Assembly (NCBI GenBank): GCA_947576945.1
Contig: CANPTH010000006.1
Location: forward strand, 1-64,000
DNA: 64,000 nt
Reading direction: 5' to 3'
Source of the DNA: an uncultured Lachnospiraceae bacterium
Lineage (GTDB): Bacteria > Bacillota > Clostridia > Lachnospirales > Lachnospiraceae
The notes beneath the pieces were generated by a model. The model was not told the DNA's origin. It worked only from the letters and a program-made list of their open reading frames with translations, and ran no database searches. Below are positions 1-64,000 of this stretch, one piece after another (position 1 is the first letter of the stretch; each line of letters opens with the position of its first letter). The position numbers and the translations under genes were made by a program.

Positions 1-182
1 TAAATCAAAGGCTTTCAGCCCCTGAGACTTTAGTAACTTGTAAACTTACGCTAGAGATATGTCAGAACGGCAGTATATTTTCTATAGCTGAATATACTAT
101 AAACGACATTTTGCGATGAAGAGGAAAATATAATTTTGACATAAATTATTAAGGATACAGGAAATGCCAGGGAGGGTAGAAT

Positions 183-1247
183 ATGGGGAATGATTCTTTA
201 TATAACAACGGTGGAGTATTGTCAGATGTTGATATTCAGAAGGAAATGAAGAATGGAAATATATTTATTGCACCTTTTGTACAAGCTCAGTTACAGCCGT
301 CGGGCTATAATCTGACGCCGACAAAATTTTTCTATTCTACCAAAAAGAAGCAATTTTTACCTATTGTTAACAATGAAGAAGAAACATATGTAATGATAGA
401 CAGGAATGACACTGTGCTGGTTAGGACGAGAGAATCTATTGCTATATCCCCGATTCTGACAGGTGCGTTCTATTCAAAGGTGAAAGTGGTTTCCGAAGGA
501 TTTGGTCATGTTTCTACAACATTGGATCCGAATTGGGAAGGTCAATTGTTGATTTCTTTAAATAATCCGACGAACAGAAGAGTAAAGTTTTCCATAGAAA
601 AAGAAGTATACGGTAATAGGATCTGCAATTCTTTCGTAACATTAGAATTTATGTATTTGAATCAAGCAGCCATGCATCCTTCGGATAATCCACCTGGAAG
701 GCTGGACATTTTAGATAATACGCTAAGAAGAAATATCTCCACATTTAAGAAGAAAAAAATTTCAGATCTTGAAAATTTAGTGTCCCAATTGCATGATCAG
801 GAAACAAAGACTATAGAGTATCTTATTATGCAGCATCTGAATGAAGAAGAAGAAAAGGAATGGAAGCAGATTAACATTATAAGAGATGAGAATTCATATA
901 ATGTTAGAAAAGGAGAATTTATCAGGGCAAAAAAGGAAAAATATCTTCGGCCGATTCAAAAGAATTTTGCTTTAAATGCGGAGAGAAGCATGGGTATAGT
1001 CAATGAGTATATTGAAAAAAAGCAGCAATACTTTTCATATAGGAAACGATTCTGGCTTTTCCTTACGAGAAATAAATTGTGGGTTGTCAATATTTTGATA
1101 TGTTTAGTGCTTGCCGGGATTTTGCTGAGGTATAATTCTATAGATTCTGAAAAAGGAACGATTTATACAATGGTATCAACGATTATTATTTATATAGTGA
1201 TACCAGTTATGCTTCCTCTGATTGACGAGTACTTTAAGGGTAAATGA
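183..1247 (+). CDS. dCTP deaminase/dUTPase-fold protein with C-terminal two-helix membrane tail
   Basis: Residues about 10-165 resemble dCTP deaminase: an N-terminal segment with LQPSGYNL (compare LQPSSYDL) and a core with TTLDPNWEGQLLISLNN (compare the IDPGW-G-EF-N strand of Dcd). By an alignment from memory, the Arg/Ser pair and the catalytic Glu of E. coli Dcd (LEFYN) are not conserved, because the Glu position reads Ser (ISLNN). The domain may therefore bind rather than deaminate nucleotides. Residues about 180-285 are charged and helical, probably coiled coil. Two hydrophobic helices follow at about 299-315 and 326-346. The start has a strong Shine-Dalgarno GGGAGGG at 170-176. The gene is AT-rich and sits 18 nt upstream of a cytidine-deaminase gene, probably in one transcript. 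Dcd-like enzymes are known phage-defence factors that deplete dCTP. Coupling of this fold to a membrane tail is inferred to be a sensor-effector arrangement. Confidence 0.6.
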   Translation: MGNDSLYNNGGVLSDVDIQKEMKNGNIFIAPFVQAQLQPSGYNLTPTKFFYSTKKKQFLPIVNNEEETYVMIDRNDTVLVRTRESIAISPILTGAFYSKVKVVSEGFGHVSTTLDPNWEGQLLISLNNPTNRRVKFSIEKEVYGNRICNSFVTLEFMYLNQAAMHPSDNPPGRLDILDNTLRRNISTFKKKKISDLENLVSQLHDQETKTIEYLIMQHLNEEEEKEWKQINIIRDENSYNVRKGEFIRAKKEKYLRPIQKNFALNAERSMGIVNEYIEKKQQYFSYRKRFWLFLTRNKLWVVNILICLVLAGILLRYNSIDSEKGTIYTMVSTIIIYIVIPVMLPLIDEYFKGK

Positions 1248-1265
1248 TGAATATTAATAAACATA

Positions 1266-3458
1266 ATGGAAAGGAATCAAAATGATATGAATATTAATTT
1301 GGCATCCAGGATACAACAACAGACAATTAATAAAGTTTTTGCGCAAAGAGAGAATTTTATTTTATTAGGGGTGACAGGTTCCGTAGATAGCAATTTATCG
1401 GAGATCAGAGATATTCTACAGAGTAATTTTACCGATCTGGCCTTGCCGGATGAAATTCAGGGCACGATAAAGGAAAAGCTGGAATACAAGAATATCTGCC
1501 ATTATGCGCAGCGCCATTGGAAGAAGTTTGATGTGATTAAAACAAGAGATGTCATCATTACCTATATTTTAGAGAATCACAGGACACTTCAGAGATTTGA
1601 GGAAGAAATTTCAAAAAAAATATTTGATGATACAGAGTTTTGTAATCAGTGCTATAGTATGTTTGAAAAACGAAAAAGTGTACTGATCCAGGGAAGTACA
1701 GAGGAAAAAGAAGTATATCAGGAATTAAAGGAGTTTCAGGATAACTGTTTTAAAAACGGTTTAAGAAAAGAACTTTTGAATAAGAACCAGGAATTGTTGA
1801 AGTATGTGGAGGTATTGCGTAGTAAGAGCGGATCAGAGCAGAATGCCAGAATCAGTCTATCGCTCTATGTGTATACAAAATACATTTTGCCGATTATTGG
1901 TCAAAACATCAAAGGACAATTTTCGTCTAAGAAGTACTATGTTTCTCTTTTTAGAAACTATGGAAATGAAATACGTTTTTTTGGAACATTAGATTTGACA
2001 CAATGGAGACAACAGTTACAACAAAACGATGACGAACATGATTTCATTTTCTTTTATAGTATAGCTAAAAGAATAAACACATTTATTAAAATACGTAGAT
2101 CGCCATTTTCTAATAAACAGTCTGTGCCTGTACATATTGTAATTGATTCTTTGAAGAATCCATATGAATTCAGTTTTTTGAAAGACAGATATTCAGCCTA
2201 TTATACGCTTGCACTACTGCAGGATAAGAAGAATACAGAAAACTCTGATATACTATATGAAAATCCTGGGAAAATAAAAAAGAATTTTAAAACATTTATC
2301 CACTTAACGATTGAGCAGTTGGAACAGGAGCACGCCTTAGTGAATACTGAGGATTATAGATACATACAAGCATTAAGATTGCCGGATCAATTTATTCAAT
2401 ATATTTTAGAGCGTCTGAATAAAAAAGAGGAAGGTAGCTGCAACATTGAATGGTGTTCGGAAATGGAAGGAATAAAATATGGAATCCAATATCAGAGGCT
2501 GGGGATTATGGAGGAGGAGTTCCTTTTCTTTCGAGAGATTTTAAGAGAACCAGTCCGTACTTTCTGTATGATCACAGATTTATTTCCGTTTTATTTACAG
2601 GATATTCAAAGTTCAACGCAGAATGCGGATATTTTTTTAAGTAATTCAGATGATACTATGTATGGGAAAAAGCTTACTTATCAATTGGTGAAGTATGTTA
2701 GTCTCATCATGCATCCCGGTTTGGTGCCGCCAACAAATATTGAGGCTTGCATGCAGGTGGCATTCAGTGCAAAAGTTAATTCTGGCTGTATTTCACGTCA
2801 GGTTGGAGCAGTAGTCACGGATAAGGATTATAATATATTGTCTTTAGGCTGGAATGATGTTCATTGTGACAAGATTCCATGCATCTACCGCACATTGCGA
2901 GAATTACAGCACGGATGTAATAGAGAAATTTACAGTGATTTAGAATTAGATAAGAATTCTTTATTCAGAAAGCAGGTTGATTGTTATAATTTTACAGATT
3001 ATCAGAAACAAGAAAACATTTTGGGTGGTCTGTCTTCGGTTTATTGTTTTAAGGCAATATATAATGAAGTGACACATGACAGAAATCCGTCAAATTCTCG
3101 GGCTATACATGGAGAGCAGAGAGCTTTTTATGCCTGTGATAAGGAAAAGGCAAAGGGTGGCTGTTTATTTACAACATCAAGTTCCTGTGAAGCATGTACA
3201 ATGTTTGCAAATCAGCATGAGATTAAAAAAATATATTATATAGAGAGTTACCCAGGGATTGCGCAAAATCATGTAAATGCATCTGGTAAGATAGAGAAGA
3301 GAGCGGAATTTATTCTATTTGAGGGAGCGATAGGGGTGGCATATATGAAGCTATACACTCCGAATATTCCTATGAAGGATGAACTGCAGCTTCGAGGTAT
3401 AGAGCAGCTTATAGAGAATCCATATTTGGAGAGAAGCGAAGAAAACGGAAACCGGTAG
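1266..3458 (+). CDS. P-loop + cytidine/dCMP deaminase, AvcD-like antiviral deaminase
   Basis: This 730-residue protein has a C-terminal zinc-dependent cytidine/dCMP deaminase domain. The catalytic HGE is at residues 615-617 and the zinc ligands C-E-A-C at 641-644. The second motif is preceded by SSS rather than the common Pro-Cys. An N-terminal hydrophobic strand followed by GVTGSVDSNLS (about 35-45) looks like a P-loop in which the usual GK[ST] is replaced, so nucleotide binding there is doubtful. The order P-loop domain, long middle, dCMP deaminase is that of AvcD, which deaminates dC nucleotides during phage infection. Upstream of ATG 1266 no clear ribosome site is visible; an in-frame ATG at 1287 lies behind AAAGGA and may be the true start. 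Codon use is AT-rich like the neighbours. No RNA antitoxin like AvcI could be identified. Confidence 0.72.
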   Translation: MERNQNDMNINLASRIQQQTINKVFAQRENFILLGVTGSVDSNLSEIRDILQSNFTDLALPDEIQGTIKEKLEYKNICHYAQRHWKKFDVIKTRDVIITYILENHRTLQRFEEEISKKIFDDTEFCNQCYSMFEKRKSVLIQGSTEEKEVYQELKEFQDNCFKNGLRKELLNKNQELLKYVEVLRSKSGSEQNARISLSLYVYTKYILPIIGQNIKGQFSSKKYYVSLFRNYGNEIRFFGTLDLTQWRQQLQQNDDEHDFIFFYSIAKRINTFIKIRRSPFSNKQSVPVHIVIDSLKNPYEFSFLKDRYSAYYTLALLQDKKNTENSDILYENPGKIKKNFKTFIHLTIEQLEQEHALVNTEDYRYIQALRLPDQFIQYILERLNKKEEGSCNIEWCSEMEGIKYGIQYQRLGIMEEEFLFFREILREPVRTFCMITDLFPFYLQDIQSSTQNADIFLSNSDDTMYGKKLTYQLVKYVSLIMHPGLVPPTNIEACMQVAFSAKVNSGCISRQVGAVVTDKDYNILSLGWNDVHCDKIPCIYRTLRELQHGCNREIYSDLELDKNSLFRKQVDCYNFTDYQKQENILGGLSSVYCFKAIYNEVTHDRNPSNSRAIHGEQRAFYACDKEKAKGGCLFTTSSSCEACTMFANQHEIKKIYYIESYPGIAQNHVNASGKIEKRAEFILFEGAIGVAYMKLYTPNIPMKDELQLRGIEQLIENPYLERSEENGNR

Positions 3459-4025
3459 ATTATAAAAACAGGATGTTTAACCGGTGGCTCTTGGAATGTC
3501 GAGGCTAGTGTTTTCGGGTGTTGCGATCCATTACACGCTTACTTTGTGTCTGCTATTTTTGCCTGGTAGTTTCTATAGAAAAAATAAAAACGTAATAATG
3601 ATAATCTGGCGTAAATTTCAAGATATGGTGGCGGCGACGATATAACATTTACAAAAGACGCAAAATATTGATTGTGCAATTTTACAATTATACGAATTGA
3701 GCAGTGTTTTAAGGATTGTTTTTTCTTAGAAAAACCTGTATACTGTAAGTAATAAACAGGATTATCCGCTTTTGAGAATAAGAACTGTGCCGTAGCTGTT
3801 ATTCCAACAGAAAATGGAAACCAGAATAACGCGTTAAAAAGCTGATGATGAGAGGTATTAGTTCACAATTTGTTGTATTGGTTTGAATAGAAATACAGAA
3901 AAAATACAAAAATAGTCATGAGAACTAAAAGAGCAATGTTGAATATGATAAAACAATAAAAGCATTGGCCAGAGAATGATGACATAGGTATAATTATAGT
4001 TATCTAAGCAGAGTGAGAATAATAG
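3459..4025. other. 567-bp intergenic region with promoter and long leader
   Basis: No convincing gene was found on either strand; a 78-codon open frame on the minus strand at its right end has no ribosome site and no family features. The region separates the two halves of the island. It contains a good sigma-A promoter at 3716-3744 that would leave a leader of about 275 nt before the ATG at 4026. The leader is AT-rich and could contain a structured or regulatory RNA, but no specific fold could be assigned by eye. Confidence 0.6.
3716..3744 (+). promoter_or_regulatory. sigma-A promoter of the PRTase-rdrA-rdrB operon
   Basis: TTGTTT (3716-3721), a 17-nt spacer and TATACT (3739-3744). It is the best promoter-like sequence upstream of the three-gene operon and implies a leader of roughly 275 nt. 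Confidence 0.6.
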
Positions 4026-5873
4026 ATGAAGCAGAGTGATTTGAAAGAAATGGCATTTTCTATTTTTGAAGAAGATGTAATTATGGGACTGCAAAAGTGG
4101 TATAAGGACACATTAGAGACAAAGTGGGAGTATGTTGTTTTTATTGTGCGCCGCAGTTATATGTTGGCATTGATCATGGAAAAGATAACAGGAAAGAGCA
4201 TGACCGCAAGCGAAACGGGTCATTATTTGACTGATGCTTCCATGATTTTGCATTGCGCTGAATTGGCGGATGTATATAGGAAGAGGCATAGATTTCCAAC
4301 GATTTTATTATGCGATGATGTTTGTATACATGGAAGAAATATTAATCATTTCATCAAAACAATTGAGAAGAGACTTGTATCGCTGCTTCCTGAGTATAAT
4401 GAGGCGGATATTAAAGCAGCTCTGCTTGAATCGCTGCGGATTCATGTGTACGTCAGATCCGAAGAGCCGCTCTTATTGGATGGGAAATATGAATTTAATC
4501 TGAATTATGAAGACATAGTGAACGCAAAATTTTTGCATAAATTTTCAAATGATATTTCTTTACTGATTTCATTATCAGGGATTGCAAATGCGAGCTATAT
4601 TTATTCCGAAAGTATATCATCGAAACTTATTGACGCGATAGATTTAGAGGAATTTATTGATACGAGTTATCAAAATGTGAGGCAGCATACGCAGATAAAA
4701 TTTATCGGTGACAGCGGATCGAAGACTGCAATTTTTACCTTGAGAATTATTGAGAGGCCAGATGACAAATGGAATGTTCTTCCCTTTATTTTCATGCCGA
4801 ATTTGGGGGCGGAAGAAACACATGAGCTGCTTTGGATTATTCAAAGTAGAATGAGAAGCAGGAATATAACAGAAAGGTATATTTCGCGGCTGCGTGATCT
4901 GGAACAGATACCAGGCAAAAGGACTTTCAATGAAATGGTCACGCTGATATTAAGTCATACTCTGTTACAGGATTTTAATCGGAAATATGGAATCATAGTT
5001 TCGGAAGAGGACATAGAGGAAGAAATTACAAAGTTGGCAAGAAACTATGATCAGTATGGATTCATAGATACAAAAGCGTGGCTTAAGTCAATTATATCAG
5101 AGCAGTTATTTATGCCGGACGAAATTGCCAGAATATTGAAGTATGTTATTATGCCGGAGCGCAAAATGATCTTTATCAAATCTGGCAGTATAGATGATCT
5201 TTCTAAGCTGAACGAGATGACAATCAGGAGAAAATTGGAGAGATATTTCTATACCAGAGGAAGCGAGGAGGAAAGAGAAGCCTACTTAATTTCCAGGAGA
5301 CCATACGCGCATGAGCGAGAGCGCACAGCGCGTAAAGCCCGGGGCTGTGGATTTCTGTTATGGGAACTTAATGACGGTTATGTAGAGTTGGAAGCCAAGT
5401 ATTGTATTGCGTATTTTTTGCAGATGATGGATGCCGGAGTAGTATGCTTGTCTTCTTTTGCGCCAAATGAAATTAATGTGGTGGGGATGGCTCAATTCGC
5501 CAAAACAGGCGAGCAGTCTTTGGTGAGTGAACCGCTTAGATTTTATGAATGGATACCGATGCTGGCAAAAATTGAAGATGAATGCGGGGAGAATCTGGAA
5601 GAATTTTATACCGAATTTGAGAGATACGGATTGAGTCCGCAATGTGGTCTCGATAGGAGGAGTTTGGGAGAGATAGAGAATTTCGTTCAGGAAATTTATC
5701 GTATGGGACAGCGGATACAGGATTGGAATAGCTGGAGTTTGAGTTATCTTTATAAATTAGAGTACGATTTAACCGGAATGGAAGATGTGGCCCGTTATAA
5801 AAAAATGTCTAAGTTTTTGGATCTGCAAATAAAACATATATCAGATTATATGGTTTACAAGCGATTTGGATAG
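4026..5873 (+). CDS. Phosphoribosyltransferase-fold protein of a RADAR-like operon
   Basis: This 615-residue protein has an N-terminal segment with the hallmarks of a type I phosphoribosyltransferase fold: a hydrophobic strand with VVFIVRRS at about 37-44 and, at 92-106, the strand ILLCDDV followed by CIHGRN. That matches the PRPP-binding signature (hydrophobic strand, two acidic residues, G-[RT] loop). The remaining roughly 450 residues are not recognised. They are rich in helices and include a charged stretch around 400-440. PRTase-fold domains have been catalogued by comparative genomics as components of prokaryotic conflict systems (PRTase-CE). The gene is followed after 21 nt by the RdrA-like ATPase and shares its base composition and promoter, so it is inferred to be a component or regulator of the RADAR-like system. 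Whether it is an active transferase cannot be decided here. Confidence 0.55.
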   Translation: MKQSDLKEMAFSIFEEDVIMGLQKWYKDTLETKWEYVVFIVRRSYMLALIMEKITGKSMTASETGHYLTDASMILHCAELADVYRKRHRFPTILLCDDVCIHGRNINHFIKTIEKRLVSLLPEYNEADIKAALLESLRIHVYVRSEEPLLLDGKYEFNLNYEDIVNAKFLHKFSNDISLLISLSGIANASYIYSESISSKLIDAIDLEEFIDTSYQNVRQHTQIKFIGDSGSKTAIFTLRIIERPDDKWNVLPFIFMPNLGAEETHELLWIIQSRMRSRNITERYISRLRDLEQIPGKRTFNEMVTLILSHTLLQDFNRKYGIIVSEEDIEEEITKLARNYDQYGFIDTKAWLKSIISEQLFMPDEIARILKYVIMPERKMIFIKSGSIDDLSKLNEMTIRRKLERYFYTRGSEEEREAYLISRRPYAHERERTARKARGCGFLLWELNDGYVELEAKYCIAYFLQMMDAGVVCLSSFAPNEINVVGMAQFAKTGEQSLVSEPLRFYEWIPMLAKIEDECGENLEEFYTEFERYGLSPQCGLDRRSLGEIENFVQEIYRMGQRIQDWNSWSLSYLYKLEYDLTGMEDVARYKKMSKFLDLQIKHISDYMVYKRFG

Positions 5874-5894
5874 TATGAAAGAGGAGAACTCGAT

Positions 5895-8588
5895 ATGCAG
5901 AGAGAGATAGAGATCTATGCAGGAGATGTATATAGAGCAAAGACAGAGAAAGAATTTCATACAGGGATCTTTTTTGAGGAAGTTTATAAAAGGACGGATG
6001 CTATAGTATGTGACATTATTGAGCAGATGAGGATCTATGCGGAGGATAGCAGAGTACAGGGTGGATACAAGGCAAAATATCACGGAATGGGTAATAATAT
6101 TGTAACTTTCTGCGCAGATCGTGGACAGGGTAAGACCAGTGCGATGCAATCATACGCTGCATATCTGCAGAATAATGATATTGCGAGAGATAACTTTTTT
6201 GGGCCGGGTAATGTGATTAACAGATCATACTTTAAAGTGTTAGATCCAATTGATCCTTCTGCGTTAGATAGTGGAGAATCTATTATCAGAGTTTTGGTTT
6301 CAAGATTGTTTCTGGAGTTTTCCAAGCTGGCAGAAGAAAACAGGCTGCCTTTTAAAGATGAGATAAGATTCCGTAAAGAAAAGGATAACATATTAAAAGC
6401 ATTTGAGAAATGTTATGAGAATATAGATTATCTGCAGAAGGATAAGTGTGTTGAAGTCTATGATCTGGAAACACTGGCGCAATTAGGCAATAGTGCAGAA
6501 TTGAAGAAAAATTTGTATAATTTAGTAGATTATTTTTTAGATCTGTTTTTTTGCGAGAAGGGAGAAAGGAGACCGGCTTATCTTGTAGTACAGGTTGATG
6601 ATGCAGATTTGTCTATGGGAGATATTTTTAAGATTTGTGACGATATCAGAAATTATTTCTCCATTCCTAATATCATCGTCATGATGGCGACAAATTATAA
6701 TCAACTGGAGGTTGCTATCGCTCAGCGCTATATGAAGCAATATGAGTGTACCATACGTTTACAGGAGCAAAGAAATTTTGCGGAAGAATGTAATCGAATG
6801 GCATTTAGATATCTTGAGAAAATGCTGCCTGCAGGACATCGGGTAGTACTTACGTCCGTTGATGCTTTGATCAATGAGAACGTTAATTATTTTACTGTTT
6901 TGTACTACAGAAATAGTGAATTTGTGAAAGCCAGTGCCAAAAATGATGTGTTTAAGACGGAAATTGAGGTGAACTGTCGATGTCAGAATGTGCAGCAACA
7001 GCTGATTAGGTTTCTGTATATGAAAACAGGAATTATTCTATTGGAACGCCCGGGAGAAATGCATTCTGTTTTGCCGCATACATTGAGGGAATTGACGCAT
7101 TTCGTGAAGCTGTTAGATGATATGGAGAAGTTTGATCAGTGCAGTGCATTGAAAGTCTGGGTAAAATCAGGGGACTTGTCTGAAGTAGAGAAGTGGAAGA
7201 GAAATTTGGATATTCTGAAACGATATTTTTTGAATTATTGGTGTGGGACACACATGAATTATAGCCAGCAGGTTATGATAGAAGAAATTGATCAAGCCAA
7301 TAGAAAGATGGAGCTTGTGTATCAGAGTATCGATAAGTATATCAAATCCTGTGACGGAAAGAGCGGTATATCGATTAGCCAGCCATATAGTTACGGTGCA
7401 GTTATGAAAGTGTGCGTGGAAAATGGACTGGCAGCACATCCTCTTTTACAGGATGCTCTTATTTTCTATTATACAATTGTACTAAATGAATGGTTTGTAC
7501 AGTCAATTGGGAACTCAGAGAAGGCCAGAATGCTGGCTCGGTTTATTGGAAAACCAATAGATACAAAAAAGGTGGGAAATGACAAAAAGTATAAGATTTT
7601 ACACTTTGATTTTCCAGCAGAGAAATTGCGGCAGTATGCTGAAGGAGAATTGACAAATATGTCCAATCAGGCTTGGTTGAAGGCATTCTGTATAGAAGCT
7701 GACGATACTTCTTTGGATGATGTAATGGGGGTGAAGAAAAGTGTGGCAGGAGGAACAGTCAGTGGGAAAACAGGAGCAAAGATCCAGTTCAATTTATTTC
7801 ATCCAATCTTGACAATGCTGTATAGTGATATATGGTTAAATCAGCCGGATGGAAGGCAGGCGCCTCAGGATTCAGCATCTGTTAGTGACTATATTGGAGA
7901 CAGTGAGCATCTGAACGATCATGTCGATATGGGTTATCTGATCAGTGCAAAAAATATGCTTATTAATTATGATGTACAAAGATGGGTAAGGTTAAGAGTG
8001 GAGACAAAGATAAATGAGTGGGATCGTAGTGGTGAAAGAAGATTGGACAGGATATGGAAAAGTTATTATACAATCATAGATTCCTGGGCAAATGAATGCA
8101 GATACCTGGGTGAAAACAGTATTCTGTCACAGGTATGCTTCGGGGAAAATTTTGAGAACTCGATTCTTGGAAATGTTATTTTTCTCTGTAATGATGATAA
8201 TAGAAAAAAATATATTGAGGCATATAAGAGTTATTTGTCGCAAGTGACGAATAATGCTGGTGGTAAGGCGGCGAGATTGGTTAAATCAAACAAGGATTAT
8301 GAAATGGTACTGGCCGCGAAACAGATGATAGGAGATATAAAATCTTCCTCCATAAACAGTGAGATAGTTATGTCATTAGATGAGCAGATAGGCAGCAGCC
8401 AGTTTGTTCAGAGAATTTCAGAGTTAAGAGATCTGGTTGGCATAGAGCGGGAAATTGAACAGGAATGTGATAAATTGACGGATTTATTGGAAAAAGATGA
8501 AAAAATTGAATTGTTAAGAGAAGGCTTAAAAAGTTTTAGCAGCAGTTTGAAATCACAATATGCAAGAATTCAGAAAATACATGTATAA
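5895..8588 (+). CDS. rdrA: RdrA-like ATPase of RADAR-type defence system
   Basis: This 897-residue protein has a Walker A motif ADRGQGKTS at about 74-82, preceded by a hydrophobic strand (NNIVTFC), and a Walker B-like VVQVDDAD around residue 233. It is followed by a strand ending in ATN, as in AAA+/STAND-like ATPases. The large C-terminal part is helical and unrecognised. Length, ATPase placement and the immediate downstream adenosine deaminase of similar size match RADAR, in which RdrA (about 900 residues) assembles with RdrB and restricts phage through adenosine deamination. The start has GAGGAG (5881-5886) about 8 nt upstream. The stop of the PRTase-like gene lies 21 nt before the start. 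The identity is based on architecture and context, not on a sequence search. Confidence 0.75.
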   Translation: MQREIEIYAGDVYRAKTEKEFHTGIFFEEVYKRTDAIVCDIIEQMRIYAEDSRVQGGYKAKYHGMGNNIVTFCADRGQGKTSAMQSYAAYLQNNDIARDNFFGPGNVINRSYFKVLDPIDPSALDSGESIIRVLVSRLFLEFSKLAEENRLPFKDEIRFRKEKDNILKAFEKCYENIDYLQKDKCVEVYDLETLAQLGNSAELKKNLYNLVDYFLDLFFCEKGERRPAYLVVQVDDADLSMGDIFKICDDIRNYFSIPNIIVMMATNYNQLEVAIAQRYMKQYECTIRLQEQRNFAEECNRMAFRYLEKMLPAGHRVVLTSVDALINENVNYFTVLYYRNSEFVKASAKNDVFKTEIEVNCRCQNVQQQLIRFLYMKTGIILLERPGEMHSVLPHTLRELTHFVKLLDDMEKFDQCSALKVWVKSGDLSEVEKWKRNLDILKRYFLNYWCGTHMNYSQQVMIEEIDQANRKMELVYQSIDKYIKSCDGKSGISISQPYSYGAVMKVCVENGLAAHPLLQDALIFYYTIVLNEWFVQSIGNSEKARMLARFIGKPIDTKKVGNDKKYKILHFDFPAEKLRQYAEGELTNMSNQAWLKAFCIEADDTSLDDVMGVKKSVAGGTVSGKTGAKIQFNLFHPILTMLYSDIWLNQPDGRQAPQDSASVSDYIGDSEHLNDHVDMGYLISAKNMLINYDVQRWVRLRVETKINEWDRSGERRLDRIWKSYYTIIDSWANECRYLGENSILSQVCFGENFENSILGNVIFLCNDDNRKKYIEAYKSYLSQVTNNAGGKAARLVKSNKDYEMVLAAKQMIGDIKSSSINSEIVMSLDEQIGSSQFVQRISELRDLVGIEREIEQECDKLTDLLEKDEKIELLREGLKSFSSSLKSQYARIQKIHV

Positions 8589-8614
8589 GTAAGAGCGGTA
8601 AAGGAATTTGGTAT

Positions 8615-11305
8615 ATGCATCAGGAGAGAGAGAATCTGGATATTTTATTTCGCAGGACGGCACCGGAAATTGTGCTGGATAATATCAGAACTTATGGACA
8701 GATTTTTAAAGAGTGTCAATTAAAGGCTGATGTGTCAAATTACGATAAAAATACCTATGAGCATTATTCTTTGTTAAATTTTCAGGAATATTCACCAGAT
8801 GAAGTGGAGTTACGTTTTGAGTATCTGAACAATTCTGCGAATCAGAATTCTTATGCATTGATCTTTCATACCTTATATGATTATGCGAATAAAGTATTGG
8901 TTATGAAACACGGGGAACCTGTTTGCAAAATGGATATGCTGCTTGGATGGAATTCTATTTCAAAGCGTTTGAGCCAGGATCTTTTGACTACAATATGGCT
9001 GGCAAAAATGGATGCAGATACATATGAAACCCGGAAAAGAAGCTTTTCCTGGCCGCCAGTTATAAAAACAGATGATAAAAGACTTGAGGAGATCTTTGCA
9101 AAGGGGCTTGCAGAGAATCATTTTCATTTACACGGCTCGACACAATCTTTTGCAATATCCTGGATCGCGCTTATGAATCATCCGGAATATCTGGGAGAAT
9201 ATTTTCTTAAACGACAATATTTGAAAGAAAATCTGGATGTCAATATTTCCAGGGGAAATGTAGATAATCAGATGAGCTGGAAGGACAGAGTGAAGTATGC
9301 AGCCATGATACGCGCTTTATTGTTTGCGCGATGCGCGGATATTATCGATGGTAGTGCTATGTGGGAAATGTTCAGGAGGTTTGACAGAATACCCTCAGTT
9401 TCTAAAATTAAACAACAGACAGAATCCCTGAGAAGAATCTACGGAACCTGTTTTGAACAGAGAGCAGGTAGAAACGTGTATCTTGATTATACGATTAGTG
9501 GTAGTTTCTATCATGTAGATGGAGGATCGGCTAATCGGTTACTTGCAGGAGAGAGAAGTTTACTTTATCATTGTTTTCGCAGGCTGTTTGAAAAGGATTT
9601 TACCGTGCAGGAGGCCACGTTATTATATTTATATATCCTTATCAAAAATCAGTTTAGAAGTGAGCTGGTACAGGTAAATAGAAGAATGGGATTCACAAAT
9701 TTTGCCTGGTATCAGAATAGAAAAAATCAGTTTTTTGGCGTAGAAGAAGAGTATTGGGCAGAAGCACAGAGATTATCAATTGGATCGGCAATGGAAGACG
9801 GACATCTTGTTTCTTTGGAAGCGAGAATTATGCCGAAAGATACAACCAATCAGTTAAGGCAGGAAATTAACAGATTAAATTTCAGAATTCGTCTGGCATT
9901 GGGAGAGAATAAGGAAATGCCGTATTATGTGATTCATTTTCCTAAGAAGAAATTTTCTTATGAGGAATTCAAGCGGTATGGACTAATGTACCCCAGAAAC
10001 TGGCAGACCAGAGTGATGGTGAAGAAGAGAGCACAGGCATTGGTGAAATATTTGCAGACATATGATAGAGCAGAAGAAAGCATTTGGGGAATTGATGCGT
10101 GTTCATTGGAAATAGGATGCAGGCCGGAAGTGTTTGCTACAGAATTTCGATATGTGCGGCAATATGGAGGTATAAAGGGAGACCACTGTTGGAATGATGA
10201 TCTGGATAATAAGCGTGAAAAGATCGGTATAACTTACCATGTAGGCGAAGATTTTCTGGACATTATAGATGGGCTGCGGGCAATTGATGAAGCGATAAGC
10301 TTTCTTCAATTAAAGAATGAAGACCGGTTAGGACATGCGTTGGCATTAGGAATTGATCCTGAAGAATATTATGAAAAGAAAAAGAGAGAAATCTATATAC
10401 CGTCTCAGGATTATCTGAATAATCTGATTTGGATTCTATACAGATCGCTGGAATTAAATATACAGATTGATGCGAACTATAGAGCCAAAATGCAGGAAGA
10501 AGCCAGAAGTTTGCTGTTGAAGATTTACAGAACTGATAATTCCCATTTCGTGGATAGTGTTATGGAAAGGCAGCCAACAGAGGTTCTGGATATGTATTAT
10601 GCGAGCTGGAAGCTGCGGGGAGACCATCCTGATCTGTATAGATCAGGAAGTTATAAAGAAATATATGGCCTGGCAGAAGAACAGTATAATTCCTGTATGA
10701 AAACAGAAGGAATTGACGAATCATACAGGGAGCATAACCTGATATCTGAATTATATTCTTCTTATCATTTTGATGACAAAGCTAAGAAGGAAGGGTTAAA
10801 ACCTATATGTTTTAGCGTCGAAAGATGGTATGAAGATCTTGCCCGGGAGTTTCAGGTGAAAATGCGACAAAGGGTTGCGGAAAAGGGATTGGCAATAGAA
10901 TGTAATCCAACATCTAATGTTCTGATAGGAACTTTTGGATTTTATGACAGGCATCCGATTTTGGCATTTAATGATCACCACCTGAATGAAGGGTCAAAGG
11001 AAGCACATATTCAGGTATCCATCAATACAGATGACCTGGGAGTATTTGATACATCTCTTGAGAATGAATATGCATTGCTTTTGTGTGCAATTTGCAGGGC
11101 GCGTCATAAAGAGGGAAATTATAATGATGATGCAGTGTATGAATATCTGGATTACCTGCGTGAGAACGGAATAAGGATGTCATTCCGTACTATAAAGGAA
11201 ATTAATCAGATGAGAAGTATTTCGGTATGCCGTGTGAGTGGGGCAGGAAGGTCAGAAGGTTTTGCTTCGAGTGGTTATGGCTTTCGAAATGCCGGGGACT
11301 TATGA
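8615..11305 (+). CDS. rdrB: RdrB-like adenosine deaminase of RADAR-type defence system
   Basis: This 896-residue protein has adenosine-deaminase active-site elements spread over a much enlarged chain: HLHGS at 171-175 (metal-binding H-x-H), TYHVGED at 540-546 (third metal-binding His and catalytic Glu), DRLGHALALG shortly after, ECNPTSN near 768-774, and SINTDDLG at 802-809 (catalytic/metal Asp pair). Classical adenosine deaminases are about 350 residues. The long insertions and total length fit RdrB, the divergent deaminase of RADAR that forms a large shell with RdrA and converts adenosine to inosine in RNA or nucleotide pools. It lies 26 nt after the RdrA-like gene and ends the AT-rich island. 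All expected catalytic residues are visible, so an active enzyme is likely. Confidence 0.85.
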   Translation: MHQERENLDILFRRTAPEIVLDNIRTYGQIFKECQLKADVSNYDKNTYEHYSLLNFQEYSPDEVELRFEYLNNSANQNSYALIFHTLYDYANKVLVMKHGEPVCKMDMLLGWNSISKRLSQDLLTTIWLAKMDADTYETRKRSFSWPPVIKTDDKRLEEIFAKGLAENHFHLHGSTQSFAISWIALMNHPEYLGEYFLKRQYLKENLDVNISRGNVDNQMSWKDRVKYAAMIRALLFARCADIIDGSAMWEMFRRFDRIPSVSKIKQQTESLRRIYGTCFEQRAGRNVYLDYTISGSFYHVDGGSANRLLAGERSLLYHCFRRLFEKDFTVQEATLLYLYILIKNQFRSELVQVNRRMGFTNFAWYQNRKNQFFGVEEEYWAEAQRLSIGSAMEDGHLVSLEARIMPKDTTNQLRQEINRLNFRIRLALGENKEMPYYVIHFPKKKFSYEEFKRYGLMYPRNWQTRVMVKKRAQALVKYLQTYDRAEESIWGIDACSLEIGCRPEVFATEFRYVRQYGGIKGDHCWNDDLDNKREKIGITYHVGEDFLDIIDGLRAIDEAISFLQLKNEDRLGHALALGIDPEEYYEKKKREIYIPSQDYLNNLIWILYRSLELNIQIDANYRAKMQEEARSLLLKIYRTDNSHFVDSVMERQPTEVLDMYYASWKLRGDHPDLYRSGSYKEIYGLAEEQYNSCMKTEGIDESYREHNLISELYSSYHFDDKAKKEGLKPICFSVERWYEDLAREFQVKMRQRVAEKGLAIECNPTSNVLIGTFGFYDRHPILAFNDHHLNEGSKEAHIQVSINTDDLGVFDTSLENEYALLLCAICRARHKEGNYNDDAVYEYLDYLRENGIRMSFRTIKEINQMRSISVCRVSGAGRSEGFASSGYGFRNAGDL

Positions 11306-11397
11306 GGGAGAGTGGTAGAATATAGGCGGCAGTTGTATAATCTGCACAATTCCCCGCATCTCAATCTGTGAAAAACACCGAACTTTCAAATTCCCTC

Positions 11398-11426
11398 TTG
11401 TCAAATATTCGTCAAGGTTATATACT
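11398..11426 (+). promoter_or_regulatory. sigma-A promoter of the alpha-glucoside transport operon
   Basis: TTGTCA (11398-11403), a 17-nt spacer and TATACT (11421-11426). The predicted transcription start near 11433 lies just before the 12-bp repeat array. Confidence 0.7.
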
Positions 11427-11442
11427 TAACCCATACAGCGGA

Positions 11443-11502
11443 AACGTTACCGAGAACGATGCCGATACCGTTACCGATATCGTTACCGACAACGTTACCG
11501 CA
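11443..11502 (+). repeat. Five 12-bp direct repeats, probable sugar-regulator operator array
   Basis: CG-TTACC cores occur at 11445, 11457 (variant CGATGCC), 11469, 11481 and 11493, exactly 12 bp apart; the consensus is NNCGTTACCGAY. The array starts about 10 bp downstream of the predicted transcription start and before the lipoprotein gene. A two-unit version of the same 12-bp repeat (CGATACCGAAAY) sits in the same position relative to the malQ promoter, which points to a common regulator, perhaps the LacI-type protein at 16885. Confidence 0.7.
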
Positions 11503-11536
11503 CATAACAAACACTCATGAAAGAGAGGGAAATAAT

Positions 11537-12967
11537 ATGAAAAAGAAACTGGTAAGCACATTATTGTGTGCAGCAATGGTTTCCTCCCTGCTTGCAGGCT
11601 GCGGCGGTTCAGATGCACCGGCTGCAGATTCCGGCTCAGATGCAGGAACAGAGGCTGCAGGTGATGATGCAGGAGCTGGAGATTCCGGCGCAGCAGCATC
11701 CGGCGATTACAGCGGAACAGTACGTATGTTGAACTTCAAACCCGAGATCTCCGATGCGATGCAGGAAGTAGCGGCAGCTTATACTGCTGAGACAGGTATC
11801 GACGTGCAGATTGAGACAGCGGCTTCCGGTCAGTATGAATCCACACTGACAGCAAGAATGGACAGCTCTGAGGCGCCTGGTATTTTCGTAGTAGAGAATG
11901 TAACGGCACTGGGCAACTGGAAAGAGTACTGCCGTGACTGGTCCGACACAGAGCTTTACTCCTATGTGACAGACCAGAAGTACACGATGCAGGAAGACGG
12001 CAAGGTTCTGGCGCTGTGCTATGTGCTGGAAGGCTGGGGCATCATTGTAAACAGCGAGATTACAGATGCATATTTTGCATCTCCTAATAAGTCCACAGAG
12101 TACACTTCTCTGGACGAGCTGTATACCTTCGACGCATTGAAGGCAGTGGTAGAGGATATGACAGCGCTGAAGGACGAGCTGGGGATCCAGGGCGTATTCG
12201 GTTCCACATCTCTGAAGCAGGGTGATGACTGGAGATACCAGACACATCTGATGAACATCCCGCTTTACTGGGAGTGGGGCGCAGACGTTGACATCAACGG
12301 TCCTGTACCGGAGTTTTCTTTCGCAAATGCTGAGAACTTCAAGAATATTCTTGACCTGTACTTAAACAACTCCGTGATCGAACCCAGCCTTGTTGGTACG
12401 AGAACAGTTGACGATTCTATGGCTGAGTTCGCGCTGGGACAGTGTGCTATGATCCAGAACGGTGACTGGGCATGGAATACAATCCTGAACACGGAAGGCA
12501 AGGTTGTAAAGGATGACAAGGTTCGCTTCATCCCGATCACATCCGGCGTAGCTGGTGAGGAGAACATGGGCCTTTGCGTAGGCGGTTCCCAGTCCTTCTG
12601 CATCAACTCCCAGCTTCCTGAGGAAGATCAGCTGGCAGCGATCGATTTCCTGACATGGCTGTTCTCTTCCGACACAGGTAAGAACATGGTAGCGCAGAAG
12701 CTGCAGCTGGTGACACCGTTCTCCTGCATGGAAGGCGCAGAGTACACCAATCCTCTGTTCGGCAGTGAGGCTGAGATCTCCGCAGCAGGCAAGACTGCAT
12801 ACAGCACAACCTGTAACCTGATTCCTGACCAGACATGGAAAGACAGCTTCGGTGCAAGCCTGTTGATGTATGCACAGGGCCAGAAGACATGGGACGATGT
12901 TGTTGCAGATGCTGTTTCCGAGTGGGCTGTTGAGAGAGACATCACCAATACGGCTAACGGTAACTAA
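11537..12967 (+). CDS. Extracellular sugar-binding lipoprotein (alpha-glucoside/maltodextrin ABC transporter)
   Basis: This 476-residue lipoprotein has a signal MKKKLVSTLLCAAMVSSLL ending in the lipobox LAGC, a Ser/Asp/Ala/Gly-rich linker, and then a family 1 solute-binding domain (TGIDVQIETAASGQYESTL and WGIIVNSEI are typical). The ATG at 11537 follows AGAGAGGGA and begins the signal peptide, so an upstream in-frame extension is unlikely. It captures sugar outside the membrane and delivers it to the two permeases downstream. Nearby malQ suggests a maltodextrin-type ligand, which is inference. No ATPase gene is present, so a shared MsmX/MsiK-like ATPase elsewhere would be needed. Expression is probably controlled by the promoter and 12-bp repeat array upstream. 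Confidence 0.88.
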   Translation: MKKKLVSTLLCAAMVSSLLAGCGGSDAPAADSGSDAGTEAAGDDAGAGDSGAAASGDYSGTVRMLNFKPEISDAMQEVAAAYTAETGIDVQIETAASGQYESTLTARMDSSEAPGIFVVENVTALGNWKEYCRDWSDTELYSYVTDQKYTMQEDGKVLALCYVLEGWGIIVNSEITDAYFASPNKSTEYTSLDELYTFDALKAVVEDMTALKDELGIQGVFGSTSLKQGDDWRYQTHLMNIPLYWEWGADVDINGPVPEFSFANAENFKNILDLYLNNSVIEPSLVGTRTVDDSMAEFALGQCAMIQNGDWAWNTILNTEGKVVKDDKVRFIPITSGVAGEENMGLCVGGSQSFCINSQLPEEDQLAAIDFLTWLFSSDTGKNMVAQKLQLVTPFSCMEGAEYTNPLFGSEAEISAAGKTAYSTTCNLIPDQTWKDSFGASLLMYAQGQKTWDDVVADAVSEWAVERDITNTANGN

Positions 12968-12976
12968 GTAACGACA

Positions 12977-13025
12977 ACATGGGATATCCGCAGGCTGTCT
13001 GTCTGAGGACAGACAGCGGGGTATC
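12977..13025 (+). other. Strong intercistronic stem-loop
   Basis: Arms CTGTCTGTC and GACAGACAG around a TGAG loop, extended by outer pairs (GGATA/TATCC). No T-run follows. The position between the binding-protein and permease genes is typical of a 3' stabiliser that lets the lipoprotein be made in excess. Confidence 0.6.
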
Positions 13026-13049
13026 CTTAAGATCAGCTTTTGTATGACG

Positions 13050-13111
13050 AGAGCGCTTTGTTTTATGGTCCGCCAGCATAATAGCAGCCATTATAATGAG
13101 GCGCTCTTTTT
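13050..13111 (+). terminator. Possible partial terminator between binding protein and permeases
   Basis: AGAGCGC (13050-13056) pairs with GCGCTCT (13101-13107), which is followed by TTTTT. The long loop makes it a weak, probably leaky terminator. Confidence 0.4.
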
Positions 13112-13262
13112 GTGAAATTCTGCATCTGCTGCTTATCAGATCCTGAGCATGCACAGTAATGGTCTGACATGGGTGGTCGGGCGGCCGGCAGATATTGGCC
13201 GACAGCTATCCGGCAGATAATCTGAAAGCAGGGTGTAGAGTATATGGGGAAAGGAGAGAATC

Positions 13263-14108
13263 ATGCAAAAGAATTATAAGAAGTATTTTCCGATTTTTGT
13301 ACTTCCAACTTTGTTGGCATTTATCATTGCATTTGTGATTCCTTTTTTTATGGGACTGTATCTGTCCTTCTGTAATTTCAAGACGATCGGTTCCGCAAAA
13401 TGGGTGGGGTTATCCAATTATCTGTATGTGTTCCGTGACAGCGCAGGATTTCTTTCGGCGTTGTGGTTTACCGTCAAGGTAGCTGTTGTGGGCGTTGTCT
13501 CCACGAACGTGCTGGCATTTGCGTTGGCGCTGCTTTTGACAAAGGGGCTTAAAGGCACTAATGTATACCGTACGATCTTTTTCATGCCGAACCTGATCGG
13601 CGGTATTATTCTGGGTTATATCTGGCAGCTCTTATTAAACGGTATCCTGATCAGAGTAGCGGGTGTGGATCTGACATTCAATTCCACCTTTGGTTACTGG
13701 GGTATCATCATTCTGTATAACTGGCAGAAGATCGGTTATCTGATGATCATTTACATTGCAGGGATTCAGTCTATTTCCGGGGATATCCTGGAGGCAGCCA
13801 AGATTGACGGCGCAAATTATGTGCAGACTTTGAAAAAGATCATTATTCCGCTTGTTATGACATCCATCACGACCTGTACGTTCCTGGCTCTGACAGACTG
13901 CTTCAAGATGTACGACCAGAACCTGGCTCTGACAGGCGGTGCGCCTGCAAACCAGACTGCGATGCTGGCGATGGATATTTTCAATACGTATTATAACCGG
14001 ACAGGATTTGCCGGTGTCGGCCAGGCCAAGGCGGTGGTATTTACGGTTCTGGTACTTGTTATCTCACTGATACAGCTTCGAATTACACAGTCCAAGGAGG
14101 TGGAGTAA
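13263..14108 (+). CDS. Sugar ABC transporter permease (MalF/UgpA type)
   Basis: This 281-residue integral membrane protein has about six hydrophobic helices. Its cytoplasmic coupling loop EAAKIDGANYVQTLKKIIIP (about residues 178-197) is the EAA motif that docks on the ATPase. The start follows GGAAAGGAGAG. It forms a heterodimeric channel with the next gene, whose start lies one base after this stop. Hairpins upstream probably set its level below that of the binding protein. Confidence 0.88.
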   Translation: MQKNYKKYFPIFVLPTLLAFIIAFVIPFFMGLYLSFCNFKTIGSAKWVGLSNYLYVFRDSAGFLSALWFTVKVAVVGVVSTNVLAFALALLLTKGLKGTNVYRTIFFMPNLIGGIILGYIWQLLLNGILIRVAGVDLTFNSTFGYWGIIILYNWQKIGYLMIIYIAGIQSISGDILEAAKIDGANYVQTLKKIIIPLVMTSITTCTFLALTDCFKMYDQNLALTGGAPANQTAMLAMDIFNTYYNRTGFAGVGQAKAVVFTVLVLVISLIQLRITQSKEVE

Positions 14109-14109
14109 G

Positions 14110-14946
14110 ATGCAGGAAAAGAGAAAAGCAGCAAACATACTCATTTATAGTATCCTTACGATTTTGTCAGTGATCTTCATTATTCCGATCGCCCTGGTGA
14201 TCATGAACTCTCTGAAGAATAAGCTGTATATTTCGACTTCCCCATTTGCGCTGCCCAACAATGAGAGCTTCCGGGGACTGAAGAATTATATTGAAGGTCT
14301 GACGAAGATCCACTTCATGGACAGTATCGGTTACTCCCTGTTTATCACGGTAGTATCCGTTATCATGATCATCGTGTTCTGTTCCATGACGGCATGGTAT
14401 ATCACGAGGGTGAAGAATAAACTTACCTCTTTTATTTATTTCCTGTTTATAGCAAGTATGGTAGTGCCTTTCCAGATGGTAATGTATACGATGACCAAGG
14501 TGGCCAACATGACGCATCTGGACAATTTCATCGGTATCAACGTTCTGTATCTGGGCTTTGGTTCCAGTATGGCGGTGTTCATGTTTACCGGATTCGTGAA
14601 AGGTATTCCGATCGAGCTGGAGGAAGCCGGACTGATTGACGGATGTAATCCGCTGACCATGTTCGTGAAGGTGGTGTTCCCGGTTCTGAAGCCGATCTCC
14701 ATCACCATCGCGATCCTGAATGCAATGTGGATCTGGAACGACTTCCTGCTCCCGTATCTGATTATCGGTACGAAGTACAGGACCATACCGGTTGCGATCC
14801 AGTACCTGAGAAGCGGTTACGGTTCTATTGACTACGGCCATCTGATGGCGACGATCGTGATCGCGCTGATCCCGATTGTTATCTTCTATTTTATGTGTCA
14901 GAAGTACATCATCGAGGGTATTGTAGCCGGCGCCGTAAAGGGCTGA
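14110..14946 (+). CDS. Sugar ABC transporter permease (MalG/UgpE type)
   Basis: This 278-residue membrane protein has six predicted helices and the EAA loop EEAGLIDGCNPLTMFVKVVF near residues 177-196. It ends in the AGAVKG-type tail common in MalG homologues. It starts immediately after the stop of the partner permease behind AAGGAGGTGG, so the two are translationally coupled. It is the second half of the channel for the sugar captured by the lipoprotein at 11537. Confidence 0.88.
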   Translation: MQEKRKAANILIYSILTILSVIFIIPIALVIMNSLKNKLYISTSPFALPNNESFRGLKNYIEGLTKIHFMDSIGYSLFITVVSVIMIIVFCSMTAWYITRVKNKLTSFIYFLFIASMVVPFQMVMYTMTKVANMTHLDNFIGINVLYLGFGSSMAVFMFTGFVKGIPIELEEAGLIDGCNPLTMFVKVVFPVLKPISITIAILNAMWIWNDFLLPYLIIGTKYRTIPVAIQYLRSGYGSIDYGHLMATIVIALIPIVIFYFMCQKYIIEGIVAGAVKG

Positions 14947-15024
14947 TGATGATATAAGAGTTACCGTGGCAGGTATTTGATGAAAGTAAGCAGGAGAGGA
15001 TTGCCTGAGCCGATCAGGTAATGG

Positions 15025-15062
15025 TTGGCAGGATGCCAGGAAGGGTATTCTGCCAATTTCTC
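15025..15062 (+). terminator. Terminator-like hairpin after the permease operon
   Basis: TTGGCAG (15025-15031) pairs with CTGCCAA (15050-15056), followed by TTTCTC. The loop is 18 nt and the T-run imperfect, so termination may be partial. Confidence 0.45.
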
Positions 15063-15137
15063 ATAAACAGGATGCACCCTGCGCCCCTTTTAGAAGATAG
15101 CTCCTGTCGAATATATAGAAAATTTGTCATTTTTGGC

Positions 15138-15166
15138 TTGCGGGAATAAGGGGAAAAGTGTAGAAT
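15138..15166 (+). promoter_or_regulatory. sigma-A promoter of malQ
   Basis: TTGCGG (15138-15143), a 17-nt spacer and TAGAAT (15161-15166), directly ahead of the operator repeats at 15170-15195. Confidence 0.55.
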
Positions 15167-15169
15167 GGA

Positions 15170-15195
15170 AACGATACCGAAATCGATACCGAAAC
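15170..15195 (+). repeat. Two 12-bp direct repeats, probable operator of malQ
   Basis: CGATACCGAAAT at 15172 and CGATACCGAAAC at 15184, spaced exactly 12 bp. They have the same period and a similar sequence to the array at 11443-11502 and the same place just after the -10 element. Confidence 0.65.
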
Positions 15196-15219
15196 TGCGG
15201 GGAAAGGATTGTTGCAGTC

Positions 15220-16695
15220 ATGAGAAAAAGCGGAGTTTTATTGCCTGTATCGAGTATTCCGTCCAGATATGGGATCGGTACATTTTCCAGACAGGCATAT
15301 GAATTTATAGATTTATTGGAGAAGGCAGGACAGTCCTATTGGCAGATCCTTCCGCTGGGACCGACAGGATACGGGGATTCGCCCTATCAGTCTTTCTCTA
15401 CTTTTGCGGGAAATCCTTATTATATCGATCTGGAAACTTTGATCGAGGAAGGATGTCTGACAGAAGAAGATTGTGTAAAATGTGATTTTGGGGATAATGA
15501 TAGATATATTGATTATGAGAAGATCTACCTGTCCAGATTTAAAGTGTTGAAGACGGCTTTTCGTAACAGCCATCCGGAGCAGGAGACGGCTTTCCTGGAT
15601 TTTGTGGAGGAGAACAGCTACTGGCTCGATGATTATGCGCTTTATATGGCGGTGAAGAATTCCTTTGACGGTAAGAGCTGGAGCGAGTGGGATGAAGATA
15701 TCAAGCTCCGCAGGCCGGAAGCCATGAAGAAATACCGGGAGGAATATGCGGAAGAAGTGGAATTTTATAAGTTTCAGCAGTATCTGTTCGCCAGGCAGTG
15801 GTTCGCGCTGAAAGCTTATGCAAATAAGAAGAAAATAGAGATCATCGGAGACATTCCGATCTATGTGGCTTTTGACAGCGCAGATACCTGGGCTAATCCT
15901 GAATTGTTCCAGCTGGACGATACATTGACGCCTGTTGCGGTGGCCGGATGCCCACCGGATGCGTTCTCGGCTACGGGACAATTGTGGGGTAACCCGCTGT
16001 ACCGCTGGGAATATCACAGCGAGACGGAATATGCGTGGTGGATGAAGCGGATTGCTTACTGTTATAAGCTTTATGATGTGGTGCGGATCGATCATTTCCG
16101 CGGCTTCGATGAATATTATTCGATTCCTTACGGTGATGAGACGGCAGAGTTCGGACACTGGGAGAAGGGTCCCGGTTACGAAATCTTCAAGACGATGAAG
16201 GCGAAGCTGGGGAATAAATCCGTGATTGCGGAAGATCTGGGATTTTTGACCGATACGGTCATTAAACTTGTGAAGAAAACCGGCTATCCGGGTATGAAGA
16301 TTCTGCAGTTTGCTTTTGACTCCAGAGAAGAAAGCGATTATCTGCCTCACAATTATGTTAAGAACAGTATCGTATATACAGGGACACATGACAATGATAC
16401 GACAGTCGGCTGGTATGCACAGTTGAATCGTAAGGATAAGGCGTTTGCCAGGAAGTATCTGCATATTCGCGGCAGTAAGGATGCACATTGGGCGTTTATC
16501 CGCGCGGCGATGGCCAGCGTTTCCGATACTTGTGTAATACCGATGCAGGATTATCTGGGACTTGGAACGGAGGCGAGGATCAATATGCCTTCTACGCTGG
16601 GGACGAATTGGAAATGGAGGATGCTGCCGGGAGAGTTTACACAGGAACTGGCGGAACGCATTTATGACATGACCAGATTATACAGCAGGATATAG
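15220..16695 (+). CDS. malQ: 4-alpha-glucanotransferase (amylomaltase)
   Basis: This 491-residue GH77 enzyme transfers alpha-1,4-glucan segments and releases glucose from maltodextrins in the cytoplasm. The start MRKSGVLLPVSSIPS and the segment LPLGPTGYGDSPYQ are characteristic. RIDHFRGF carries the nucleophile Asp (about residue 290), IAEDLGFLT the acid/base Glu, and GTHDNDT the stabilising Asp. The ATG at 15220 follows GGGGAAAGGA and gives the standard N-terminus. The gene lies downstream of the sugar transporter with its own promoter and operator repeats, and before the LacI regulator, consistent with a maltodextrin regulon. Confidence 0.95.
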   Translation: MRKSGVLLPVSSIPSRYGIGTFSRQAYEFIDLLEKAGQSYWQILPLGPTGYGDSPYQSFSTFAGNPYYIDLETLIEEGCLTEEDCVKCDFGDNDRYIDYEKIYLSRFKVLKTAFRNSHPEQETAFLDFVEENSYWLDDYALYMAVKNSFDGKSWSEWDEDIKLRRPEAMKKYREEYAEEVEFYKFQQYLFARQWFALKAYANKKKIEIIGDIPIYVAFDSADTWANPELFQLDDTLTPVAVAGCPPDAFSATGQLWGNPLYRWEYHSETEYAWWMKRIAYCYKLYDVVRIDHFRGFDEYYSIPYGDETAEFGHWEKGPGYEIFKTMKAKLGNKSVIAEDLGFLTDTVIKLVKKTGYPGMKILQFAFDSREESDYLPHNYVKNSIVYTGTHDNDTTVGWYAQLNRKDKAFARKYLHIRGSKDAHWAFIRAAMASVSDTCVIPMQDYLGLGTEARINMPSTLGTNWKWRMLPGEFTQELAERIYDMTRLYSRI

Positions 16696-16707
16696 ACTGC
16701 GAGAGCG

Positions 16708-16746
16708 GCTGACAGTCACGGAAATATCAGACTGCCAGCTGTTTTT
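16708..16746 (+). terminator. Rho-independent terminator of malQ
   Basis: GCTGACAGTC (16708-16717) pairs with GACTGCCAGC (16730-16739) with one mismatch, followed by TGTTTTTA. Confidence 0.65.
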
Positions 16747-16769
16747 AATATATATATAGGAAATTTCTC

Positions 16770-16784
16770 ATGTCGTTAACTATA
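16770..16784 (-). repeat. 15-bp dispersed motif TATAGTTAACGACAT
   Basis: The minus strand reads TATAGTTAACGACAT. An identical copy lies at 52979-52993 (minus) and near copies at 95-109 and 50342-50356 (plus). All are intergenic. Confidence 0.6.
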
Positions 16785-16884
16785 AATGGAGATACTGCTT
16801 TATAAAGAACAAAGGCGGTGCGGTATAGAGAATTCTAAAATACAGGAATGGGATTGAAATAAGCAGAATGGGAAGTGATGGCGT

Positions 16885-17925
16885 ATGGCAGAGATAACGA
16901 TCAAAGATATTGCAAAAGAGTGTGGCGTGGGAGTCAGTACAGTGTCGCGGGCGCTGAACAATCATCCGGATATCAATCCGGAGACCCGCAGGAAGATCAT
17001 GGAAGTGATCGAACGGACCGGCTTTATTCCCAATAACAGTGCACGTAATTTAAAGCGCACGGATGCCAAGTGCATCGCCATGCTGGTGAAAGGCATCACG
17101 AACCCTTTTTTCAGTAAGATGATAGAGATCATAGAGGACGAAGCAAAGCGCAAACGGTATGCGCTGGTACTGCGGCATGTGGAAGCGCAGGAGGATGAAC
17201 TGGATGTGGCGCTGGAACTGGAGAAGGAGAAGCGGCTGCGGGGGATCGTCTTCCTGGGCGGTATGTTCCGGCATTCTCAGGAGAAGCTGGACAAATTGAA
17301 AGTGCCATATATTTTCTGTGCCATCAGCGTGGAGGCTTTTGCGCAGGCGGGAGAGGCGAAATTTTCCAATATCGCGGTAGACGATTGTCTGGAGAGCAGG
17401 AAGATGACAGAATATCTGCTGGATCTGGGACACAGGCGGATCGCTTTTATCACGGAGAATCTGGACGAATCCATCGGACGGAGCCGTCTGGAAGGTTACC
17501 GGAGCGCCTATGTTGGAAGAGGGCTGGAGGTGCCGGAGGATCTGATCTGTTATGTACAGGAAGACGTGGATCATTATGGTATGGAAAACGGCTATCTGAC
17601 GACGATAAAGCTGCTTCAATCAGGGCGTGAGGTGACGGCGATCTATGCGGCGGCCGACTCGCTGGCGATCGGGGCCTGCAGGGCAGTGCTGGAGGCGGGA
17701 ATGCGGATTCCGGAAGATATCTCGGTGGCGGGTTATGACGGTATGGAAATCGGGGAATACTATAATCCGAAGCTGACTACCATCAAGCAGCCCGTAGAGG
17801 AGATGGCCAAAGAAGCCATCCATCTGCTGTTCGATGTGATCGCCGGACGCAAAGAACATCAGCAGATTATCTTCTCCGCGGAACTGGTGGAGAGAGAATC
17901 TGCTGCAAGGATAGACGATAATTGA
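16885..17925 (+). CDS. LacI-family transcriptional regulator of the alpha-glucoside locus
   Basis: This 346-residue protein begins with an N-terminal LacI helix-turn-helix (TIKDIAKECGVGVSTVSRAL) and hinge helix, followed by a periplasmic-binding-protein-like effector domain of about 280 residues. The start follows GGAAGTGATGGCGT; ATG 16885 gives the canonical MAEITIKDIA opening. Placed after malQ, it probably senses a sugar and acts on the 12-bp repeat arrays at 11443 and 15170, though direct repeats are atypical for LacI proteins, which usually bind palindromes. No enzyme motif is seen. Confidence 0.85.
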   Translation: MAEITIKDIAKECGVGVSTVSRALNNHPDINPETRRKIMEVIERTGFIPNNSARNLKRTDAKCIAMLVKGITNPFFSKMIEIIEDEAKRKRYALVLRHVEAQEDELDVALELEKEKRLRGIVFLGGMFRHSQEKLDKLKVPYIFCAISVEAFAQAGEAKFSNIAVDDCLESRKMTEYLLDLGHRRIAFITENLDESIGRSRLEGYRSAYVGRGLEVPEDLICYVQEDVDHYGMENGYLTTIKLLQSGREVTAIYAAADSLAIGACRAVLEAGMRIPEDISVAGYDGMEIGEYYNPKLTTIKQPVEEMAKEAIHLLFDVIAGRKEHQQIIFSAELVERESAARIDDN

Positions 17926-17988
17926 TTCTGACTTCGGGCAGATGCAGATTGGAACGCTGTATCTGCCGCCTGCGGGCCGCATGGCCAT

Positions 17989-18486
17989 CTATGGTATGAA
18001 AGTCCGCCGGCTGAGCACGGAATTATGGTAGGCAGGATCCTGCGTTACATCTTGATCAAACCAGTCAAGAGGCAGGAAAGCATTGGCCATGGCTTCATCC
18101 GGAAACTCTACCTCCGCGATGACGAGAGGGGCAAAGGGCGGCTCAAAAAGATCCAGTTCCACAAAGAGACTGATTTGGTCAATATTTCCGTCGTAATCTG
18201 ACGCAAATGTCGGCTGCGCGATCGGAATGACATAACGCCTCTTCGATATCACATTTCCATCTGCCTTATCACGTAGATGATAGTAAGAATCCCGGTTTAA
18301 CGGGAGATTATACTCTTCTCGGGCAAGCAGGCCCTTACCCTTATAGGTCAGGTAGTATTCGTCGTCCTGACGACGGATCCTGACAACCGGGTCAGTGTTG
18401 AGGTAGGCCTGCTCGATCATATGGCAGGGATAGTCAGCCATATTTTCCGGCAGGTTTTTGACGGTAAATTTTCGTTCGATTTCCAT
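17989..18486 (-). CDS. CYTH-domain protein (triphosphate-binding, possible tripolyphosphatase)
   Basis: This 165-residue single-domain protein opens with MEIERKF, the ExExK signature of CYTH proteins, followed by alternating charged strands (RIRRQ, YLTYKGKG, RRYVIP, FVELDLFE, IAEVEFPD) that line the triphosphate tunnel. Family members are inorganic triphosphatases, thiamine triphosphatases or class IV adenylate cyclases; small bacterial ones are usually tripolyphosphatases. It is transcribed convergently with the LacI gene. Its upstream flank carries the 78-bp tandem repeats. Substrate is not decidable from sequence. Confidence 0.82.
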   Translation of the reverse strand: MEIERKFTVKNLPENMADYPCHMIEQAYLNTDPVVRIRRQDDEYYLTYKGKGLLAREEYNLPLNRDSYYHLRDKADGNVISKRRYVIPIAQPTFASDYDGNIDQISLFVELDLFEPPFAPLVIAEVEFPDEAMANAFLPLDWFDQDVTQDPAYHNSVLSRRTFIP

Positions 18487-18627
18487 AATAATTCCTTTTT
18501 GGCAAAATCCGTTGTCTAATCTTTAATTTTATCAAGTTCGGTAAGATTCACTCCAAGGCTTGTCAAGGTTACTTTAAGTTCTATATAACGGTCGTGCATG
18601 GAATGGTATCTTTGACGGACAGCATCC

Positions 18628-18783
18628 ATGCTCAACCTGCCGCCTGGCGGGCCGCATGGCCATCCATGCTGTGAAAGTCGAAGACTTTCATAGTAAACTT
18701 ACATCATGCTCAACCTGCCGCTTGGCGGGCCGCATGGCCATCCATGCTGTGAAAGTCGAAGACTTTCACAGCAAACGACATTG
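18628..18783 (+). repeat. Two tandem 78-bp repeats, each with a perfect hairpin
   Basis: Unit 1 starts at 18628 and unit 2 at 18706; both begin ATGCTCAACCTGCCGC and contain GAAAGTC-GAA-GACTTTC (18672-18688 and 18750-18766). The units differ mainly at their ends (TAGTAAACTTACATC versus CAGCAAACGACATT). An inverted relative of the junction lies at 33118-33163 and a degenerate fragment at about 17963-18003, so the unit belongs to a dispersed intergenic family. Confidence 0.8.
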
Positions 18784-18837
18784 GAAGTGAACTGTAACTG
18801 CCTAAATTATAACAAGGGAATGGAAAGGTGTAAAGTC

Positions 18838-18866
18838 TTGCTATTTCAAAGATTGTTGGGTATGAT
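18838..18866 (+). promoter_or_regulatory. sigma-A promoter of the DJ-1/PfpI gene
   Basis: TTGCTA (18838-18843), a 17-nt spacer and TATGAT (18861-18866). Confidence 0.5.
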
Positions 18867-18926
18867 TATTTTAAAGCCAATCGTTACAGATTAATATTAA
18901 GAAGTAGGGAAGAACGGAGGAAATGA

Positions 18927-19481
18927 ATGATGAGCAGAGTGGCAGTTTTTTTTGCAACAGGATATGAGGAGATCGAGGCGTTGACGGTGGTGGATATCCT
19001 GCGCCGGGCGGATGTGGATACACCGATGGTTTCTATTACGAAAGAGCGCAGCGTGACAGGTTCGCATGGGATCTCGGTGGAGATGGATGCGGTATTTGCG
19101 GACATAAATTTTGAAGAGGTGGATATGATCGTACTGCCGGGCGGCGGTCTGGGCACACAGAATCTGGAGGCGTGTGAGGCTCTGATGGAACAGGTGGATG
19201 CTTTCGTTGCGCAGGGTAAGCCGGTGGCGGCCATCTGTGCGGCGCCCAGCATTCTGGGACACAGGGGATTCTTAAAAGGACGGAAGGCATGTTCCTATCC
19301 TTCCTTTGAAAGTCATCTGGAGGGCGCGGAAGTGATGCACCAGCCTGCGGTCATCGACGGCAATATTGTTACAGGACGCGGTATGGGTGCGGCGGTGCCG
19401 TTTGCACTGGCAGTGCTTGAGAAGCTGCAGGGTGCGGATGCAGCGCAGAAGATGGCGGCGCAGATCGTATATGAGGCGTAA
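18927..19481 (+). CDS. DJ-1/PfpI family protein (YajL/ThiJ type)
   Basis: This 184-residue protein has the DJ-1 fold: an N-terminal strand VAVFFATGYEEIEA with the conserved Glu, the loop VLPGGG, and the nucleophile elbow AAICAAPSIL with Cys near residue 104, then the CSYPSFE segment and VTGRGMGAAVPFAL at the C-terminus. Members are redox-sensing chaperone or glyoxalase/deglycase-like proteins; the exact activity is disputed. The start is ATG 18927 or 18930 behind CGGAGG. It stands alone under its own promoter. Confidence 0.88.
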   Translation: MMSRVAVFFATGYEEIEALTVVDILRRADVDTPMVSITKERSVTGSHGISVEMDAVFADINFEEVDMIVLPGGGLGTQNLEACEALMEQVDAFVAQGKPVAAICAAPSILGHRGFLKGRKACSYPSFESHLEGAEVMHQPAVIDGNIVTGRGMGAAVPFALAVLEKLQGADAAQKMAAQIVYEA

Positions 19482-19802
19482 CGCGTATTTCCAGGGTGAG
19501 TCGGCAGAGGGCTGACCGTCCTGTTGCCTGCTGCAAATAATGGCAAAAGTTACCATAATATTTTCAATCGATCCGAACATACTAACATCAAGATAAGCGA
19601 TAAAGTGAACGCTTTAACAGACAACGAGATTCCAATCCGAATCGCAGCGCCGGAAAGATTTCACAGATTCCAGAAGGATCTGAGATCTGAAAGGGGCATA
19701 AGTATCTGGGATAAGCGTATAAACGGCAGCGCTTATCTCAATAATATAGATTATGGATGGAATTTGAAGATTTCATTCAAAAGTATTTCGGAGGTGAAAG
19801 AA
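19482..19802. other. 321-bp leader region of the spore protein gene
   Basis: An open frame runs through this stretch in phase with the spore protein but lacks a ribosome site; the real start is 19803. The inverted repeat GATAAGCG/CGCTTATC near 19709-19737 could be a leader hairpin. CATACTA near 19577 resembles a sigma-G -10 box, but a matching -35 at the right spacing is not clear. Confidence 0.4.
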
Positions 19803-20003
19803 ATGGCAAGCAACAAGACGAATAGAGTAGAAGTTCCTGAAGCTAAGGCAGCAATGGATCGTTTCAAGACTGAGGTTGCATCTGAGCTGGGTGTAAACCT
19901 GAAGGAGGGTTACAACGGTGACCTGACATCCAAAGAGGCTGGTTCTATCGGCGGTGAGATGGTTCGTAGAATGATCAAGAGCCAGGAAGAGCAGATGAAA
20001 TAA
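19803..20003 (+). CDS. Alpha/beta-type small acid-soluble spore protein
   Basis: This 66-residue protein shows the two conserved SASP segments: the first around EAKAAMDRFKTEVASELGVN (about 15-34), with the germination-protease-type site in the TEVASELGV stretch, and the second around GSIGGEMVRRMIKSQEE. Such proteins saturate forespore DNA and protect it from UV and heat. ATG 19803 lies behind GAGGTG (19791-19796). It implies that the organism forms endospores. Transcription is expected from a forespore sigma-G promoter, not confirmed here. Confidence 0.93.
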   Translation: MASNKTNRVEVPEAKAAMDRFKTEVASELGVNLKEGYNGDLTSKEAGSIGGEMVRRMIKSQEEQMK

Positions 20004-20023
20004 GCTAAGCAGGAAACAGAGAA

Positions 20024-20058
20024 TGACCCGTCTGAGTGATCAGGCGGGTTGTTTTTTT
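20024..20058 (+). terminator. Rho-independent terminator of the spore protein gene
   Basis: The stem ACCCGTCTG/CAGGCGGGT with an AGTGAT loop is followed by a seven-T run at about 20052-20058. Confidence 0.85.
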
Positions 20059-20077
20059 GCGGAAAATCAGCTATACT
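20049..20077 (+). promoter_or_regulatory. Promoter overlapping the spore-gene terminator
   Basis: TTGTTT (20049-20054), which overlaps the T-run of the preceding terminator, a 17-nt spacer and TATACT (20072-20077). It would serve the lipoprotein gene at 20112. Confidence 0.55.
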
Positions 20078-20111
20078 TAATGCAGTTTAAAGTGTAATGA
20101 GGAGTGAGGTT

Positions 20112-21380
20112 ATGAAGAAGAGAACGACAGCCATATGGATGAGCATGGTATTGTGCGCGGCTATGCTGGCAGGATGCGGAACGGGCCGGAAGGTAGATGA
20201 CGATACGGAGACCGGAGCGGTGAGCAGCGAAGCGGAAGAAGGATCGGAGACAGATACGGCGTTGAAGGCCGAAGCAGGAAACAATGACGCGGATACGGCG
20301 CTGAGGGCAGGAGATGACAGCAAAGATGCAGAGCCGGGCACGGCAGGCGGTGACGGCGCCGGGCAGGCGGAGACAGTGGGAGGCCAGGAGGATCCGGCGG
20401 AGCGTGCCGGGCAGGCTGCAGGAGAAGGGACGACAGATGACACAGAGACCGGGGACGCCGCAGCGATCAGAGTCGGCTCCCTTAAGGGACCCACTTCCAT
20501 GGGGCTGGTCTATCTGATGGATCAGGCACAACAGGGCGGGACGCAGAACCGCTATGAATTTACCATGACAGCCGCGGCGGATGAACTGCTTCCGGCTATG
20601 CTTTCCGGGGATCTGGACATTGTCCTGATTCCTGCCAATATGGCCAGTGTGCTGTATAACAAGGCGGAAGGCGACGTGTCGGTGATCGATATTAACACGC
20701 TGGGCGTACTGTATGCAGTATCCGGCAATCAGGAAATAAAAGAAATGAAGGATCTGAAGGGAAAGACCGTATACATGACGGGCAAGGGAACTACCCCGGA
20801 TCATGTGATGCAGTATTTATTAAAGGAAAACGGCCTTACGGCGGCGGACGTGACGCTGGAATACAAATCGGAGGCGGCGGAAGTGGCGGCGGCGCTGGCA
20901 GAAATGCCGGAAGCTGTGGGAGTGTTGCCGCAGCCCTTTGTGACGGCGGCCTGCGCGCAGAATGAGCAGCTGTCAGTGGCGCTTGATCTGACCGGTCAGT
21001 GGGAAGCAGTGCAGGGAGAAGGGGGAAGCAGACTTGTGACCGGTGTGACTGTCGTGCGGAATGCCCTTTTGACCGAGAATCAGGCAGCGGTGGATATATT
21101 CCTGGAAGAACATGCGGCCAGCGCGGCTTACGCCAACGAGCATGTGGAGGAGACTGCACAGCTGGTGGCGGAAGCGGGTATCATCGATAAGGCGCAGGTA
21201 GCGGCGAAAGCCCTGCCGAAATGCAATATCACTTATATAGACGGAGAAGAGATGAAGACGGCGTTGTCCGGTTATCTGGAAGTATTATGGGAGCAGGATC
21301 CCGAGTCTGTGGGCGGCGGCCTGCCGGGAGACGGGTTCTACTATGTTGGTTCGCAGAATCATGCTTCGGCAGGGAGGTAA
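20112..21380 (+). CDS. SsuA/NMT1-like substrate-binding lipoprotein
   Basis: This 422-residue lipoprotein has a signal peptide MKKRTTAIWMSMVLCAAML ending in the lipobox LAGC, then about 100 residues of low-complexity Glu/Asp/Ala/Gly linker and a two-lobed binding domain. The domain shows RVGSLKGPTSMGL, DIVLIPANMASVLYN and DLKGKTVYMTGKGTTPDHV, typical of the SsuA/TauA/ThiY class that binds sulfonates, nitrate-like anions or thiamine precursors. The start follows GAGGAGTGAGGT. The next gene, a fused permease-ATPase, completes the transporter. The unusually long acidic linker is notable; the ligand is unknown. Confidence 0.85.
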   Translation: MKKRTTAIWMSMVLCAAMLAGCGTGRKVDDDTETGAVSSEAEEGSETDTALKAEAGNNDADTALRAGDDSKDAEPGTAGGDGAGQAETVGGQEDPAERAGQAAGEGTTDDTETGDAAAIRVGSLKGPTSMGLVYLMDQAQQGGTQNRYEFTMTAAADELLPAMLSGDLDIVLIPANMASVLYNKAEGDVSVIDINTLGVLYAVSGNQEIKEMKDLKGKTVYMTGKGTTPDHVMQYLLKENGLTAADVTLEYKSEAAEVAAALAEMPEAVGVLPQPFVTAACAQNEQLSVALDLTGQWEAVQGEGGSRLVTGVTVVRNALLTENQAAVDIFLEEHAASAAYANEHVEETAQLVAEAGIIDKAQVAAKALPKCNITYIDGEEMKTALSGYLEVLWEQDPESVGGGLPGDGFYYVGSQNHASAGR

Positions 21381-21497
21381 GATTGAAAATTAAAATTTTC
21401 AATCGCGGGATTTGTGTCTGCGCGTTGCCTGCCACAAACTCGTATAATGCGACGTCTCAACATAGTTGAGACAAAAGCAGCGCAGAAATGGAGAAAA
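21381..21497 (+). repeat. 117-bp leader repeat, copy 1
   Basis: Nearly identical (four mismatches over 117 bp by eye) to 26024-26140. It contains three inverted repeats: ATTGAAAATT-AA-AATTTTCAAT at its left end, TTTGTG/CACAAA, and GTCTCAAC-ATA-GTTGAGAC. An outer CTGCGC/GCGCAG pair encloses the right part. The right end carries the GGAG ribosome-binding site of the following gene. Confidence 0.85.
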
Positions 21498-21499
21498 TG

Positions 21500-22945
21500 A
21501 TGAAGAAAGCGATCATTCTGTTGTTCTGGCTGGGTGTCTGGCAGGCGGCAGCGGTCTGGGCGGATAATCCGGTTCTGCTGGCGGGGCCGGGTCAGGTTCT
21601 GCTTGCTTTTGCAGAGAATCTGCTGCGTCCCGACTTTTTTCTGATTATTTTACATTCGCTGTCGGGGATCGGGCTGGGATTTTTCCTGGCCCTTTTTGCG
21701 GGATTGCTGCTGGGAGCTGCAGGCTTTCGCCTGTCTTGGGTGGAGGAGCTGTTTGCACCTGTGATGGCGGCGCTTACGTCTGTTCCGGTGGCTTCTTTTG
21801 TGGTGCTTTTGCTGATCTGGTTCGGCGCCGGGAAGCTGTCCTTTCTGATCAGTTATCTGATCGTGTTTCCGAATGTGTATGTGAATACCGTGGCCGGTCT
21901 GAAGGGGACGGACAGGAAGCTGCTGGAGATGGCCCGGGTGTTTGGCATGAGCCGGGGAAGAAAGATTTTCTATATTTACTGGCCGGCGCTGATGCCGCAT
22001 TTGGGAAGCTGTCTGAAGATTTCGCTGGGCATGAGCTGGAAGTCCGGCGTAGCGGCGGAGATCATAGGACTGGCGGAATTGTCGTTAGGGGAGCGGCTTT
22101 ATATGGCAAAGATTTATCTGGATACGGCGGGATTGTTTGCGTGGACGGTGACGATCGTACTGGTCAGCTTCCTGTTTGAAAAAGCGGTCCTCTGGCTTTT
22201 CCGAAAGTTTGCACAGTGGCGGCCGTATCCGGTTTGTGGGCTGCGGGAGCGTTCTCATGAAGAGCCGGAAGCAAAGAAGGAGGCACAGGGCAGAATCCGC
22301 ATGCAGCACGTTGACAAAGCTTACAACGGACAGCCGGTGCTGCAGGATTTCAGTTTAACGATGGAAGCGGGCGGGCGGTATCTGCTGATGGCGCCTTCGG
22401 GCGCCGGTAAGACGACACTGCTTAAGATAATGACAGGTCTGGAGCAGGCAGACCGGGGTGAAGCTGAGGGGATGTCCGACCGGATCGGTATGGTCTTTCA
22501 GGAGGACCGGCTGTGCGAGGAGTATGATGCGGTCTGTAATATCCTTCTGGGCATGAAGACTGGCGGAAAGAAGGGGGCGCCGCCGAATGGTTTCACCGGC
22601 ATGGCAAGGAGGCAGCAGGCGGCTTACGTCAGACAGCAGGCGGCAGAGATCCTGCCGGAAGATTGCCTGACCAAACCGGTCAAAAACCTGAGCGGCGGGA
22701 TGCGCAGACGTGTGGCGCTGCTGCGGGCGCTGCTTTCGGATGCGGACGTGCTGGTTCTCGATGAACCTTTTACCGGGCTGGATGAAGAAACCCGTGTGCG
22801 CTGCGCCGGTTTTCTTATGGACAATCTGCAGGGCAGGACGCTTGTCATGTCAACCCACAGGGAAGAAGATGCGGATCTGATGCAGGCAGCGAGAGTGGTC
22901 TTGGGTGATTTTATGGGCGCCGCAAAAGCAAAGGCTCAAATTTAG
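21500..22945 (+). CDS. Fused ABC transporter permease-ATPase (SsuC-SsuB type)
   Basis: A single 481-residue frame joins two usually separate subunits. Residues about 1-240 are an SsuC/TauC-type permease with several membrane helices and the coupling segment around LKGTDRKLLEMARVFGMSR. Residues about 265-480 are the ATPase, with Walker A APSGAGKTT, Q-loop GMVFQEDRL, signature LSGGMRRR and Walker B VLVLDEPFTGLD. The signature has Met in place of the usual Gln. GGAG at 21490-21493 sits 6 nt before ATG 21500; ATGs at 21488 and 21497 are also in frame. It works with the lipoprotein at 20112, and its tail overlaps the convergent regulator-kinase gene by 35 bp. The reading frame is continuous through the linker. 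Confidence 0.88.
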   Translation: MKKAIILLFWLGVWQAAAVWADNPVLLAGPGQVLLAFAENLLRPDFFLIILHSLSGIGLGFFLALFAGLLLGAAGFRLSWVEELFAPVMAALTSVPVASFVVLLLIWFGAGKLSFLISYLIVFPNVYVNTVAGLKGTDRKLLEMARVFGMSRGRKIFYIYWPALMPHLGSCLKISLGMSWKSGVAAEIIGLAELSLGERLYMAKIYLDTAGLFAWTVTIVLVSFLFEKAVLWLFRKFAQWRPYPVCGLRERSHEEPEAKKEAQGRIRMQHVDKAYNGQPVLQDFSLTMEAGGRYLLMAPSGAGKTTLLKIMTGLEQADRGEAEGMSDRIGMVFQEDRLCEEYDAVCNILLGMKTGGKKGAPPNGFTGMARRQQAAYVRQQAAEILPEDCLTKPVKNLSGGMRRRVALLRALLSDADVLVLDEPFTGLDEETRVRCAGFLMDNLQGRTLVMSTHREEDADLMQAARVVLGDFMGAAKAKAQI

Positions 22946-24830
22946 CGATGTGTGCTTCCAGCGTACTGCGGTCCGCAAGAACGGGGGCCGCTCCCTGACG
23001 GGAGACACAGAAGCCGGCAGCGTAGGTGGCGATGCGTATGGACTGTTCCAGAGAATAGCCTTCTGTCAGGTAGGCGGCAAATGCAGAGATGAAGGCATCA
23101 GCGCCGCCGGTGGTGTCCACGGCCACGAAATCTGCGGCGGGAAAATATCTGGCGGTCTCGCCGGTCTTCAGATAGCAGCCGTCTTCGCCCAGTGTGATAA
23201 TCACGATTTCGATCCCTTTGCTGAGAAAATATTCGGCCTGTTCTTCTATGGAAGCGCCGGCAGGGCACAGGGAGGCCGCCTCCTTGCGGTTGGGGATCAG
23301 GATGTCGATCAGTTCATAGAGCCGGTCGGGGATGGTTCCCAGAATGGCAGGTTTCAGGATATTTTTTGCACCATACATTCTGCCGGTTTTTGCCGCTTCC
23401 AGAAGTGTCTCTACGGAGAGTTCGGAAGAGATCAGGCAAAGACCGGCATTTTTGAACAGATGCTGTCTTTGGCGTATCATTTCCGCAGAGAGACTGGCGT
23501 TGGCTCCGGACAGGATGGTAATTGTGCTTTCGCCGTTGCTGTCAATATAGATATAGGCTTTTCCGGCGGGTGAGTAGAGGTCTCTGTGGATGCCCTCGCC
23601 TGGCACGCCCACATGGTTCAGCGAATCCATGATAAAGGAGGAGTCGATGTCATTGCCGATCTCGCCGATCAGTGTGACCTTGCAGTTAAGTTTGGCCACG
23701 CCTACGGCCTGGTTGGCGCCTTTTCCACCCACCGTTCTGGTGGCATTCAGAATTTTTGTGGTTTTTCCTGCCTGTGGAAGGAAATCTACATTAAAGGTCA
23801 TATCGGAATTAATACTCCCCACAACGACAAGTTTTTTTGAGCATAAAGAAGAAGGGATGCGTATGCTGTCCTCACTGTCGAAACAAAAATCGGCAGCAAA
23901 GAGCCTGACGGCATCGTCAGAAGCCGTCTTCTCGCATTTTCCGATCAACTGTTCGCATACGAAGCGCCCGAATTCCTGCCAGGGAATCCTGATGCCTGAG
24001 ATATGGGGAAATGAAATGGCATTCTGGTCGTTTTCTTTCAGGCTGACAAGTGACAGGTCGGAAGGTACACAGTAATGAAGTTTACATAACTGCTCATATA
24101 AAAGCAGAGATGAGGAAAAATGGGAGCTGACAATCCCGGTAATATCGAGTTCGGTGATTTTCTGCAGAAAATGGGAACTGTCTGCAAAACTATCACTATA
24201 GAGAAGGACGTCCTCGTGGAAGGGCAGACCGTTTTCGTACAGGCATTTATGAAATCCGTTTAAAACCTGCTCGGAACGGGCATTCTCTTTCCTGAGAAGG
24301 CAGAGCATCCGGGTGTGTTTGTGGTCGATCATTTTCTGTGTCAGACGGCGGCCCATTTCCTGGAAATCGATGGAGTAGGAGGGGAAAGCCGCACCGTCGT
24401 TCAGGCAACAGATGGGAATGCCCTGATGTGTGAGGCGCTGGACATGTGCCGTGCTGCCGGGGCTGACAGGCTCCCAGATCACACCATCGACCCGTTTCTG
24501 GCAGATAGTGGTGATATGTTTCAATTCTGTGTTCAAGTCTTCCTGGCTGTCAAAAAGAAGGACGTTGTATCCGTGCGCCTGCGCGGTTTCCAGAATTCCG
24601 TTCAACATCAAAGGCGAAAGGCCGGAATTGCGAAGGAGCACCGCCAGCAGAAAAGATTTGGCAGTGGAAAGATTCTTGACAGTGCCGTAGGGGGTGTAGT
24701 TGTATTCTTTCACGATCTTCAGGACACGGCTTCTGGTTTCCGGATGGATGTTCTGGTCTTTATTATTTACGATCTTTGAAACGGTCGAGATAGAAACACC
24801 GGCCAGTTGTGCAATTTCTTTGATAGTCAT
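22911..24830 (-). CDS. LacI-type regulator fused to a ribokinase-family (PfkB) domain
   Basis: This 639-residue protein begins with a LacI helix-turn-helix (TIKEIAQLAGVSISTVSKIV), continues with a periplasmic-binding-like sensor to about residue 325, and then has a complete PfkB/ribokinase domain: KLVVVGSINSDMTFNV, GGKGANQAVGVAKL, and the C-terminal DTTGGADAF. The last motif differs from the usual DTTGAGD order but keeps the catalytic Asp. The frame is continuous, so this is a true fusion. It is divergent from ribokinase (25067) and very likely regulates that operon through the paired operators between them. The kinase part may sense or phosphorylate the inducer. ATG 24830 is preferred; a TTG two codons earlier (24836) is closer to the GGAG box. 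Confidence 0.88.
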   Translation of the reverse strand: MTIKEIAQLAGVSISTVSKIVNNKDQNIHPETRSRVLKIVKEYNYTPYGTVKNLSTAKSFLLAVLLRNSGLSPLMLNGILETAQAHGYNVLLFDSQEDLNTELKHITTICQKRVDGVIWEPVSPGSTAHVQRLTHQGIPICCLNDGAAFPSYSIDFQEMGRRLTQKMIDHKHTRMLCLLRKENARSEQVLNGFHKCLYENGLPFHEDVLLYSDSFADSSHFLQKITELDITGIVSSHFSSSLLLYEQLCKLHYCVPSDLSLVSLKENDQNAISFPHISGIRIPWQEFGRFVCEQLIGKCEKTASDDAVRLFAADFCFDSEDSIRIPSSLCSKKLVVVGSINSDMTFNVDFLPQAGKTTKILNATRTVGGKGANQAVGVAKLNCKVTLIGEIGNDIDSSFIMDSLNHVGVPGEGIHRDLYSPAGKAYIYIDSNGESTITILSGANASLSAEMIRQRQHLFKNAGLCLISSELSVETLLEAAKTGRMYGAKNILKPAILGTIPDRLYELIDILIPNRKEAASLCPAGASIEEQAEYFLSKGIEIVIITLGEDGCYLKTGETARYFPAADFVAVDTTGGADAFISAFAAYLTEGYSLEQSIRIATYAAGFCVSRQGAAPVLADRSTLEAHIAKFEPLLLRRP

Positions 24831-24851
24831 AGGCAAAATACTCCGATCATG

Positions 24852-24891
24852 AATTCTTCTCCTTTTATAGTATGAAGGGAAAACAGGTAAT
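24852..24891 (-). promoter_or_regulatory. Promoter of the LacI-kinase fusion gene
   Basis: On the minus strand, TTGACA followed after 17 nt by CATACT, about 35 nt upstream of the start codon. Confidence 0.5.
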
Positions 24892-24927
24892 TGTCAATCG
24901 GAAAAGGACTGAAATTGTGCAAGTTGC

Positions 24928-24946
24928 ATAGGAAAACAGTTTTCGA
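24928..24946. promoter_or_regulatory. LacI-type operator 1
   Basis: ATAGGAAAACAGTTTTCGA is a near-palindrome (GAAAAC-A-GTTTTC core). The reverse complement of the second site (25030-25048) differs only in the centre and the last base. Confidence 0.6.
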
Positions 24947-24978
24947 AATAGTTTAACTGACCAAAATATATTTATTGA

Positions 24979-25007
24979 TTGACAAGAAAAAGACGAGATG
25001 TTATCAT
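24979..25007 (+). promoter_or_regulatory. sigma-A promoter of the ribose-type operon
   Basis: Consensus TTGACA (24979-24984), a 17-nt spacer and TATCAT (25002-25007). It lies between the two operator sites, a layout suited to repression by looping. Confidence 0.8.
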
Positions 25008-25029
25008 AAACACACAAGGAAAAACTTTT

Positions 25030-25048
25030 ACGAAAACATTTTCCTATA
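25030..25048. promoter_or_regulatory. LacI-type operator 2
   Basis: ACGAAAACATTTTCCTATA, the inverted partner of operator 1, lies between the -10 box and the ribosome-binding site. The two sites are about 100 bp apart. Confidence 0.6.
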
Positions 25049-25066
25049 TGGGTGGGAGGTGATGCA

Positions 25067-25990
25067 TTGAAGCGGAAAATTCTGAATATCGGCAGTCTCA
25101 ATATGGATATGGTGATTGGTATGCAGTATATGCCTCTCGAAGGGGAGACTGTTCTTGGCGACAGCCTTACATATATTCCTGGAGGAAAAGGCGCAAATCA
25201 GGCATGCTCATCGGCCAGGCTTGGCGGGGACGTTGTGATGCTGGGCTGTGTGGGAGAAGACAGCATGGGAGAGGCGCTGGTTGAAAGCCTGCGGGAGTGC
25301 GGAGCGGATGTTTCCCGTATCCGGACGGTACGGGAGGCTCCCACCGGGACGGCTGTGATCTATGTGAATGCCAGAGGGGATAACAGTATCGTCGTAGTGG
25401 GCGGAGCGAATCATTTCTGCACCGTCGCTTATCTGCAGGAACATGACAACCTGTTTCAGGAAGCAGACTATATCATGCTGCAGATGGAGATTCCTTATGA
25501 CGCGGTGTTCTATGCTATCAGGCGGGCCAGTGAACTTAAGAAGACCGTTATCCTGAATCCGGCGCCGGCGCCGGATGGCCTGCCGGAGGAGGTCTGGGAG
25601 AAGATCGACTATATTACACCGAACGAGACAGAACTGCTTAAGCTTTCCGGACAGACGCAGATGTCGATGGAGGCGATTCATAAAGGGGCGGATCTGCTGC
25701 TGGACAGGGGCGTAAAGCATGTCCTGGTGACGCTGGGCGACAAGGGTGTTTTCTATAAGGACAGAGGAGAAGAATGGTTCTGCCCGACAAGGACAGTCAC
25801 GGCGGTTGATACGACGGCAGCAGGCGACTGCTTTAACGGCGCTTTCGTGACGGCGCTCTCGGAGGGAATTCCGGTCAGGCAGGCGGCAGCATTTGCCAAC
25901 ACGGCGGCGTCTATTGCGGTGACGCGCAAGGGTGCACAGAAATCTATCCCGCTGCGGAGCGAGGTGGATGCGCTGAACTATGGTCTCTGA
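25067..25990 (+). CDS. rbsK: Ribokinase
   Basis: This 307-residue PfkB-family kinase has all ribokinase hallmarks: ILNIGSLNMDMVIG at the N-terminus, YIPGGKGANQACSSARLGG, PTGTAVIYVNARGDNSIVV, and DTTAAGDCFNGAF with the catalytic Asp. It phosphorylates ribose (or a similar sugar) at O5. The start is most likely TTG 25067, since the near-perfect Shine-Dalgarno GGGAGGTGA ends 5 nt before it; GTG at 25052 lies inside that box. It is the first gene of the transport operon and is controlled by the divergent regulator-kinase fusion. Confidence 0.9.
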   Translation: MKRKILNIGSLNMDMVIGMQYMPLEGETVLGDSLTYIPGGKGANQACSSARLGGDVVMLGCVGEDSMGEALVESLRECGADVSRIRTVREAPTGTAVIYVNARGDNSIVVVGGANHFCTVAYLQEHDNLFQEADYIMLQMEIPYDAVFYAIRRASELKKTVILNPAPAPDGLPEEVWEKIDYITPNETELLKLSGQTQMSMEAIHKGADLLLDRGVKHVLVTLGDKGVFYKDRGEEWFCPTRTVTAVDTTAAGDCFNGAFVTALSEGIPVRQAAAFANTAASIAVTRKGAQKSIPLRSEVDALNYGL

Positions 25991-26023
25991 TTTTGCTTTG
26001 GCAAATTAACAGGATTAGAGAAA

Positions 26024-26140
26024 GATTGAAAATTAAAATTTTCAATCGCGAGATTTGTGTCTGCGCGTTGCTTGCCACAAACTCGTTTAATGCGACGTCT
26101 CAACATAGTTGAGACAAAAACAGCGCAGAAATGGAGAAAA
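26024..26140 (+). repeat. 117-bp leader repeat, copy 2
   Basis: Second copy of the element at 21381-21497 with the same three inverted repeats. It lies between ribokinase and the sugar-binding lipoprotein gene, in the same orientation, and also ends in a GGAG plus ATG segment. Confidence 0.85.
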
Positions 26141-26178
26141 CTATGCAACAGAAATTGGAGAAGAACAGGAGGAAGACT

Positions 26179-27597
26179 ATGAAAAACGGAAAGAAATTAT
26201 GGGCGCTGCTTCTTGCAGGGACAATGGCATTTTCTCTGACGGCCTGCGGAGGATCAGGGAACAATAACAGTGCGGATTCCGGCAGTACAGGAAGCGGTGA
26301 AGCGACACAGGAGGAAAACGATACGGCAGGGGAGGCTGCTGCGGATGAGGACAGCGGGAAGACAGATTCGGGAGAGCGGCAGAAGCTGATCATTTCCTGT
26401 TACCTTGCCGACGATGCACAGGTGGCAGTTCGTGAGAAGTATATTGATGAACCGTTGAAAGCGGCGTTCCCGGATGTGGACATTGAGATCAAGATGTACT
26501 CTGACCGTCAGAGCCTGCAGGTAGAGGTTGCCGGCGGCGGCGGACCGGATATTCTGGATCTTGACGGACCGACGGACGTTGCGGAATTTGCAAAGGCGGA
26601 TAAGGTGCTGGATCTTGGCGCGTATGCGGATCAGTACGGCTGGAAGGATATGTTCTATGAATGGGCTTACAACAGCTGCTTCTACAATGATAAGCTTTAC
26701 TCTCTGCCGACCTCATTTGAAGGTATGGTAATGTATTACAATATGGACGTTATGGAAGCAAACGGCTGGGAAGTTCCGAAGAATAAAGACGAACTCGTGA
26801 CATTGATGCAGGCAGCCAAGGATGCAGGCCTGATCCCTATCATTTTCGGTAATTCCGATTATCAGGGCGCGGTTGACTGGCTCTATTCTACTTTTACCAG
26901 CTGCTATGGCGGGCCGGCGGCGATCAAAGCGGCCATGGAAGGCACAGGCAAATACACGGATGAGCCGATCAAGAATTCGATCCAGACTATGGTTGACTGG
27001 TGGCATGAAGGCTATATCGGCGAGAACGCTTCCCAGTCGGTATCCAATATGGACATGCTGGCATTCTTCTCGGAAGGCAGAGGCCCTATGATGATCGACG
27101 GTACCTGGGCTTCCAACCAGCTTCTGGCGACTTATCCGGAATGTAATTGGGATTCGGAGATGATGCCGCAGGATGAGGCAATCGGTGAGATTCTTCCTTT
27201 TGCGACAGGCGGCGGTTATGCGATCAATGCCAACAGCAAGAATCCGGATCTGGCAGCAGAGGTGATGAATTATCTCTTTACCTCTCTGGACCGTCACTAT
27301 CAGTCTATCAATGAAGCAGGCTACCAGCCCTATCCTCTTAAGGAGTTTGACCTGGCGAACCTGCAGGGCATGGATGCGAAACTGATGGATCAGTATGAGC
27401 TTTTGATGAGAGCGCAGGACGAGAATAAGATCGGGTACTGTTCCTGGACATTCTATCCTTCGGAGATGCGTGTCTACATGAACGAGAATACGGATTCCCT
27501 GTTCTTGGATGTTTTGACGGTAGACGAATATATGGAAAATGCGCAGGGCTATATTGACGCGGCGAGAGAAGCCGGAACGATTCCGGTATTACCGTAA
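26179..27597 (+). CDS. Sugar-binding lipoprotein of the ribose-type locus (family 1 SBP)
   Basis: This 472-residue lipoprotein has a signal MKNGKKLWALLLAGTMAFS and lipobox LTAC, a Ser/Gly/Asn/Glu linker, and a CUT1-type binding domain with WAYNSCFYNDKLYSLPTSFE and FFSEGRGPMMIDGTW. ATG 26179 follows AGGAGG and starts the signal peptide; the ATG at 26131 at the end of the 117-bp repeat is in frame but would add a hydrophilic extension. The family is that of oligosaccharide or polyol binders, not classic RbsB, so the ligand is probably larger than free ribose. Confidence 0.88.
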   Translation: MKNGKKLWALLLAGTMAFSLTACGGSGNNNSADSGSTGSGEATQEENDTAGEAAADEDSGKTDSGERQKLIISCYLADDAQVAVREKYIDEPLKAAFPDVDIEIKMYSDRQSLQVEVAGGGGPDILDLDGPTDVAEFAKADKVLDLGAYADQYGWKDMFYEWAYNSCFYNDKLYSLPTSFEGMVMYYNMDVMEANGWEVPKNKDELVTLMQAAKDAGLIPIIFGNSDYQGAVDWLYSTFTSCYGGPAAIKAAMEGTGKYTDEPIKNSIQTMVDWWHEGYIGENASQSVSNMDMLAFFSEGRGPMMIDGTWASNQLLATYPECNWDSEMMPQDEAIGEILPFATGGGYAINANSKNPDLAAEVMNYLFTSLDRHYQSINEAGYQPYPLKEFDLANLQGMDAKLMDQYELLMRAQDENKIGYCSWTFYPSEMRVYMNENTDSLFLDVLTVDEYMENAQGYIDAAREAGTIPVLP

Positions 27598-27634
27598 CGG
27601 CGGATGGCACTGAGTAGAAAGAGATGATACAAGG

Positions 27635-27698
27635 GACACTGCATAACGGCTTTCGGACAAATATAAATAGACAGAATGCCGTTGTGCCGTGTCTTTTT
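27635..27698 (+). terminator. Leaky terminator/attenuating hairpin between binding protein and permeases
   Basis: Nested pairs GACAC (27635-27639) with GTGTC (27689-27693) and AACGGC (27645-27650) with GCCGTT (27678-27683), followed by TTTTT. It is placed like the hairpins at 12977-13111 in the other sugar operon. Confidence 0.5.
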
Positions 27699-27726
27699 GT
27701 CAGATGGATGGAGGCATAATTCTAAT

Positions 27727-28608
27727 ATGAAGATCAAAAAGCAGAATATCATACCCTATCTCTTTATTCTTCCTGCATTCGTGATCCATGCGTGTATCGT
27801 GACGGTTCCGGCGTTCAGTACATTGATCATGTCTTTGTTTGACTGGAACGGAATGGGGAATGCGAAGTTTATAGGGATGGATAATTTCAAAGAAATCTTT
27901 CGGGATCCGCTCGTTAAGCTGTCCGTAATTCACAATATCGAATGGCTCCTGGTGTTTATCACGATACCGCTGATTCTTGGATTTGTGGTCGCGATACTGG
28001 TAAGCCGTCTTAGAAGAAGCCAGATGTTTTTCAGGACAGTGTATTTTATTCCTTATGTAATCTCGGCAGCTGTGGCAGGCAGGATCTGGATGGCTTATAT
28101 GAATCCTTATTACGGAGTCAACCAGGTGTTTGGCCAGATGGGATGGGAGAAACTGGCGAAGACACTGTGGCTTGGCAATCCGAAGATTGCGCTGTTTGCG
28201 GTGGCGTTTGTGGACAACTGGCACTGGTGGGGATTTATCATGGTATTGTTCCTGGGAGCGCTCCAGCAGGTAGACTCTACCTTGTATGAGGCGGCCAGGG
28301 TGGACGGGGCAAACCGGTTCCAGGAACTGCTGCATGTATCGATTCCGGGCATCCGGCAGACCATCGCATTTGTGCTGATCATGACAATCATGTGGTCCTT
28401 CCTTACGTTTGATTATGTGTACATTATGACAAACGGCGGACCGGCGAATGCAACGGAGATCATGGCCACATATATCTATAAGAATGCGTTCGTGAAGTAT
28501 CGTGCAGGGTATGCCAATGCACTGTGTGTAATCCAGAGCGGCATCTGCATTATCTTATATTTCCTTCAGAAATATATCAGTAAAAAGGGAGGTATGGAAG
28601 ATGAGTAA
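27727..28608 (+). CDS. Sugar ABC transporter permease (UgpA/MalF type)
   Basis: This 293-residue protein has about six membrane helices and the EAA coupling motif EAARVDGANRFQELLHVSIP around residues 186-205. The start ATG 27727 gives MKIKKQNIIPYLFILPAF, a normal permease opening; the GGAGG box lies 13 nt upstream, somewhat far. Its end overlaps the next permease by 8 nt. It forms the channel for the ligand of the 26179 lipoprotein, with an ATPase supplied from elsewhere. Confidence 0.88.
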   Translation: MKIKKQNIIPYLFILPAFVIHACIVTVPAFSTLIMSLFDWNGMGNAKFIGMDNFKEIFRDPLVKLSVIHNIEWLLVFITIPLILGFVVAILVSRLRRSQMFFRTVYFIPYVISAAVAGRIWMAYMNPYYGVNQVFGQMGWEKLAKTLWLGNPKIALFAVAFVDNWHWWGFIMVLFLGALQQVDSTLYEAARVDGANRFQELLHVSIPGIRQTIAFVLIMTIMWSFLTFDYVYIMTNGGPANATEIMATYIYKNAFVKYRAGYANALCVIQSGICIILYFLQKYISKKGGMEDE

Positions 28609-29449
28609 CGGGGTAAGAAATAAGACGAAGTACAGGATCTCCAGCGTTGTGACAATGGTATTTTTGATCCTGATGGTTCTGTTTGCGGCCGTGCCTCTTC
28701 TGCAGGTATTGTTGAATTCCTTTAAGACGGACCGGGAATGTAAGACATCTCCGCTGGGGCTTCCGACAGAGTGGGCTTTCAACAATTACGGGGAAACCTG
28801 GCAGATCGGCGGGTATGCCACGGCATATTTCAACAGTCTGCTGACGGCTTTTGTGGTGATTGCGGTGGTGCTGGTGGTGGTTGGACTGGGAGCCTATGCG
28901 CTGACAAAGCTGCAGTTTAAGCTGCGGGGATTCTTTACGGCCTATTTCTTTGTGGCGATCTCGCTGCCCAGCTTCCTGTACATTGTACCGGATTACTTTG
29001 TCATGAACAAGCTGGGACTGGTGGATACGAGATGGAGCCTGATGATCGTGTATACGGCGATTCAGATCCCTTTTAATATGCTTCTTCTGCGGACATTTCT
29101 TGCCGGGATCCCGCGGGAATTGGAGGAGGCGGCCAAGATAGACGGCTGTAATGAGCTGAACAGCCTGCTGCGGATCACGCTTCCCATCGCCAAGCCGATG
29201 TTCCTCACGGTGGCAATTCTGGTGTTTGTGAATGTATGGAATGAATTCCTCTGGTCCAATACTTTCATCACGAGAGAAGAATTGAAACTGGTAGCCACCC
29301 GTTATGTGAGGTTTACGGGAGAATACGGCATGAACATGGCAAGGATTTACACGGCCAGCGTGATTACGATCGCGCCGGTGGTGATACTGTATCTGTTTTT
29401 CAGCCGCCGGTTTATAGAAGGTATGACCAGCGGAAGCGTTAAGGGATAG
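28601..29449 (+). CDS. Sugar ABC transporter permease (UgpE/MalG type)
   Basis: This 282-residue protein has six helices and the EAA loop EEAAKIDGCNELNSLLRITL near residues 179-198. It ends in GMTSGSVKG. The start codon lies inside the end of the partner permease gene, behind GGGAGG, so the two are translationally coupled and made in equal amounts. Confidence 0.88.
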   Translation: MSNGVRNKTKYRISSVVTMVFLILMVLFAAVPLLQVLLNSFKTDRECKTSPLGLPTEWAFNNYGETWQIGGYATAYFNSLLTAFVVIAVVLVVVGLGAYALTKLQFKLRGFFTAYFFVAISLPSFLYIVPDYFVMNKLGLVDTRWSLMIVYTAIQIPFNMLLLRTFLAGIPRELEEAAKIDGCNELNSLLRITLPIAKPMFLTVAILVFVNVWNEFLWSNTFITREELKLVATRYVRFTGEYGMNMARIYTASVITIAPVVILYLFFSRRFIEGMTSGSVKG

Positions 29450-29484
29450 ATGAGGTAAAGTTGAAAGAAAGTGGAGGGTATTTC

Positions 29485-31623
29485 ATGAAAGCATCTTATA
29501 TAGAACAGATTTATGCCGGATGGCTGGCGAAGATCATCGGAATACGGCTGGGAGCGCCGATTGAAGGATGGACTTATGAAAAGATCAGAAATATTTATGG
29601 GGAACTGAACGGATATCCGGTAGCTTACCGGGAGTTTGCGGCGGATGACGACAGCAATGGCCCGCTTTTCTTCCTGAGGGCTCTGGAGGACGGGCGGCAC
29701 GGCTATGATGTGAAAGCTCAGGATGTGGCGGAAGCGCTTCTCAATTATGCGCCTTTCGAGCACGGGTTTTTCTGGTGGGGCGGTTACGGGATCTCCACGG
29801 AGCATACGGCGTATCTGAATCTGAGGAACGGTATCCTGGCTCCCGCCAGCGGCAGCATTGAACAGAACGGCCACGCGGCGGCAGAGCAGATCGGCGGGCA
29901 GATCTTTATCGATACCTGGGGGCTGGTGAGTCCGGGCAATCCGGATCAGGCGGCGCGTTTTGCGAAGGAGGCGGCCAGCGTGACCCATGGAGGCAATGCC
30001 GTTTACGGCGGGATCTTCGTGGCAGTCTGCATCAGCTATGCCTTCGAGGAAAAGGAAATCCGTAAGATCCTGGAAAAGGGACTGTCTTATATTCCTGCGG
30101 ACTGTGAATATGCCAGAGTTGTCCGTGCGGTGATGGAGTATCATGAGAAGCATCCGGAGAACTGGCGGGAGTGCTTCCGGTTTATCTTTGAAAATTTCGG
30201 TTATGATAAATATCCCGGGGCCTGCCATATCATTCCGAATATAGCGGTGATGATCCTGGCGCTTCTGTACGGGGAAGGAGATTTCTCCGATACGTTGAAT
30301 ATCTGCAATATGTGCGGTTGGGATACGGACTGCAATGTGGGCAATGTGGCTGCTATTATGGGGGTGCGGTGCGGGCTTGAAGGGATCGACTATGATAAAT
30401 GGAGAAAGCCGATCAATGACTTCCTGGCATGTTCCAGTGTCGTCGGTTCCATGAATATGATGGATATTCCTTATGGCGCGGTATATATTGCCAGGCTTGC
30501 TTATGCGGTGGCGGGAGAAGAGATGCCGGAGCCATGGCGGGAGATCGCCGAAAAGAGGATCGACAGCTGTCACTTTGAATTTCCGGGTTCTACCCATGCC
30601 ATGCGGATAAGAGCTGCCGGATTGGACGAGCGTGCGAGAGCGGAGCGGGAATACGCGCTTTTGAATACGGATGAGACGGCACATACGGGCAGCCGCGCGT
30701 TGAAATTCCTTGCAAAGCCGGTGGAACCGGGTGAAAACGTGTATCTGTACCGGAAGACTTACTACACGCCCGCGGATTTTGATGACAGCCGCTATGATCC
30801 GTGCTTCTCTCCTCTGATCTATCCCGGACAGACTCTGCACGGCAGCGCTTTTCTTCCTGAGTATTCGCAGGAGGCGCAGGTAAGCCTGTATGTGCGTGAT
30901 GCGCACAGCGGGCAGATTTACGAGGGCGTAAGACAGGAGCTTACGAAGGGAGAGTGGAAGACGCTTGCGTTTCAGATTCCGGCCCTGGAAGGCGCGCTGC
31001 TGGATGAGATGGGATTTTGCTTCCATATCCACGGAGTGCACACACAGGTGTTTGATTTTACAGGAATCGTGGACGACCTGTATGCGGATGGGAAACCGGA
31101 ATATTCCCTGGAATTTGAGAAGGAGCGGGAGGAACTGTGGACGGTGCTGCATCGGGAGATCAGCCAGTTTACGAAGCTGAAAGGCCTGATGTATCTGGAA
31201 GAGGGACAGATGCACCTGTCGTGCTCGGATTTTGCGGAAGCTTATACCGGCAGACATGACTGGGAGGATTATCGGGCTGAATTTACATTCACGCCTTTGA
31301 CCGGGGAAAACCATATGGTCAATGTGAGAGTACAGGGGGCGATCCGTTCTTACGCGGCCGGCTTTCTGCCGGATGGGCGCCTGGCAATCTTAAAGAACGA
31401 CAACGGGTACAGCGTACTGGCGCAGACACCGTTTGCCTGGGAGAAGGGCAGAGAGTATACGATCGCCGTGACCGTAAAGGGAAATGAGATCCGTGCGGCG
31501 GTGGAGGATGTTGTCCTGAGCGCGGTGGATGAAGTGCGGCCGTATCTGCATGGTTCCATCGGGGTATCGCTGCAGAACGGAAGCCATGACAGGTATAGAA
31601 GGATTCGGGTGCTGAAAGAATAA
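29485..31623 (+). CDS. ADP-ribosylglycohydrolase-family enzyme with C-terminal beta-rich extension
   Basis: This 712-residue protein has an N-terminal half (about 1-350) belonging to the DraG/ARH family: LGAPIEGW near the start, the metal-binding acidic run ADDDSNGP, THGGNAVYGGIF, and the second metal site CGWDTDCNVGNVAAIMG. Family enzymes hydrolyse N- or O-ribosyl bonds using two Mg ions. The C-terminal half is beta-rich and unrecognised, possibly a carbohydrate-binding-like jelly roll (VNVRVQGAIRSYAAGF, EYTIAVTVKGNEI). ATG 29485 follows GTGGAGGG. As the last gene of a ribokinase-transporter operon, it is inferred to free ribose from an imported ribosyl compound, which ribokinase then phosphorylates. 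Confidence 0.82.
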   Translation: MKASYIEQIYAGWLAKIIGIRLGAPIEGWTYEKIRNIYGELNGYPVAYREFAADDDSNGPLFFLRALEDGRHGYDVKAQDVAEALLNYAPFEHGFFWWGGYGISTEHTAYLNLRNGILAPASGSIEQNGHAAAEQIGGQIFIDTWGLVSPGNPDQAARFAKEAASVTHGGNAVYGGIFVAVCISYAFEEKEIRKILEKGLSYIPADCEYARVVRAVMEYHEKHPENWRECFRFIFENFGYDKYPGACHIIPNIAVMILALLYGEGDFSDTLNICNMCGWDTDCNVGNVAAIMGVRCGLEGIDYDKWRKPINDFLACSSVVGSMNMMDIPYGAVYIARLAYAVAGEEMPEPWREIAEKRIDSCHFEFPGSTHAMRIRAAGLDERARAEREYALLNTDETAHTGSRALKFLAKPVEPGENVYLYRKTYYTPADFDDSRYDPCFSPLIYPGQTLHGSAFLPEYSQEAQVSLYVRDAHSGQIYEGVRQELTKGEWKTLAFQIPALEGALLDEMGFCFHIHGVHTQVFDFTGIVDDLYADGKPEYSLEFEKEREELWTVLHREISQFTKLKGLMYLEEGQMHLSCSDFAEAYTGRHDWEDYRAEFTFTPLTGENHMVNVRVQGAIRSYAAGFLPDGRLAILKNDNGYSVLAQTPFAWEKGREYTIAVTVKGNEIRAAVEDVVLSAVDEVRPYLHGSIGVSLQNGSHDRYRRIRVLKE

Positions 31624-31656
31624 TGTACGCACGTAATAAGGAAAGCGGTGGAGATG

Positions 31657-31692
31657 GCCGTCCTGTGACAGACAGGGCGGCTGTATAATTAT
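31657..31692 (+). terminator. Hairpin at the end of the ribose-type operon
   Basis: GCCGTCCTGT and ACAGGGCGGC form a stem with one G-T pair around GACAG; the sequence after it (TGTATAATTAT) is AT-rich but has no clean T-run. Confidence 0.5.
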
Positions 31693-31704
31693 AGAAAAAA
31701 CCAG

Positions 31705-31734
31705 TTGGCATTTTCCGGGAGTTTGTGCTATAAT
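31705..31734 (+). promoter_or_regulatory. sigma-A promoter of tig
   Basis: TTGGCA (31705-31710), an 18-nt spacer and TATAAT (31729-31734), about 75 nt before the start codon. Confidence 0.75.
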
Positions 31735-31807
31735 GCTTTAATGACTGTGACTAGGGGCAAAAGGGCTTCCGAATGTCGCAGAGGCATTTGAAGGAGGAAC
31801 CCATACA

Positions 31808-33094
31808 ATGAGCTTACAGGTAGAAAAATTAGAAAAGAACATGGCAAAGCTTACTGTGGAAGTAAGCGCAGAAGATTTTGAGAAGGCGGTCGAGAAAGTT
31901 TATCAGAAACAGAAGAAGCAGATCAGCATTCCGGGCTTTAGAAAAGGTAAAGTACCGCGTATGATGGTGGAGAAGATGTACGGAAAGGAAGTATTCTATG
32001 AGGATGCGGCCAATGATCTGATCCCGGATGCTTATGACAGGGCAGTGGACGAGTGCGAGGAGGATATCGTATCTTCCCCGAAGATCGAAGTGACACAGAT
32101 CGAAGCCGGCAGGCCCTTTGTCTTTACGGCTACGGTTGCGTTAAAGCCGGAGGTGAAGCTTGGCGAATACAAGGGCGTTAAGATTGAGAAGATCGACAGA
32201 GAAGTCACGGAAGAAGACGTGATGGCTGAGATCAACAGAGAGCGCGACAACAATGCGAGAAATATTACGGTAGATGACAGACCGGTCAAAGACGGTGATA
32301 TGACGGTGCTTGATTTTGAAGGTTTCGTAGACGGTGTGGCTTTTGACGGCGGCAAGGGAGAGAATTATCCGTTGACCATCGGTTCCGGCGCATTTATTCC
32401 CGGATTCGAGGAGCAGCTGATCGGCGCCGAGATCGGTAAGGAAGTGGAAGTGAAAGTGACTTTCCCGGAAGACTATCAGGCTGAGGAACTGCAGGGCAGG
32501 GAAGCAGTGTTTAAGTGCGTGGTGCAGGAGATCAAGGAGAAGGAGCTTCCTGAGCTGGACGATGAATTCGCAGGTGAGATATCTGAATTTGATACGCTGG
32601 CAGAGTATAAGGAAGACGTAAGGAAGAACCTGGCCGAGAAGAAAGAGAAGGACGCAAAGGCTGCCAGAGAGAATGCGGCTGTCGAAGCGGCAGTGAAAGC
32701 ATGTGAGATGGAGATTCCGGACGCGATGCTTGAGACGCAGCAGAGACAGATGGTGGACGAGTTCGCACAGAGAATCACCATGCAGGGAATGAGCATGGAG
32801 CAGTACATGCAGTTCACGGGTGCAACTTACGAGAAGATGATCGAGCAGGTAAAGCCGCAGGCGGAAGAGCGGATCAAGGCCAGACTGGCACTGGAGGCGA
32901 TTGCGGCAGCGGAGAAGATTGAAGCGACGGAAGAAGATTACGAGGAAGAGATGAAGACCATGGCTGAGGTTTACCAGATGGAGATTGATAAGGTAAAAGA
33001 GCTTATGGGCGATAGAGAGAAGAAGAATATCATGAAGGATCTGGCTGTCAGGAAGGCTGCTGAGTTCGTGGCCGAGCATGCGGAAGAACAGTAA
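31808..33094 (+). CDS. tig: Trigger factor
   Basis: This 428-residue, ribosome-associated chaperone and peptidyl-prolyl isomerase has normal length. The ribosome-binding domain carries the signature GFRKGKVPR near residue 43, the FKBP-like middle domain contains DFEGFVDGVAFDGG and IPGFEEQLIG, and the long helical C-terminal domain follows. The start lies behind AAGGAGG. It opens the usual Firmicutes order tig-clpP-clpX-lon-engB, grouping nascent-chain folding with ATP-dependent proteolysis. Confidence 0.97.
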   Translation: MSLQVEKLEKNMAKLTVEVSAEDFEKAVEKVYQKQKKQISIPGFRKGKVPRMMVEKMYGKEVFYEDAANDLIPDAYDRAVDECEEDIVSSPKIEVTQIEAGRPFVFTATVALKPEVKLGEYKGVKIEKIDREVTEEDVMAEINRERDNNARNITVDDRPVKDGDMTVLDFEGFVDGVAFDGGKGENYPLTIGSGAFIPGFEEQLIGAEIGKEVEVKVTFPEDYQAEELQGREAVFKCVVQEIKEKELPELDDEFAGEISEFDTLAEYKEDVRKNLAEKKEKDAKAARENAAVEAAVKACEMEIPDAMLETQQRQMVDEFAQRITMQGMSMEQYMQFTGATYEKMIEQVKPQAEERIKARLALEAIAAAEKIEATEEDYEEEMKTMAEVYQMEIDKVKELMGDREKKNIMKDLAVRKAAEFVAEHAEEQ

Positions 33095-33115
33095 GAGACC
33101 AGTTGATTTGATAAT

Positions 33116-33163
33116 CATGCGGCCCGCTGAGCGGCAGGCTGAACATGACGTAAGTTTACTATC
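33116..33163 (-). repeat. Inverted copy of the dispersed 78-bp repeat
   Basis: Read on the minus strand it gives ATAGTAAACTTACGTCATG followed by TTCAGCCTGCCGC and GGGCCGCAT, matching the junction of the two tandem units near 18690-18735 with a few mismatches. Confidence 0.65.
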
Positions 33164-33252
33164 AGGAGTTTGTGCCGAAGCGTCCCAAACTCCCTGACCG
33201 CAGGGCAGAGTGTAAGATTCTGTCCGCGTTCCCTGGCAAAACGCTTCGGAAT
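33164..33252 (+). promoter_or_regulatory. Structured leader of clpP
   Basis: GGAGTTTG and CAAACTCC (about 33166-33192) form a hairpin whose loop contains CCGAAGCG, itself complementary to CGCTTCGG just before the ribosome-binding site (33242-33249). The two pairings could form a pseudoknot or compete. A similar CTTCGG-N-ATGGAGG junction precedes engB. Confidence 0.45.
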
Positions 33253-33262
33253 GGAGGTAACT

Positions 33263-33856
33263 ATGGCTTTAATACCTTATGTCATTGAACAGACTTCCAG
33301 AGGAGAACGTTCTTATGACATTTATTCGAGATTACTGAAGGAGAGGATCATCTTTCTTGGAGAGGAAGTGAACGACGCGTCGGCGAGTGTGATCGTGGCG
33401 CAGCTGCTTTTCCTGGAGTCGGAGGATCCGGAGAAAGACATTCATCTGTATATCAACAGCCCTGGCGGTGTGATTACGGCAGGAATGGCGATCTATGATA
33501 CGATGAATTTCATCAAGTGTGACGTGAGCACCGTATGTATCGGCATGGCGGCCAGCATGGGAGCGTTTCTTCTGGCCGGCGGCACGAAGGGGAAGAGAAT
33601 GGCGCTTCCCAATGCGGAGATCATGATCCATCAGCCGGCCGGCGGTGCGCAGGGACAGGCTACGGAGATTGAGATCACGGCGAAGCATATTCTTGCCACG
33701 AAGGAGAAGATGGCGAGGATCATGGCGGAGAATACAGGACAGGATTTTGAAGTGATCATGGCGGATACGGAGAGAGATAATTGGAAGACTGCCGAGGAAG
33801 CGCTTTCTTATGGCCTGATCGACCGTATTATCACGAACCATGCCAGTGCCGTATAG
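33263..33856 (+). CDS. clpP: ATP-dependent Clp protease proteolytic subunit
   Basis: This 197-residue protein is the serine protease core that forms a 14-mer barrel and degrades proteins fed by ClpX. The catalytic Ser is in [11 protein letters not shown] (about residue 98) and the His in MIHQPAGG (about 123), with the Asp near 172. The start [25 protein letters not shown] is canonical; ATG 33263 follows TGGAGG, so frames extending upstream are not coding. It is followed by clpX. The leader carries dispersed-repeat and hairpin sequences. Confidence 0.97.
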
Positions 33857-33979
33857 TGAGGAAATAACGGGAACAGGGAAACAGGTTCTCACGGGCATGG
33901 GGTCAGAGAGGCAGCGGCTGTGAGGCCTGATGGCTTTATGGCCGCTCAATAATGAAGAAGAAAGGCATGGAACATTATA

Positions 33980-35236
33980 ATGGCAGGTAAGAATTCTGAT
34001 GACAGAGTGAGGTGTTCTTTTTGCAATAAGACACAGGGACAGGTCAGGAAACTGATTGCAGGTCCGGCGGGTGTTTATATTTGTGATGAGTGCGTGGAGA
34101 TCTGTGCGGATATTATCGAGGAAGAGTACGAAGAAGAGCCGGAAGCAGAAGAGATGGAGATCAATCTTCTGAAACCGGTGGAGATCAAACACTTTCTGGA
34201 TGATTACGTGATTGGGCAGGAGGATGCGAAGAAGGTACTGGCAGTTTCTGTGTACAATCATTATAAGAGAGTATTGGCGCCGGCGGATGACGACGGTGTG
34301 GAATTACAGAAGAGCAATATTATCATGGTGGGGCCTACCGGTTCGGGTAAGACCTACCTTGCGCAGACTTTGGCGAAGATTATCAACGTACCTTTTGCGA
34401 TTGCAGATGCTACGACACTGACAGAGGCCGGATATGTGGGCGAAGATGTGGAGAACATCCTGCTTAAGTTGATTCAGGCGGCGGACTATGATATCGACAG
34501 GGCGCAGTATGGTATTATCTATATTGATGAGATCGATAAGATTACGAAGAAAAGTGAAAATGTATCTATCACCAGAGACGTTTCCGGAGAGGGTGTTCAG
34601 CAGGCGCTTCTTAAGATCATAGAGGGAACGGTGGCGAGCGTTCCTCCTCAGGGCGGCAGGAAACATCCCCATCAGGAACTGATCCAGATCGATACCTCCA
34701 ATATCCTGTTCCTTTGCGGCGGCGCATTTGACGGGCTGGAGAAGATCGTGGAAGAGCGTCTGGACCGCAATTCTATCGGATTTAATGCGCAGATTATGGA
34801 GAAGAGCAGCAAGGATATCGGAGCGGTGCTGAAGGAAGTATCAGCGCAGGATCTGATGAAGTTTGGTTTGATTCCGGAGTTTATCGGACGTGTGCCGATT
34901 ACGGTTACACTGGACGGTCTGGATCAGGAAGCGCTGGTGCGGATCCTGAAGGAACCCAAGAACGCGTTGATCAAACAGTATAAGAAGCTGTTTGAGTTCG
35001 ATGAAGTGAAACTGGGTGTTGAAGAAGAAGCGGCGCAGGAAATTGCGCGGCTGGCGTATGAGCGTAAGACCGGCGCCAGAGGACTCCGCTCTATTATGGA
35101 AGATGTACTGATGGATGTTATGTATGAGATTCCGTCGGATGACAATATTGCGGAGTGCATTTTGACAAAGGATGTTGTGGAAGGCAAGGGGAAACCGCGC
35201 ATTATTTACCGCAACAGACTGATGCGTGCCGAGTAA
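33980..35236 (+). CDS. clpX: ATP-dependent Clp protease ATP-binding subunit ClpX
   Basis: This 418-residue AAA+ unfoldase recognises substrates and threads them into ClpP. It has an N-terminal zinc-binding domain ([11 protein letters not shown] and CDECVEIC), Walker [12 protein letters not shown], pore loop GYVGED, Walker [11 protein letters not shown] and an IGF loop (NSIGFNAQ) that docks on ClpP. Length is normal. It sits 123 nt after clpP and ends at a hairpin terminator. Confidence 0.97.
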
Positions 35237-35338
35237 CAGTGAGAGCAAAGTCTGAATTGCTGTAAATTGTAAATTACGGAAGCCTTTGCAGGGCTGAAAA
35301 CGAAATGTCTGATGTCTTATCTATAGCAGCAAAAGGAA

Positions 35339-35370
35339 AACGTCGCCCGAGAACAGGCGGCGTTTGTTGG
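35339..35370 (+). terminator. Terminator after clpX
   Basis: AACGTCGCC (35339-35347) pairs with GGCGGCGTT (35356-35364) and is followed by TGTTGG; the stem is strong, the T-tract weak. Confidence 0.6.
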
Positions 35371-35453
35371 CATTACAGGAAAGTAAAACAGTATAAGTGT
35401 TAAGGTATACTGTCCTGTTCCATGGGAACTGTTACGAAGAGAGGGAATAATTT

Positions 35454-37883
35454 ATGAGCAGAGACACAGAGAACGGCAGGACTTATGAGCCTGCCGATAT
35501 AGGAGCGCTGCCTTATCTGCCTTACAAAGGACCGGGCGTAGAGACAGAAGTCCTTCCAACAGTGGCATTACGCGGGTTGTCGATCCTGCCGGGGATGGTC
35601 ATTCATTTTGACTTGAGCAGAGACAAGTCGATCGAGGCGGTGGAGCAGGCGATGCTGGGAGATCAGCGGCTCTTTGCGGTGACGCAGAAGGATGCGGAAG
35701 TGTTAGATCCGGGATGCGGCGATGTGTATGAGATTGGTACGATCTCGGTGATCAGGCAGGTGACGAAACTGCCGGGGCATGTCCTGCGGGTATTGGCGGA
35801 AGGAAAGTCCAGAGGCCGGCTGCATCGGTTTGTGCAGGAAAATGATTATCTTACGGCGGAAGTGTCATATGAAAATGATGATATGACAGAGCTGACGGAA
35901 GCGGAGCAGGAGGCGATGACCAGAACGGTCAAGGAGACTTTTGCGTCGTATTATACCTGTTTCCCGAAGGTTGGCAAGGCAGTGGCAGATCAGATCGAGG
36001 AGGAGATGCCGTTAGGCCGGCTGTTAGATTCTATCACGATCAATATGCCGCTTCCGCTGACCGATAAGCAGGCGGTTCTTGACGCGGTATCCGTGAAGGA
36101 ACGTTTCAGGATCCTGACAGATCTTCTTGTGCGGGAAGTGGATGTGATGCGGATTAAGAACGAGCTGGCGAAGGATATCCGGGAGCGGATCGATAAGAAT
36201 CAGAGAGACTATATTCTGCGGGAGCAGTTATACTATATAAAAGAAGAATTAGGGGAAAAGAATACGGATTCCGACGTGGAGCAGTTTGAGGCGGCGGTGG
36301 AGAAGCTGAAAGCGAAGAAGGAAGTCAAGGAGAAGATCCGCAGGGAGATTGGCCGTTACAAGAGGGTGCTCGGCAGTAATTCGGAGGCGGCGGTGGAACG
36401 GGCCTATATAGAGACACTGTTGGAGCTGCCCTGGGATAAGGCTTCCAGAGACAGCAGCGATCTGGAGCGGGCTGAGAGGATTCTTAATGAAGATCATTAC
36501 GGACTCACGAAGGTAAAGGAAAGAATCCTGGAATATCTGGCCGTGCGTGCATTGACCGGTAAAGGCAGGAGTCCGATTATCTGTCTGGTGGGTCCGCCGG
36601 GCACCGGGAAAACTTCCATTGCCCGCAGTGTGGCAGCATCGCTGAATAAAAAGTATGTCCGTATCTGCCTGGGCGGCATCCGGGATGAGGCAGAGATCAG
36701 AGGACACCGCAAGACCTATGTGGGAGCCATGCCGGGCAGGATCGCCAATGCGGTCAGGCAGGCGGGAGTCAGGAATCCGCTGCTGCTTCTGGATGAGATT
36801 GATAAAGTCAGCAGTGACTATAAAGGAGATCCGGGTTCGGCATTGCTGGAGGTGCTGGACGGGGAACAGAATGAGGCGTTTCGGGATCATTATGTGGAGA
36901 TTCCCATCGATTTGTCGGAGGTACTGTTTATTGCCACGGCGAACAGTACGGATACCATTCCGCGGCCTCTGCTGGACCGCATGGAGCTGATCGAGATCAA
37001 CAGCTATACGGCCAATGAGAAGTTCCATATCGCCAGAGAACATCTGGTGAAGAAGGCGCTCCATAAGAACGGAATCACAGAGGATGAAGTGACGTTTACC
37101 GACGAGGCGCTTCGTGCCATGATCAGCCGCTACACGAGAGAGGCAGGGGTGCGCGGCCTGGAACGGCAGATCGGGGCTGTATGCCGGAAGGAAGCGCGGC
37201 ATATTCTGGAGAGACGGCAGAAGACAGGCGCAAAGAAGAAAGATATGAAATTGACTGATAAGGTCGAGATTACCGCGGAAAATCTGGAACACTATCTGGG
37301 CAAACCGAAGTATCGCCAGGATAAGATTGCAGGTAAGGACGAGGCAGGTATTGTGCGTGGCCTGGCCTGGACCAGTGCAGGCGGCGATACACTGCAGATC
37401 GAGGTAAATATGATGCCCGGTGAAGGAAAGATTGACCTGACAGGTCAGATGGGCGACGTGATGAAGGAATCTGCACGGATCGCTTTGAGCTATGTACGGT
37501 CTGTGGGAGAACAGTATCAGATTGAAGACAAGCTGTTCCGGAAGAAGGATTTTCATCTGCATATTCCGGAAGGGGCTGTGCCGAAAGATGGACCGTCGGC
37601 GGGGATTACCATGGCGACAGCAATCCTGTCTGCCGTAACAGGAAGACCGGTGCGGGCGGATGTGGCAATGACCGGTGAAGTCACTCTTCGCGGACGAGTA
37701 CTGCCCATCGGCGGATTGAAGGAGAAAATACTGGCGGCCAGGACGGCGGGGGTACATAAGGTGCTCGTCCCGAAAGAAAATGAGAAAGACATTGCGGAGC
37801 TGGAACAGGAGATTACAGACGGTTTGGAGATCTGTATGGTAGAGTGTATGGAAGAGGTCGTGGGGCATGCTTTCGTGCAGTGA
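35454..37883 (+). CDS. lon: ATP-dependent protease Lon
   Basis: This 809-residue protein is a complete LonA: N-terminal substrate-binding domain (VLPTVALRGLSILPGM), a coiled-coil middle, AAA+ module with Walker A GPPGTGKTS and Walker B LLLLDEID, and a C-terminal protease domain with the Ser-Lys dyad (Ser in DGPSAGITMA, Lys in KEKILAARTAG). It degrades misfolded and regulatory proteins. The start follows AAGAGAGGG. A TATACT at 35406-35411 may be its -10 box, with no good -35. Confidence 0.97.
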   Translation: MSRDTENGRTYEPADIGALPYLPYKGPGVETEVLPTVALRGLSILPGMVIHFDLSRDKSIEAVEQAMLGDQRLFAVTQKDAEVLDPGCGDVYEIGTISVIRQVTKLPGHVLRVLAEGKSRGRLHRFVQENDYLTAEVSYENDDMTELTEAEQEAMTRTVKETFASYYTCFPKVGKAVADQIEEEMPLGRLLDSITINMPLPLTDKQAVLDAVSVKERFRILTDLLVREVDVMRIKNELAKDIRERIDKNQRDYILREQLYYIKEELGEKNTDSDVEQFEAAVEKLKAKKEVKEKIRREIGRYKRVLGSNSEAAVERAYIETLLELPWDKASRDSSDLERAERILNEDHYGLTKVKERILEYLAVRALTGKGRSPIICLVGPPGTGKTSIARSVAASLNKKYVRICLGGIRDEAEIRGHRKTYVGAMPGRIANAVRQAGVRNPLLLLDEIDKVSSDYKGDPGSALLEVLDGEQNEAFRDHYVEIPIDLSEVLFIATANSTDTIPRPLLDRMELIEINSYTANEKFHIAREHLVKKALHKNGITEDEVTFTDEALRAMISRYTREAGVRGLERQIGAVCRKEARHILERRQKTGAKKKDMKLTDKVEITAENLEHYLGKPKYRQDKIAGKDEAGIVRGLAWTSAGGDTLQIEVNMMPGEGKIDLTGQMGDVMKESARIALSYVRSVGEQYQIEDKLFRKKDFHLHIPEGAVPKDGPSAGITMATAILSAVTGRPVRADVAMTGEVTLRGRVLPIGGLKEKILAARTAGVHKVLVPKENEKDIAELEQEITDGLEICMVECMEEVVGHAFVQ

Positions 37884-37962
37884 CAGATGCCGGAAGGCTT
37901 GCGGCCTTCGTAAAAAACTGCTCGCATCCTCAGCGAAAAACTGCTTCGGCATGGAGGAAAGA
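37884..37962 (+). other. Structured leader of engB
   Basis: GAAGGC/GGCCTTC forms a hairpin inside a longer ATGCCG/CGGCAT pairing that ends right at the ribosome-binding site TGGAGG. The end GCTTCGGCATGGAGG resembles the clpP leader end GCTTCGGAATGGAGG. Confidence 0.45.
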
Positions 37963-38562
37963 ATGGTAATTAAGAATGTAAATTTAGAGACGGTATGCGG
38001 GATCACGAGCACGCTGCCGGAGAATGTGCTGCCGGAGGTGGCTTTTGCAGGTAAGAGCAATGTGGGGAAATCGTCGCTGATCAACGGGCTGATGAACCGC
38101 AAGTCTCTGGCGCGCACCAGCTCCCGGCCGGGTAAGACGCAGACAATCAACTATTATAACGTCAACAGCCAGATGTATTTTGTCGATCTGCCCGGGTATG
38201 GGTATGCTACGGCCAACGAGAAAGTGAAAGCGCAGTGGGGCAAGCTGATCGAGGATTATCTGCACCAGTCAAAGAAGATCCGTGCGGTGTTTCTTTTGAT
38301 CGATATCCGGCATGCGCCTTCCGAAAACGACAGGATTATGTATGATTGGATTCTGGACAGGGGGTATAAGCCTGTCATCATTGCCACAAAGCTGGATAAG
38401 ATCAAAAGAAGCCAGGTGCAAAAGCAGGTGAAACTGATCTGCGATACGCTGGAGGTGGTGGAGGATACCACAGTTATACCCTACTCTTCGCTGTCGAAAC
38501 AGGGGAGGGAAGAGATCTATGAGCTTCTGGACAGCATACTGGAGGACGGGGAAGAGGCTTGA
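37963..38562 (+). CDS. engB: Ribosome biogenesis GTPase EngB (YsxC/YihA)
   Basis: This 199-residue TRAFAC GTPase is needed for 50S assembly. Motifs are G1 GKSNVGKSSL, G2 TSSRPGKTQT, G3 DLPGYGYA, G4 ATKLDK and G5 YSSLSK. ATG 37963 lies behind GGAGG; an ATG at 37951 overlaps that box. Its position right after lon is conserved in clostridia and bacilli. Confidence 0.95.
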   Translation: MVIKNVNLETVCGITSTLPENVLPEVAFAGKSNVGKSSLINGLMNRKSLARTSSRPGKTQTINYYNVNSQMYFVDLPGYGYATANEKVKAQWGKLIEDYLHQSKKIRAVFLLIDIRHAPSENDRIMYDWILDRGYKPVIIATKLDKIKRSQVQKQVKLICDTLEVVEDTTVIPYSSLSKQGREEIYELLDSILEDGEEA

Positions 38563-38654
38563 CGGAGGCTGTACTCCGGTTGGGAAAACCGGTTTGGTTT
38601 TGGTAACGGTGCGATAAATTGAGGGGCGGCTTGGTTGGAAATGGAGGAATTTGG

Positions 38655-39953
38655 ATGAGACAATCGATCAGGACATACCTGAAGGTCATATTGAATCTGC
38701 TGACGGCGCTGATCATACTGCTGTTGTGCATATTTCTGCTGCCGCGGTGCATTATCTTCTTTATGCCGTTTATCATCGGGTGGATCATATCGCTGATTGC
38801 TTCGCCGGTGGTGCGCTTCTTCGAGGAACGGCTGAAGATACGGCGCAAGGGTGCGTCGGTGATCGTGATCGTGGCCGTGCTTGCGGTGGTGATCCTCCTG
38901 TTCTATGCAGTTGGCGCAAAACTTGTGAAAGAGGGGATCAGTTTCGTCAACGAGCTGCCCATGCTGTGGGACAGTATCATGGCGGAATTTAATGAGGTCG
39001 GAGACAATCTGGAAGGGCTTTTCAATAAATTACCGTTGGAGACGCAGCGGACACTGGATAATCTTGGCTCGGAGATGGGCACTTATTTCGGCGGGATTAT
39101 TGAGAGTGCCGGCACGCCGACCTTTGAGGCGGTGGGAAATGTGGCCAAGCAGCTGCCGGATATTTTCTTAGGCGTTATCATGTGCATTCTTTCGGCGTAT
39201 TTCTTTGTGGCAGATAAAGGATATATGGCCAATATCCTGAAAAAGTATGTGCCCGGGGCGGTAGTATATCGGTTCGATCTGATCCGCAGGAGCTTCCGCA
39301 ACGCGGTGGGCGGTTATTTCAAGGCGCAGTTTAAGATTGAGTGCTGGATCTATGTGATGCTGGTGATCGGCCTCTTTATCTTAAAGGTGCGGTATGTGCC
39401 GCTTGTTGCACTGGGAATTGCATTCCTGGATTTCCTGCCGGTGTTCGGTACGGGTACGGTGATGCTTCCCTGGGCGGTGATCGAGATTCTGAGCAGGGAC
39501 TATAAGATGGCGGTGGGACTGATCATCATCTGGCTGTCAGGACAGCTTGTGCGGCAGGTGATCCAGCCCAAGATCGTGGGAGATTCCATCGGCGTGGACG
39601 CTATCCCTACGTTGTTCTTATTGTTTATCGGCTATAAGGCGGCCGGTGTGATGGGAATGATCCTGGCGGTGCCGATTGGCATTATCGTGATCAATCTCTA
39701 TGAGGACGGCGCCTTTGACACTACCAGACAGAGCCTTAAGATCCTGACAGCAGGGTTTAATAAATTCCGACGGATCCGGCCGGAGGATATCGCGATCGTG
39801 GAAGAATATGAGCGCGAAGTGGAACGCAGCTACCAGTCCAGACTGAAGAGCGCCGAGGAGGAAGAGCGTGAACTGGAGGAAGCGGCTAAGATCAGGATCG
39901 AGGAGCCGCTTATCATTAAGAAAATCATATCAAAGAAGATCGACAGAAAATAA
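38655..39953 (+). CDS. AI-2E family transporter (PerM/YtvI-like)
   Basis: This 432-residue membrane protein has about eight helices: a pair near the N-terminus, a large periplasmic-side loop with amphipathic helices (about 90-150), and a C-terminal bundle including ALGIAFLDFLPVFGTGTVMLPWA and the family segment QPKIVGDSIGVDAIPTLF. A charged cytoplasmic tail follows. The family covers putative exporters and sodium antiporters; substrate is unknown, and it is close to the sporulation-linked YtvI group. ATG 38655 follows TGGAGG. Confidence 0.85.
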   Translation: MRQSIRTYLKVILNLLTALIILLLCIFLLPRCIIFFMPFIIGWIISLIASPVVRFFEERLKIRRKGASVIVIVAVLAVVILLFYAVGAKLVKEGISFVNELPMLWDSIMAEFNEVGDNLEGLFNKLPLETQRTLDNLGSEMGTYFGGIIESAGTPTFEAVGNVAKQLPDIFLGVIMCILSAYFFVADKGYMANILKKYVPGAVVYRFDLIRRSFRNAVGGYFKAQFKIECWIYVMLVIGLFILKVRYVPLVALGIAFLDFLPVFGTGTVMLPWAVIEILSRDYKMAVGLIIIWLSGQLVRQVIQPKIVGDSIGVDAIPTLFLLFIGYKAAGVMGMILAVPIGIIVINLYEDGAFDTTRQSLKILTAGFNKFRRIRPEDIAIVEEYEREVERSYQSRLKSAEEEERELEEAAKIRIEEPLIIKKIISKKIDRK

Positions 39954-40083
39954 AGAGCTGCCTGGCGTGTCAGTACGCCGGTATGATGCGGCGTATCGGC
40001 TTGTCTGCGGCAGGGGCTGCAAACAGTACGGGAAAGCGGCCGGAAGGGACGCAGGCTTAAGAAAAAGAAAGAAGGATGAACCG

Positions 40084-41070
40084 ATGATGCGGGTGACGGT
40101 ATATAATTGCAGGGATTTTGACGAGAAAGACCTGTTTCTCGAATATGCGAAGGAATTGGGAATCGAAGTGGTATTGTGTGCGGATGCGCCGGATCGCAGC
40201 AATGTCTCTCTGTGCAGGGGCAGCCGTTGTGTGGATGTGATCACGTCCAGGATCGACGCAGAATTGATGCGGGCGTTTCGTGAGCAGGGGGTGGAATACA
40301 TTACCACCAGGACGATCGGGTATGACCATATTGATCTGGCGGCGGCGAAAGAATGCGGCATCCGGGTAGGAAATGCGCCTTACGGCCCGCATGGGGTAGC
40401 CGACTATACGGTGATGCTGATCCTGATGTCCATCCGTAAGATGAGCGCCATTCTGGGACGGACTGCCCTGCAGGACTACACGCTGGCCGGTTTAAACGGC
40501 AGAGAGTTAAGGGAATTGACTGTTGGAGTCATTGGAACGGGAAGGATCGGAGAGACCGTGATCCGCAGCCTCTCCGGGTTCGGCTGCCGTATTCTGGCCC
40601 ATGATCTGTACGAGAAGGAGGAAGTCAGGCAGTATGCCTCCTATGTGACGCTTGACAGGATTTGGAAAGAGGCGGATGTGATCACACTGCACACGCCGCT
40701 GACGGAGGAGAACTTCCATTTGATCAACGCGGACACCATGGCGCAGATGAAAGACGGGGTAGTGATTATCAATACGGCCAGGGGCGCATTGATTGACTCG
40801 GATGCTTTTATCGAAGCCATCGAGTCGGGTAAGATCGGCGCCGCCGGCCTGGATGTGGTAGAAAATGAGTTCGGATTATACTATTATGACCACAAAGCGG
40901 ATATATTAAAGAATAAGGAGCTTGCACTGCTCAGAAGTTTTCCAAATGTGACAGTGTCGCATCATATGGCTTTTTATACCAGAAACTATGTGGAAACGGT
41001 GGTGAAGGACTCTCTGATGAGCTGCAGATGTCATATGGAAGGGAAAGAGAATCCATGGGAGATTAAATGA
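40084..41070 (+). CDS. D-2-hydroxyacid dehydrogenase (D-lactate dehydrogenase/VanH-like)
   Basis: This 328-residue protein is an NAD-dependent dehydrogenase that interconverts 2-keto acids and D-2-hydroxyacids. It has the NAD-binding motif GVIGTGRIGETV, catalytic Arg in NTARGALID, Glu in DVVENEFGLYY, and His in SHHMAFYT. MMRVTVYNCRDFDE is the expected N-terminus; earlier in-frame sequence overlaps the previous gene and is not coding. The stop overlaps the start of a VanZ-like gene by 4 nt, so the two are translationally coupled. Confidence 0.88.
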   Translation: MMRVTVYNCRDFDEKDLFLEYAKELGIEVVLCADAPDRSNVSLCRGSRCVDVITSRIDAELMRAFREQGVEYITTRTIGYDHIDLAAAKECGIRVGNAPYGPHGVADYTVMLILMSIRKMSAILGRTALQDYTLAGLNGRELRELTVGVIGTGRIGETVIRSLSGFGCRILAHDLYEKEEVRQYASYVTLDRIWKEADVITLHTPLTEENFHLINADTMAQMKDGVVIINTARGALIDSDAFIEAIESGKIGAAGLDVVENEFGLYYYDHKADILKNKELALLRSFPNVTVSHHMAFYTRNYVETVVKDSLMSCRCHMEGKENPWEIK

Positions 41071-41558
41071 AGATAGAATTAGAGAAACTGAAATCAGGGC
41101 GCTTCTTTAAATATCTTTTTGCGCTTTATATTGTGGTGGTCATCAAGGTCATCATATTCAAGTATCCCTTTGAACAGTTGAGGGCTATTGCCAATACGTG
41201 GCAGAAGGGCGTGATCCTGGAAGGACTGGGGACGGCAAATTTCGTGCCGTTTCATACGATCAAAATGTATATAGATTATGCATATAAATTAAACAGTGTA
41301 GAGAATCTGGTGGGAAATGTCCTGGCTTTTGTGCCCTTTGGCTTTCTGTTTCCGCTGGTGTCTCAGGAAGGCGGAAGGTTTTCTGTTATGTTTGTGAATG
41401 CTTTTACCTTTGTGCTGGGGATTGAGACATTTCAGCTGTTCAGCGCTTTCGGGGCTTTTGATGTGGATGATATCCTGTTAAACTGTCTGGGCGCTGCACT
41501 GGGATTCGGGTTTTATAAAATATTGGAGAAAAGAGGGTTTTTCAGGAAACAGTCATAA
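41067..41558 (+). CDS. VanZ-like membrane protein
   Basis: This 163-residue protein has about four to five hydrophobic helices and the VanZ-family pattern NLVGNVLAFVPFGFLFPL followed by an acidic FDVDDILLNCLGAALGF. VanZ lowers binding of teicoplanin-type antibiotics; chromosomal relatives are common and mostly unassigned. The ATGA overlap with the D-hydroxyacid dehydrogenase gene is reminiscent of vanH and vanZ, but no D-Ala-D-Lac ligase or VanX is nearby. Confidence 0.78.
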   Translation: MKIELEKLKSGRFFKYLFALYIVVVIKVIIFKYPFEQLRAIANTWQKGVILEGLGTANFVPFHTIKMYIDYAYKLNSVENLVGNVLAFVPFGFLFPLVSQEGGRFSVMFVNAFTFVLGIETFQLFSAFGAFDVDDILLNCLGAALGFGFYKILEKRGFFRKQS

Positions 41559-41655
41559 ATAATAGAAGGATTGCGCGGAAGCGGTTGTGTTTATCGTGGA
41601 AAAGGAATAGAATAGTAAAAAGAGAATGCGGGTGTTGCATGCAGGAGGGGATATT

Positions 41656-42246
41656 ATGGGCAGCCTGTTAAAGAAACTGAAGAAAAATGTGGTGATCTCC
41701 GCGTTGTTGTGTATTGGTCTGGGCCTGGTGCTGGCCATCTGGCCGGGGATGTCGATGCATATCGTGTGTACTGCCATCGGTTCGGTTCTGATCCTGGGCG
41801 GGCTGATCCGGCTGGCGGAGAGCTTTTTTGACAGAGATGGTAGTATGTACGCGCAGATGAATATGATCGTGGGAATTATTTTTGCCGTGGTCGGAATCTG
41901 GATTGTGATCAAGCCGGAGAAAGTGCTGGCGATCATACCGATCATTGTGGGGATCGTGATTGCTCTGCACGGACTGAACAATCTGCAGCAGTCGGTGGCG
42001 CTTTACAGGGAGAAATATGATAAATGGTGGGTGGCGCTGATTCTTGGACTGATAACGGTGGGATTCGGTGCGCTGCTGATTTTCAATCCTTTTGCGGCGC
42101 TGGATACCGTGGTGACGTTGATCGGATTTTTCCTGATCTATGACGGCGTGTCGGATCTCTGGATCGTATCGAGGATATCAAAAACCGCCAGAATACTGCG
42201 CCAGGAAGCCGAAGCGGTGGATGTGGATGCGGAAGAGATAGATTGA
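41656..42246 (+). CDS. HdeD/DUF308 family membrane protein
   Basis: This 196-residue protein has six hydrophobic helices in three pairs, each pair carrying the DUF308 pattern (GLGLVLAIWPG, GIWIVIKPEKV, GALLIFNPFAA). It ends in an acidic cytoplasmic tail. HdeD in E. coli is an acid-resistance membrane protein; function here is unknown. ATG 41656 follows AGGAGG. Confidence 0.8.
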   Translation: MGSLLKKLKKNVVISALLCIGLGLVLAIWPGMSMHIVCTAIGSVLILGGLIRLAESFFDRDGSMYAQMNMIVGIIFAVVGIWIVIKPEKVLAIIPIIVGIVIALHGLNNLQQSVALYREKYDKWWVALILGLITVGFGALLIFNPFAALDTVVTLIGFFLIYDGVSDLWIVSRISKTARILRQEAEAVDVDAEEID

Positions 42247-42259
42247 GGAATGAACGCCT

Positions 42260-43498
42260 ATGCAGAAGATTACATGTCCCAGCTGCGGAGAGGTCTTTGT
42301 AGTGGATGAATCCGGCTACGCGCAGATTCTCAAGCAGGTAAGGGATCAGGAATTTGAGAAAGAACTGAGACAACGTGAAAGAGATCTGGAAGAATTAAAG
42401 GAAAGGGATCTGGAACTGGCGCAGATGAAGCAGAAGGAAACGTTTGACAAGGCGCTTTCTTCCAGAGAAGCGGAAATCTCCAGGAAAGACAGAGAGATTG
42501 AGCTGTTGAGAGCACAGCTTGGAAACAGCGAGACGGAGAAGCAGCTGGCTGTTTCAGAGGCGCTGCAGAAGAAAGAGAGAGAGCTTTCCGAGAAGGCGAC
42601 ACAGATTACGGAATTAAGAAGCCTGCTGTCAGGGAAAGAGACGGAGCGCCAGCTGAAAGAACAGGCGCTGCAGAAGCAGTATGAGGACAGGCTTAAGCTG
42701 AAAGACGAACAGATCGAGTACTATAAAGATTTTAAGGCCAGGCAGTCTACGAAGATGATCGGAGAGAGCCTGGAGCAGCACTGTCTGAACCAGTTTAACG
42801 CATTGCGGATGACAGCGTTTCCGCGGGCTTATTTTGAGAAGGATAATGATGCACGAACCGGCAGCAAGGGCGATTTTATTTTCCGGGAGGCAGCGGAAGG
42901 CGTTGAATTTATCTCTATTATGTTCGAGATGAAGAATGAGATGGACGAGACGGCTACCAAGCATAAGAACGAAGATTTCCTGAAAGAGCTTGACAAGGAC
43001 AGGCGTGAGAAGGGATGTGAATATGCAGTCCTGGTTTCCCTGCTGGAGATCGACAATGACCTGTATAATAACGGCATCGTGGATGTCTCTTATAAATATG
43101 AGAAGATGTATGTGATCCGGCCCCAGTTTTTTATTCCGATCATTACGCTGCTGCGCAATGCGGCGCTGAATTCGCTGCAGTATCGGCAGGAATTGGAGGT
43201 AACGAAGCATCAGCAGATTGATCTGCTGCATTTTGAAGAGAATATGAATGCCTTTAAAGATGGGTTTGCGCGCAACTACAGACTTGCCAGCGACAGGTTC
43301 AAGACCGCCATCGATGAGATTGATAAGACGATCACGCATTTACAGAAGACGAAGGATGCTCTGTTGTCTTCGGAGAATAATCTGCGGCTGGCCAATAACA
43401 AGGCGGAGGATCTGAGCATTAAGAAGCTGACGAAGAACGCGCCCAGTGTGAAGGAGAAGTTTGATGAGCTGAAAGAAAATTCTGCTTGTAAATCTTAG
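42260..43498 (+). CDS. DUF2130 domain protein
   Basis: This 412-residue protein starts with a short zinc-ribbon half (CPSCGEVF), then a long charged coiled coil (about 25-165), then a conserved globular part containing GDFIFREAAEGVEFISIMFEMKNE and a second helical tail. The E-K/N spacing in the globular part resembles PD-(D/E)XK-like nuclease cores, which is inference. The family is widespread and uncharacterised. It follows the HdeD-like gene after 13 nt, probably in one transcript. Confidence 0.75.
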   Translation: MQKITCPSCGEVFVVDESGYAQILKQVRDQEFEKELRQRERDLEELKERDLELAQMKQKETFDKALSSREAEISRKDREIELLRAQLGNSETEKQLAVSEALQKKERELSEKATQITELRSLLSGKETERQLKEQALQKQYEDRLKLKDEQIEYYKDFKARQSTKMIGESLEQHCLNQFNALRMTAFPRAYFEKDNDARTGSKGDFIFREAAEGVEFISIMFEMKNEMDETATKHKNEDFLKELDKDRREKGCEYAVLVSLLEIDNDLYNNGIVDVSYKYEKMYVIRPQFFIPIITLLRNAALNSLQYRQELEVTKHQQIDLLHFEENMNAFKDGFARNYRLASDRFKTAIDEIDKTITHLQKTKDALLSSENNLRLANNKAEDLSIKKLTKNAPSVKEKFDELKENSACKS

Positions 43499-43584
43499 AA
43501 AGAAGTACTAGAATGAGGTTAAATGAATTTTCTGATAAGCAATTTATTGCACACTTTTATGTTATCGAAGAGAGGGAATGAGCT

Positions 43585-44067
43585 ATGGCGATCGGAGCAA
43601 TCAATGCATATGGGGCGATGAATGCGGTTAGTTTTCGGCCTTATGTGTATAATGCGAATACGGTAAATTCAGCCAGCATGAATAAGTTGTCCAGAATATC
43701 TGACAATGTGCTGGATAAGAAGATTGATTACAATGAGCTTACGGATGAGAGTCTTAACGAGAACCCGTTAAAGAAGGGACAGACGCTTGATTTCCAGGGA
43801 ATGCTTGACAGGCAGATGAGGCGTGGCCAGAATATTGCGGCCAGGATCATGCGGCCGATGGAAGCGGAAGATATGGATGCCGCAGCAGGAACAGCTCAGA
43901 TGACCGGAGGGACGGAGGCAGCGGCACGTTTTGATCTGTCAGAGACAGAAGAAGTACAGGCTGTGGAAGAGCGTGCAGCAGAGGCAGCGGCGGATGGAAG
44001 CGGCGGGAATATCAACTATCAGATGCAGCAGGCGCTGCGGGCATATGAGATGTTTATGACGGCCTGA
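43585..44067 (+). CDS. Unrecognised 160-residue protein
   Basis: This gene is not recognised. It has a good ribosome site (AGAGAGGG) and a composition like its neighbours. The N-terminus (MAIGAINAYGAMNAVSFRPY) is Ala/Asn/Tyr-rich and not a signal peptide; the middle is polar; residues about 105-145 are Ala/Glu-rich; the end INYQMQQALRAYEMFM is a predicted amphipathic helix. A terminator follows at 44152. The layout resembles small structural or flagellum-associated proteins, and a chemoreceptor lies next to it, but no function can be assigned. Confidence 0.65.
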   Translation: MAIGAINAYGAMNAVSFRPYVYNANTVNSASMNKLSRISDNVLDKKIDYNELTDESLNENPLKKGQTLDFQGMLDRQMRRGQNIAARIMRPMEAEDMDAAAGTAQMTGGTEAAARFDLSETEEVQAVEERAAEAAADGSGGNINYQMQQALRAYEMFMTA

Positions 44068-44151
44068 ACCGGCCGCATGGGTTACGTTTGTGCGGATGAA
44101 GCGGTGTCTGACCGGGCGCTGCCGGAAAATTGCAGAATTGAATTGGAAGCG

Positions 44152-44186
44152 GAATCCTCATTTAATACTAAGTGAGGATTCTTTTT
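44152..44186 (+). terminator. Rho-independent terminator
   Basis: GAATCCTCA (44152-44160) pairs with TGAGGATTC (44173-44181), followed by TTTTT. Confidence 0.85.
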
Positions 44187-44261
44187 AGAATCGCAGACAG
44201 TATATTAATTTGCAGATTATCGGCTCGCAGCTTTCAGACAACTTTCGGGAGTTCTACGGCT

Positions 44262-44290
44262 TTGACTTTTCCTGAAAAAAACGCTATACT
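44262..44290 (+). promoter_or_regulatory. sigma-A promoter of the chemoreceptor gene
   Basis: TTGACT (44262-44267), a 17-nt spacer and TATACT (44285-44290), 40 nt before the start codon. Confidence 0.75.
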
Positions 44291-44330
44291 TAAAGGCGGC
44301 TTAAAAATTACATACCGGAGGGATTTTACG

Positions 44331-46307
44331 ATGAAAATCAAAGCGAAACTGATCATTTGTTTTTCTGCGATCTGCATCGGATGCGTGTTGATCGCAATGT
44401 TATGTGTTCTGGTAAGGACACGTAATCGGTTCGATGAGCTGAATGATATGAAGGCTAAGATGACGGCCAGATATTATGCATCTGCGATCCAGACATGGCT
44501 CGCCGAGAAGACTGCGATTGTTGATTCCGCAGTGGTGTACATGGAATCTCTGGATACGGTCAACGAAGACGCAGTGGTGGATTACCTGGAGGGACTGCTG
44601 CGTGCGAATGAGGGAACAACGGATGTGTTTGCGGCGTTTACGGACGGAACTTTTATGGATGGTGGCAGGCTCGAACTGGGAGAAGACTGGGACTATACCG
44701 GTTATCCGTGGTATACGGAAGCGCTGGCGGCTGATGGAAAGGTTTATTGTGAACCGTATAACGACGGCGGCATGGTGATGCCGGTCTCCAGAAAATTTAC
44801 CTGTAAGAACGGTTCTACGGGCGTGATCGGTATGAGCCTGCAGCTGCAGACCATGTTTGACATGGTCAATGAGATCGCGGCCAGCGCGGACGGAAGTTAC
44901 GTGATCATGACAGATAACAGCGGCAATATTCTGATGCATGAGAACAGTGAGTATATGCCGTCTCAGGATAAGATCAGCTCAGTATTGGAGGTTTTGGGCG
45001 GGGCGTATGTTGCTTCCATGGAGGATCCGTCGCTCCCGATCAAAGACTATGACGGTGTGATGAGGTACCTGACAGCATTTCCCAGCAGTGTGGGAAGTAT
45101 TACCATTGCCACGCCGGTCGCGGTATATAACGAGGCGCTCAACAGGGTGATGCTGGCATTTGTCATCACGATGCTGATCGCTGCGGTGGTAGCGGCGGCG
45201 ATCGTGGCGGTGTTCAGCAACAGCATCACCAGGCCGATCATTGCGATGCAGCAGGAGATCGTAGAATTGCGGGAGCTGAAGCTGCAGATGAAGGAAAGCA
45301 CATCGGGCGGACATGTGCGGCAGGACGAAATGGGTGTTATGGACAGGGCGATCCAGGAACTGCGCGGTCGTCTGAATCAGATCGTACAGCAGATGGTCCG
45401 GGCATCCGATACCTTAAAAGAACAGTTTGATACGGTACGTGTATCGATGGAAAATTCGGTATCCGATAATCATTCCGTGAAAGATACGGTCAGCCAGATC
45501 GTGATTGCGATCGATGATGTGGCACAGCAGACTCAGCAGGCAAATGAGAATTTTGCCGAGTTTTCGGATGAACTGTCCAATGTGGCAGGGCGTATGGAGG
45601 AAATGAATGAAGTAGCGGCAGCGGCAGTCAGCCAGTGCTATGACGGGATGGAGACTGTGGAACTGCTTTCCAGGAAGATCGACCAGAGCCGCGTACTGCA
45701 GGATGCTACTTATGCGACAGCCAGCAGCCTTTCTCAGAAGTCCCTTTCTATTGACGGGATCAGCAAGACAATCAGTGAGATTGCCAGCCAGACATCGCTG
45801 CTTGCTTTGAATGCGGCTATCGAAGCGGCCAGAGCCGGCGAGATGGGAAGAGGATTTGCAGTGGTAGCCGGCGAGATCGGCGGACTCGCAGCGCAGACTG
45901 CATCGGCCACCGGAGATATCAATCATATTATTTCGGAGATTCAGGCGGAGATTAAGAATGTCAGCACGCAGATCGGAAAGATTCAGGATACGACGACAGA
46001 CTGTATGAGTACAATGTCTGATACGCAGGGGGTATTCCAGAGAATCAGCGACAATATCTCCGGAATGGGCAATGATATCAATGAACTGGAGAATGCGGTG
46101 GAGAAGCTTAATCGAAACAAGGACGACATTGTAGATAAGTTCTCTAATATTTCAAGTGAGACACAGGAACTGACGGCGGCCAGCCAGGAAGTGAACGAGC
46201 GGGTGGAGAGCCAGAGTTCGGAAATGGATCGGATCAATGTGTCCATGAGTGAGCTGCATGAGGTGGTGGAACGCCTGAATGGTATTATTGAAGAATTCCA
46301 CGTATAA
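44331..46307 (+). CDS. Methyl-accepting chemotaxis protein with dCache-type sensor
   Basis: This 658-residue receptor has a first membrane helix at about 5-28, an extracellular Cache-type sensor (about 35-275) with [22 protein letters not shown], a second helix [23 protein letters not shown] (about 275-300), a HAMP-like linker, and a signalling domain with the hairpin tip [22 protein letters not shown]. It binds CheW/CheA and steers flagellar motors. ATG 44331 follows GGAGGG. The ligand may be an amino acid or organic acid, as for many Cache sensors. Confidence 0.92.
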
Positions 46308-46412
46308 TTTATTATATGTAATATTATGTATCAGGAAACTTTATTTGTGGGCGGATATATGCAGCCGGTTTTGTTATGTTGAACAGGAAACAGGCTGATT
46401 GACCGGAAAGGT

Positions 46413-47312
46413 ATGGTTTGGAGGATGGGAGACAGGAAGGAGAATCTTCCCGGGAAAATCCGGGATGTGCTGATGCCGTTTGCGGTATATTATGCGGTAT
46501 ATATGGCGGCTTTCTTTCTCCTGTCCTGCGGCCTGCGGATCATGGCAGGAATCTCCGGAAACGGTGTATGGGCAGATGATGCAGCGACAGCAGCGGCAGT
46601 TGTCAGGAAGCTGATTGAGGAGCAGGGAGAAACTGTGACTGGAATAGTCAACGGAATCAGTATGCTGACCGGGGCGGCTTTTCTGATGCCCATGCTTCGT
46701 GCAGAACTGCAGATGCGAAAAAGCGGCGGGCAAAAGGAACTGTATGGGCGGTTCGCAGCGGCTGTACTGTCAATGACAGTGGCGCTGGCGGCCGCCTCTT
46801 CCATTGGACTCAATATTCTATTGTCATTGACCGGATTGGTACAGAGTTCGGCCGGCTATCAGAGGGCAGCGCAGAATCAGTACGGTGTGATGTTTGGGAT
46901 AGGATTGTTTCTGTATACGGTGATATCACCGCTGGCGGAGGAGGTGGTCTTCCGGGGGGTGATCTATAACCGGATGCGCAGGTATTTTTGCGGAAGCTGC
47001 AGGATGCCGGTGAGTGCGGCGATTGTTGTTTCCGGTCTGTTGTTTGGTATGTATCACGGGAATCTGGTGCAGGGGATTTACGGTTGCTGTATGGGGATGC
47101 TGATGGCCTGGCTGTATGAGCATACCCATGATTTCCGGATTCCCTGCCTTTTTCATGGAGCGGCGAACTGTGTGGTGTATCTGACAGCCCAGAACGCAGC
47201 GCTGCAGGAGAAGCTCTATACGGCGCCATGGTGCGCCTTACTGCTGGCGGCAGCTGCGGGCCTGCTGTTCCTGCTGAAAATTTTGTCCTGCGGAGTTTTG
47301 ACAGACAATTAA
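46413..47312 (+). CDS. CPBP-family intramembrane metalloprotease
   Basis: This 299-residue membrane protein has six to eight helices and the Abi/CPBP motifs: EEVVFRGVIYNRMR near residue 175, FGMYHGNLVQGIYG, and FHGAANCVVYL. Eukaryotic relatives process CAAX proteins; bacterial ones are linked to bacteriocin self-immunity or protein maturation. The start is uncertain: ATG 46413 has a poor ribosome site, and the ATG at 46425 follows GGAGG too closely. Confidence 0.83.
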   Translation: MVWRMGDRKENLPGKIRDVLMPFAVYYAVYMAAFFLLSCGLRIMAGISGNGVWADDAATAAAVVRKLIEEQGETVTGIVNGISMLTGAAFLMPMLRAELQMRKSGGQKELYGRFAAAVLSMTVALAAASSIGLNILLSLTGLVQSSAGYQRAAQNQYGVMFGIGLFLYTVISPLAEEVVFRGVIYNRMRRYFCGSCRMPVSAAIVVSGLLFGMYHGNLVQGIYGCCMGMLMAWLYEHTHDFRIPCLFHGAANCVVYLTAQNAALQEKLYTAPWCALLLAAAAGLLFLLKILSCGVLTDN

Positions 47313-47329
47313 GAACGGAGAAATACAGG

Positions 47330-48745
47330 ATGAAAGCAATGAGTTATGAAGAGAAATACAGGATGATGACGGAAACACCGGTCAGTCGTCTGATCTCAAG
47401 ACTGGCGGCGCCAACGATCATCAGCATGTTGATTACCTCGATCTATAATATGGCGGATACTTTTTTCGTCAGCCAGTTAAGCACAAGCGCTTCCGGCGCC
47501 GTGGGAGTCAATTTTTCGCTGATGGCCATGATTCAGGCGATTGGCTTTACGCTGGGTATGGGAAGTGGAAACTATATCTCCAGAATGCTGGGGGCAAAGG
47601 AACAGGAAAAGGCGCAGAGAGCGTGTTCTACGGCGGTATATACCGCCCTTACTTTCGGGCTTTTGCTGGCTGTTCTGGGAATCTGCAATATTGACAGGCT
47701 GGTCCGGATCCTGGGCGCGACGGAGACGATCGCCCCGTACGCGAAAGATTATGGGAAGTACATACTGATCGCGGCGCCCTACATGACTGTGTCTTTTGTG
47801 TTCAATAACCATCTTCGCTCCCAGGGAAATGCTGCGCTTTCCATGATCGGCATCACTACGGGCGGTGTACTGAATGTGATTCTCGATCCGATCCTGATTT
47901 TCGGGTTTGACATGGGGATTTCAGGCGCGGCCATCGCCACGATCTTCAGCCAGTTTGTGAGCTTTATCATTTTGCTGACGCTGGTGATCCGTGCGGGCAA
48001 TGTACTGAAGCCGCTGCCGAAATATTTTACTTTCCGGGGATGGGTATACGGAGAGATCCTTTCTGCCGGGATGCCGACGCTCGGAAGACAGGGGCTGGCA
48101 AGCGTGGCTTCTGTGCTGCTGAATGTGGCGGCATCCGGGTTCGGAGACGCGGCGGTGGCGGCCATGTCTATTGTGACGAGGATCATGATGTTTATCAATT
48201 CGGCGCTGATCGGTTTTGGCCAGGGCTTCCAGCCGGTGTGCGGATTTAATTTCGGGGCGAAGCGATATGACAGGGTGCTGGAGTCTTACTTTTTCTGCCG
48301 CCGTGTGGCGCTTGCCTTCCTGTTGGTGATGGGCGTCGTTATGTTTGCCGTTTCCACGCCGATCATGCGTATGTTCAGAAAAGAGGATGCGGAAGTGATC
48401 CGCATCGGCGCGCTGGCGTTGAAAATGCAATGCTGTCTGCTCCCTTTTCAGTCATATGTGATCATCGGAAACATGCTCACCCAGTCGATCGGTTACAGCT
48501 TCCGGGCGACGCTTACCGCGGTCAGCAAGCAGGGATTGTTTTTCATCCCGGCGATCCTGGTTTTGCCCAGGATCTTCGGGGTGACGGGACTTCAGCTGGC
48601 GCAGCCTGTGGCGGACGGCCTTACGTTTCTGCTCACGCAGGTCATTGTGGTGATGGTAGTCAAGGAGCTGCGGGAGATGAATGCGAAGGAGGAGCAGACA
48701 GCTGACGCTCCCTTTTCTGCACCCGGCATTTCAGATAGAGAATAG
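47330..48745 (+). CDS. MATE-family efflux transporter
   Basis: This 471-residue protein has twelve predicted helices in two homologous halves, beginning TPVSRLISRLAAPTIISMLITSIYNMADTFFVSQL, with GLGMGSGNYISRMLGAK-type and GFGQGFQPVCGFNFGAKRYDR segments typical of DinF/NorM-like sodium- or proton-coupled exporters. ATG 47330 lies behind CGGAG. Its last 86 bp overlap the 3' end of the convergent MFS gene. Confidence 0.9.
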   Translation: MKAMSYEEKYRMMTETPVSRLISRLAAPTIISMLITSIYNMADTFFVSQLSTSASGAVGVNFSLMAMIQAIGFTLGMGSGNYISRMLGAKEQEKAQRACSTAVYTALTFGLLLAVLGICNIDRLVRILGATETIAPYAKDYGKYILIAAPYMTVSFVFNNHLRSQGNAALSMIGITTGGVLNVILDPILIFGFDMGISGAAIATIFSQFVSFIILLTLVIRAGNVLKPLPKYFTFRGWVYGEILSAGMPTLGRQGLASVASVLLNVAASGFGDAAVAAMSIVTRIMMFINSALIGFGQGFQPVCGFNFGAKRYDRVLESYFFCRRVALAFLLVMGVVMFAVSTPIMRMFRKEDAEVIRIGALALKMQCCLLPFQSYVIIGNMLTQSIGYSFRATLTAVSKQGLFFIPAILVLPRIFGVTGLQLAQPVADGLTFLLTQVIVVMVVKELREMNAKEEQTADAPFSAPGISDRE

Positions 48746-50165
48746 TGAGCAGGAGGAATCCTGCGCCGAGGGCATTGGTAAACTGCTGGGCGTAAAGCTG
48801 CCGCCCGGGCAGTGTGATCAGAACCTTCTGCAGAAAATCAAGCAGGCATCCGGATACAAAGGAGACCAGAAAGCCGTATACGCCTGAGAGCGCCAGTAAG
48901 ATGGAAAGCTGGATGTCTCTTTTTGTCTCGTTCAGGAGTTCAAGCTGCACGCCGAACAGGCCGATTCCGGCAAAACTCCATCCCAGCGCGGAAGAGACCG
49001 TTCCAAGGATCACCATCGGGTAGGCGTTGGAGGGAACTGCCAGGGCAAAAAAGATAAAGTACAGCAGGATTCCCAGCAGGGAATATTTGTAGAGGAACGC
49101 CATGCCGTGTTTATCGCCCAGCTTTCCCATCAGCGGTGTGATGGCGATGCGCAGCATATTGCACAGGAAACCGACGACCATGATAAAGGTAAAGGGCATT
49201 CCCAGTTCTTCCAGCTGATAGCTGCTGTTAAAGGGAGTCGCGCAGTAAAAGGAGGTCTGCCAGAGCAGCGTGAGCACAAAGGCCATCCTGAAATCTGCGG
49301 TTCCAAAAGCGTCTCGCATTTCTGCGAAAAGGTTCCCATGGTGTACAGCGTTCTTCTTCGAGTATTTATAGCGCAGCTTTCCGTGAATTTCCTTACCATC
49401 GGCATTGATTTCGCCCAGACGGGGTTCTTTCATACAGCTGAATGCCCAGGCATTTAAGAGCACCAGAAGCAGGATCATACTGCCGTTTAAAGTGAATCCC
49501 ATATTCTGCCGTTCTCCGGCGGCAGCATCCATGACAATGCCGGACACCAGCATCATCGTGACGGTGACGAAAACACAGACCGCGTCTTTTCTGGAAAAAT
49601 AGTTTCCCCGCAGCCGTGCAGGCACCAGGGAAGCAATCCAGTCCTGGGTGGCGGGGGTTCCGATCTGCGCGCATATCTGGGCAATAAAATACCCTGTGAT
49701 CACCAGCAGCTGTCGGGAAGCGTCTTGAATCGGCAGCAGCGGGATAAAGAAAATAAATGCCAGATACAGCTTCTGCATCGTCATCAGGCAGACGAACAGC
49801 TTCCTCTTTTTCAGATGATTGACCATCTGCATGGTAAAGAGCTGAAAAAGGGCGGCCAGACTGGCAACGGAAGTCAGCACGCCCGCCTGCGCATCAGAAA
49901 AGCCCACGGAGAGCATGAGAGAGACGAGGAAGGCGCCGCCCGCCAGCTGGACAATGGTCTGTGCGGCTGCGTCGCCTACGATATAACGTCTGCGGCTTTT
50001 TTCATAATCCGCCTCGCTTTCCGGCAGCGCCATAAAGAAGATTCTTCGAAAACGTCCTAAAAACCAGTGCATATCAAGCATCAGTCTTTCCATAAGAATA
50101 CCTTGGAAATCATTCCTTACCTTTCCCAGAGACACATGATCGTATAAAGTCTCTTCTGGCTTCAT
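48660..50165 (-). CDS. Major facilitator superfamily transporter
   Basis: This 501-residue protein has about twelve hydrophobic helices. Typical MFS features include the region after helix 2 (NHLKKRKLFVCL), PARLRGNYFSRKDAV after helix 4-5, and MGKLGDKHGMAFLYKY between halves. The substrate is unknown. The annotated start has no good ribosome site and sits next to a TATTAT that may be a -10 box; an in-frame ATG 24 codons in (MERLMLDMHWF) behind CAAGG is an alternative. It is convergent with the MATE gene and overlaps it. Confidence 0.82.
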   Translation of the reverse strand: MKPEETLYDHVSLGKVRNDFQGILMERLMLDMHWFLGRFRRIFFMALPESEADYEKSRRRYIVGDAAAQTIVQLAGGAFLVSLMLSVGFSDAQAGVLTSVASLAALFQLFTMQMVNHLKKRKLFVCLMTMQKLYLAFIFFIPLLPIQDASRQLLVITGYFIAQICAQIGTPATQDWIASLVPARLRGNYFSRKDAVCVFVTVTMMLVSGIVMDAAAGERQNMGFTLNGSMILLLVLLNAWAFSCMKEPRLGEINADGKEIHGKLRYKYSKKNAVHHGNLFAEMRDAFGTADFRMAFVLTLLWQTSFYCATPFNSSYQLEELGMPFTFIMVVGFLCNMLRIAITPLMGKLGDKHGMAFLYKYSLLGILLYFIFFALAVPSNAYPMVILGTVSSALGWSFAGIGLFGVQLELLNETKRDIQLSILLALSGVYGFLVSFVSGCLLDFLQKVLITLPGRQLYAQQFTNALGAGFLLLTILYLKCRVQKRERQLSAPPSHSSPAAP

Positions 50166-50341
50166 GCTATAATAGAATCCCGGAATTAGGAATGTATTTT
50201 TTTATGCAAATACATGTGTTTTATTGCTCTTATGCTTCGTTGCTCTTCTGACTGACCTTGCTTATCCTTCTGCCGGCGGAGCGGCTTCACTTTTGATTTG
50301 CAGGATGCCCTTTTGAAGTTGTTTTCACGGCTGTCTTGTGC

Positions 50342-50356
50342 TATAGTAAACGACAT
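50342..50356 (+). repeat. Dispersed motif TATAGTAAACGACAT
   Basis: One base different from the identical pair at 16770-16784 and 52979-52993; located upstream of the alpha-glucuronidase gene. Confidence 0.55.
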
Positions 50357-50449
50357 AACAATCATAATATTTTATGAGAGAAAAACGTGAAACAGTGCAT
50401 CAGAATGGATTCCGTCAAACCGGGAAAAGCAGAAGACACGGAGGCTGGT

Positions 50450-52483
50450 ATGGAAAAATGGACACAGGGCTGGCTTGCTTACAGGCCCGTAAAAGAGGCC
50501 GGGAACGCACAGCTGGCAGGAAGCATGAAACTAACGGGATTCGACCGGGAACATCCGATCGTACAAAATGCCGTTTCGGAGTTTTGCAGGGGAATAAAGG
50601 GGATGCTGGGCATCTCCACAGTGTTGGCGTGTTCCGGGGAACCGGGAAAAGGGGTGTCGGTGGAGCGCAGGCAGGAAATTCCGGCAGAAGGGTATCATAT
50701 ACAGGAGACAGGCGGGGTTGTGAACCTGTATGCTTCTGACGAGGCGGGGATACTGTACGGTATCTTTCATATTTTACGGCTGATCGCCATGGAAGAAGCG
50801 CTTGCCGGAATCGATGCTGCCTGCAGGCCGGACAACCCGCTCAGGATGTACGATCATTGGGATAATCTGGACGGCAGCATTGAGAGAGGGTATTCCGGGA
50901 ATTCTTTTTTCTTTCAGGACAATAAGATCCTTGTGAACGAACGCACAAGGGATTACTGCCGTCTGGCGGCCAGCGTGGGGATTAACGGGGTGGTCATCAA
51001 CAATGTGAATGTGAAGGAGGCTGCCACCTGGCTGATTACGGAGCGGTATCTGGGGCAGCTTGGGAAGATGGCGGAGCTTTTTGCAGGGTACGGGATACGG
51101 TTGTTCTTAAGCCTGAATTTTGCGGCTCCCATAGAGCTGGGCGGCCCGGACAGTGCGGATCCTTTTGACGGGAAGGTGACAGACTGGTGGCGGCAGAAGA
51201 TTGCACAGGTCTACGAGGCGGTTCCGGAGCTTGGCGGTTTTCTGGTGAAGGCGGATTCGGAAGGAAGGCCGGGACCTTTTACCTATGGCCGGACGCAGGC
51301 GGACGGGGCGAATATGCTGGCGGATCTGGTCAGGCCTTATGGCGGGATCATTCTCTGGCGTTGTTTCGTCTATAATTGTACGCAGGACTGGCGGGATACG
51401 AAGACGGACCGCGCCCGCGCGGCCTATGATAATTTCATCGGCACGGACGGAGATTACCGCGACAATGTGATCCTGCAGATCAAGAACGGCCCCATGGATT
51501 TTCAGATCAGAGAACCGGTGTCGCCGCTGTTCGGGGCGCTTCAGAAGACGAACCAGATGCTGGAGGTGCAGATCGCGCAGGAATATACCGGGCACCAGAT
51601 CGATGTGTGTTATCTGGTTCCCATGTTTAAGGAGGCGCTGGATTTCAATACCTGTGCCGGGTGCCCGTCACGGAACACGTGCACCGGGGATGCTGCCTGC
51701 TGTGATAAGAGAAGCACGGTGGCGGATGTGGTCAGCGGGCGGACGATGCACAACCGGAATGCGGGCCTGTGTGCGGTGTGCAATACCGGTAGCGACGAGA
51801 ACTGGACGGGAAATGACCTGGCGGGGGCGAATTTCTACGGCTTCGGACGGCTGGCCTATGATACCGGGCTGACGGCGGCGGAAATTGCGGAGGAATGGAT
51901 CAGGCTGGCGCTTTCCAATGACAGGGAGGTGGTGGATACCGTCAGAAGGATCCTTCTGACGTCCAGAGAAACCTACGAGAAATATACCAGTCCGCTGGGA
52001 ATCGGCTGGATGGTAACGCCCATGCTGCATTACGGGCCCAGTGTGGACGGTTATGAGTATTCCAGATGGGGCACCTACCACCGGGCGGACTGGCAGGGAA
52101 TCGGGGTGGACCGGACGAAGCAGGGGACAGGGTATGCGCAGCAGTATGCGAATCCCAACGCCTCCTTGTATGACTGTGCGGAAACCTGCCCGGAAGAGCT
52201 GCTATTGTTCTTTCATCACCTGCCTTATCAGTACCGGCTTCGGTCGGGGAAGACGATTATTCAGCACATATACGACAGCCATTTTGAAGGTGTGGAGGAA
52301 GTGGAGGAGATGATCGCCTGTTGGAAAAAGCTGGCCGGCAAGGTGGAGGAGCGTACTTTTGAGAATGTGTCGGAGCGTTTTGCCCGCCAGCTGGAAAATG
52401 CCAGAGAGTGGCGGGATCAGGTGAATACCTGTTTTTACAGGAAATGCGGGATACCGGATGAGAAAGGGCGTCAGATATATTAA
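50450..52483 (+). CDS. aguA: Alpha-glucuronidase (GH67)
   Basis: This 677-residue cytoplasmic enzyme removes 4-O-methyl-glucuronic acid from the non-reducing end of aldouronic acids derived from glucuronoxylan. Candidate catalytic residues are Glu271 (KADSEGRPGP), Asp350 (GPMDFQ) and Glu378 (IAQEYTG); the spacings 79 and 28 equal those of Geobacillus AguA (285, 364, 392). ATG 50450 follows GGAGG with 5 nt spacing; an upstream GTG (50387) lacks one. A Cys-rich segment at residues 402-418 appears inserted relative to the Geobacillus enzyme. No xylan transporter is nearby. Confidence 0.92.
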   Translation: MEKWTQGWLAYRPVKEAGNAQLAGSMKLTGFDREHPIVQNAVSEFCRGIKGMLGISTVLACSGEPGKGVSVERRQEIPAEGYHIQETGGVVNLYASDEAGILYGIFHILRLIAMEEALAGIDAACRPDNPLRMYDHWDNLDGSIERGYSGNSFFFQDNKILVNERTRDYCRLAASVGINGVVINNVNVKEAATWLITERYLGQLGKMAELFAGYGIRLFLSLNFAAPIELGGPDSADPFDGKVTDWWRQKIAQVYEAVPELGGFLVKADSEGRPGPFTYGRTQADGANMLADLVRPYGGIILWRCFVYNCTQDWRDTKTDRARAAYDNFIGTDGDYRDNVILQIKNGPMDFQIREPVSPLFGALQKTNQMLEVQIAQEYTGHQIDVCYLVPMFKEALDFNTCAGCPSRNTCTGDAACCDKRSTVADVVSGRTMHNRNAGLCAVCNTGSDENWTGNDLAGANFYGFGRLAYDTGLTAAEIAEEWIRLALSNDREVVDTVRRILLTSRETYEKYTSPLGIGWMVTPMLHYGPSVDGYEYSRWGTYHRADWQGIGVDRTKQGTGYAQQYANPNASLYDCAETCPEELLLFFHHLPYQYRLRSGKTIIQHIYDSHFEGVEEVEEMIACWKKLAGKVEERTFENVSERFARQLENAREWRDQVNTCFYRKCGIPDEKGRQIY

Positions 52484-52568
52484 GGCGAAGCTGCCGGAAA
52501 GGCGACCTGCCTGTGGGCAGAACAGGGGGAAACCCGTTAAGACAGAGAGAGGAGACGTGGTCATAAGG

Positions 52569-52943
52569 ATGGATTTATCGAATTATTTCAAGAGCATCAT
52601 CGATCAGGATCAATGTTCCGTGGTGATCTGCAGCCTGGAGCATGAGATCATCTATATGAATCCGGCGGCAGTGGAGCGGTATGGAAAGCGGGGTGGTGCG
52701 GGGATTGTGGGGCAGAGTATTTTTGACTGCCACAACAGGCAGTCGGGGGAACTGATCCGGAGGGTGGTGGACTGGTTTCTGGAGAGTGTGGAGCATAACA
52801 GGATCTATACCTTTCGTAACGAGAAGGAGAACAAGGACGTGTATATGATCGCTCTTCGTGACGGGACGGGGACGCTGATCGGGTATTATGAGAAGCATGA
52901 ATACCGGGATGTGGAGACAGGGAAGATGTATCAGTTTGATTGA
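52569..52943 (+). CDS. Small PAS-domain protein
   Basis: A 124-residue single-domain protein with a PAS pattern: SIIDQDQCSVVICSLEHEIIYMNPAA (N-terminal strands), a helical middle GQSIFDCHNRQSGELIRRVVDWF, and C-terminal strands VYMIALRDGTGTLIGYYEKHEY. No output domain is present. It follows aguA after 85 nt and may be co-transcribed. The start could also be GTG 52557, closer to GAGGAG. Single PAS proteins may bind a small ligand or haem; the function is unknown. Confidence 0.7.
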   Translation: MDLSNYFKSIIDQDQCSVVICSLEHEIIYMNPAAVERYGKRGGAGIVGQSIFDCHNRQSGELIRRVVDWFLESVEHNRIYTFRNEKENKDVYMIALRDGTGTLIGYYEKHEYRDVETGKMYQFD

Positions 52944-52978
52944 ATGAAGCTTTTGCAGCATCGAAAGTGAAATTTGGA

Positions 52979-52993
52979 ATGTCGTTAACTATA
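52979..52993 (-). repeat. 15-bp dispersed motif TATAGTTAACGACAT
   Basis: Identical on the minus strand to 16770-16784; lies between the PAS gene and the AAA/PD-(D/E)XK gene. Confidence 0.6.
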
Positions 52994-53032
52994 GAAGGAA
53001 CATAGAAATGCAGTAGGAAAGGGGATGGCAGG

Positions 53033-54733
53033 GTGGCAATGAAGACAATGCTTCCCGTAGGCATTGAGAATTTTGAGCGGATCCGCACGGAAGATTTTTA
53101 CTATGTGGATAAAACCGGACTGATCAGAGATTTACTGCGGAACATGGCTTATGTCAATCTGTTTACAAGGCCGAGACGGTTTGGAAAAACGTTGAATATG
53201 AGTATGCTGAAATATTTCTTTGAGACAGGGACGGACAGCAGACTTTTTGACGGGCTTGTGATTTCGGAGGAAAAGGAACTCTGTGAACGGTACATGGGGA
53301 AATTTCCCGTGATATCGATCAGTCTAAAGAACGTCAGTGGAAGAAATTTTGAGACAGCCAAATCCATGATGTGCAGTGCGATAGGAAATGAGGCGATGCG
53401 GTTTTCCTGTCTGGAGCAGAGTGAGCGGTTGACGGAGCGGGAACGACAGCGCTATACGGCGGTGGTTCATCTGGATGTGGAAGGCGCGTTTGTCATGTCG
53501 GATAAGATATTGCAGGACAGTTTGCTGATTTTGTCACAATGTCTGTGGAAACATTATGGGCAGAAGGTGGTCATTCTGGTGGATGAATATGATGTACCGT
53601 TGGATAAGGCATATCAGGCCGGATACTATGATGACATGGTGGAGCTGCTTCGCAATCTGTTCGGGCAGGCATTCAAGACGAATGACAGCCTGTTTCTCGC
53701 AGTTTTAACGGGATGTCTGCGGGTATCAAAGGAGAGCATTTTTACGGGGCTGAATAATTTTAGTGTATACACGGTCAAGGATGTGCAATATAATGAATAT
53801 TTTGGCTTTACGGACAGGGAAGTCAGGAAAATGCTGGCCTGTTATGGCGGGATGGAAAAGTATGATGCGGTCAGGGAATGGTATGACGGGTATCGGTTTG
53901 GTAAGGTGGATGTATACTGTCCTTGGGATGTTATAAACTACTGTCATGCGCTTAAGATGGATCCGGCGGCAAGGCCACAGAATTATTGGATAAATACGAG
54001 TGGAAATGATATTATCAGGAAGTTTATCCATGGTGCAAGGGAATCCACAAAAGCTGAGATTGAACGGCTGGTTGAGGGCGGCAGCATACGAAAGAAGATA
54101 CGGCAGGAACTGACTTACCGGGAATTGGATGCAAAGGCGGATCATCTCTGGAGCCTGCTCTTCACGACGGGATATCTGACACAGTGCGGGGAAGCGGAGG
54201 AAGATGGTACGATGGAGCTTGCGATTCCCAACAGGGAAGTCCGTTGGATTTTTGTGGATCAGATTCAGGAATGGTTCGAGGAGGAGATGGCGAAGGACAG
54301 CCGGAAACTGGAGAATTTCTGCAGGGCATTTGAAGAGAATGACACAGCCGCCATTGAGGAAGGGTTTAACGCTTATCTGTCAAAGACCATCAGCATTCGT
54401 GACAATAATGTCAGGCGAACTATGAAAGAGAATTTTTATCATGGCATTCTGCTTGGTATTTTCGGCAATATGGATGGATGGCAGGTCAGCTCGAACGCAG
54501 AGTCAGGGGAGGGATACAGTGATATCAGCATAGAGGTTGCATGCAGAGAGATCGGTATTGTAATAGAACTGAAATATGCCGAGAATGCAGGATTTGATGA
54601 AGCCTGCAGGGCGGCACTACAGCAGATTCTGGATCGGAGATATGAGGAGACGCTGGTTAAAGATGGTATGAAAACAATCTACCGCTATGGCATTGCGTGT
54701 TACAGGAAACGCTGTAAGGTGCTTGCGGGTTAA
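53033..54733 (+). CDS. AAA-ATPase-like / PD-(D/E)XK nuclease-like protein (DUF1703 type)
   Basis: This 566-residue protein has an N-terminal ATPase-like domain that opens LPVGIENFERIRTEDFYYVDKT and has Walker A RPRRFGKTL near residue 47 and Walker B-like VVILVDEYDVPLDKA. The C-terminus carries a PD-(D/E)XK-like nuclease core with GYSDISIEV and IVIELKYAE. This family is multicopy and abundant in gut Bacteroidetes and Firmicutes, with no settled function. The start is GTG 53033 or ATG 53039. It stands alone behind the TATAGTTAACGACAT motif. Confidence 0.85.
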   Translation: MAMKTMLPVGIENFERIRTEDFYYVDKTGLIRDLLRNMAYVNLFTRPRRFGKTLNMSMLKYFFETGTDSRLFDGLVISEEKELCERYMGKFPVISISLKNVSGRNFETAKSMMCSAIGNEAMRFSCLEQSERLTERERQRYTAVVHLDVEGAFVMSDKILQDSLLILSQCLWKHYGQKVVILVDEYDVPLDKAYQAGYYDDMVELLRNLFGQAFKTNDSLFLAVLTGCLRVSKESIFTGLNNFSVYTVKDVQYNEYFGFTDREVRKMLACYGGMEKYDAVREWYDGYRFGKVDVYCPWDVINYCHALKMDPAARPQNYWINTSGNDIIRKFIHGARESTKAEIERLVEGGSIRKKIRQELTYRELDAKADHLWSLLFTTGYLTQCGEAEEDGTMELAIPNREVRWIFVDQIQEWFEEEMAKDSRKLENFCRAFEENDTAAIEEGFNAYLSKTISIRDNNVRRTMKENFYHGILLGIFGNMDGWQVSSNAESGEGYSDISIEVACREIGIVIELKYAENAGFDEACRAALQQILDRRYEETLVKDGMKTIYRYGIACYRKRCKVLAG

Positions 54734-54759
54734 GACTTAAGAAAGGATGAGTTACAGAT

Positions 54760-55959
54760 ATGAAGTACAATTTTACAGACATTATCGAACGAAACGGCAA
54801 AGATGCAATCGCGGCGGAGAAGATCCCCTATGCGGCGGATGTGCAGGTGAAGGAGGGATTCAGCCGGATTCCCATGTGGGTGGCGGATATGAATTTCGCG
54901 ACGGCTCCGTCGATCCCGCAGAAGGTTGCGGAGCGTCTGGAGCATCCCTTATACGGCTATTTTGAACCGCGGCAGGAGTATTATGACGCGATCATCCGCT
55001 GGCAGCAGGAGTGGCACGGTGTGCAGGGGCTGACGAAGGAATGCATCGGGTATGAGAACGGCGTATTGGGCGGTGTGGTCAGCGCGCTTAACGTGTTCTG
55101 TTCAAGGGGCGATAAAGTGCTGCTGCATTCCCCGACGTATGTGGGATTTACCGGAAGTCTTGGCAACAACGGTTATGATATGGTGTTAAGTCCTTTGCAA
55201 AGGGATGCTCAGGGCGTATGGCGGATGGACTTTGCGGATATGGAGAAGAAGCTGAAAGAGCAGTCGATTCATGCGGCGGTATTCTGTTCCCCACACAATC
55301 CCTGCGGCAGAGTATGGGAGCGCTGGGAGCTGGAAGAAGCCATGGCGCTGTTTAAGAAGTATGATGTAAAGGTCGTTTCGGATGAGATCTGGTCTGATAT
55401 CATCCTGGACGGCAATACCCATATACCGACACAGTCAATATCGGAAGACGCCAGAATGCGCACGGCTGCGCTGTATGCACCGTCCAAGACCTTTAATCTG
55501 GCAGGTTTGATCGGCAGCTATCATATCATCTACAATCCGTGGATCAGGGACAGGGTTTTAAAGGAATCTTCCCTCTGCCACTATAATTCCATGAATGTGC
55601 TGTCCATGTATGCGCTGCTGGGGGCATACAGCGACGAAGGGGCCGAGTGGGCGGACGAGCTCTGTCAGGTGCTGAGCAGCAATGTGGCTTACGCCTGTGA
55701 TTACATAGCGCAGCATTTTCCCGGTGTTTCGGTGGCGAAGCCGCAGGGAACTTATATGTTGCTCTTAGATTGTAGTGACTGGTGCAGTCAACGTGGAAAG
55801 ACCATCGACGATGTACAGAGAGCAGGCGTGGAAGCAGGCGTGATCTGGCAGGACGGACGGGCTTTCCACAGTCCCTGCGGTATTCGCATGAATCTGGCGC
55901 TGCCGAAGACGCTGCTGGAAGAGGCGATGGATCGCCTGCGGAAGTATGTGTTTGTGTAG
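54760..55959 (+). CDS. PatB/MalY-type PLP-dependent C-S lyase/aminotransferase
   Basis: This 399-residue fold-type I PLP enzyme has MWVADMNFATAP near the N-terminus (the MalY/PatB substrate-site signature), a substrate-tyrosine region HPLYGYF, CSPHNPCGRVW, and the PLP Lys in APSKTFNLAGL around residue 246. PatB enzymes cleave cystathionine and cysteine to pyruvate, ammonia and thiol; MalY is also a maltose-system repressor in E. coli. Its start follows AAAGGA. No partner gene is evident. Confidence 0.9.
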   Translation: MKYNFTDIIERNGKDAIAAEKIPYAADVQVKEGFSRIPMWVADMNFATAPSIPQKVAERLEHPLYGYFEPRQEYYDAIIRWQQEWHGVQGLTKECIGYENGVLGGVVSALNVFCSRGDKVLLHSPTYVGFTGSLGNNGYDMVLSPLQRDAQGVWRMDFADMEKKLKEQSIHAAVFCSPHNPCGRVWERWELEEAMALFKKYDVKVVSDEIWSDIILDGNTHIPTQSISEDARMRTAALYAPSKTFNLAGLIGSYHIIYNPWIRDRVLKESSLCHYNSMNVLSMYALLGAYSDEGAEWADELCQVLSSNVAYACDYIAQHFPGVSVAKPQGTYMLLLDCSDWCSQRGKTIDDVQRAGVEAGVIWQDGRAFHSPCGIRMNLALPKTLLEEAMDRLRKYVFV

Positions 55960-56096
55960 AGACTGACTTTTTAGGTCAATGAGTTTTTATACCGTGTTGT
56001 TTGTAGTGACATAGTGGGTATAGCACTGCGCAGGGTGTATATGTCTGGAAGTGGCAGCGTCGTGCCGGATAAGAGAACAGGAAAGGGAGAACCAAT

Positions 56097-56597
56097 ATGA
56101 TTCGACAGGCAGAAGAAGCAGATTTACCGGTCATACTGGAAATCTATGCGTATGCGAGAGCCTTTATGACGAAGAATGGCAATCCTCATCAGTGGGCGGG
56201 CGGATTCCCGCCCACATCCCTGCTGCAGGATGATATTGCCAGGCATAATCTGTACGTGGTGACGGAAGAGGAGACAGGACGGGTCTGCGGCGTTTTCTTC
56301 TTCGCCATCGGGCCGGATGAGACTTATAGCGTGATCAGGCAGGGGGAATGGTTTTCAGACAGTGAATACGGGACGATCCACCGGATAGCAGGAGACGGGA
56401 CGGTGCATGGACTGCTGCGGAAAGTGGTATCTTACTGTGAGAAAAAAATACCGCATCTGCGGATCGATACGCATGAAGATAATCATATCATGCAGCATGT
56501 GATCGCACAGTGCGGCTTTCGGCGATGCGGCATCATCCATGTGAGTGACGGGACGCCGCGGATTGCCTATGAGAAAACAGGCAACGCCCGTTTGTAA
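56097..56597 (+). CDS. GNAT-family N-acetyltransferase
   Basis: This 166-residue protein has the GNAT layout: IRQAEEADLPVILEIY at the start, central strand VCGVFFFAIG, a short acetyl-CoA-binding segment (IAGDGTVHGLLRKVVSYCEK) and the C-terminal DTHEDNHIMQHVIAQCGFRRCG typical of GNATs. The substrate is unknown. The start lies behind AAAGGGAG. Confidence 0.83.
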   Translation: MIRQAEEADLPVILEIYAYARAFMTKNGNPHQWAGGFPPTSLLQDDIARHNLYVVTEEETGRVCGVFFFAIGPDETYSVIRQGEWFSDSEYGTIHRIAGDGTVHGLLRKVVSYCEKKIPHLRIDTHEDNHIMQHVIAQCGFRRCGIIHVSDGTPRIAYEKTGNARL

Positions 56598-56611
56598 GAT
56601 TGATTCCCGCG

Positions 56612-56657
56612 GGCAATGCGTCAAGTGCCATGCCTGCACGAGCATTTGGCGCATGCC
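56612..56657. terminator. Stem-loop between convergent genes
   Basis: GGCAATGCG (56612-56620) pairs imperfectly with CGCATGCC (56650-56657), with an inner GTGC/GCAC. It could end both transcripts, but there is no T-run. Confidence 0.35.
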
Positions 56658-56706
56658 GCCAGGGTCATATACCCCGCTGCTCTGCAACGCAGCAAGACGA
56701 TAAATT

Positions 56707-58491
56707 TTACGCGCAATTCAAGTACTGCGACATATACAATCTGTAATATTCCCCGCCAAGGGCCATGAGTTCTTCATGCGTGCCCTTCTCCAGAATATTT
56801 CCCCGATCCACATACATGATGCAGTCGGCATTGCGGATGGTGGAGAGTCTATGGGCGATGATGAAGGAAGTACGTCCTTTCAGAAGCTCACTTAAGCCTT
56901 TCTGCAGTGCGATCTCCGTCTCCGTGTCGATGCTGGAGGTGGCCTCATCCAGTATGAGGATCTTCGGATCGGCCAGCAGGGCGCGGGCGAAAGAGATCAG
57001 CTGGCGCTGGCCTGCGGAGAGGCGGCTGCCGCGTTCGTTCACCTCGGTCTGGTAGCCGTTTTCCAGTTCCATGATAAAGTCATGGGCGCAGACTGTCTTC
57101 GCGGCGCGGATGACGTCCTCGTCGGTGGCGGTATGATTGCCGTAACGGATATTGTCCATGATCGTTCCGGCGAAAATAAAGCTGTCCTGCATCATCACGC
57201 CCATCTGTGCCCGCAGGGAGTGGATCGTCACTTTCGAGATATCGGTGCCGTCGATCAGGATGCGTCCCGTATCCAGATTGTAGAAACGGCTCAACAGATT
57301 GACCAGTGTGGTCTTTCCAGCTCCGGTAGGGCCTACGATGGCGAAGCTGTCACCGGCTTTGGCCTTGAAATTCACGTTGTCCAGGATTCTGACGCCCGGC
57401 TCGTAACTGAAAGATACCTGCTCGAAAGACACATCGCCATGAATGGGCGGCATCTCGACGGCGTCCGGGGCATCCTGTACGGAGACCGGTTCGTCGATGG
57501 TCTCGAAGATACGCTCCAGGTAGGAGATGGCGGTGAGCAGCGAATTATAGAAAGCGGCAAGCGTGTTGATCGGCGCCCAGAACCTGCTTACGTAGGAGGT
57601 GAAGGCGATCAGCACACCGATGGTGATCGGGGAAGCGCTGTCAAACATCCAGTGGATACCGAGCACGTAGATGGCCGAAGTGGTGGCCATGGAGATGAGA
57701 TCCACGCTGGGCCCCATGGTGAAGTTGTACAGCACGGCGTGCATCCAGGATTTACGGTAGCTGCTGCTGAGGTCATTGAAAATATTGCTGTTCATTTCCT
57801 CGCGCACGAAGGACTGGGTTACCCGGATGCCGTTGATGCTTTCCGCGATGTAGGCGTTCAGGTTGGACTGCTTGTTGCTCTGGATCTGCCAGGCTCTGTG
57901 CTGTCTTTTTTTGATGAAAATCACTACGGCGGCGAGGATCGGCAGGCCGCAGAGGCACAGCAGCGTCAGGCGCACGTTGGTCAGGAACATAAAGGTCACG
58001 ATAAAGAACAGGTTGCACAGATCGGTGATGGTATTGACGATACCGTTGGAGAGCAGATCGCTTAAGCTGTTCACGTAGTTGACCACCCGGACCTGTATCT
58101 TGCCGTGGGGCCGGTTATCGTAATAGGCAAAAGGAAGATCCTGCAGATGTTCAAAAATATCGCTCCGCAGGTCATGGATGATCTGCTGGCCGATGATATT
58201 GGTATGCTTGATCTTATAGCGCAGGCTGATGGCGGAATACAGGGCGGCAAGCAGTGTCAGCCCGCTGTAAAAAGCCACGCCGCGCATATCCTTCGCAGGG
58301 ATGCACACGTCCATGATGCGCAGGAAAAACTGCGGGATCAGCATGGTAAAGGCGGAAGCGGTCAACATCATCACCGCCACGGAGAAGAAGCGTTTCCGGT
58401 ACGGCTTTAGGTAGGCCATCAACCGTTTGAACTGGTCAAAGTCGAAGCTCTCTTCTAAAATCTCGTCTACGTCGTATTTGTTACGTGCCAT
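56707..58491 (-). CDS. ABC exporter half-transporter, catalytic-site partner
   Basis: This 594-residue protein has an N-terminal six-helix exporter domain and a C-terminal ATPase with Walker A GPTGAGKTT, signature LSAGQRQLISFARAL, Walker B ILILDEATSSID and H-loop IAHRLST. The catalytic Glu is intact. With the upstream gene it forms a heterodimeric multidrug-type exporter. ATG 58491 follows AAAGGA on the minus strand; longer in-frame sequence upstream overlaps the partner gene and is not needed. The start is 25 nt after the partner's stop. Confidence 0.9.
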   Translation of the reverse strand: MARNKYDVDEILEESFDFDQFKRLMAYLKPYRKRFFSVAVMMLTASAFTMLIPQFFLRIMDVCIPAKDMRGVAFYSGLTLLAALYSAISLRYKIKHTNIIGQQIIHDLRSDIFEHLQDLPFAYYDNRPHGKIQVRVVNYVNSLSDLLSNGIVNTITDLCNLFFIVTFMFLTNVRLTLLCLCGLPILAAVVIFIKKRQHRAWQIQSNKQSNLNAYIAESINGIRVTQSFVREEMNSNIFNDLSSSYRKSWMHAVLYNFTMGPSVDLISMATTSAIYVLGIHWMFDSASPITIGVLIAFTSYVSRFWAPINTLAAFYNSLLTAISYLERIFETIDEPVSVQDAPDAVEMPPIHGDVSFEQVSFSYEPGVRILDNVNFKAKAGDSFAIVGPTGAGKTTLVNLLSRFYNLDTGRILIDGTDISKVTIHSLRAQMGVMMQDSFIFAGTIMDNIRYGNHTATDEDVIRAAKTVCAHDFIMELENGYQTEVNERGSRLSAGQRQLISFARALLADPKILILDEATSSIDTETEIALQKGLSELLKGRTSFIIAHRLSTIRNADCIMYVDRGNILEKGTHEELMALGGEYYRLYMSQYLNCA

Positions 58492-58516
58492 GGATGTTTC
58501 ATTCCTTTCTATTATG

Positions 58517-60280
58517 TTAAGAGACTGCAAATCCGGCGCGGCGCATTTCGTCCGCGGAGGGAATCTCTCCGTACTGATGATGGAAGGCGCTGGCATAATA
58601 TCCGTTTTGTGCCAGCAATTCCTTGTGGGTGCCCCGTTCGATGATGCGGCCGTTGTCCATGACAAGGATCAGATCCGCGTCCTTGATGGAAGAGATCCGG
58701 TAGGCGATCACGAAGACGGTGCACTGGCCGTTTAATTTTTTCAGCTGGTTCTGTATGTAGCTTTCTGTCTCCATATCCACGGCGGATGTGGTGTCGTCCA
58801 GGATCAGGATGGAAGGCTTCTTGAGCAGCGCCCGGGCCAGGGAGATACGCTGCTTCTGACCGCCGGAAAGGCCGACGCCCCGCTCGCCCACGACGGTGTC
58901 ATAACCGTCCGGCATTCCCTTGATAAAGTGGTTGGCGTCCGCCATGACGGCAGCGTCATGGATATCCTCAAAGGAGCAGTGGGGACGGCCGTAGGCGATA
59001 TTTCCCTCGATGGTGTCGGAGAACAGGAAGATATCCTGCATGGCCATGCCGATGTTGTCCCGCAGCTCGTAGAGATCCAGATCCTTTACATTGACGCCGT
59101 CCACCAGAACCTGACCGCTGTCTGCGTCCACGAAGCGGCAGAGCAGATTCATAATGGTGGATTTGCCTGCGCCGGTGGAACCCAGAATGCCGATGGTCTG
59201 CCCCTTGGAGGCGGCAAAGCTGATATCGCTGACGATGGTCTCGCCGTCTGCCGTATAGGAAACGTTCCGAAATTCCACATCTCCCCGGTACTGCCGGCTT
59301 TTGACCGGTTCAGTCGGCATTTTGATCCTGGGTTCTTCCACGTAAGTGTCGTAGATCTTTTCCACGGAGGTGAGGAAGCGGTGGATGTCGTTGACCCACC
59401 AGCCGGCCATTCTCAGCGGCATGTTCAACATCCACAGATAGCCGTTCACCGTAACCAGATTGCCGATGGTGATCTCCTCCTGAATGACCATGTAGCCGCC
59501 GTAGAACATCAGCACCACATTGAGCAGGTAGGAGAGCACTTCGAACACGGGCAGGTACTTCATCCAGACCCGGGAAGAGGCAAGCTGCGCCTCCAGATAG
59601 GCGTCGTTTTCCTTATTAAATTTTTCGATTTCAAAGTCTTCCTTGGCGAAGGCCTTGACTACCCGGTTGCCGCTGACATTTTCCTGGACAAAAGAATTCA
59701 GGGAAGAGAAGCGGTTGCGGATGCGGGCGAAGGTGGGCCGCACCTCCTTCGACTGCCGCACGGTGGCGAGAGCGGTGAAAGGCAGGACGAAAAGCATGCA
59801 CAGCGCCAGCTTCACATTGACCGTAAAGATCATCAGCAGGGCAAACACAAACATCAGCAGATTTTCGTAAACGGCGTAGATGATGTAGGCGGTAAAATGC
59901 CGGATGGCATCCATGTCACCGGTCTGTCGACTCATCAGGTCACCGGTCTTTTTGTGGTTAAAAAAGTTCAGATCCTCCAGCAGCAGGCGGCGGAAAAACT
60001 TGTCACGCATATCGTAGAGAACGCCCTGAGAACAGCTCTCGAAGATCACCTGATGGGCGAAACGCAGGGCGCCCCGCACCAGAGTCACCGAAAGCAGGAT
60101 CAGGATCAGCCGCGGCAGCTGATCCAGCGCCCCGCCCCGGATCACATCGTCCACGATACGCCCGGAGATATACGGATTTACAATGGACAGGACGGAGATC
60201 GCGGTGGTCATCACAAGCCCTATGCACAGCAATACGCAGTATTTTTTCAGAAATCCCCAGAACCATTTTATTGGTGTCAT
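58517..60280 (-). CDS. ABC exporter half-transporter, degenerate-site partner
   Basis: This 587-residue protein has a six-helix exporter domain plus an ATPase with Walker A GSTGAGKST, signature LSGGQKQRISLARAL, but Walker B ILILDDTTSAVD, where Asp replaces the catalytic Glu. The H-loop reads IAYRIS, with Tyr replacing the switch His. These changes mark the degenerate nucleotide site of heterodimeric exporters such as TM287/288 or BmrCD. The start follows GGGAGG. The AraC regulator at 60517 is divergent and may control the pair. Confidence 0.9.
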   Translation of the reverse strand: MTPIKWFWGFLKKYCVLLCIGLVMTTAISVLSIVNPYISGRIVDDVIRGGALDQLPRLILILLSVTLVRGALRFAHQVIFESCSQGVLYDMRDKFFRRLLLEDLNFFNHKKTGDLMSRQTGDMDAIRHFTAYIIYAVYENLLMFVFALLMIFTVNVKLALCMLFVLPFTALATVRQSKEVRPTFARIRNRFSSLNSFVQENVSGNRVVKAFAKEDFEIEKFNKENDAYLEAQLASSRVWMKYLPVFEVLSYLLNVVLMFYGGYMVIQEEITIGNLVTVNGYLWMLNMPLRMAGWWVNDIHRFLTSVEKIYDTYVEEPRIKMPTEPVKSRQYRGDVEFRNVSYTADGETIVSDISFAASKGQTIGILGSTGAGKSTIMNLLCRFVDADSGQVLVDGVNVKDLDLYELRDNIGMAMQDIFLFSDTIEGNIAYGRPHCSFEDIHDAAVMADANHFIKGMPDGYDTVVGERGVGLSGGQKQRISLARALLKKPSILILDDTTSAVDMETESYIQNQLKKLNGQCTVFVIAYRISSIKDADLILVMDNGRIIERGTHKELLAQNGYYASAFHHQYGEIPSADEMRRAGFAVS

Positions 60281-60450
60281 ATGATATCCTCCCTTGAAAC
60301 AGATTGAAATACATATTTTAATTTAAGAAAACCCTTGTTAATTTTATAATTTTGAGGTAAAAAGGAAATGTACTATCTTGCAGGCTGCCTGTCGGATGTT
60401 GTTACGTTACGTGGAACGAAGCGAAGATTGTGCTTTTTGATATGGAGATC

Positions 60451-60488
60451 AGATTGAAAATCATGCTGATGCACTGTTTTTTCAATCT
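60451..60488 (+). other. Hairpin upstream of the AraC gene
   Basis: AGATTGAAAA (60451-60460) pairs with TTTTCAATCT (60479-60488). The GATTGAAAA arm recalls the left inverted repeat of the 117-bp leader elements. Confidence 0.4.
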
Positions 60489-60516
60489 GTAATTTGAGCA
60501 GGAATGAGGTATTGTT

Positions 60517-61371
60517 ATGAAAGAACAGGATACTTTATTACAGGAAGATTTTAACCCTTCCTTTCTTTTTACCTGGAAAGGGATCCGCAGGGAAGATGAG
60601 AAGAGCTACCACAGGCATGAGCATCTGGAATTCTGTTATGTGATGTCCGGCCAGGGGCGTCACCGGATCGAGGACAGGATCTATGAAGTCAGAGAAGGGG
60701 ATCTTATCCTGATCAATGCCGGAGAGTATCATCAGGCGCTGATCCGCGGCGAAGGGGAACCGGCAGTGGAATTTTACGTGGGACTGACGGATATTTACCT
60801 GAAAGGTCATGAGAAGAACTGTCTGCCGCAGCCGGAAGAGGAACCCATCCTGCATACATCCGGTGAACTGAAGATGAAGCTGGGCAGGCTCTGTATTTCC
60901 ATGGAGTCGGAGAAGGAGAGAGAACGGTTTGGCGGTTATTTTATGATGAAGACCTATGCGCTGCAGATGCTGCTTCTTTTTCTCAGGGAACAGGAACAGC
61001 CAGGCGCGGAACGGCCCGTGGAGCGGTATCCTTTCGAATCGGTGAACAGGAAATATATGGTGGAGAAGATCATGGACTATTTCGAAGAACATTACATGCA
61101 GAAGATCTCTCTGGGCCAGATTGCGGGCAATATGTATTTAAGCCCTTTTTACATATCGAAGATCTTTAAGGCGGAGACGGGTGAGACGCCCATACATTTT
61201 CTGATTGAGATCCGCATGGAGAAGGCCAGAGAGCTGCTCCTGGCAGATCCGGCCCTGAGCATTCAGGAAGTGGCTGCCAGGGTCGGGTATGATGATGCCT
61301 ATCATTTCAGCAAGCTGTTTAAGAAGAAATTCGGGACGGCGCCTTCAGCGATGCGAAAGAAAGACGGATAG
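60517..61371 (+). CDS. AraC-family transcriptional regulator with cupin sensor
   Basis: This 284-residue protein has an N-terminal cupin-like pocket (about 20-95) with YHRHEHLEFCYVMSG and VREGDLILINAGEYHQ, and a C-terminal double helix-turn-helix (about 185-284) with ISLGQIAGNMYLSPFYISKIFK and SIQEVAARVGYDDAYHFSKLFKK. Such proteins respond to sugars or small ligands. It is divergent from the ABC exporter genes across a 236-bp region and stands alone. Confidence 0.88.
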   Translation: MKEQDTLLQEDFNPSFLFTWKGIRREDEKSYHRHEHLEFCYVMSGQGRHRIEDRIYEVREGDLILINAGEYHQALIRGEGEPAVEFYVGLTDIYLKGHEKNCLPQPEEEPILHTSGELKMKLGRLCISMESEKERERFGGYFMMKTYALQMLLLFLREQEQPGAERPVERYPFESVNRKYMVEKIMDYFEEHYMQKISLGQIAGNMYLSPFYISKIFKAETGETPIHFLIEIRMEKARELLLADPALSIQEVAARVGYDDAYHFSKLFKKKFGTAPSAMRKKDG

Positions 61372-61423
61372 CTGCAGCAGACTTTCTTTATGTATTCATA
61401 TCTGTAGTTTCTTTATCTTATCG

Positions 61424-61480
61424 TTACCCTCAGTGAACAAAGGTACACACGGCGTGTATTCCTTTGCTCGCTGAGGGTAA
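61424..61480. repeat. Three-tier inverted repeat between convergent genes
   Basis: TTACCCTCAG (61424-61433) pairs with CTGAGGGTAA (61471-61480), then CAAAGG (61438-61443) with CCTTTG (61461-61466), then TACAC with GTGTA in the loop. It lies between the AraC gene (+) and the LacI gene (-). Confidence 0.75.
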
Positions 61481-61534
61481 TTGTGCCTCCGGCATATGTG
61501 TGCAGGCAGAAGACATCATTCTCCGGATAGAAGT

Positions 61535-62521
61535 TCAGGTTGATCCCCGCACGATCAGCTCGGTATCCAGAATAACACGTCTGTTCAGAATCGGGGTTCC
61601 TTCCATCAGATCCATCAGTAAATTGCCGCTCTGGTAACCAATCTGGTAAGTGGGCTGGCTGACTGTGGTGATGGAAGGGACTGTCATGGTTGTCAAATAT
61701 ATATTATCAAACCCAAGAATAGCAACATCCTGAGGAATTGAGAGGTTCAGGCTGCGTGCCGCTTTGATCACAGCGCTGGCAAACATGTCGGATACGCAGA
61801 AGAAAGCGTCCGGGCGCTCGTCTGAGGAGAGGATGCTGACAGCCGTTGAGTATGCAAACTCAGCATCAATGCCGGGCAGGTGTGCGATCCAGTGCTCCTG
61901 TATGGGCAGGCCGGCGTCCTGAAGAGCGGCGCGGTATCCACGCTCACGGTGAACGGCATAGTTGTAGTCCAGGGAGGAATTCAACAGGGCAATCCGCCGT
62001 TTGCCGATGGAAATCAGATATTCCATAGCATCATGTGCGGCATTAAAGTCGTCTATGGCGACGAAGGGAACCGCATCTGTCTCGGAATGTTCGGAACACA
62101 TCACGACAGGATGCTGCAGGCAAAGACTGTCAAGAAGAGCCTTATCCGGAATCAGATGAGCGAAAATGATACCGCCGAATACCTGCTGGTTGAGCAGAAA
62201 ACGGTAGGCGTCAGGGGAACGGAAGTCTTCCATCTGCTGTAAAAACAGACGATATCCGCGTCGTCTGGCGGCCGCCTGTATACCGCTGATGATTTCTGCG
62301 TTAAATGGGTTATCAAAATCGGGAAAACTGGTGAGAATAAACTTACTGTCACTCTGACCGCCCTTACGCTGATAATTCAGATCCTTCATGGCCCGGAGAA
62401 CTTTTTCACGGGTCTCAGGCTTTACGGTGCCGGACTGATTGATCACACGGGAGGCCGTAGCAATCGATACGTTTGCTTTTTCCGCGATCTGGCTGATGGT
62501 TAGATTTTTAGAGAGCGCCAT
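61535..62521 (-). CDS. LacI-family transcriptional regulator
   Basis: This 328-residue protein has an N-terminal helix-turn-helix LTISQIAEKANVSIATASRVI with hinge, then a sugar-binding-like effector domain (FGGIIFAHLIP, DVAILGFDNIYLTTMTVPSITTV). ATG 62521 is preferred behind AAAGGA; an upstream in-frame ATG (62560) lacks a ribosome site. It is divergent from the Gfo/Idh/MocA genes and probably represses them. Confidence 0.88.
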   Translation of the reverse strand: MALSKNLTISQIAEKANVSIATASRVINQSGTVKPETREKVLRAMKDLNYQRKGGQSDSKFILTSFPDFDNPFNAEIISGIQAAARRRGYRLFLQQMEDFRSPDAYRFLLNQQVFGGIIFAHLIPDKALLDSLCLQHPVVMCSEHSETDAVPFVAIDDFNAAHDAMEYLISIGKRRIALLNSSLDYNYAVHRERGYRAALQDAGLPIQEHWIAHLPGIDAEFAYSTAVSILSSDERPDAFFCVSDMFASAVIKAARSLNLSIPQDVAILGFDNIYLTTMTVPSITTVSQPTYQIGYQSGNLLMDLMEGTPILNRRVILDTELIVRGST

Positions 62522-62822
62522 ATAATTTACGTTCCTTTTCTGTTTTATGATTTTTTTCATTATACATGTTTTCTTATAGGATTACAATTATAAGTTTTCT
62601 AAAAAATTACAAATCTACAAAACAGAAAAATAAAATGAGGCAATACGGTTTTTGTATAAAATGCATAATTTTTGAGATCCAAATTTAATGAATCATACAA
62701 AATATACATTTCCAGTTAAGAATCTCTTTACTTTTTCCACAATGGCAAGTATACTGAAAATGTAAATTTTACGAAAAATATGAAAGAAAGTTATGAAAAA
62801 TTTTCAGAGAGAGGTGAAAAAT
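62522..62822. other. Divergent regulatory region
   Basis: A very AT-rich stretch of about 300 bp between the LacI gene and the oxidoreductase genes. It holds a promoter (62727-62755) and a small palindrome GTAAA-T-TTTAC (62762-62772) just downstream that could be an operator. No gene is seen. Confidence 0.5.
62727..62755 (+). promoter_or_regulatory. Promoter of the Gfo/Idh/MocA genes
   Basis: TTTACT (62727-62732), a 17-nt spacer and TATACT (62750-62755). Confidence 0.5.
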
Positions 62823-63797
62823 TTGCGATGGGGTTTTGTTGGAACCGGAAAGATTGCACAGAGGATCATGGAAGCCTTTGAGCTGGTGCCGGAGGCGGAG
62901 GTGGTCGCAGCTTACAGCCGCAACATTAAGGCGATGCAGGAATTTTGCAATCAGTGGAAGATTCCGAAGCAGTATGGAACGGTGGAAGAACTGGTCAACG
63001 ATCCGGAGGTTGACATCGTATATCTGGCGACACCGCATATTGTGCATTACGAGCATACGATGAAGGCGCTGCAGGCCGGTAAGCATGTTCTGTGTGAGAA
63101 GCCGATTGCAATGTCGGCACAGGAGACGCAGGGGATGGTCGATCTTGCAAGGGAGAAGGGCGTTTTTCTGATGGAAGCGCTGTGGTCACGTTTTTTTCCG
63201 ATTGCTGTCTGGCTGAGAGAGCTGATCGATTCGGGAAGAATGGGGAAGGTTTCCAATGTGATGGCAGACTTTTCCTATCAGGCGGAGTATGATCCGGAAT
63301 ACCGCTTCTTTAAGAAAGAACTGGGAGGCGGAGCGATGCGTGGAGCAGGGATTTATCCATTATCCATGGCGGCGATGGTATTTGGAGAAATACCCTGTGA
63401 GGTCAAGGCTATGGCGGAGACGAGAAACGGAGTTGATTTAAGAAGCAGTGCGCTTCTCCGATTTCCCTGTGGCGGTACGGCACAGATTTATACCGGTTTT
63501 CAGAGCGAGTCCGTCTGGGCGGCCAGTATCGCGTTTGAAAAGGGCGCCGTATACATTCCCAACTTCTGGCATCCGGACCGGGCGTATATGATTCGGGATG
63601 GCGAAGCGGTGGAAACAGTGGAAATGCCCTTTACGTTTCCCGGATTCCAATTCGAGATCATAGAGACCATGAAGTGTATTCAGGCAGGCAGGACAGAGTG
63701 CAGTGTGATGCCTTTGGATGAAAGCGTTGCGTTAGCGGGCGTGATAGATGAGATGTATCGTCAATGGGATGTGGAAGGAACTGAACGATTACAGTAA
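62823..63797 (+). CDS. Gfo/Idh/MocA-family oxidoreductase
   Basis: This 324-residue NAD(P)-dependent sugar or polyol dehydrogenase has an N-terminal Rossmann fold (LRWGFVGTGKIAQRIM), the family lysine in CEKPIAMS, and a C-terminal alpha/beta domain with GGGAMRGAGIYPLSMA. The start is probably TTG 62823, since GAGAGGTGA lies 6 nt upstream; ATG 62793 is in frame and gives ten more residues. It is followed after 10 nt by a second family member. Confidence 0.88.
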   Translation: MRWGFVGTGKIAQRIMEAFELVPEAEVVAAYSRNIKAMQEFCNQWKIPKQYGTVEELVNDPEVDIVYLATPHIVHYEHTMKALQAGKHVLCEKPIAMSAQETQGMVDLAREKGVFLMEALWSRFFPIAVWLRELIDSGRMGKVSNVMADFSYQAEYDPEYRFFKKELGGGAMRGAGIYPLSMAAMVFGEIPCEVKAMAETRNGVDLRSSALLRFPCGGTAQIYTGFQSESVWAASIAFEKGAVYIPNFWHPDRAYMIRDGEAVETVEMPFTFPGFQFEIIETMKCIQAGRTECSVMPLDESVALAGVIDEMYRQWDVEGTERLQ

Positions 63798-63807
63798 GGG
63801 GGCAGCG

Positions 63808-64000
63808 ATGGAGACGTTGAGAATAGGAATCGTAGGGGTTGGATATATCGGCAATAAGCATATAGAGACCATTCGCAGAATACCGCACACGAGAATTATG
63901 GGAGTCGTGGATGCAGACTATGAACGGGCGTGCCGGACGGCCAGGGATCTGGAAATCCCCTGTGTGTATACGACTGTAGATGAAATGCTGGCATCGGACC
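63808..64000 (+). CDS. Gfo/Idh/MocA-family oxidoreductase, cut by the window end
   Basis: The first 64 codons are visible. They open METLRIGIVGVGYIGNKH, a Rossmann NAD(P)-binding motif (GxGxxG) typical of the family, with the following strand ending in Asp (GVVDAD). A strong AAGGGGG box precedes the ATG. It is probably co-transcribed with the oxidoreductase just upstream. Confidence 0.8.
   Translation, partial: METLRIGIVGVGYIGNKHIETIRRIPHTRIMGVVDADYERACRTARDLEIPCVYTTVDEMLASD

Follow-up and report, generated by a model that had tools for sequence, protein, structure and literature searches.

Two side-by-side deaminase modules with pseudo-enzyme-like partners, probably antiviral, in an AT-rich island of an uncultured Lachnospiraceae bacterium

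At the start of a 64,000-nucleotide stretch of DNA from an uncultured Lachnospiraceae bacterium (the window), an AT-rich island carries what we read, with a probability of roughly 70%, as two independent defence modules lying side by side, in which the partners of the deaminases are sensor-like pseudo-enzymes. Module A (183-3458, forward strand) pairs DCD-TM, a Dcd-fold membrane protein, with an AvcD-like deaminase, and module B (4026-11305, forward strand) is made up of a 615-aa phosphoribosyltransferase (PRT)-like leader followed by RdrA-like and RdrB-like genes. Both are probably anti-virus gene sets, a role that we infer from few genomes, and they would represent new variants of deaminase defence, of the AvcD type and the RADAR type respectively, each carrying a partner that resembles a pseudo-enzyme. 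The initial annotation had likewise assigned these genes to nucleotide-targeting defence, and the sequence comparisons support that type.

The five AT-rich genes that had been proposed were recovered as open reading frames, all on the forward strand (183-1247, 1266-3458, 4026-5873, 5895-8588 and 8615-11305), with a G+C content of 0.34-0.39 vs 0.51 in the remaining window. The first base of the window is also base 1 of its contig (C6), leaving just 182 bp before gene 1. Gaps within the modules measure 18-26 bp, in contrast to the 567 bp between genes 2 and 3 (3459-4025). This spacer has no Rfam match (loci L062, L002 and L001, jointly covering window positions 1-12802), no unusual fold (z 0.45) and no same-strand ORF longer than 53 aa, and by these three scans an RNA within it is unsupported. 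A search for the island's empty site found no clear orthologue of its right flank in two same-genus genomes.

In module A, DCD-TM (183-1247, forward strand) matches Pfam DCD (PF22769) at 53.9 bits against a cut-off of 27, and a profile search of the PDB returned dCTP deaminases (E 6.4e-10). The fold occupies approximately aa 12-142 and is followed by two predicted C-terminal transmembrane segments, at aa 292-310 (1056-1112; 19-residue hydropathy 1.72) and aa 329-347 (1167-1223; 2.33), both on the forward strand. In the dCTP deaminase Dcd, an Arg and a Glu are the catalytic residues; both are replaced in all six DCD-TM proteins compared and both are kept in the genome's own Dcd. A phylum sample of 388 genomes yielded no further DCD-TM, with matches at E <= 1e-10 in five of them, the window's own included, and ORFs of ordinary Dcd size (182-206 aa) in the other four. 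Viral scans with the window's DCD, with its RdrB and with a two-row AvcD alignment (A7) found no relative.

The neighbouring AvcD-like deoxycytidylate deaminase (730 aa; 1266-3458, forward strand) matches the PADLOC dCTPase entry, and scores 221.6 bits with the anti-phage dCTP deaminase model NF041025, under its cut-off of 400. The zinc deaminase motifs of the AvcID type are present and the active site is intact, with HGE at aa 615-617 (3108-3116, forward strand), where H615 and E617 are invariant in alignment A10, and SCEAC at aa 640-644 (3183-3197, forward strand) in the place of PCxxC, the Pro being replaced by Ser; most unpaired relatives have SPCELC. It had been described as a P-loop dCMP deaminase, a label that its P-loop no longer fits, as this is degenerate (GVTGSVDSN vs GLTGRTGSGC in most standalone relatives).

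The DCD-TM/AvcD-like pair recurs elsewhere. One such example is in a different genome from the same family (L066), where DCD-TM and the AvcD-like protein are 55% and 58% identical to those of the window and the genes are separated by 50 bp, with no RdrA or RdrB match in its 18.5 kb; another is in a recombinase-bearing IMG/VR contig (L082), where a far diverged pair is separated by 27 bp and no RADAR-like genes are present in the stretch examined. Both loci were found with DCD queries only, and the neighbouring deaminase was therefore outside the search criterion. In a tree with 25 other AvcD relatives, the deaminases of the three pairs group in a separate clade (100/99); the 25 are 554-632 aa in length, as opposed to the 730 aa of the window's protein. 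No DCD-TM was found near these 25 in the stretches examined, five of which start at most 62 bp from the deaminase, with the upstream side unseen. A profile from alignment A7 matched 2 of 397 genomes, a count that is not independent, since A7 was built from those same two.

In AvcID systems, AvcD has been described as restrained by an unstable RNA, AvcI, of about 171 to nearly 300 nt (PMC10511110). It is possible, though we consider it doubtful, that DCD-TM replaces this RNA, acting on an AvcD-like toxin as its protein antitoxin or tethering it to the membrane, rather than being a membrane effector. The gaps between the paired genes (18 bp in the window, 50 bp in L066, 27 bp in L082) are too short for an AvcI of the size given in that source, and the paired deaminases being a distinct and longer clade would agree with this reading; an RNA could, however, sit upstream of the DCD gene, where the window offers 182 bp (window positions 1-12802 gave no Rfam match, the presence of AvcI in Rfam being unconfirmed). 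Three DCD-TM loci (L058, L059 and L067) have neighbours other than an AvcD-like gene, and across the six loci the neighbours act on the same nucleotides: an AvcD-like deaminase in three, a dUTPase in two, and an active-looking Dcd about 1.4 kb off in one. Because DCD-TM also lies beside dUTPase genes, in stretches with no AvcD relative, it would not be solely an AvcD inhibitor, which counts against the antitoxin reading. On the two-module reading, the AvcD-like enzyme would deaminate dCMP/dCTP upon infection, the catalytically dead DCD-TM would sense deoxypyrimidine nucleotides (dCTP, dUTP or dUMP), and DCD-TM would then either perturb the membrane or restrain the deaminase until infection.

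In module B, the RdrA-like ATPase (897 aa; 5895-8588, forward strand) matches the NCBIfam RdrA model weakly (49.8 bits, cut-off 600) and carries Walker A and B motifs of the types given for RdrA (PMC9994260), namely RGQGKT at aa 76-81 and DD at aa 235-236, both invariant with its counterpart in a Roseburia MAG (L057). The RdrB-like adenosine deaminase (896 aa; 8615-11305, forward strand), also identified by a PADLOC search, is likewise a weak match to its NCBIfam model (152.4 bits, cut-off 800), a canonical RdrB scoring 969.6. Its His/Glu active site is intact in a HMMER alignment to 8fnv: HFH, a metal motif (aa 169-171; 9119-9127), aligns with HQH of E. coli RdrB, HVGE, with a metal His and the catalytic Glu (aa 542-545; 10238-10249), aligns with HVGE, and RLGH (aa 571-574; 10325-10336) aligns with RLGH, all on the forward strand. 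The E. coli active site comprises H152, H154, H498, E501 and H530 (PMC9994260). Canonical RADAR converts ATP to ITP and dATP to dITP in infection and forms a giant RdrA-RdrB assembly (PMC9994260), and the RdrA-like and RdrB-like proteins would poison adenine nucleotide pools in the same way.

The leader (4026-5873, forward strand) had been assigned a PRTase fold, and this remains plausible but unproven. A PRPP-loop-like motif, ILLCDDVCIHGRN (aa 93-105; 4302-4340, forward strand), is aligned in register to VLVVEDIVDSGRT from L108, one of the genome's own PRTases, and an N-terminal alpha/beta domain resembles HGPRT/PyrR over approximately aa 9-152, ahead of a mostly helical C-terminal part, in a middling structural match from a low-confidence AlphaFold model (three-sequence alignment, mean pLDDT 57.7). 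Foldseek found no match to this model at E <= 0.001, and the N-terminal 200 residues folded alone without an alignment reached a pLDDT of 45.8. Sequence searches did not support homology to PRTases: neither PADLOC nor the PDB sequences gave a match to the leader, no Pfam family passed its cut-off, Pribosyltran was not listed for it up to E 10, it is absent from the nine Pribosyltran matches in its own genome, and in a comparison of its N-terminal profile with six of those nine PRTases (three left out) and 271 background ORFs, the six ranked 24, 50, 63, 95, 109 and 276 of 277, which is negative as a homology test. The short alignments with L108 and L114 in that comparison were in register on the PRPP motif. 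A comparison of the leader with TPR-type leaders from other RADAR-like loci found no similarity.

The PRPP loop of HGPRT carries the catalytic Asp. In the leader motif (CDDVCIHGRN), all three members found have Ile at this position and His directly after it, and D98 is Tyr in the member from a phage contig (L032), all of which counts against the unlikely alternative that the leader is an active third enzyme, e.g. in purine salvage or another PRPP-consuming reaction. The leader would instead be a pseudo-enzyme that binds a ligand and either licenses RdrA-RdrB or sets it off.

That a PRTase-like gene heads the RADAR-like pair holds beyond the window, as the Roseburia MAG carries leader (43% identity), RdrA-like (34%) and RdrB-like (50%) genes in the same order and without module A, and in the RdrB tree its protein joins that of the window at 100/100. 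The leader is thereby linked to rdrAB in two of the three members found, the window included; in L032 it stands alone, without rdrAB, and its motif is further changed. A search of the Roseburia genome with profile A7 gave no match, an empty answer to be taken cautiously. It is very unlikely that chance has placed the PRT-like gene and DCD-TM next to systems that are otherwise ordinary: the samples are small, the leader in L032 lacks rdrAB and DCD-TM lies beside other genes at three loci, but order and tight spacing are repeated in separate, diverged genomes for both modules, and the linkage follows clades in the deaminase and RdrB trees.

The initial annotation had joined all five genes into one layered system hitting cytidine and adenosine pools together. 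Their adjacency, single strand and common low G+C would suit such a system, but each module occurs without the other (the pair without RADAR-like genes in the L066 and L082 stretches, the triplet without the pair in L057), the spacer far exceeds the gaps inside the modules, and none of 20 stretches around RdrB matches contains a DCD-TM or AvcD-like match. As far as searched, no locus but this one has both modules, and the layered system is highly improbable.

A bolder form of the two-module reading, offered tentatively and as improbable in its entirety, is that both partners are enzymes turned sensors, with ligands and order of events that we infer from the same few genomes. The membrane-anchored, dead Dcd would read a change in dCTP/dUTP and damage the membrane as a nucleotide-gated abortive system, and the dead HGPRT-like leader would read purine nucleotides or PRPP and switch on the RADAR-like ATP deaminase, the orphan leader of L032 being a viral decoy. 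The dCTP/dUTP change would be controlled by the AvcD-like neighbour and, elsewhere, by dUTPase or Dcd.

What lets RADAR and AvcD-type systems detect infection is a standing question, and control of sensing by RdrA is so far a suggestion (PMC9994260). Here, two deaminase systems have dedicated partners that resemble nucleotide enzymes with changed catalytic positions, and if these partners are sensors, small clonable operons could reveal whether bacteria detect phage via their own nucleotide pools.

Compared with known systems, module B shares with RADAR the order of an ATPase gene and then an adenosine deaminase gene, with the RdrB metal and catalytic residues kept, but lies far under the curated RdrA and RdrB cut-offs, places its RdrB-like protein on a long branch from two canonical RdrB rows, and is headed by a PRT-like gene that is unnamed among the three subtypes given in PMC7699616 (rdrAB, with Csx27, and with SLATT). 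The leader resembles type I phosphoribosyltransferases such as HGPRT/PyrR in structure and in its PRPP-loop-like motif, and differs in the missing profile match, the Ile at the catalytic Asp and approximately 450 further, mostly helical residues. Like AvcID and other anti-phage dCTP deaminases, the AvcD-like protein has a C-terminal zinc deaminase domain and an N-terminal GxTG region, and it differs in its length, degenerate P-loop, SCxxC motif, separate clade and the DCD-TM gene directly 5' of it. DCD-TM has the fold of Dcd, of the trimeric dUTPase superfamily, without the active-site Arg and Glu and with an extra C-terminal region bearing membrane segments. A precedent for this superfamily in signalling is found in the phage dUTPases described as signal molecules for SaPI Stl (PMC5593958), where the enzyme binds a repressor, whereas DCD-TM is a membrane protein and lacks the catalytic residues.

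Five genes were called on one strand at positions 183-11305 of the window, which starts at base 1 of contig C6 (CANPTH010000006.1) of a draft genome, and their G+C content is 0.34-0.39, as against 0.51 beyond them. The genes are separated by gaps of 18 bp (genes 1-2), 21 bp (genes 3-4) and 26 bp (genes 4-5), with 567 bp between genes 2 and 3; this spacer does not fold unusually (z 0.45), has no Rfam match, and holds same-strand ORFs of at most 53 aa. At 11200-11460, G+C increases at the rdrB end and the last rdrB codons extend past the part alignable with the Roseburia MAG stretch L057; the island's right-hand border may lie here. The following gene, which by eye would encode a substrate-binding lipoprotein, has its predicted start in a repeat-like stretch (11459-11537); translation probably begins at the ATG at 11537, ahead of the signal peptide.

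The initial annotation suggested that these genes could be one layered system, a proposal that is not supported: the modules are separable, with the DCD-TM/AvcD-like pair found without RADAR genes in a stretch of genome G567 from the same family (L066) and in a viral contig (L082), and the RADAR-like triplet found without the pair in L057. The window carries two modules that can occur apart, and each is a variant of an already known kind of system. The five-gene stretch is best explained, with a probability of roughly 70%, as two independent defence modules (183-3458 and 4026-11305), each a deaminase with a pseudo-enzyme-like partner. The pair, seen in three genomes, is a stronger finding than the PRTase-RADAR link, seen in two.

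In G567, DCD-TM is followed after 50 bp by an AvcD-like deaminase 58% identical to that of the window, in the same order; no RdrA- or RdrB-like match lies in the 18.5 kb read around this pair, and G567 is absent from the 21 genomes with an RdrB match among 397 family genomes searched. When an enlarged DCD alignment was run against viral contigs, one locus was returned, L082, where the genes for a 304-aa DCD-TM with one membrane segment and an AvcD-like protein (777 aa) lie in the same order, 27 bp apart, next to serine-recombinase genes. AvcD relatives occur at 24 viral loci including this contig, and a script checking all 116 loci for DCD-TM, AvcD-like and leader genes found DCD-TM at none of the other 23, five of which start no more than 62 bp from the deaminase, with the upstream side unseen; it was also lacking beside the plasmid AvcD relatives L060 and L061. 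Among 28 deaminases placed in a tree, those linked to DCD-TM, three in number, group as one clade (100/99), whose exact position is unsure because long branches meet there. They are 730-777 aa long, versus 554-632 aa in the other 25, and their P-loop is degenerate in the window and L066 and intact in L082.

Gene 1 (DCD-TM) combines a Dcd domain with two C-terminal hydrophobic segments, and a profile built from this protein together with two relatives from plasmids matched PDB dCTP deaminases (E 6.4e-10). Among the 397 family genomes this profile gave four matches: the window, G567 (full length), G497 (a 299-aa frame) and G686 (a 182-aa frame, the size of an ordinary Dcd). An alignment compared six DCD-TMs (window, L066, L058, L059, L067, L082) with two Dcd proteins, one from the window's own genome and one from L067, both of which carry GRSS..R.G and LEL. 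The Arg position is S or A and the Glu position S, G or A in all six DCD-TMs, so that the Arg and the Glu that are catalytic in E. coli Dcd are lost throughout. By hydropathy, three of these DCD-TMs are predicted to have two membrane segments and the remaining three a single one. The neighbour is AvcD-like in three, dUTPase in two (L058, L059) and Dcd in one (L067, where ~1.4 kb and two ORFs separate DCD-TM from an active-looking Dcd upstream). DCD-TM may be a sensor, because these neighbours all act on the dCTP-dUTP-dUMP line. On the two Bacillaceae plasmids, dUTPase directly follows DCD-TM (L058:5962-7443; L059:5965-7482), and in L058 a SIR2 gene precedes it.

The link of a PRTase-like gene to a RADAR-like pair, also put forward initially, was borne out on two genomes, the window and L057. 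No PADLOC family matches the 615-aa leader, nor does any Pfam family above its cut-off. Very few relatives of it were found: the phage contig L032, and L057, from an uncultured Roseburia MAG, which was the one locus returned by a genome-contig scan with two short peptide patterns. None was found in plasmid or phage records, and a search of 391 class genomes gave its own copy only. The L057 triplet has the window's order (leader, 43% identical; RdrA-like, 34%; RdrB-like, 50%), with intergenic distances of 15 and -4 bp, with sugar-nucleotide and polysaccharide genes before it, judged from translations, a 616-aa gene without Pfam match after it, and no DCD-TM or AvcD-like gene in 21.8 kb. In L032 the leader (L032:10001-11836) stands alone without rdrAB, downstream of a phage-type NAD-dependent DNA ligase and ~570 bp before an SPFH protein gene, on a contig ending 1.7 kb past it. 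Its PRPP-like motif is changed further, CDY for CDD; this phage-borne leader is possibly a decoy.

RdrB matches in the 21 family genomes include short ones resembling ordinary adenosine deaminases. Across 20 stretches fetched around them, RdrB adjoins an RdrA-like gene in 11, follows a longer gene unmatched by the window's RdrA in six, and has a fragment at most in two (L051, L052), while L038 is cut at a contig end; PRT, DCD-TM or AvcD-like matches occur in 0/20. A TPR-type protein gene precedes rdrA in seven of the 11 (L036, L037, L039, L040, L041, L042, L044); these leaders share a conserved N-terminal region, Pfam TPR exceeding its cut-off in three (L037, L039, L042). Since the TPR-led loci form one RdrB clade (99/100) and none of the 20 is PRT-led, leader type tracks RdrB lineage, and a leading third gene is common in this RADAR-like group. 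A second RADAR-like clade (L045-L050, L054) has a gene of ~940-1130 aa before rdrB, unmatched by the window's RdrA; a 602-aa MORN-repeat protein precedes the RdrA-like gene in L033 (L033:12872-14680); and a DUF4231 membrane gene follows the L042 locus over cut-off, a weakly matching one following L041.

Neither module was found described, among the matches listed, in literature on PRTase with RdrA/RdrB, TPR with RdrB, AvcD and DCD/dUTPase with membrane partners, in a library covering few subscription papers, which is weak evidence that the modules are undescribed. AvcD is restrained by AvcI RNA (PMC10511110), a PRTase with DprA acts in phage defence (PMC9122126), and dUTPase domains are among predicted, untested defence parts (PMC13092281). 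The window's RdrA-like and RdrB-like proteins fall far under curated cut-offs, where Aliivibrio RdrB scores 969.6. The HFH, HVGE and RLGH of the RdrB-like protein align with the E. coli RdrB active-site residues H152/H154, H498/E501 and H530, as given in PMC9994260, and the residues are kept. An RdrB tree of 24 rows joins the proteins of the window and L057 at 100/100; the clade that contains them has 15 rows and lies far from both canonical ones. Canonical RADAR yields ITP and dITP, according to the same source (PMC9994260). Three RADAR subtypes, none PRT- or TPR-led, are named in PMC7699616, and it is from these that module B differs in being led by a PRT-like gene.
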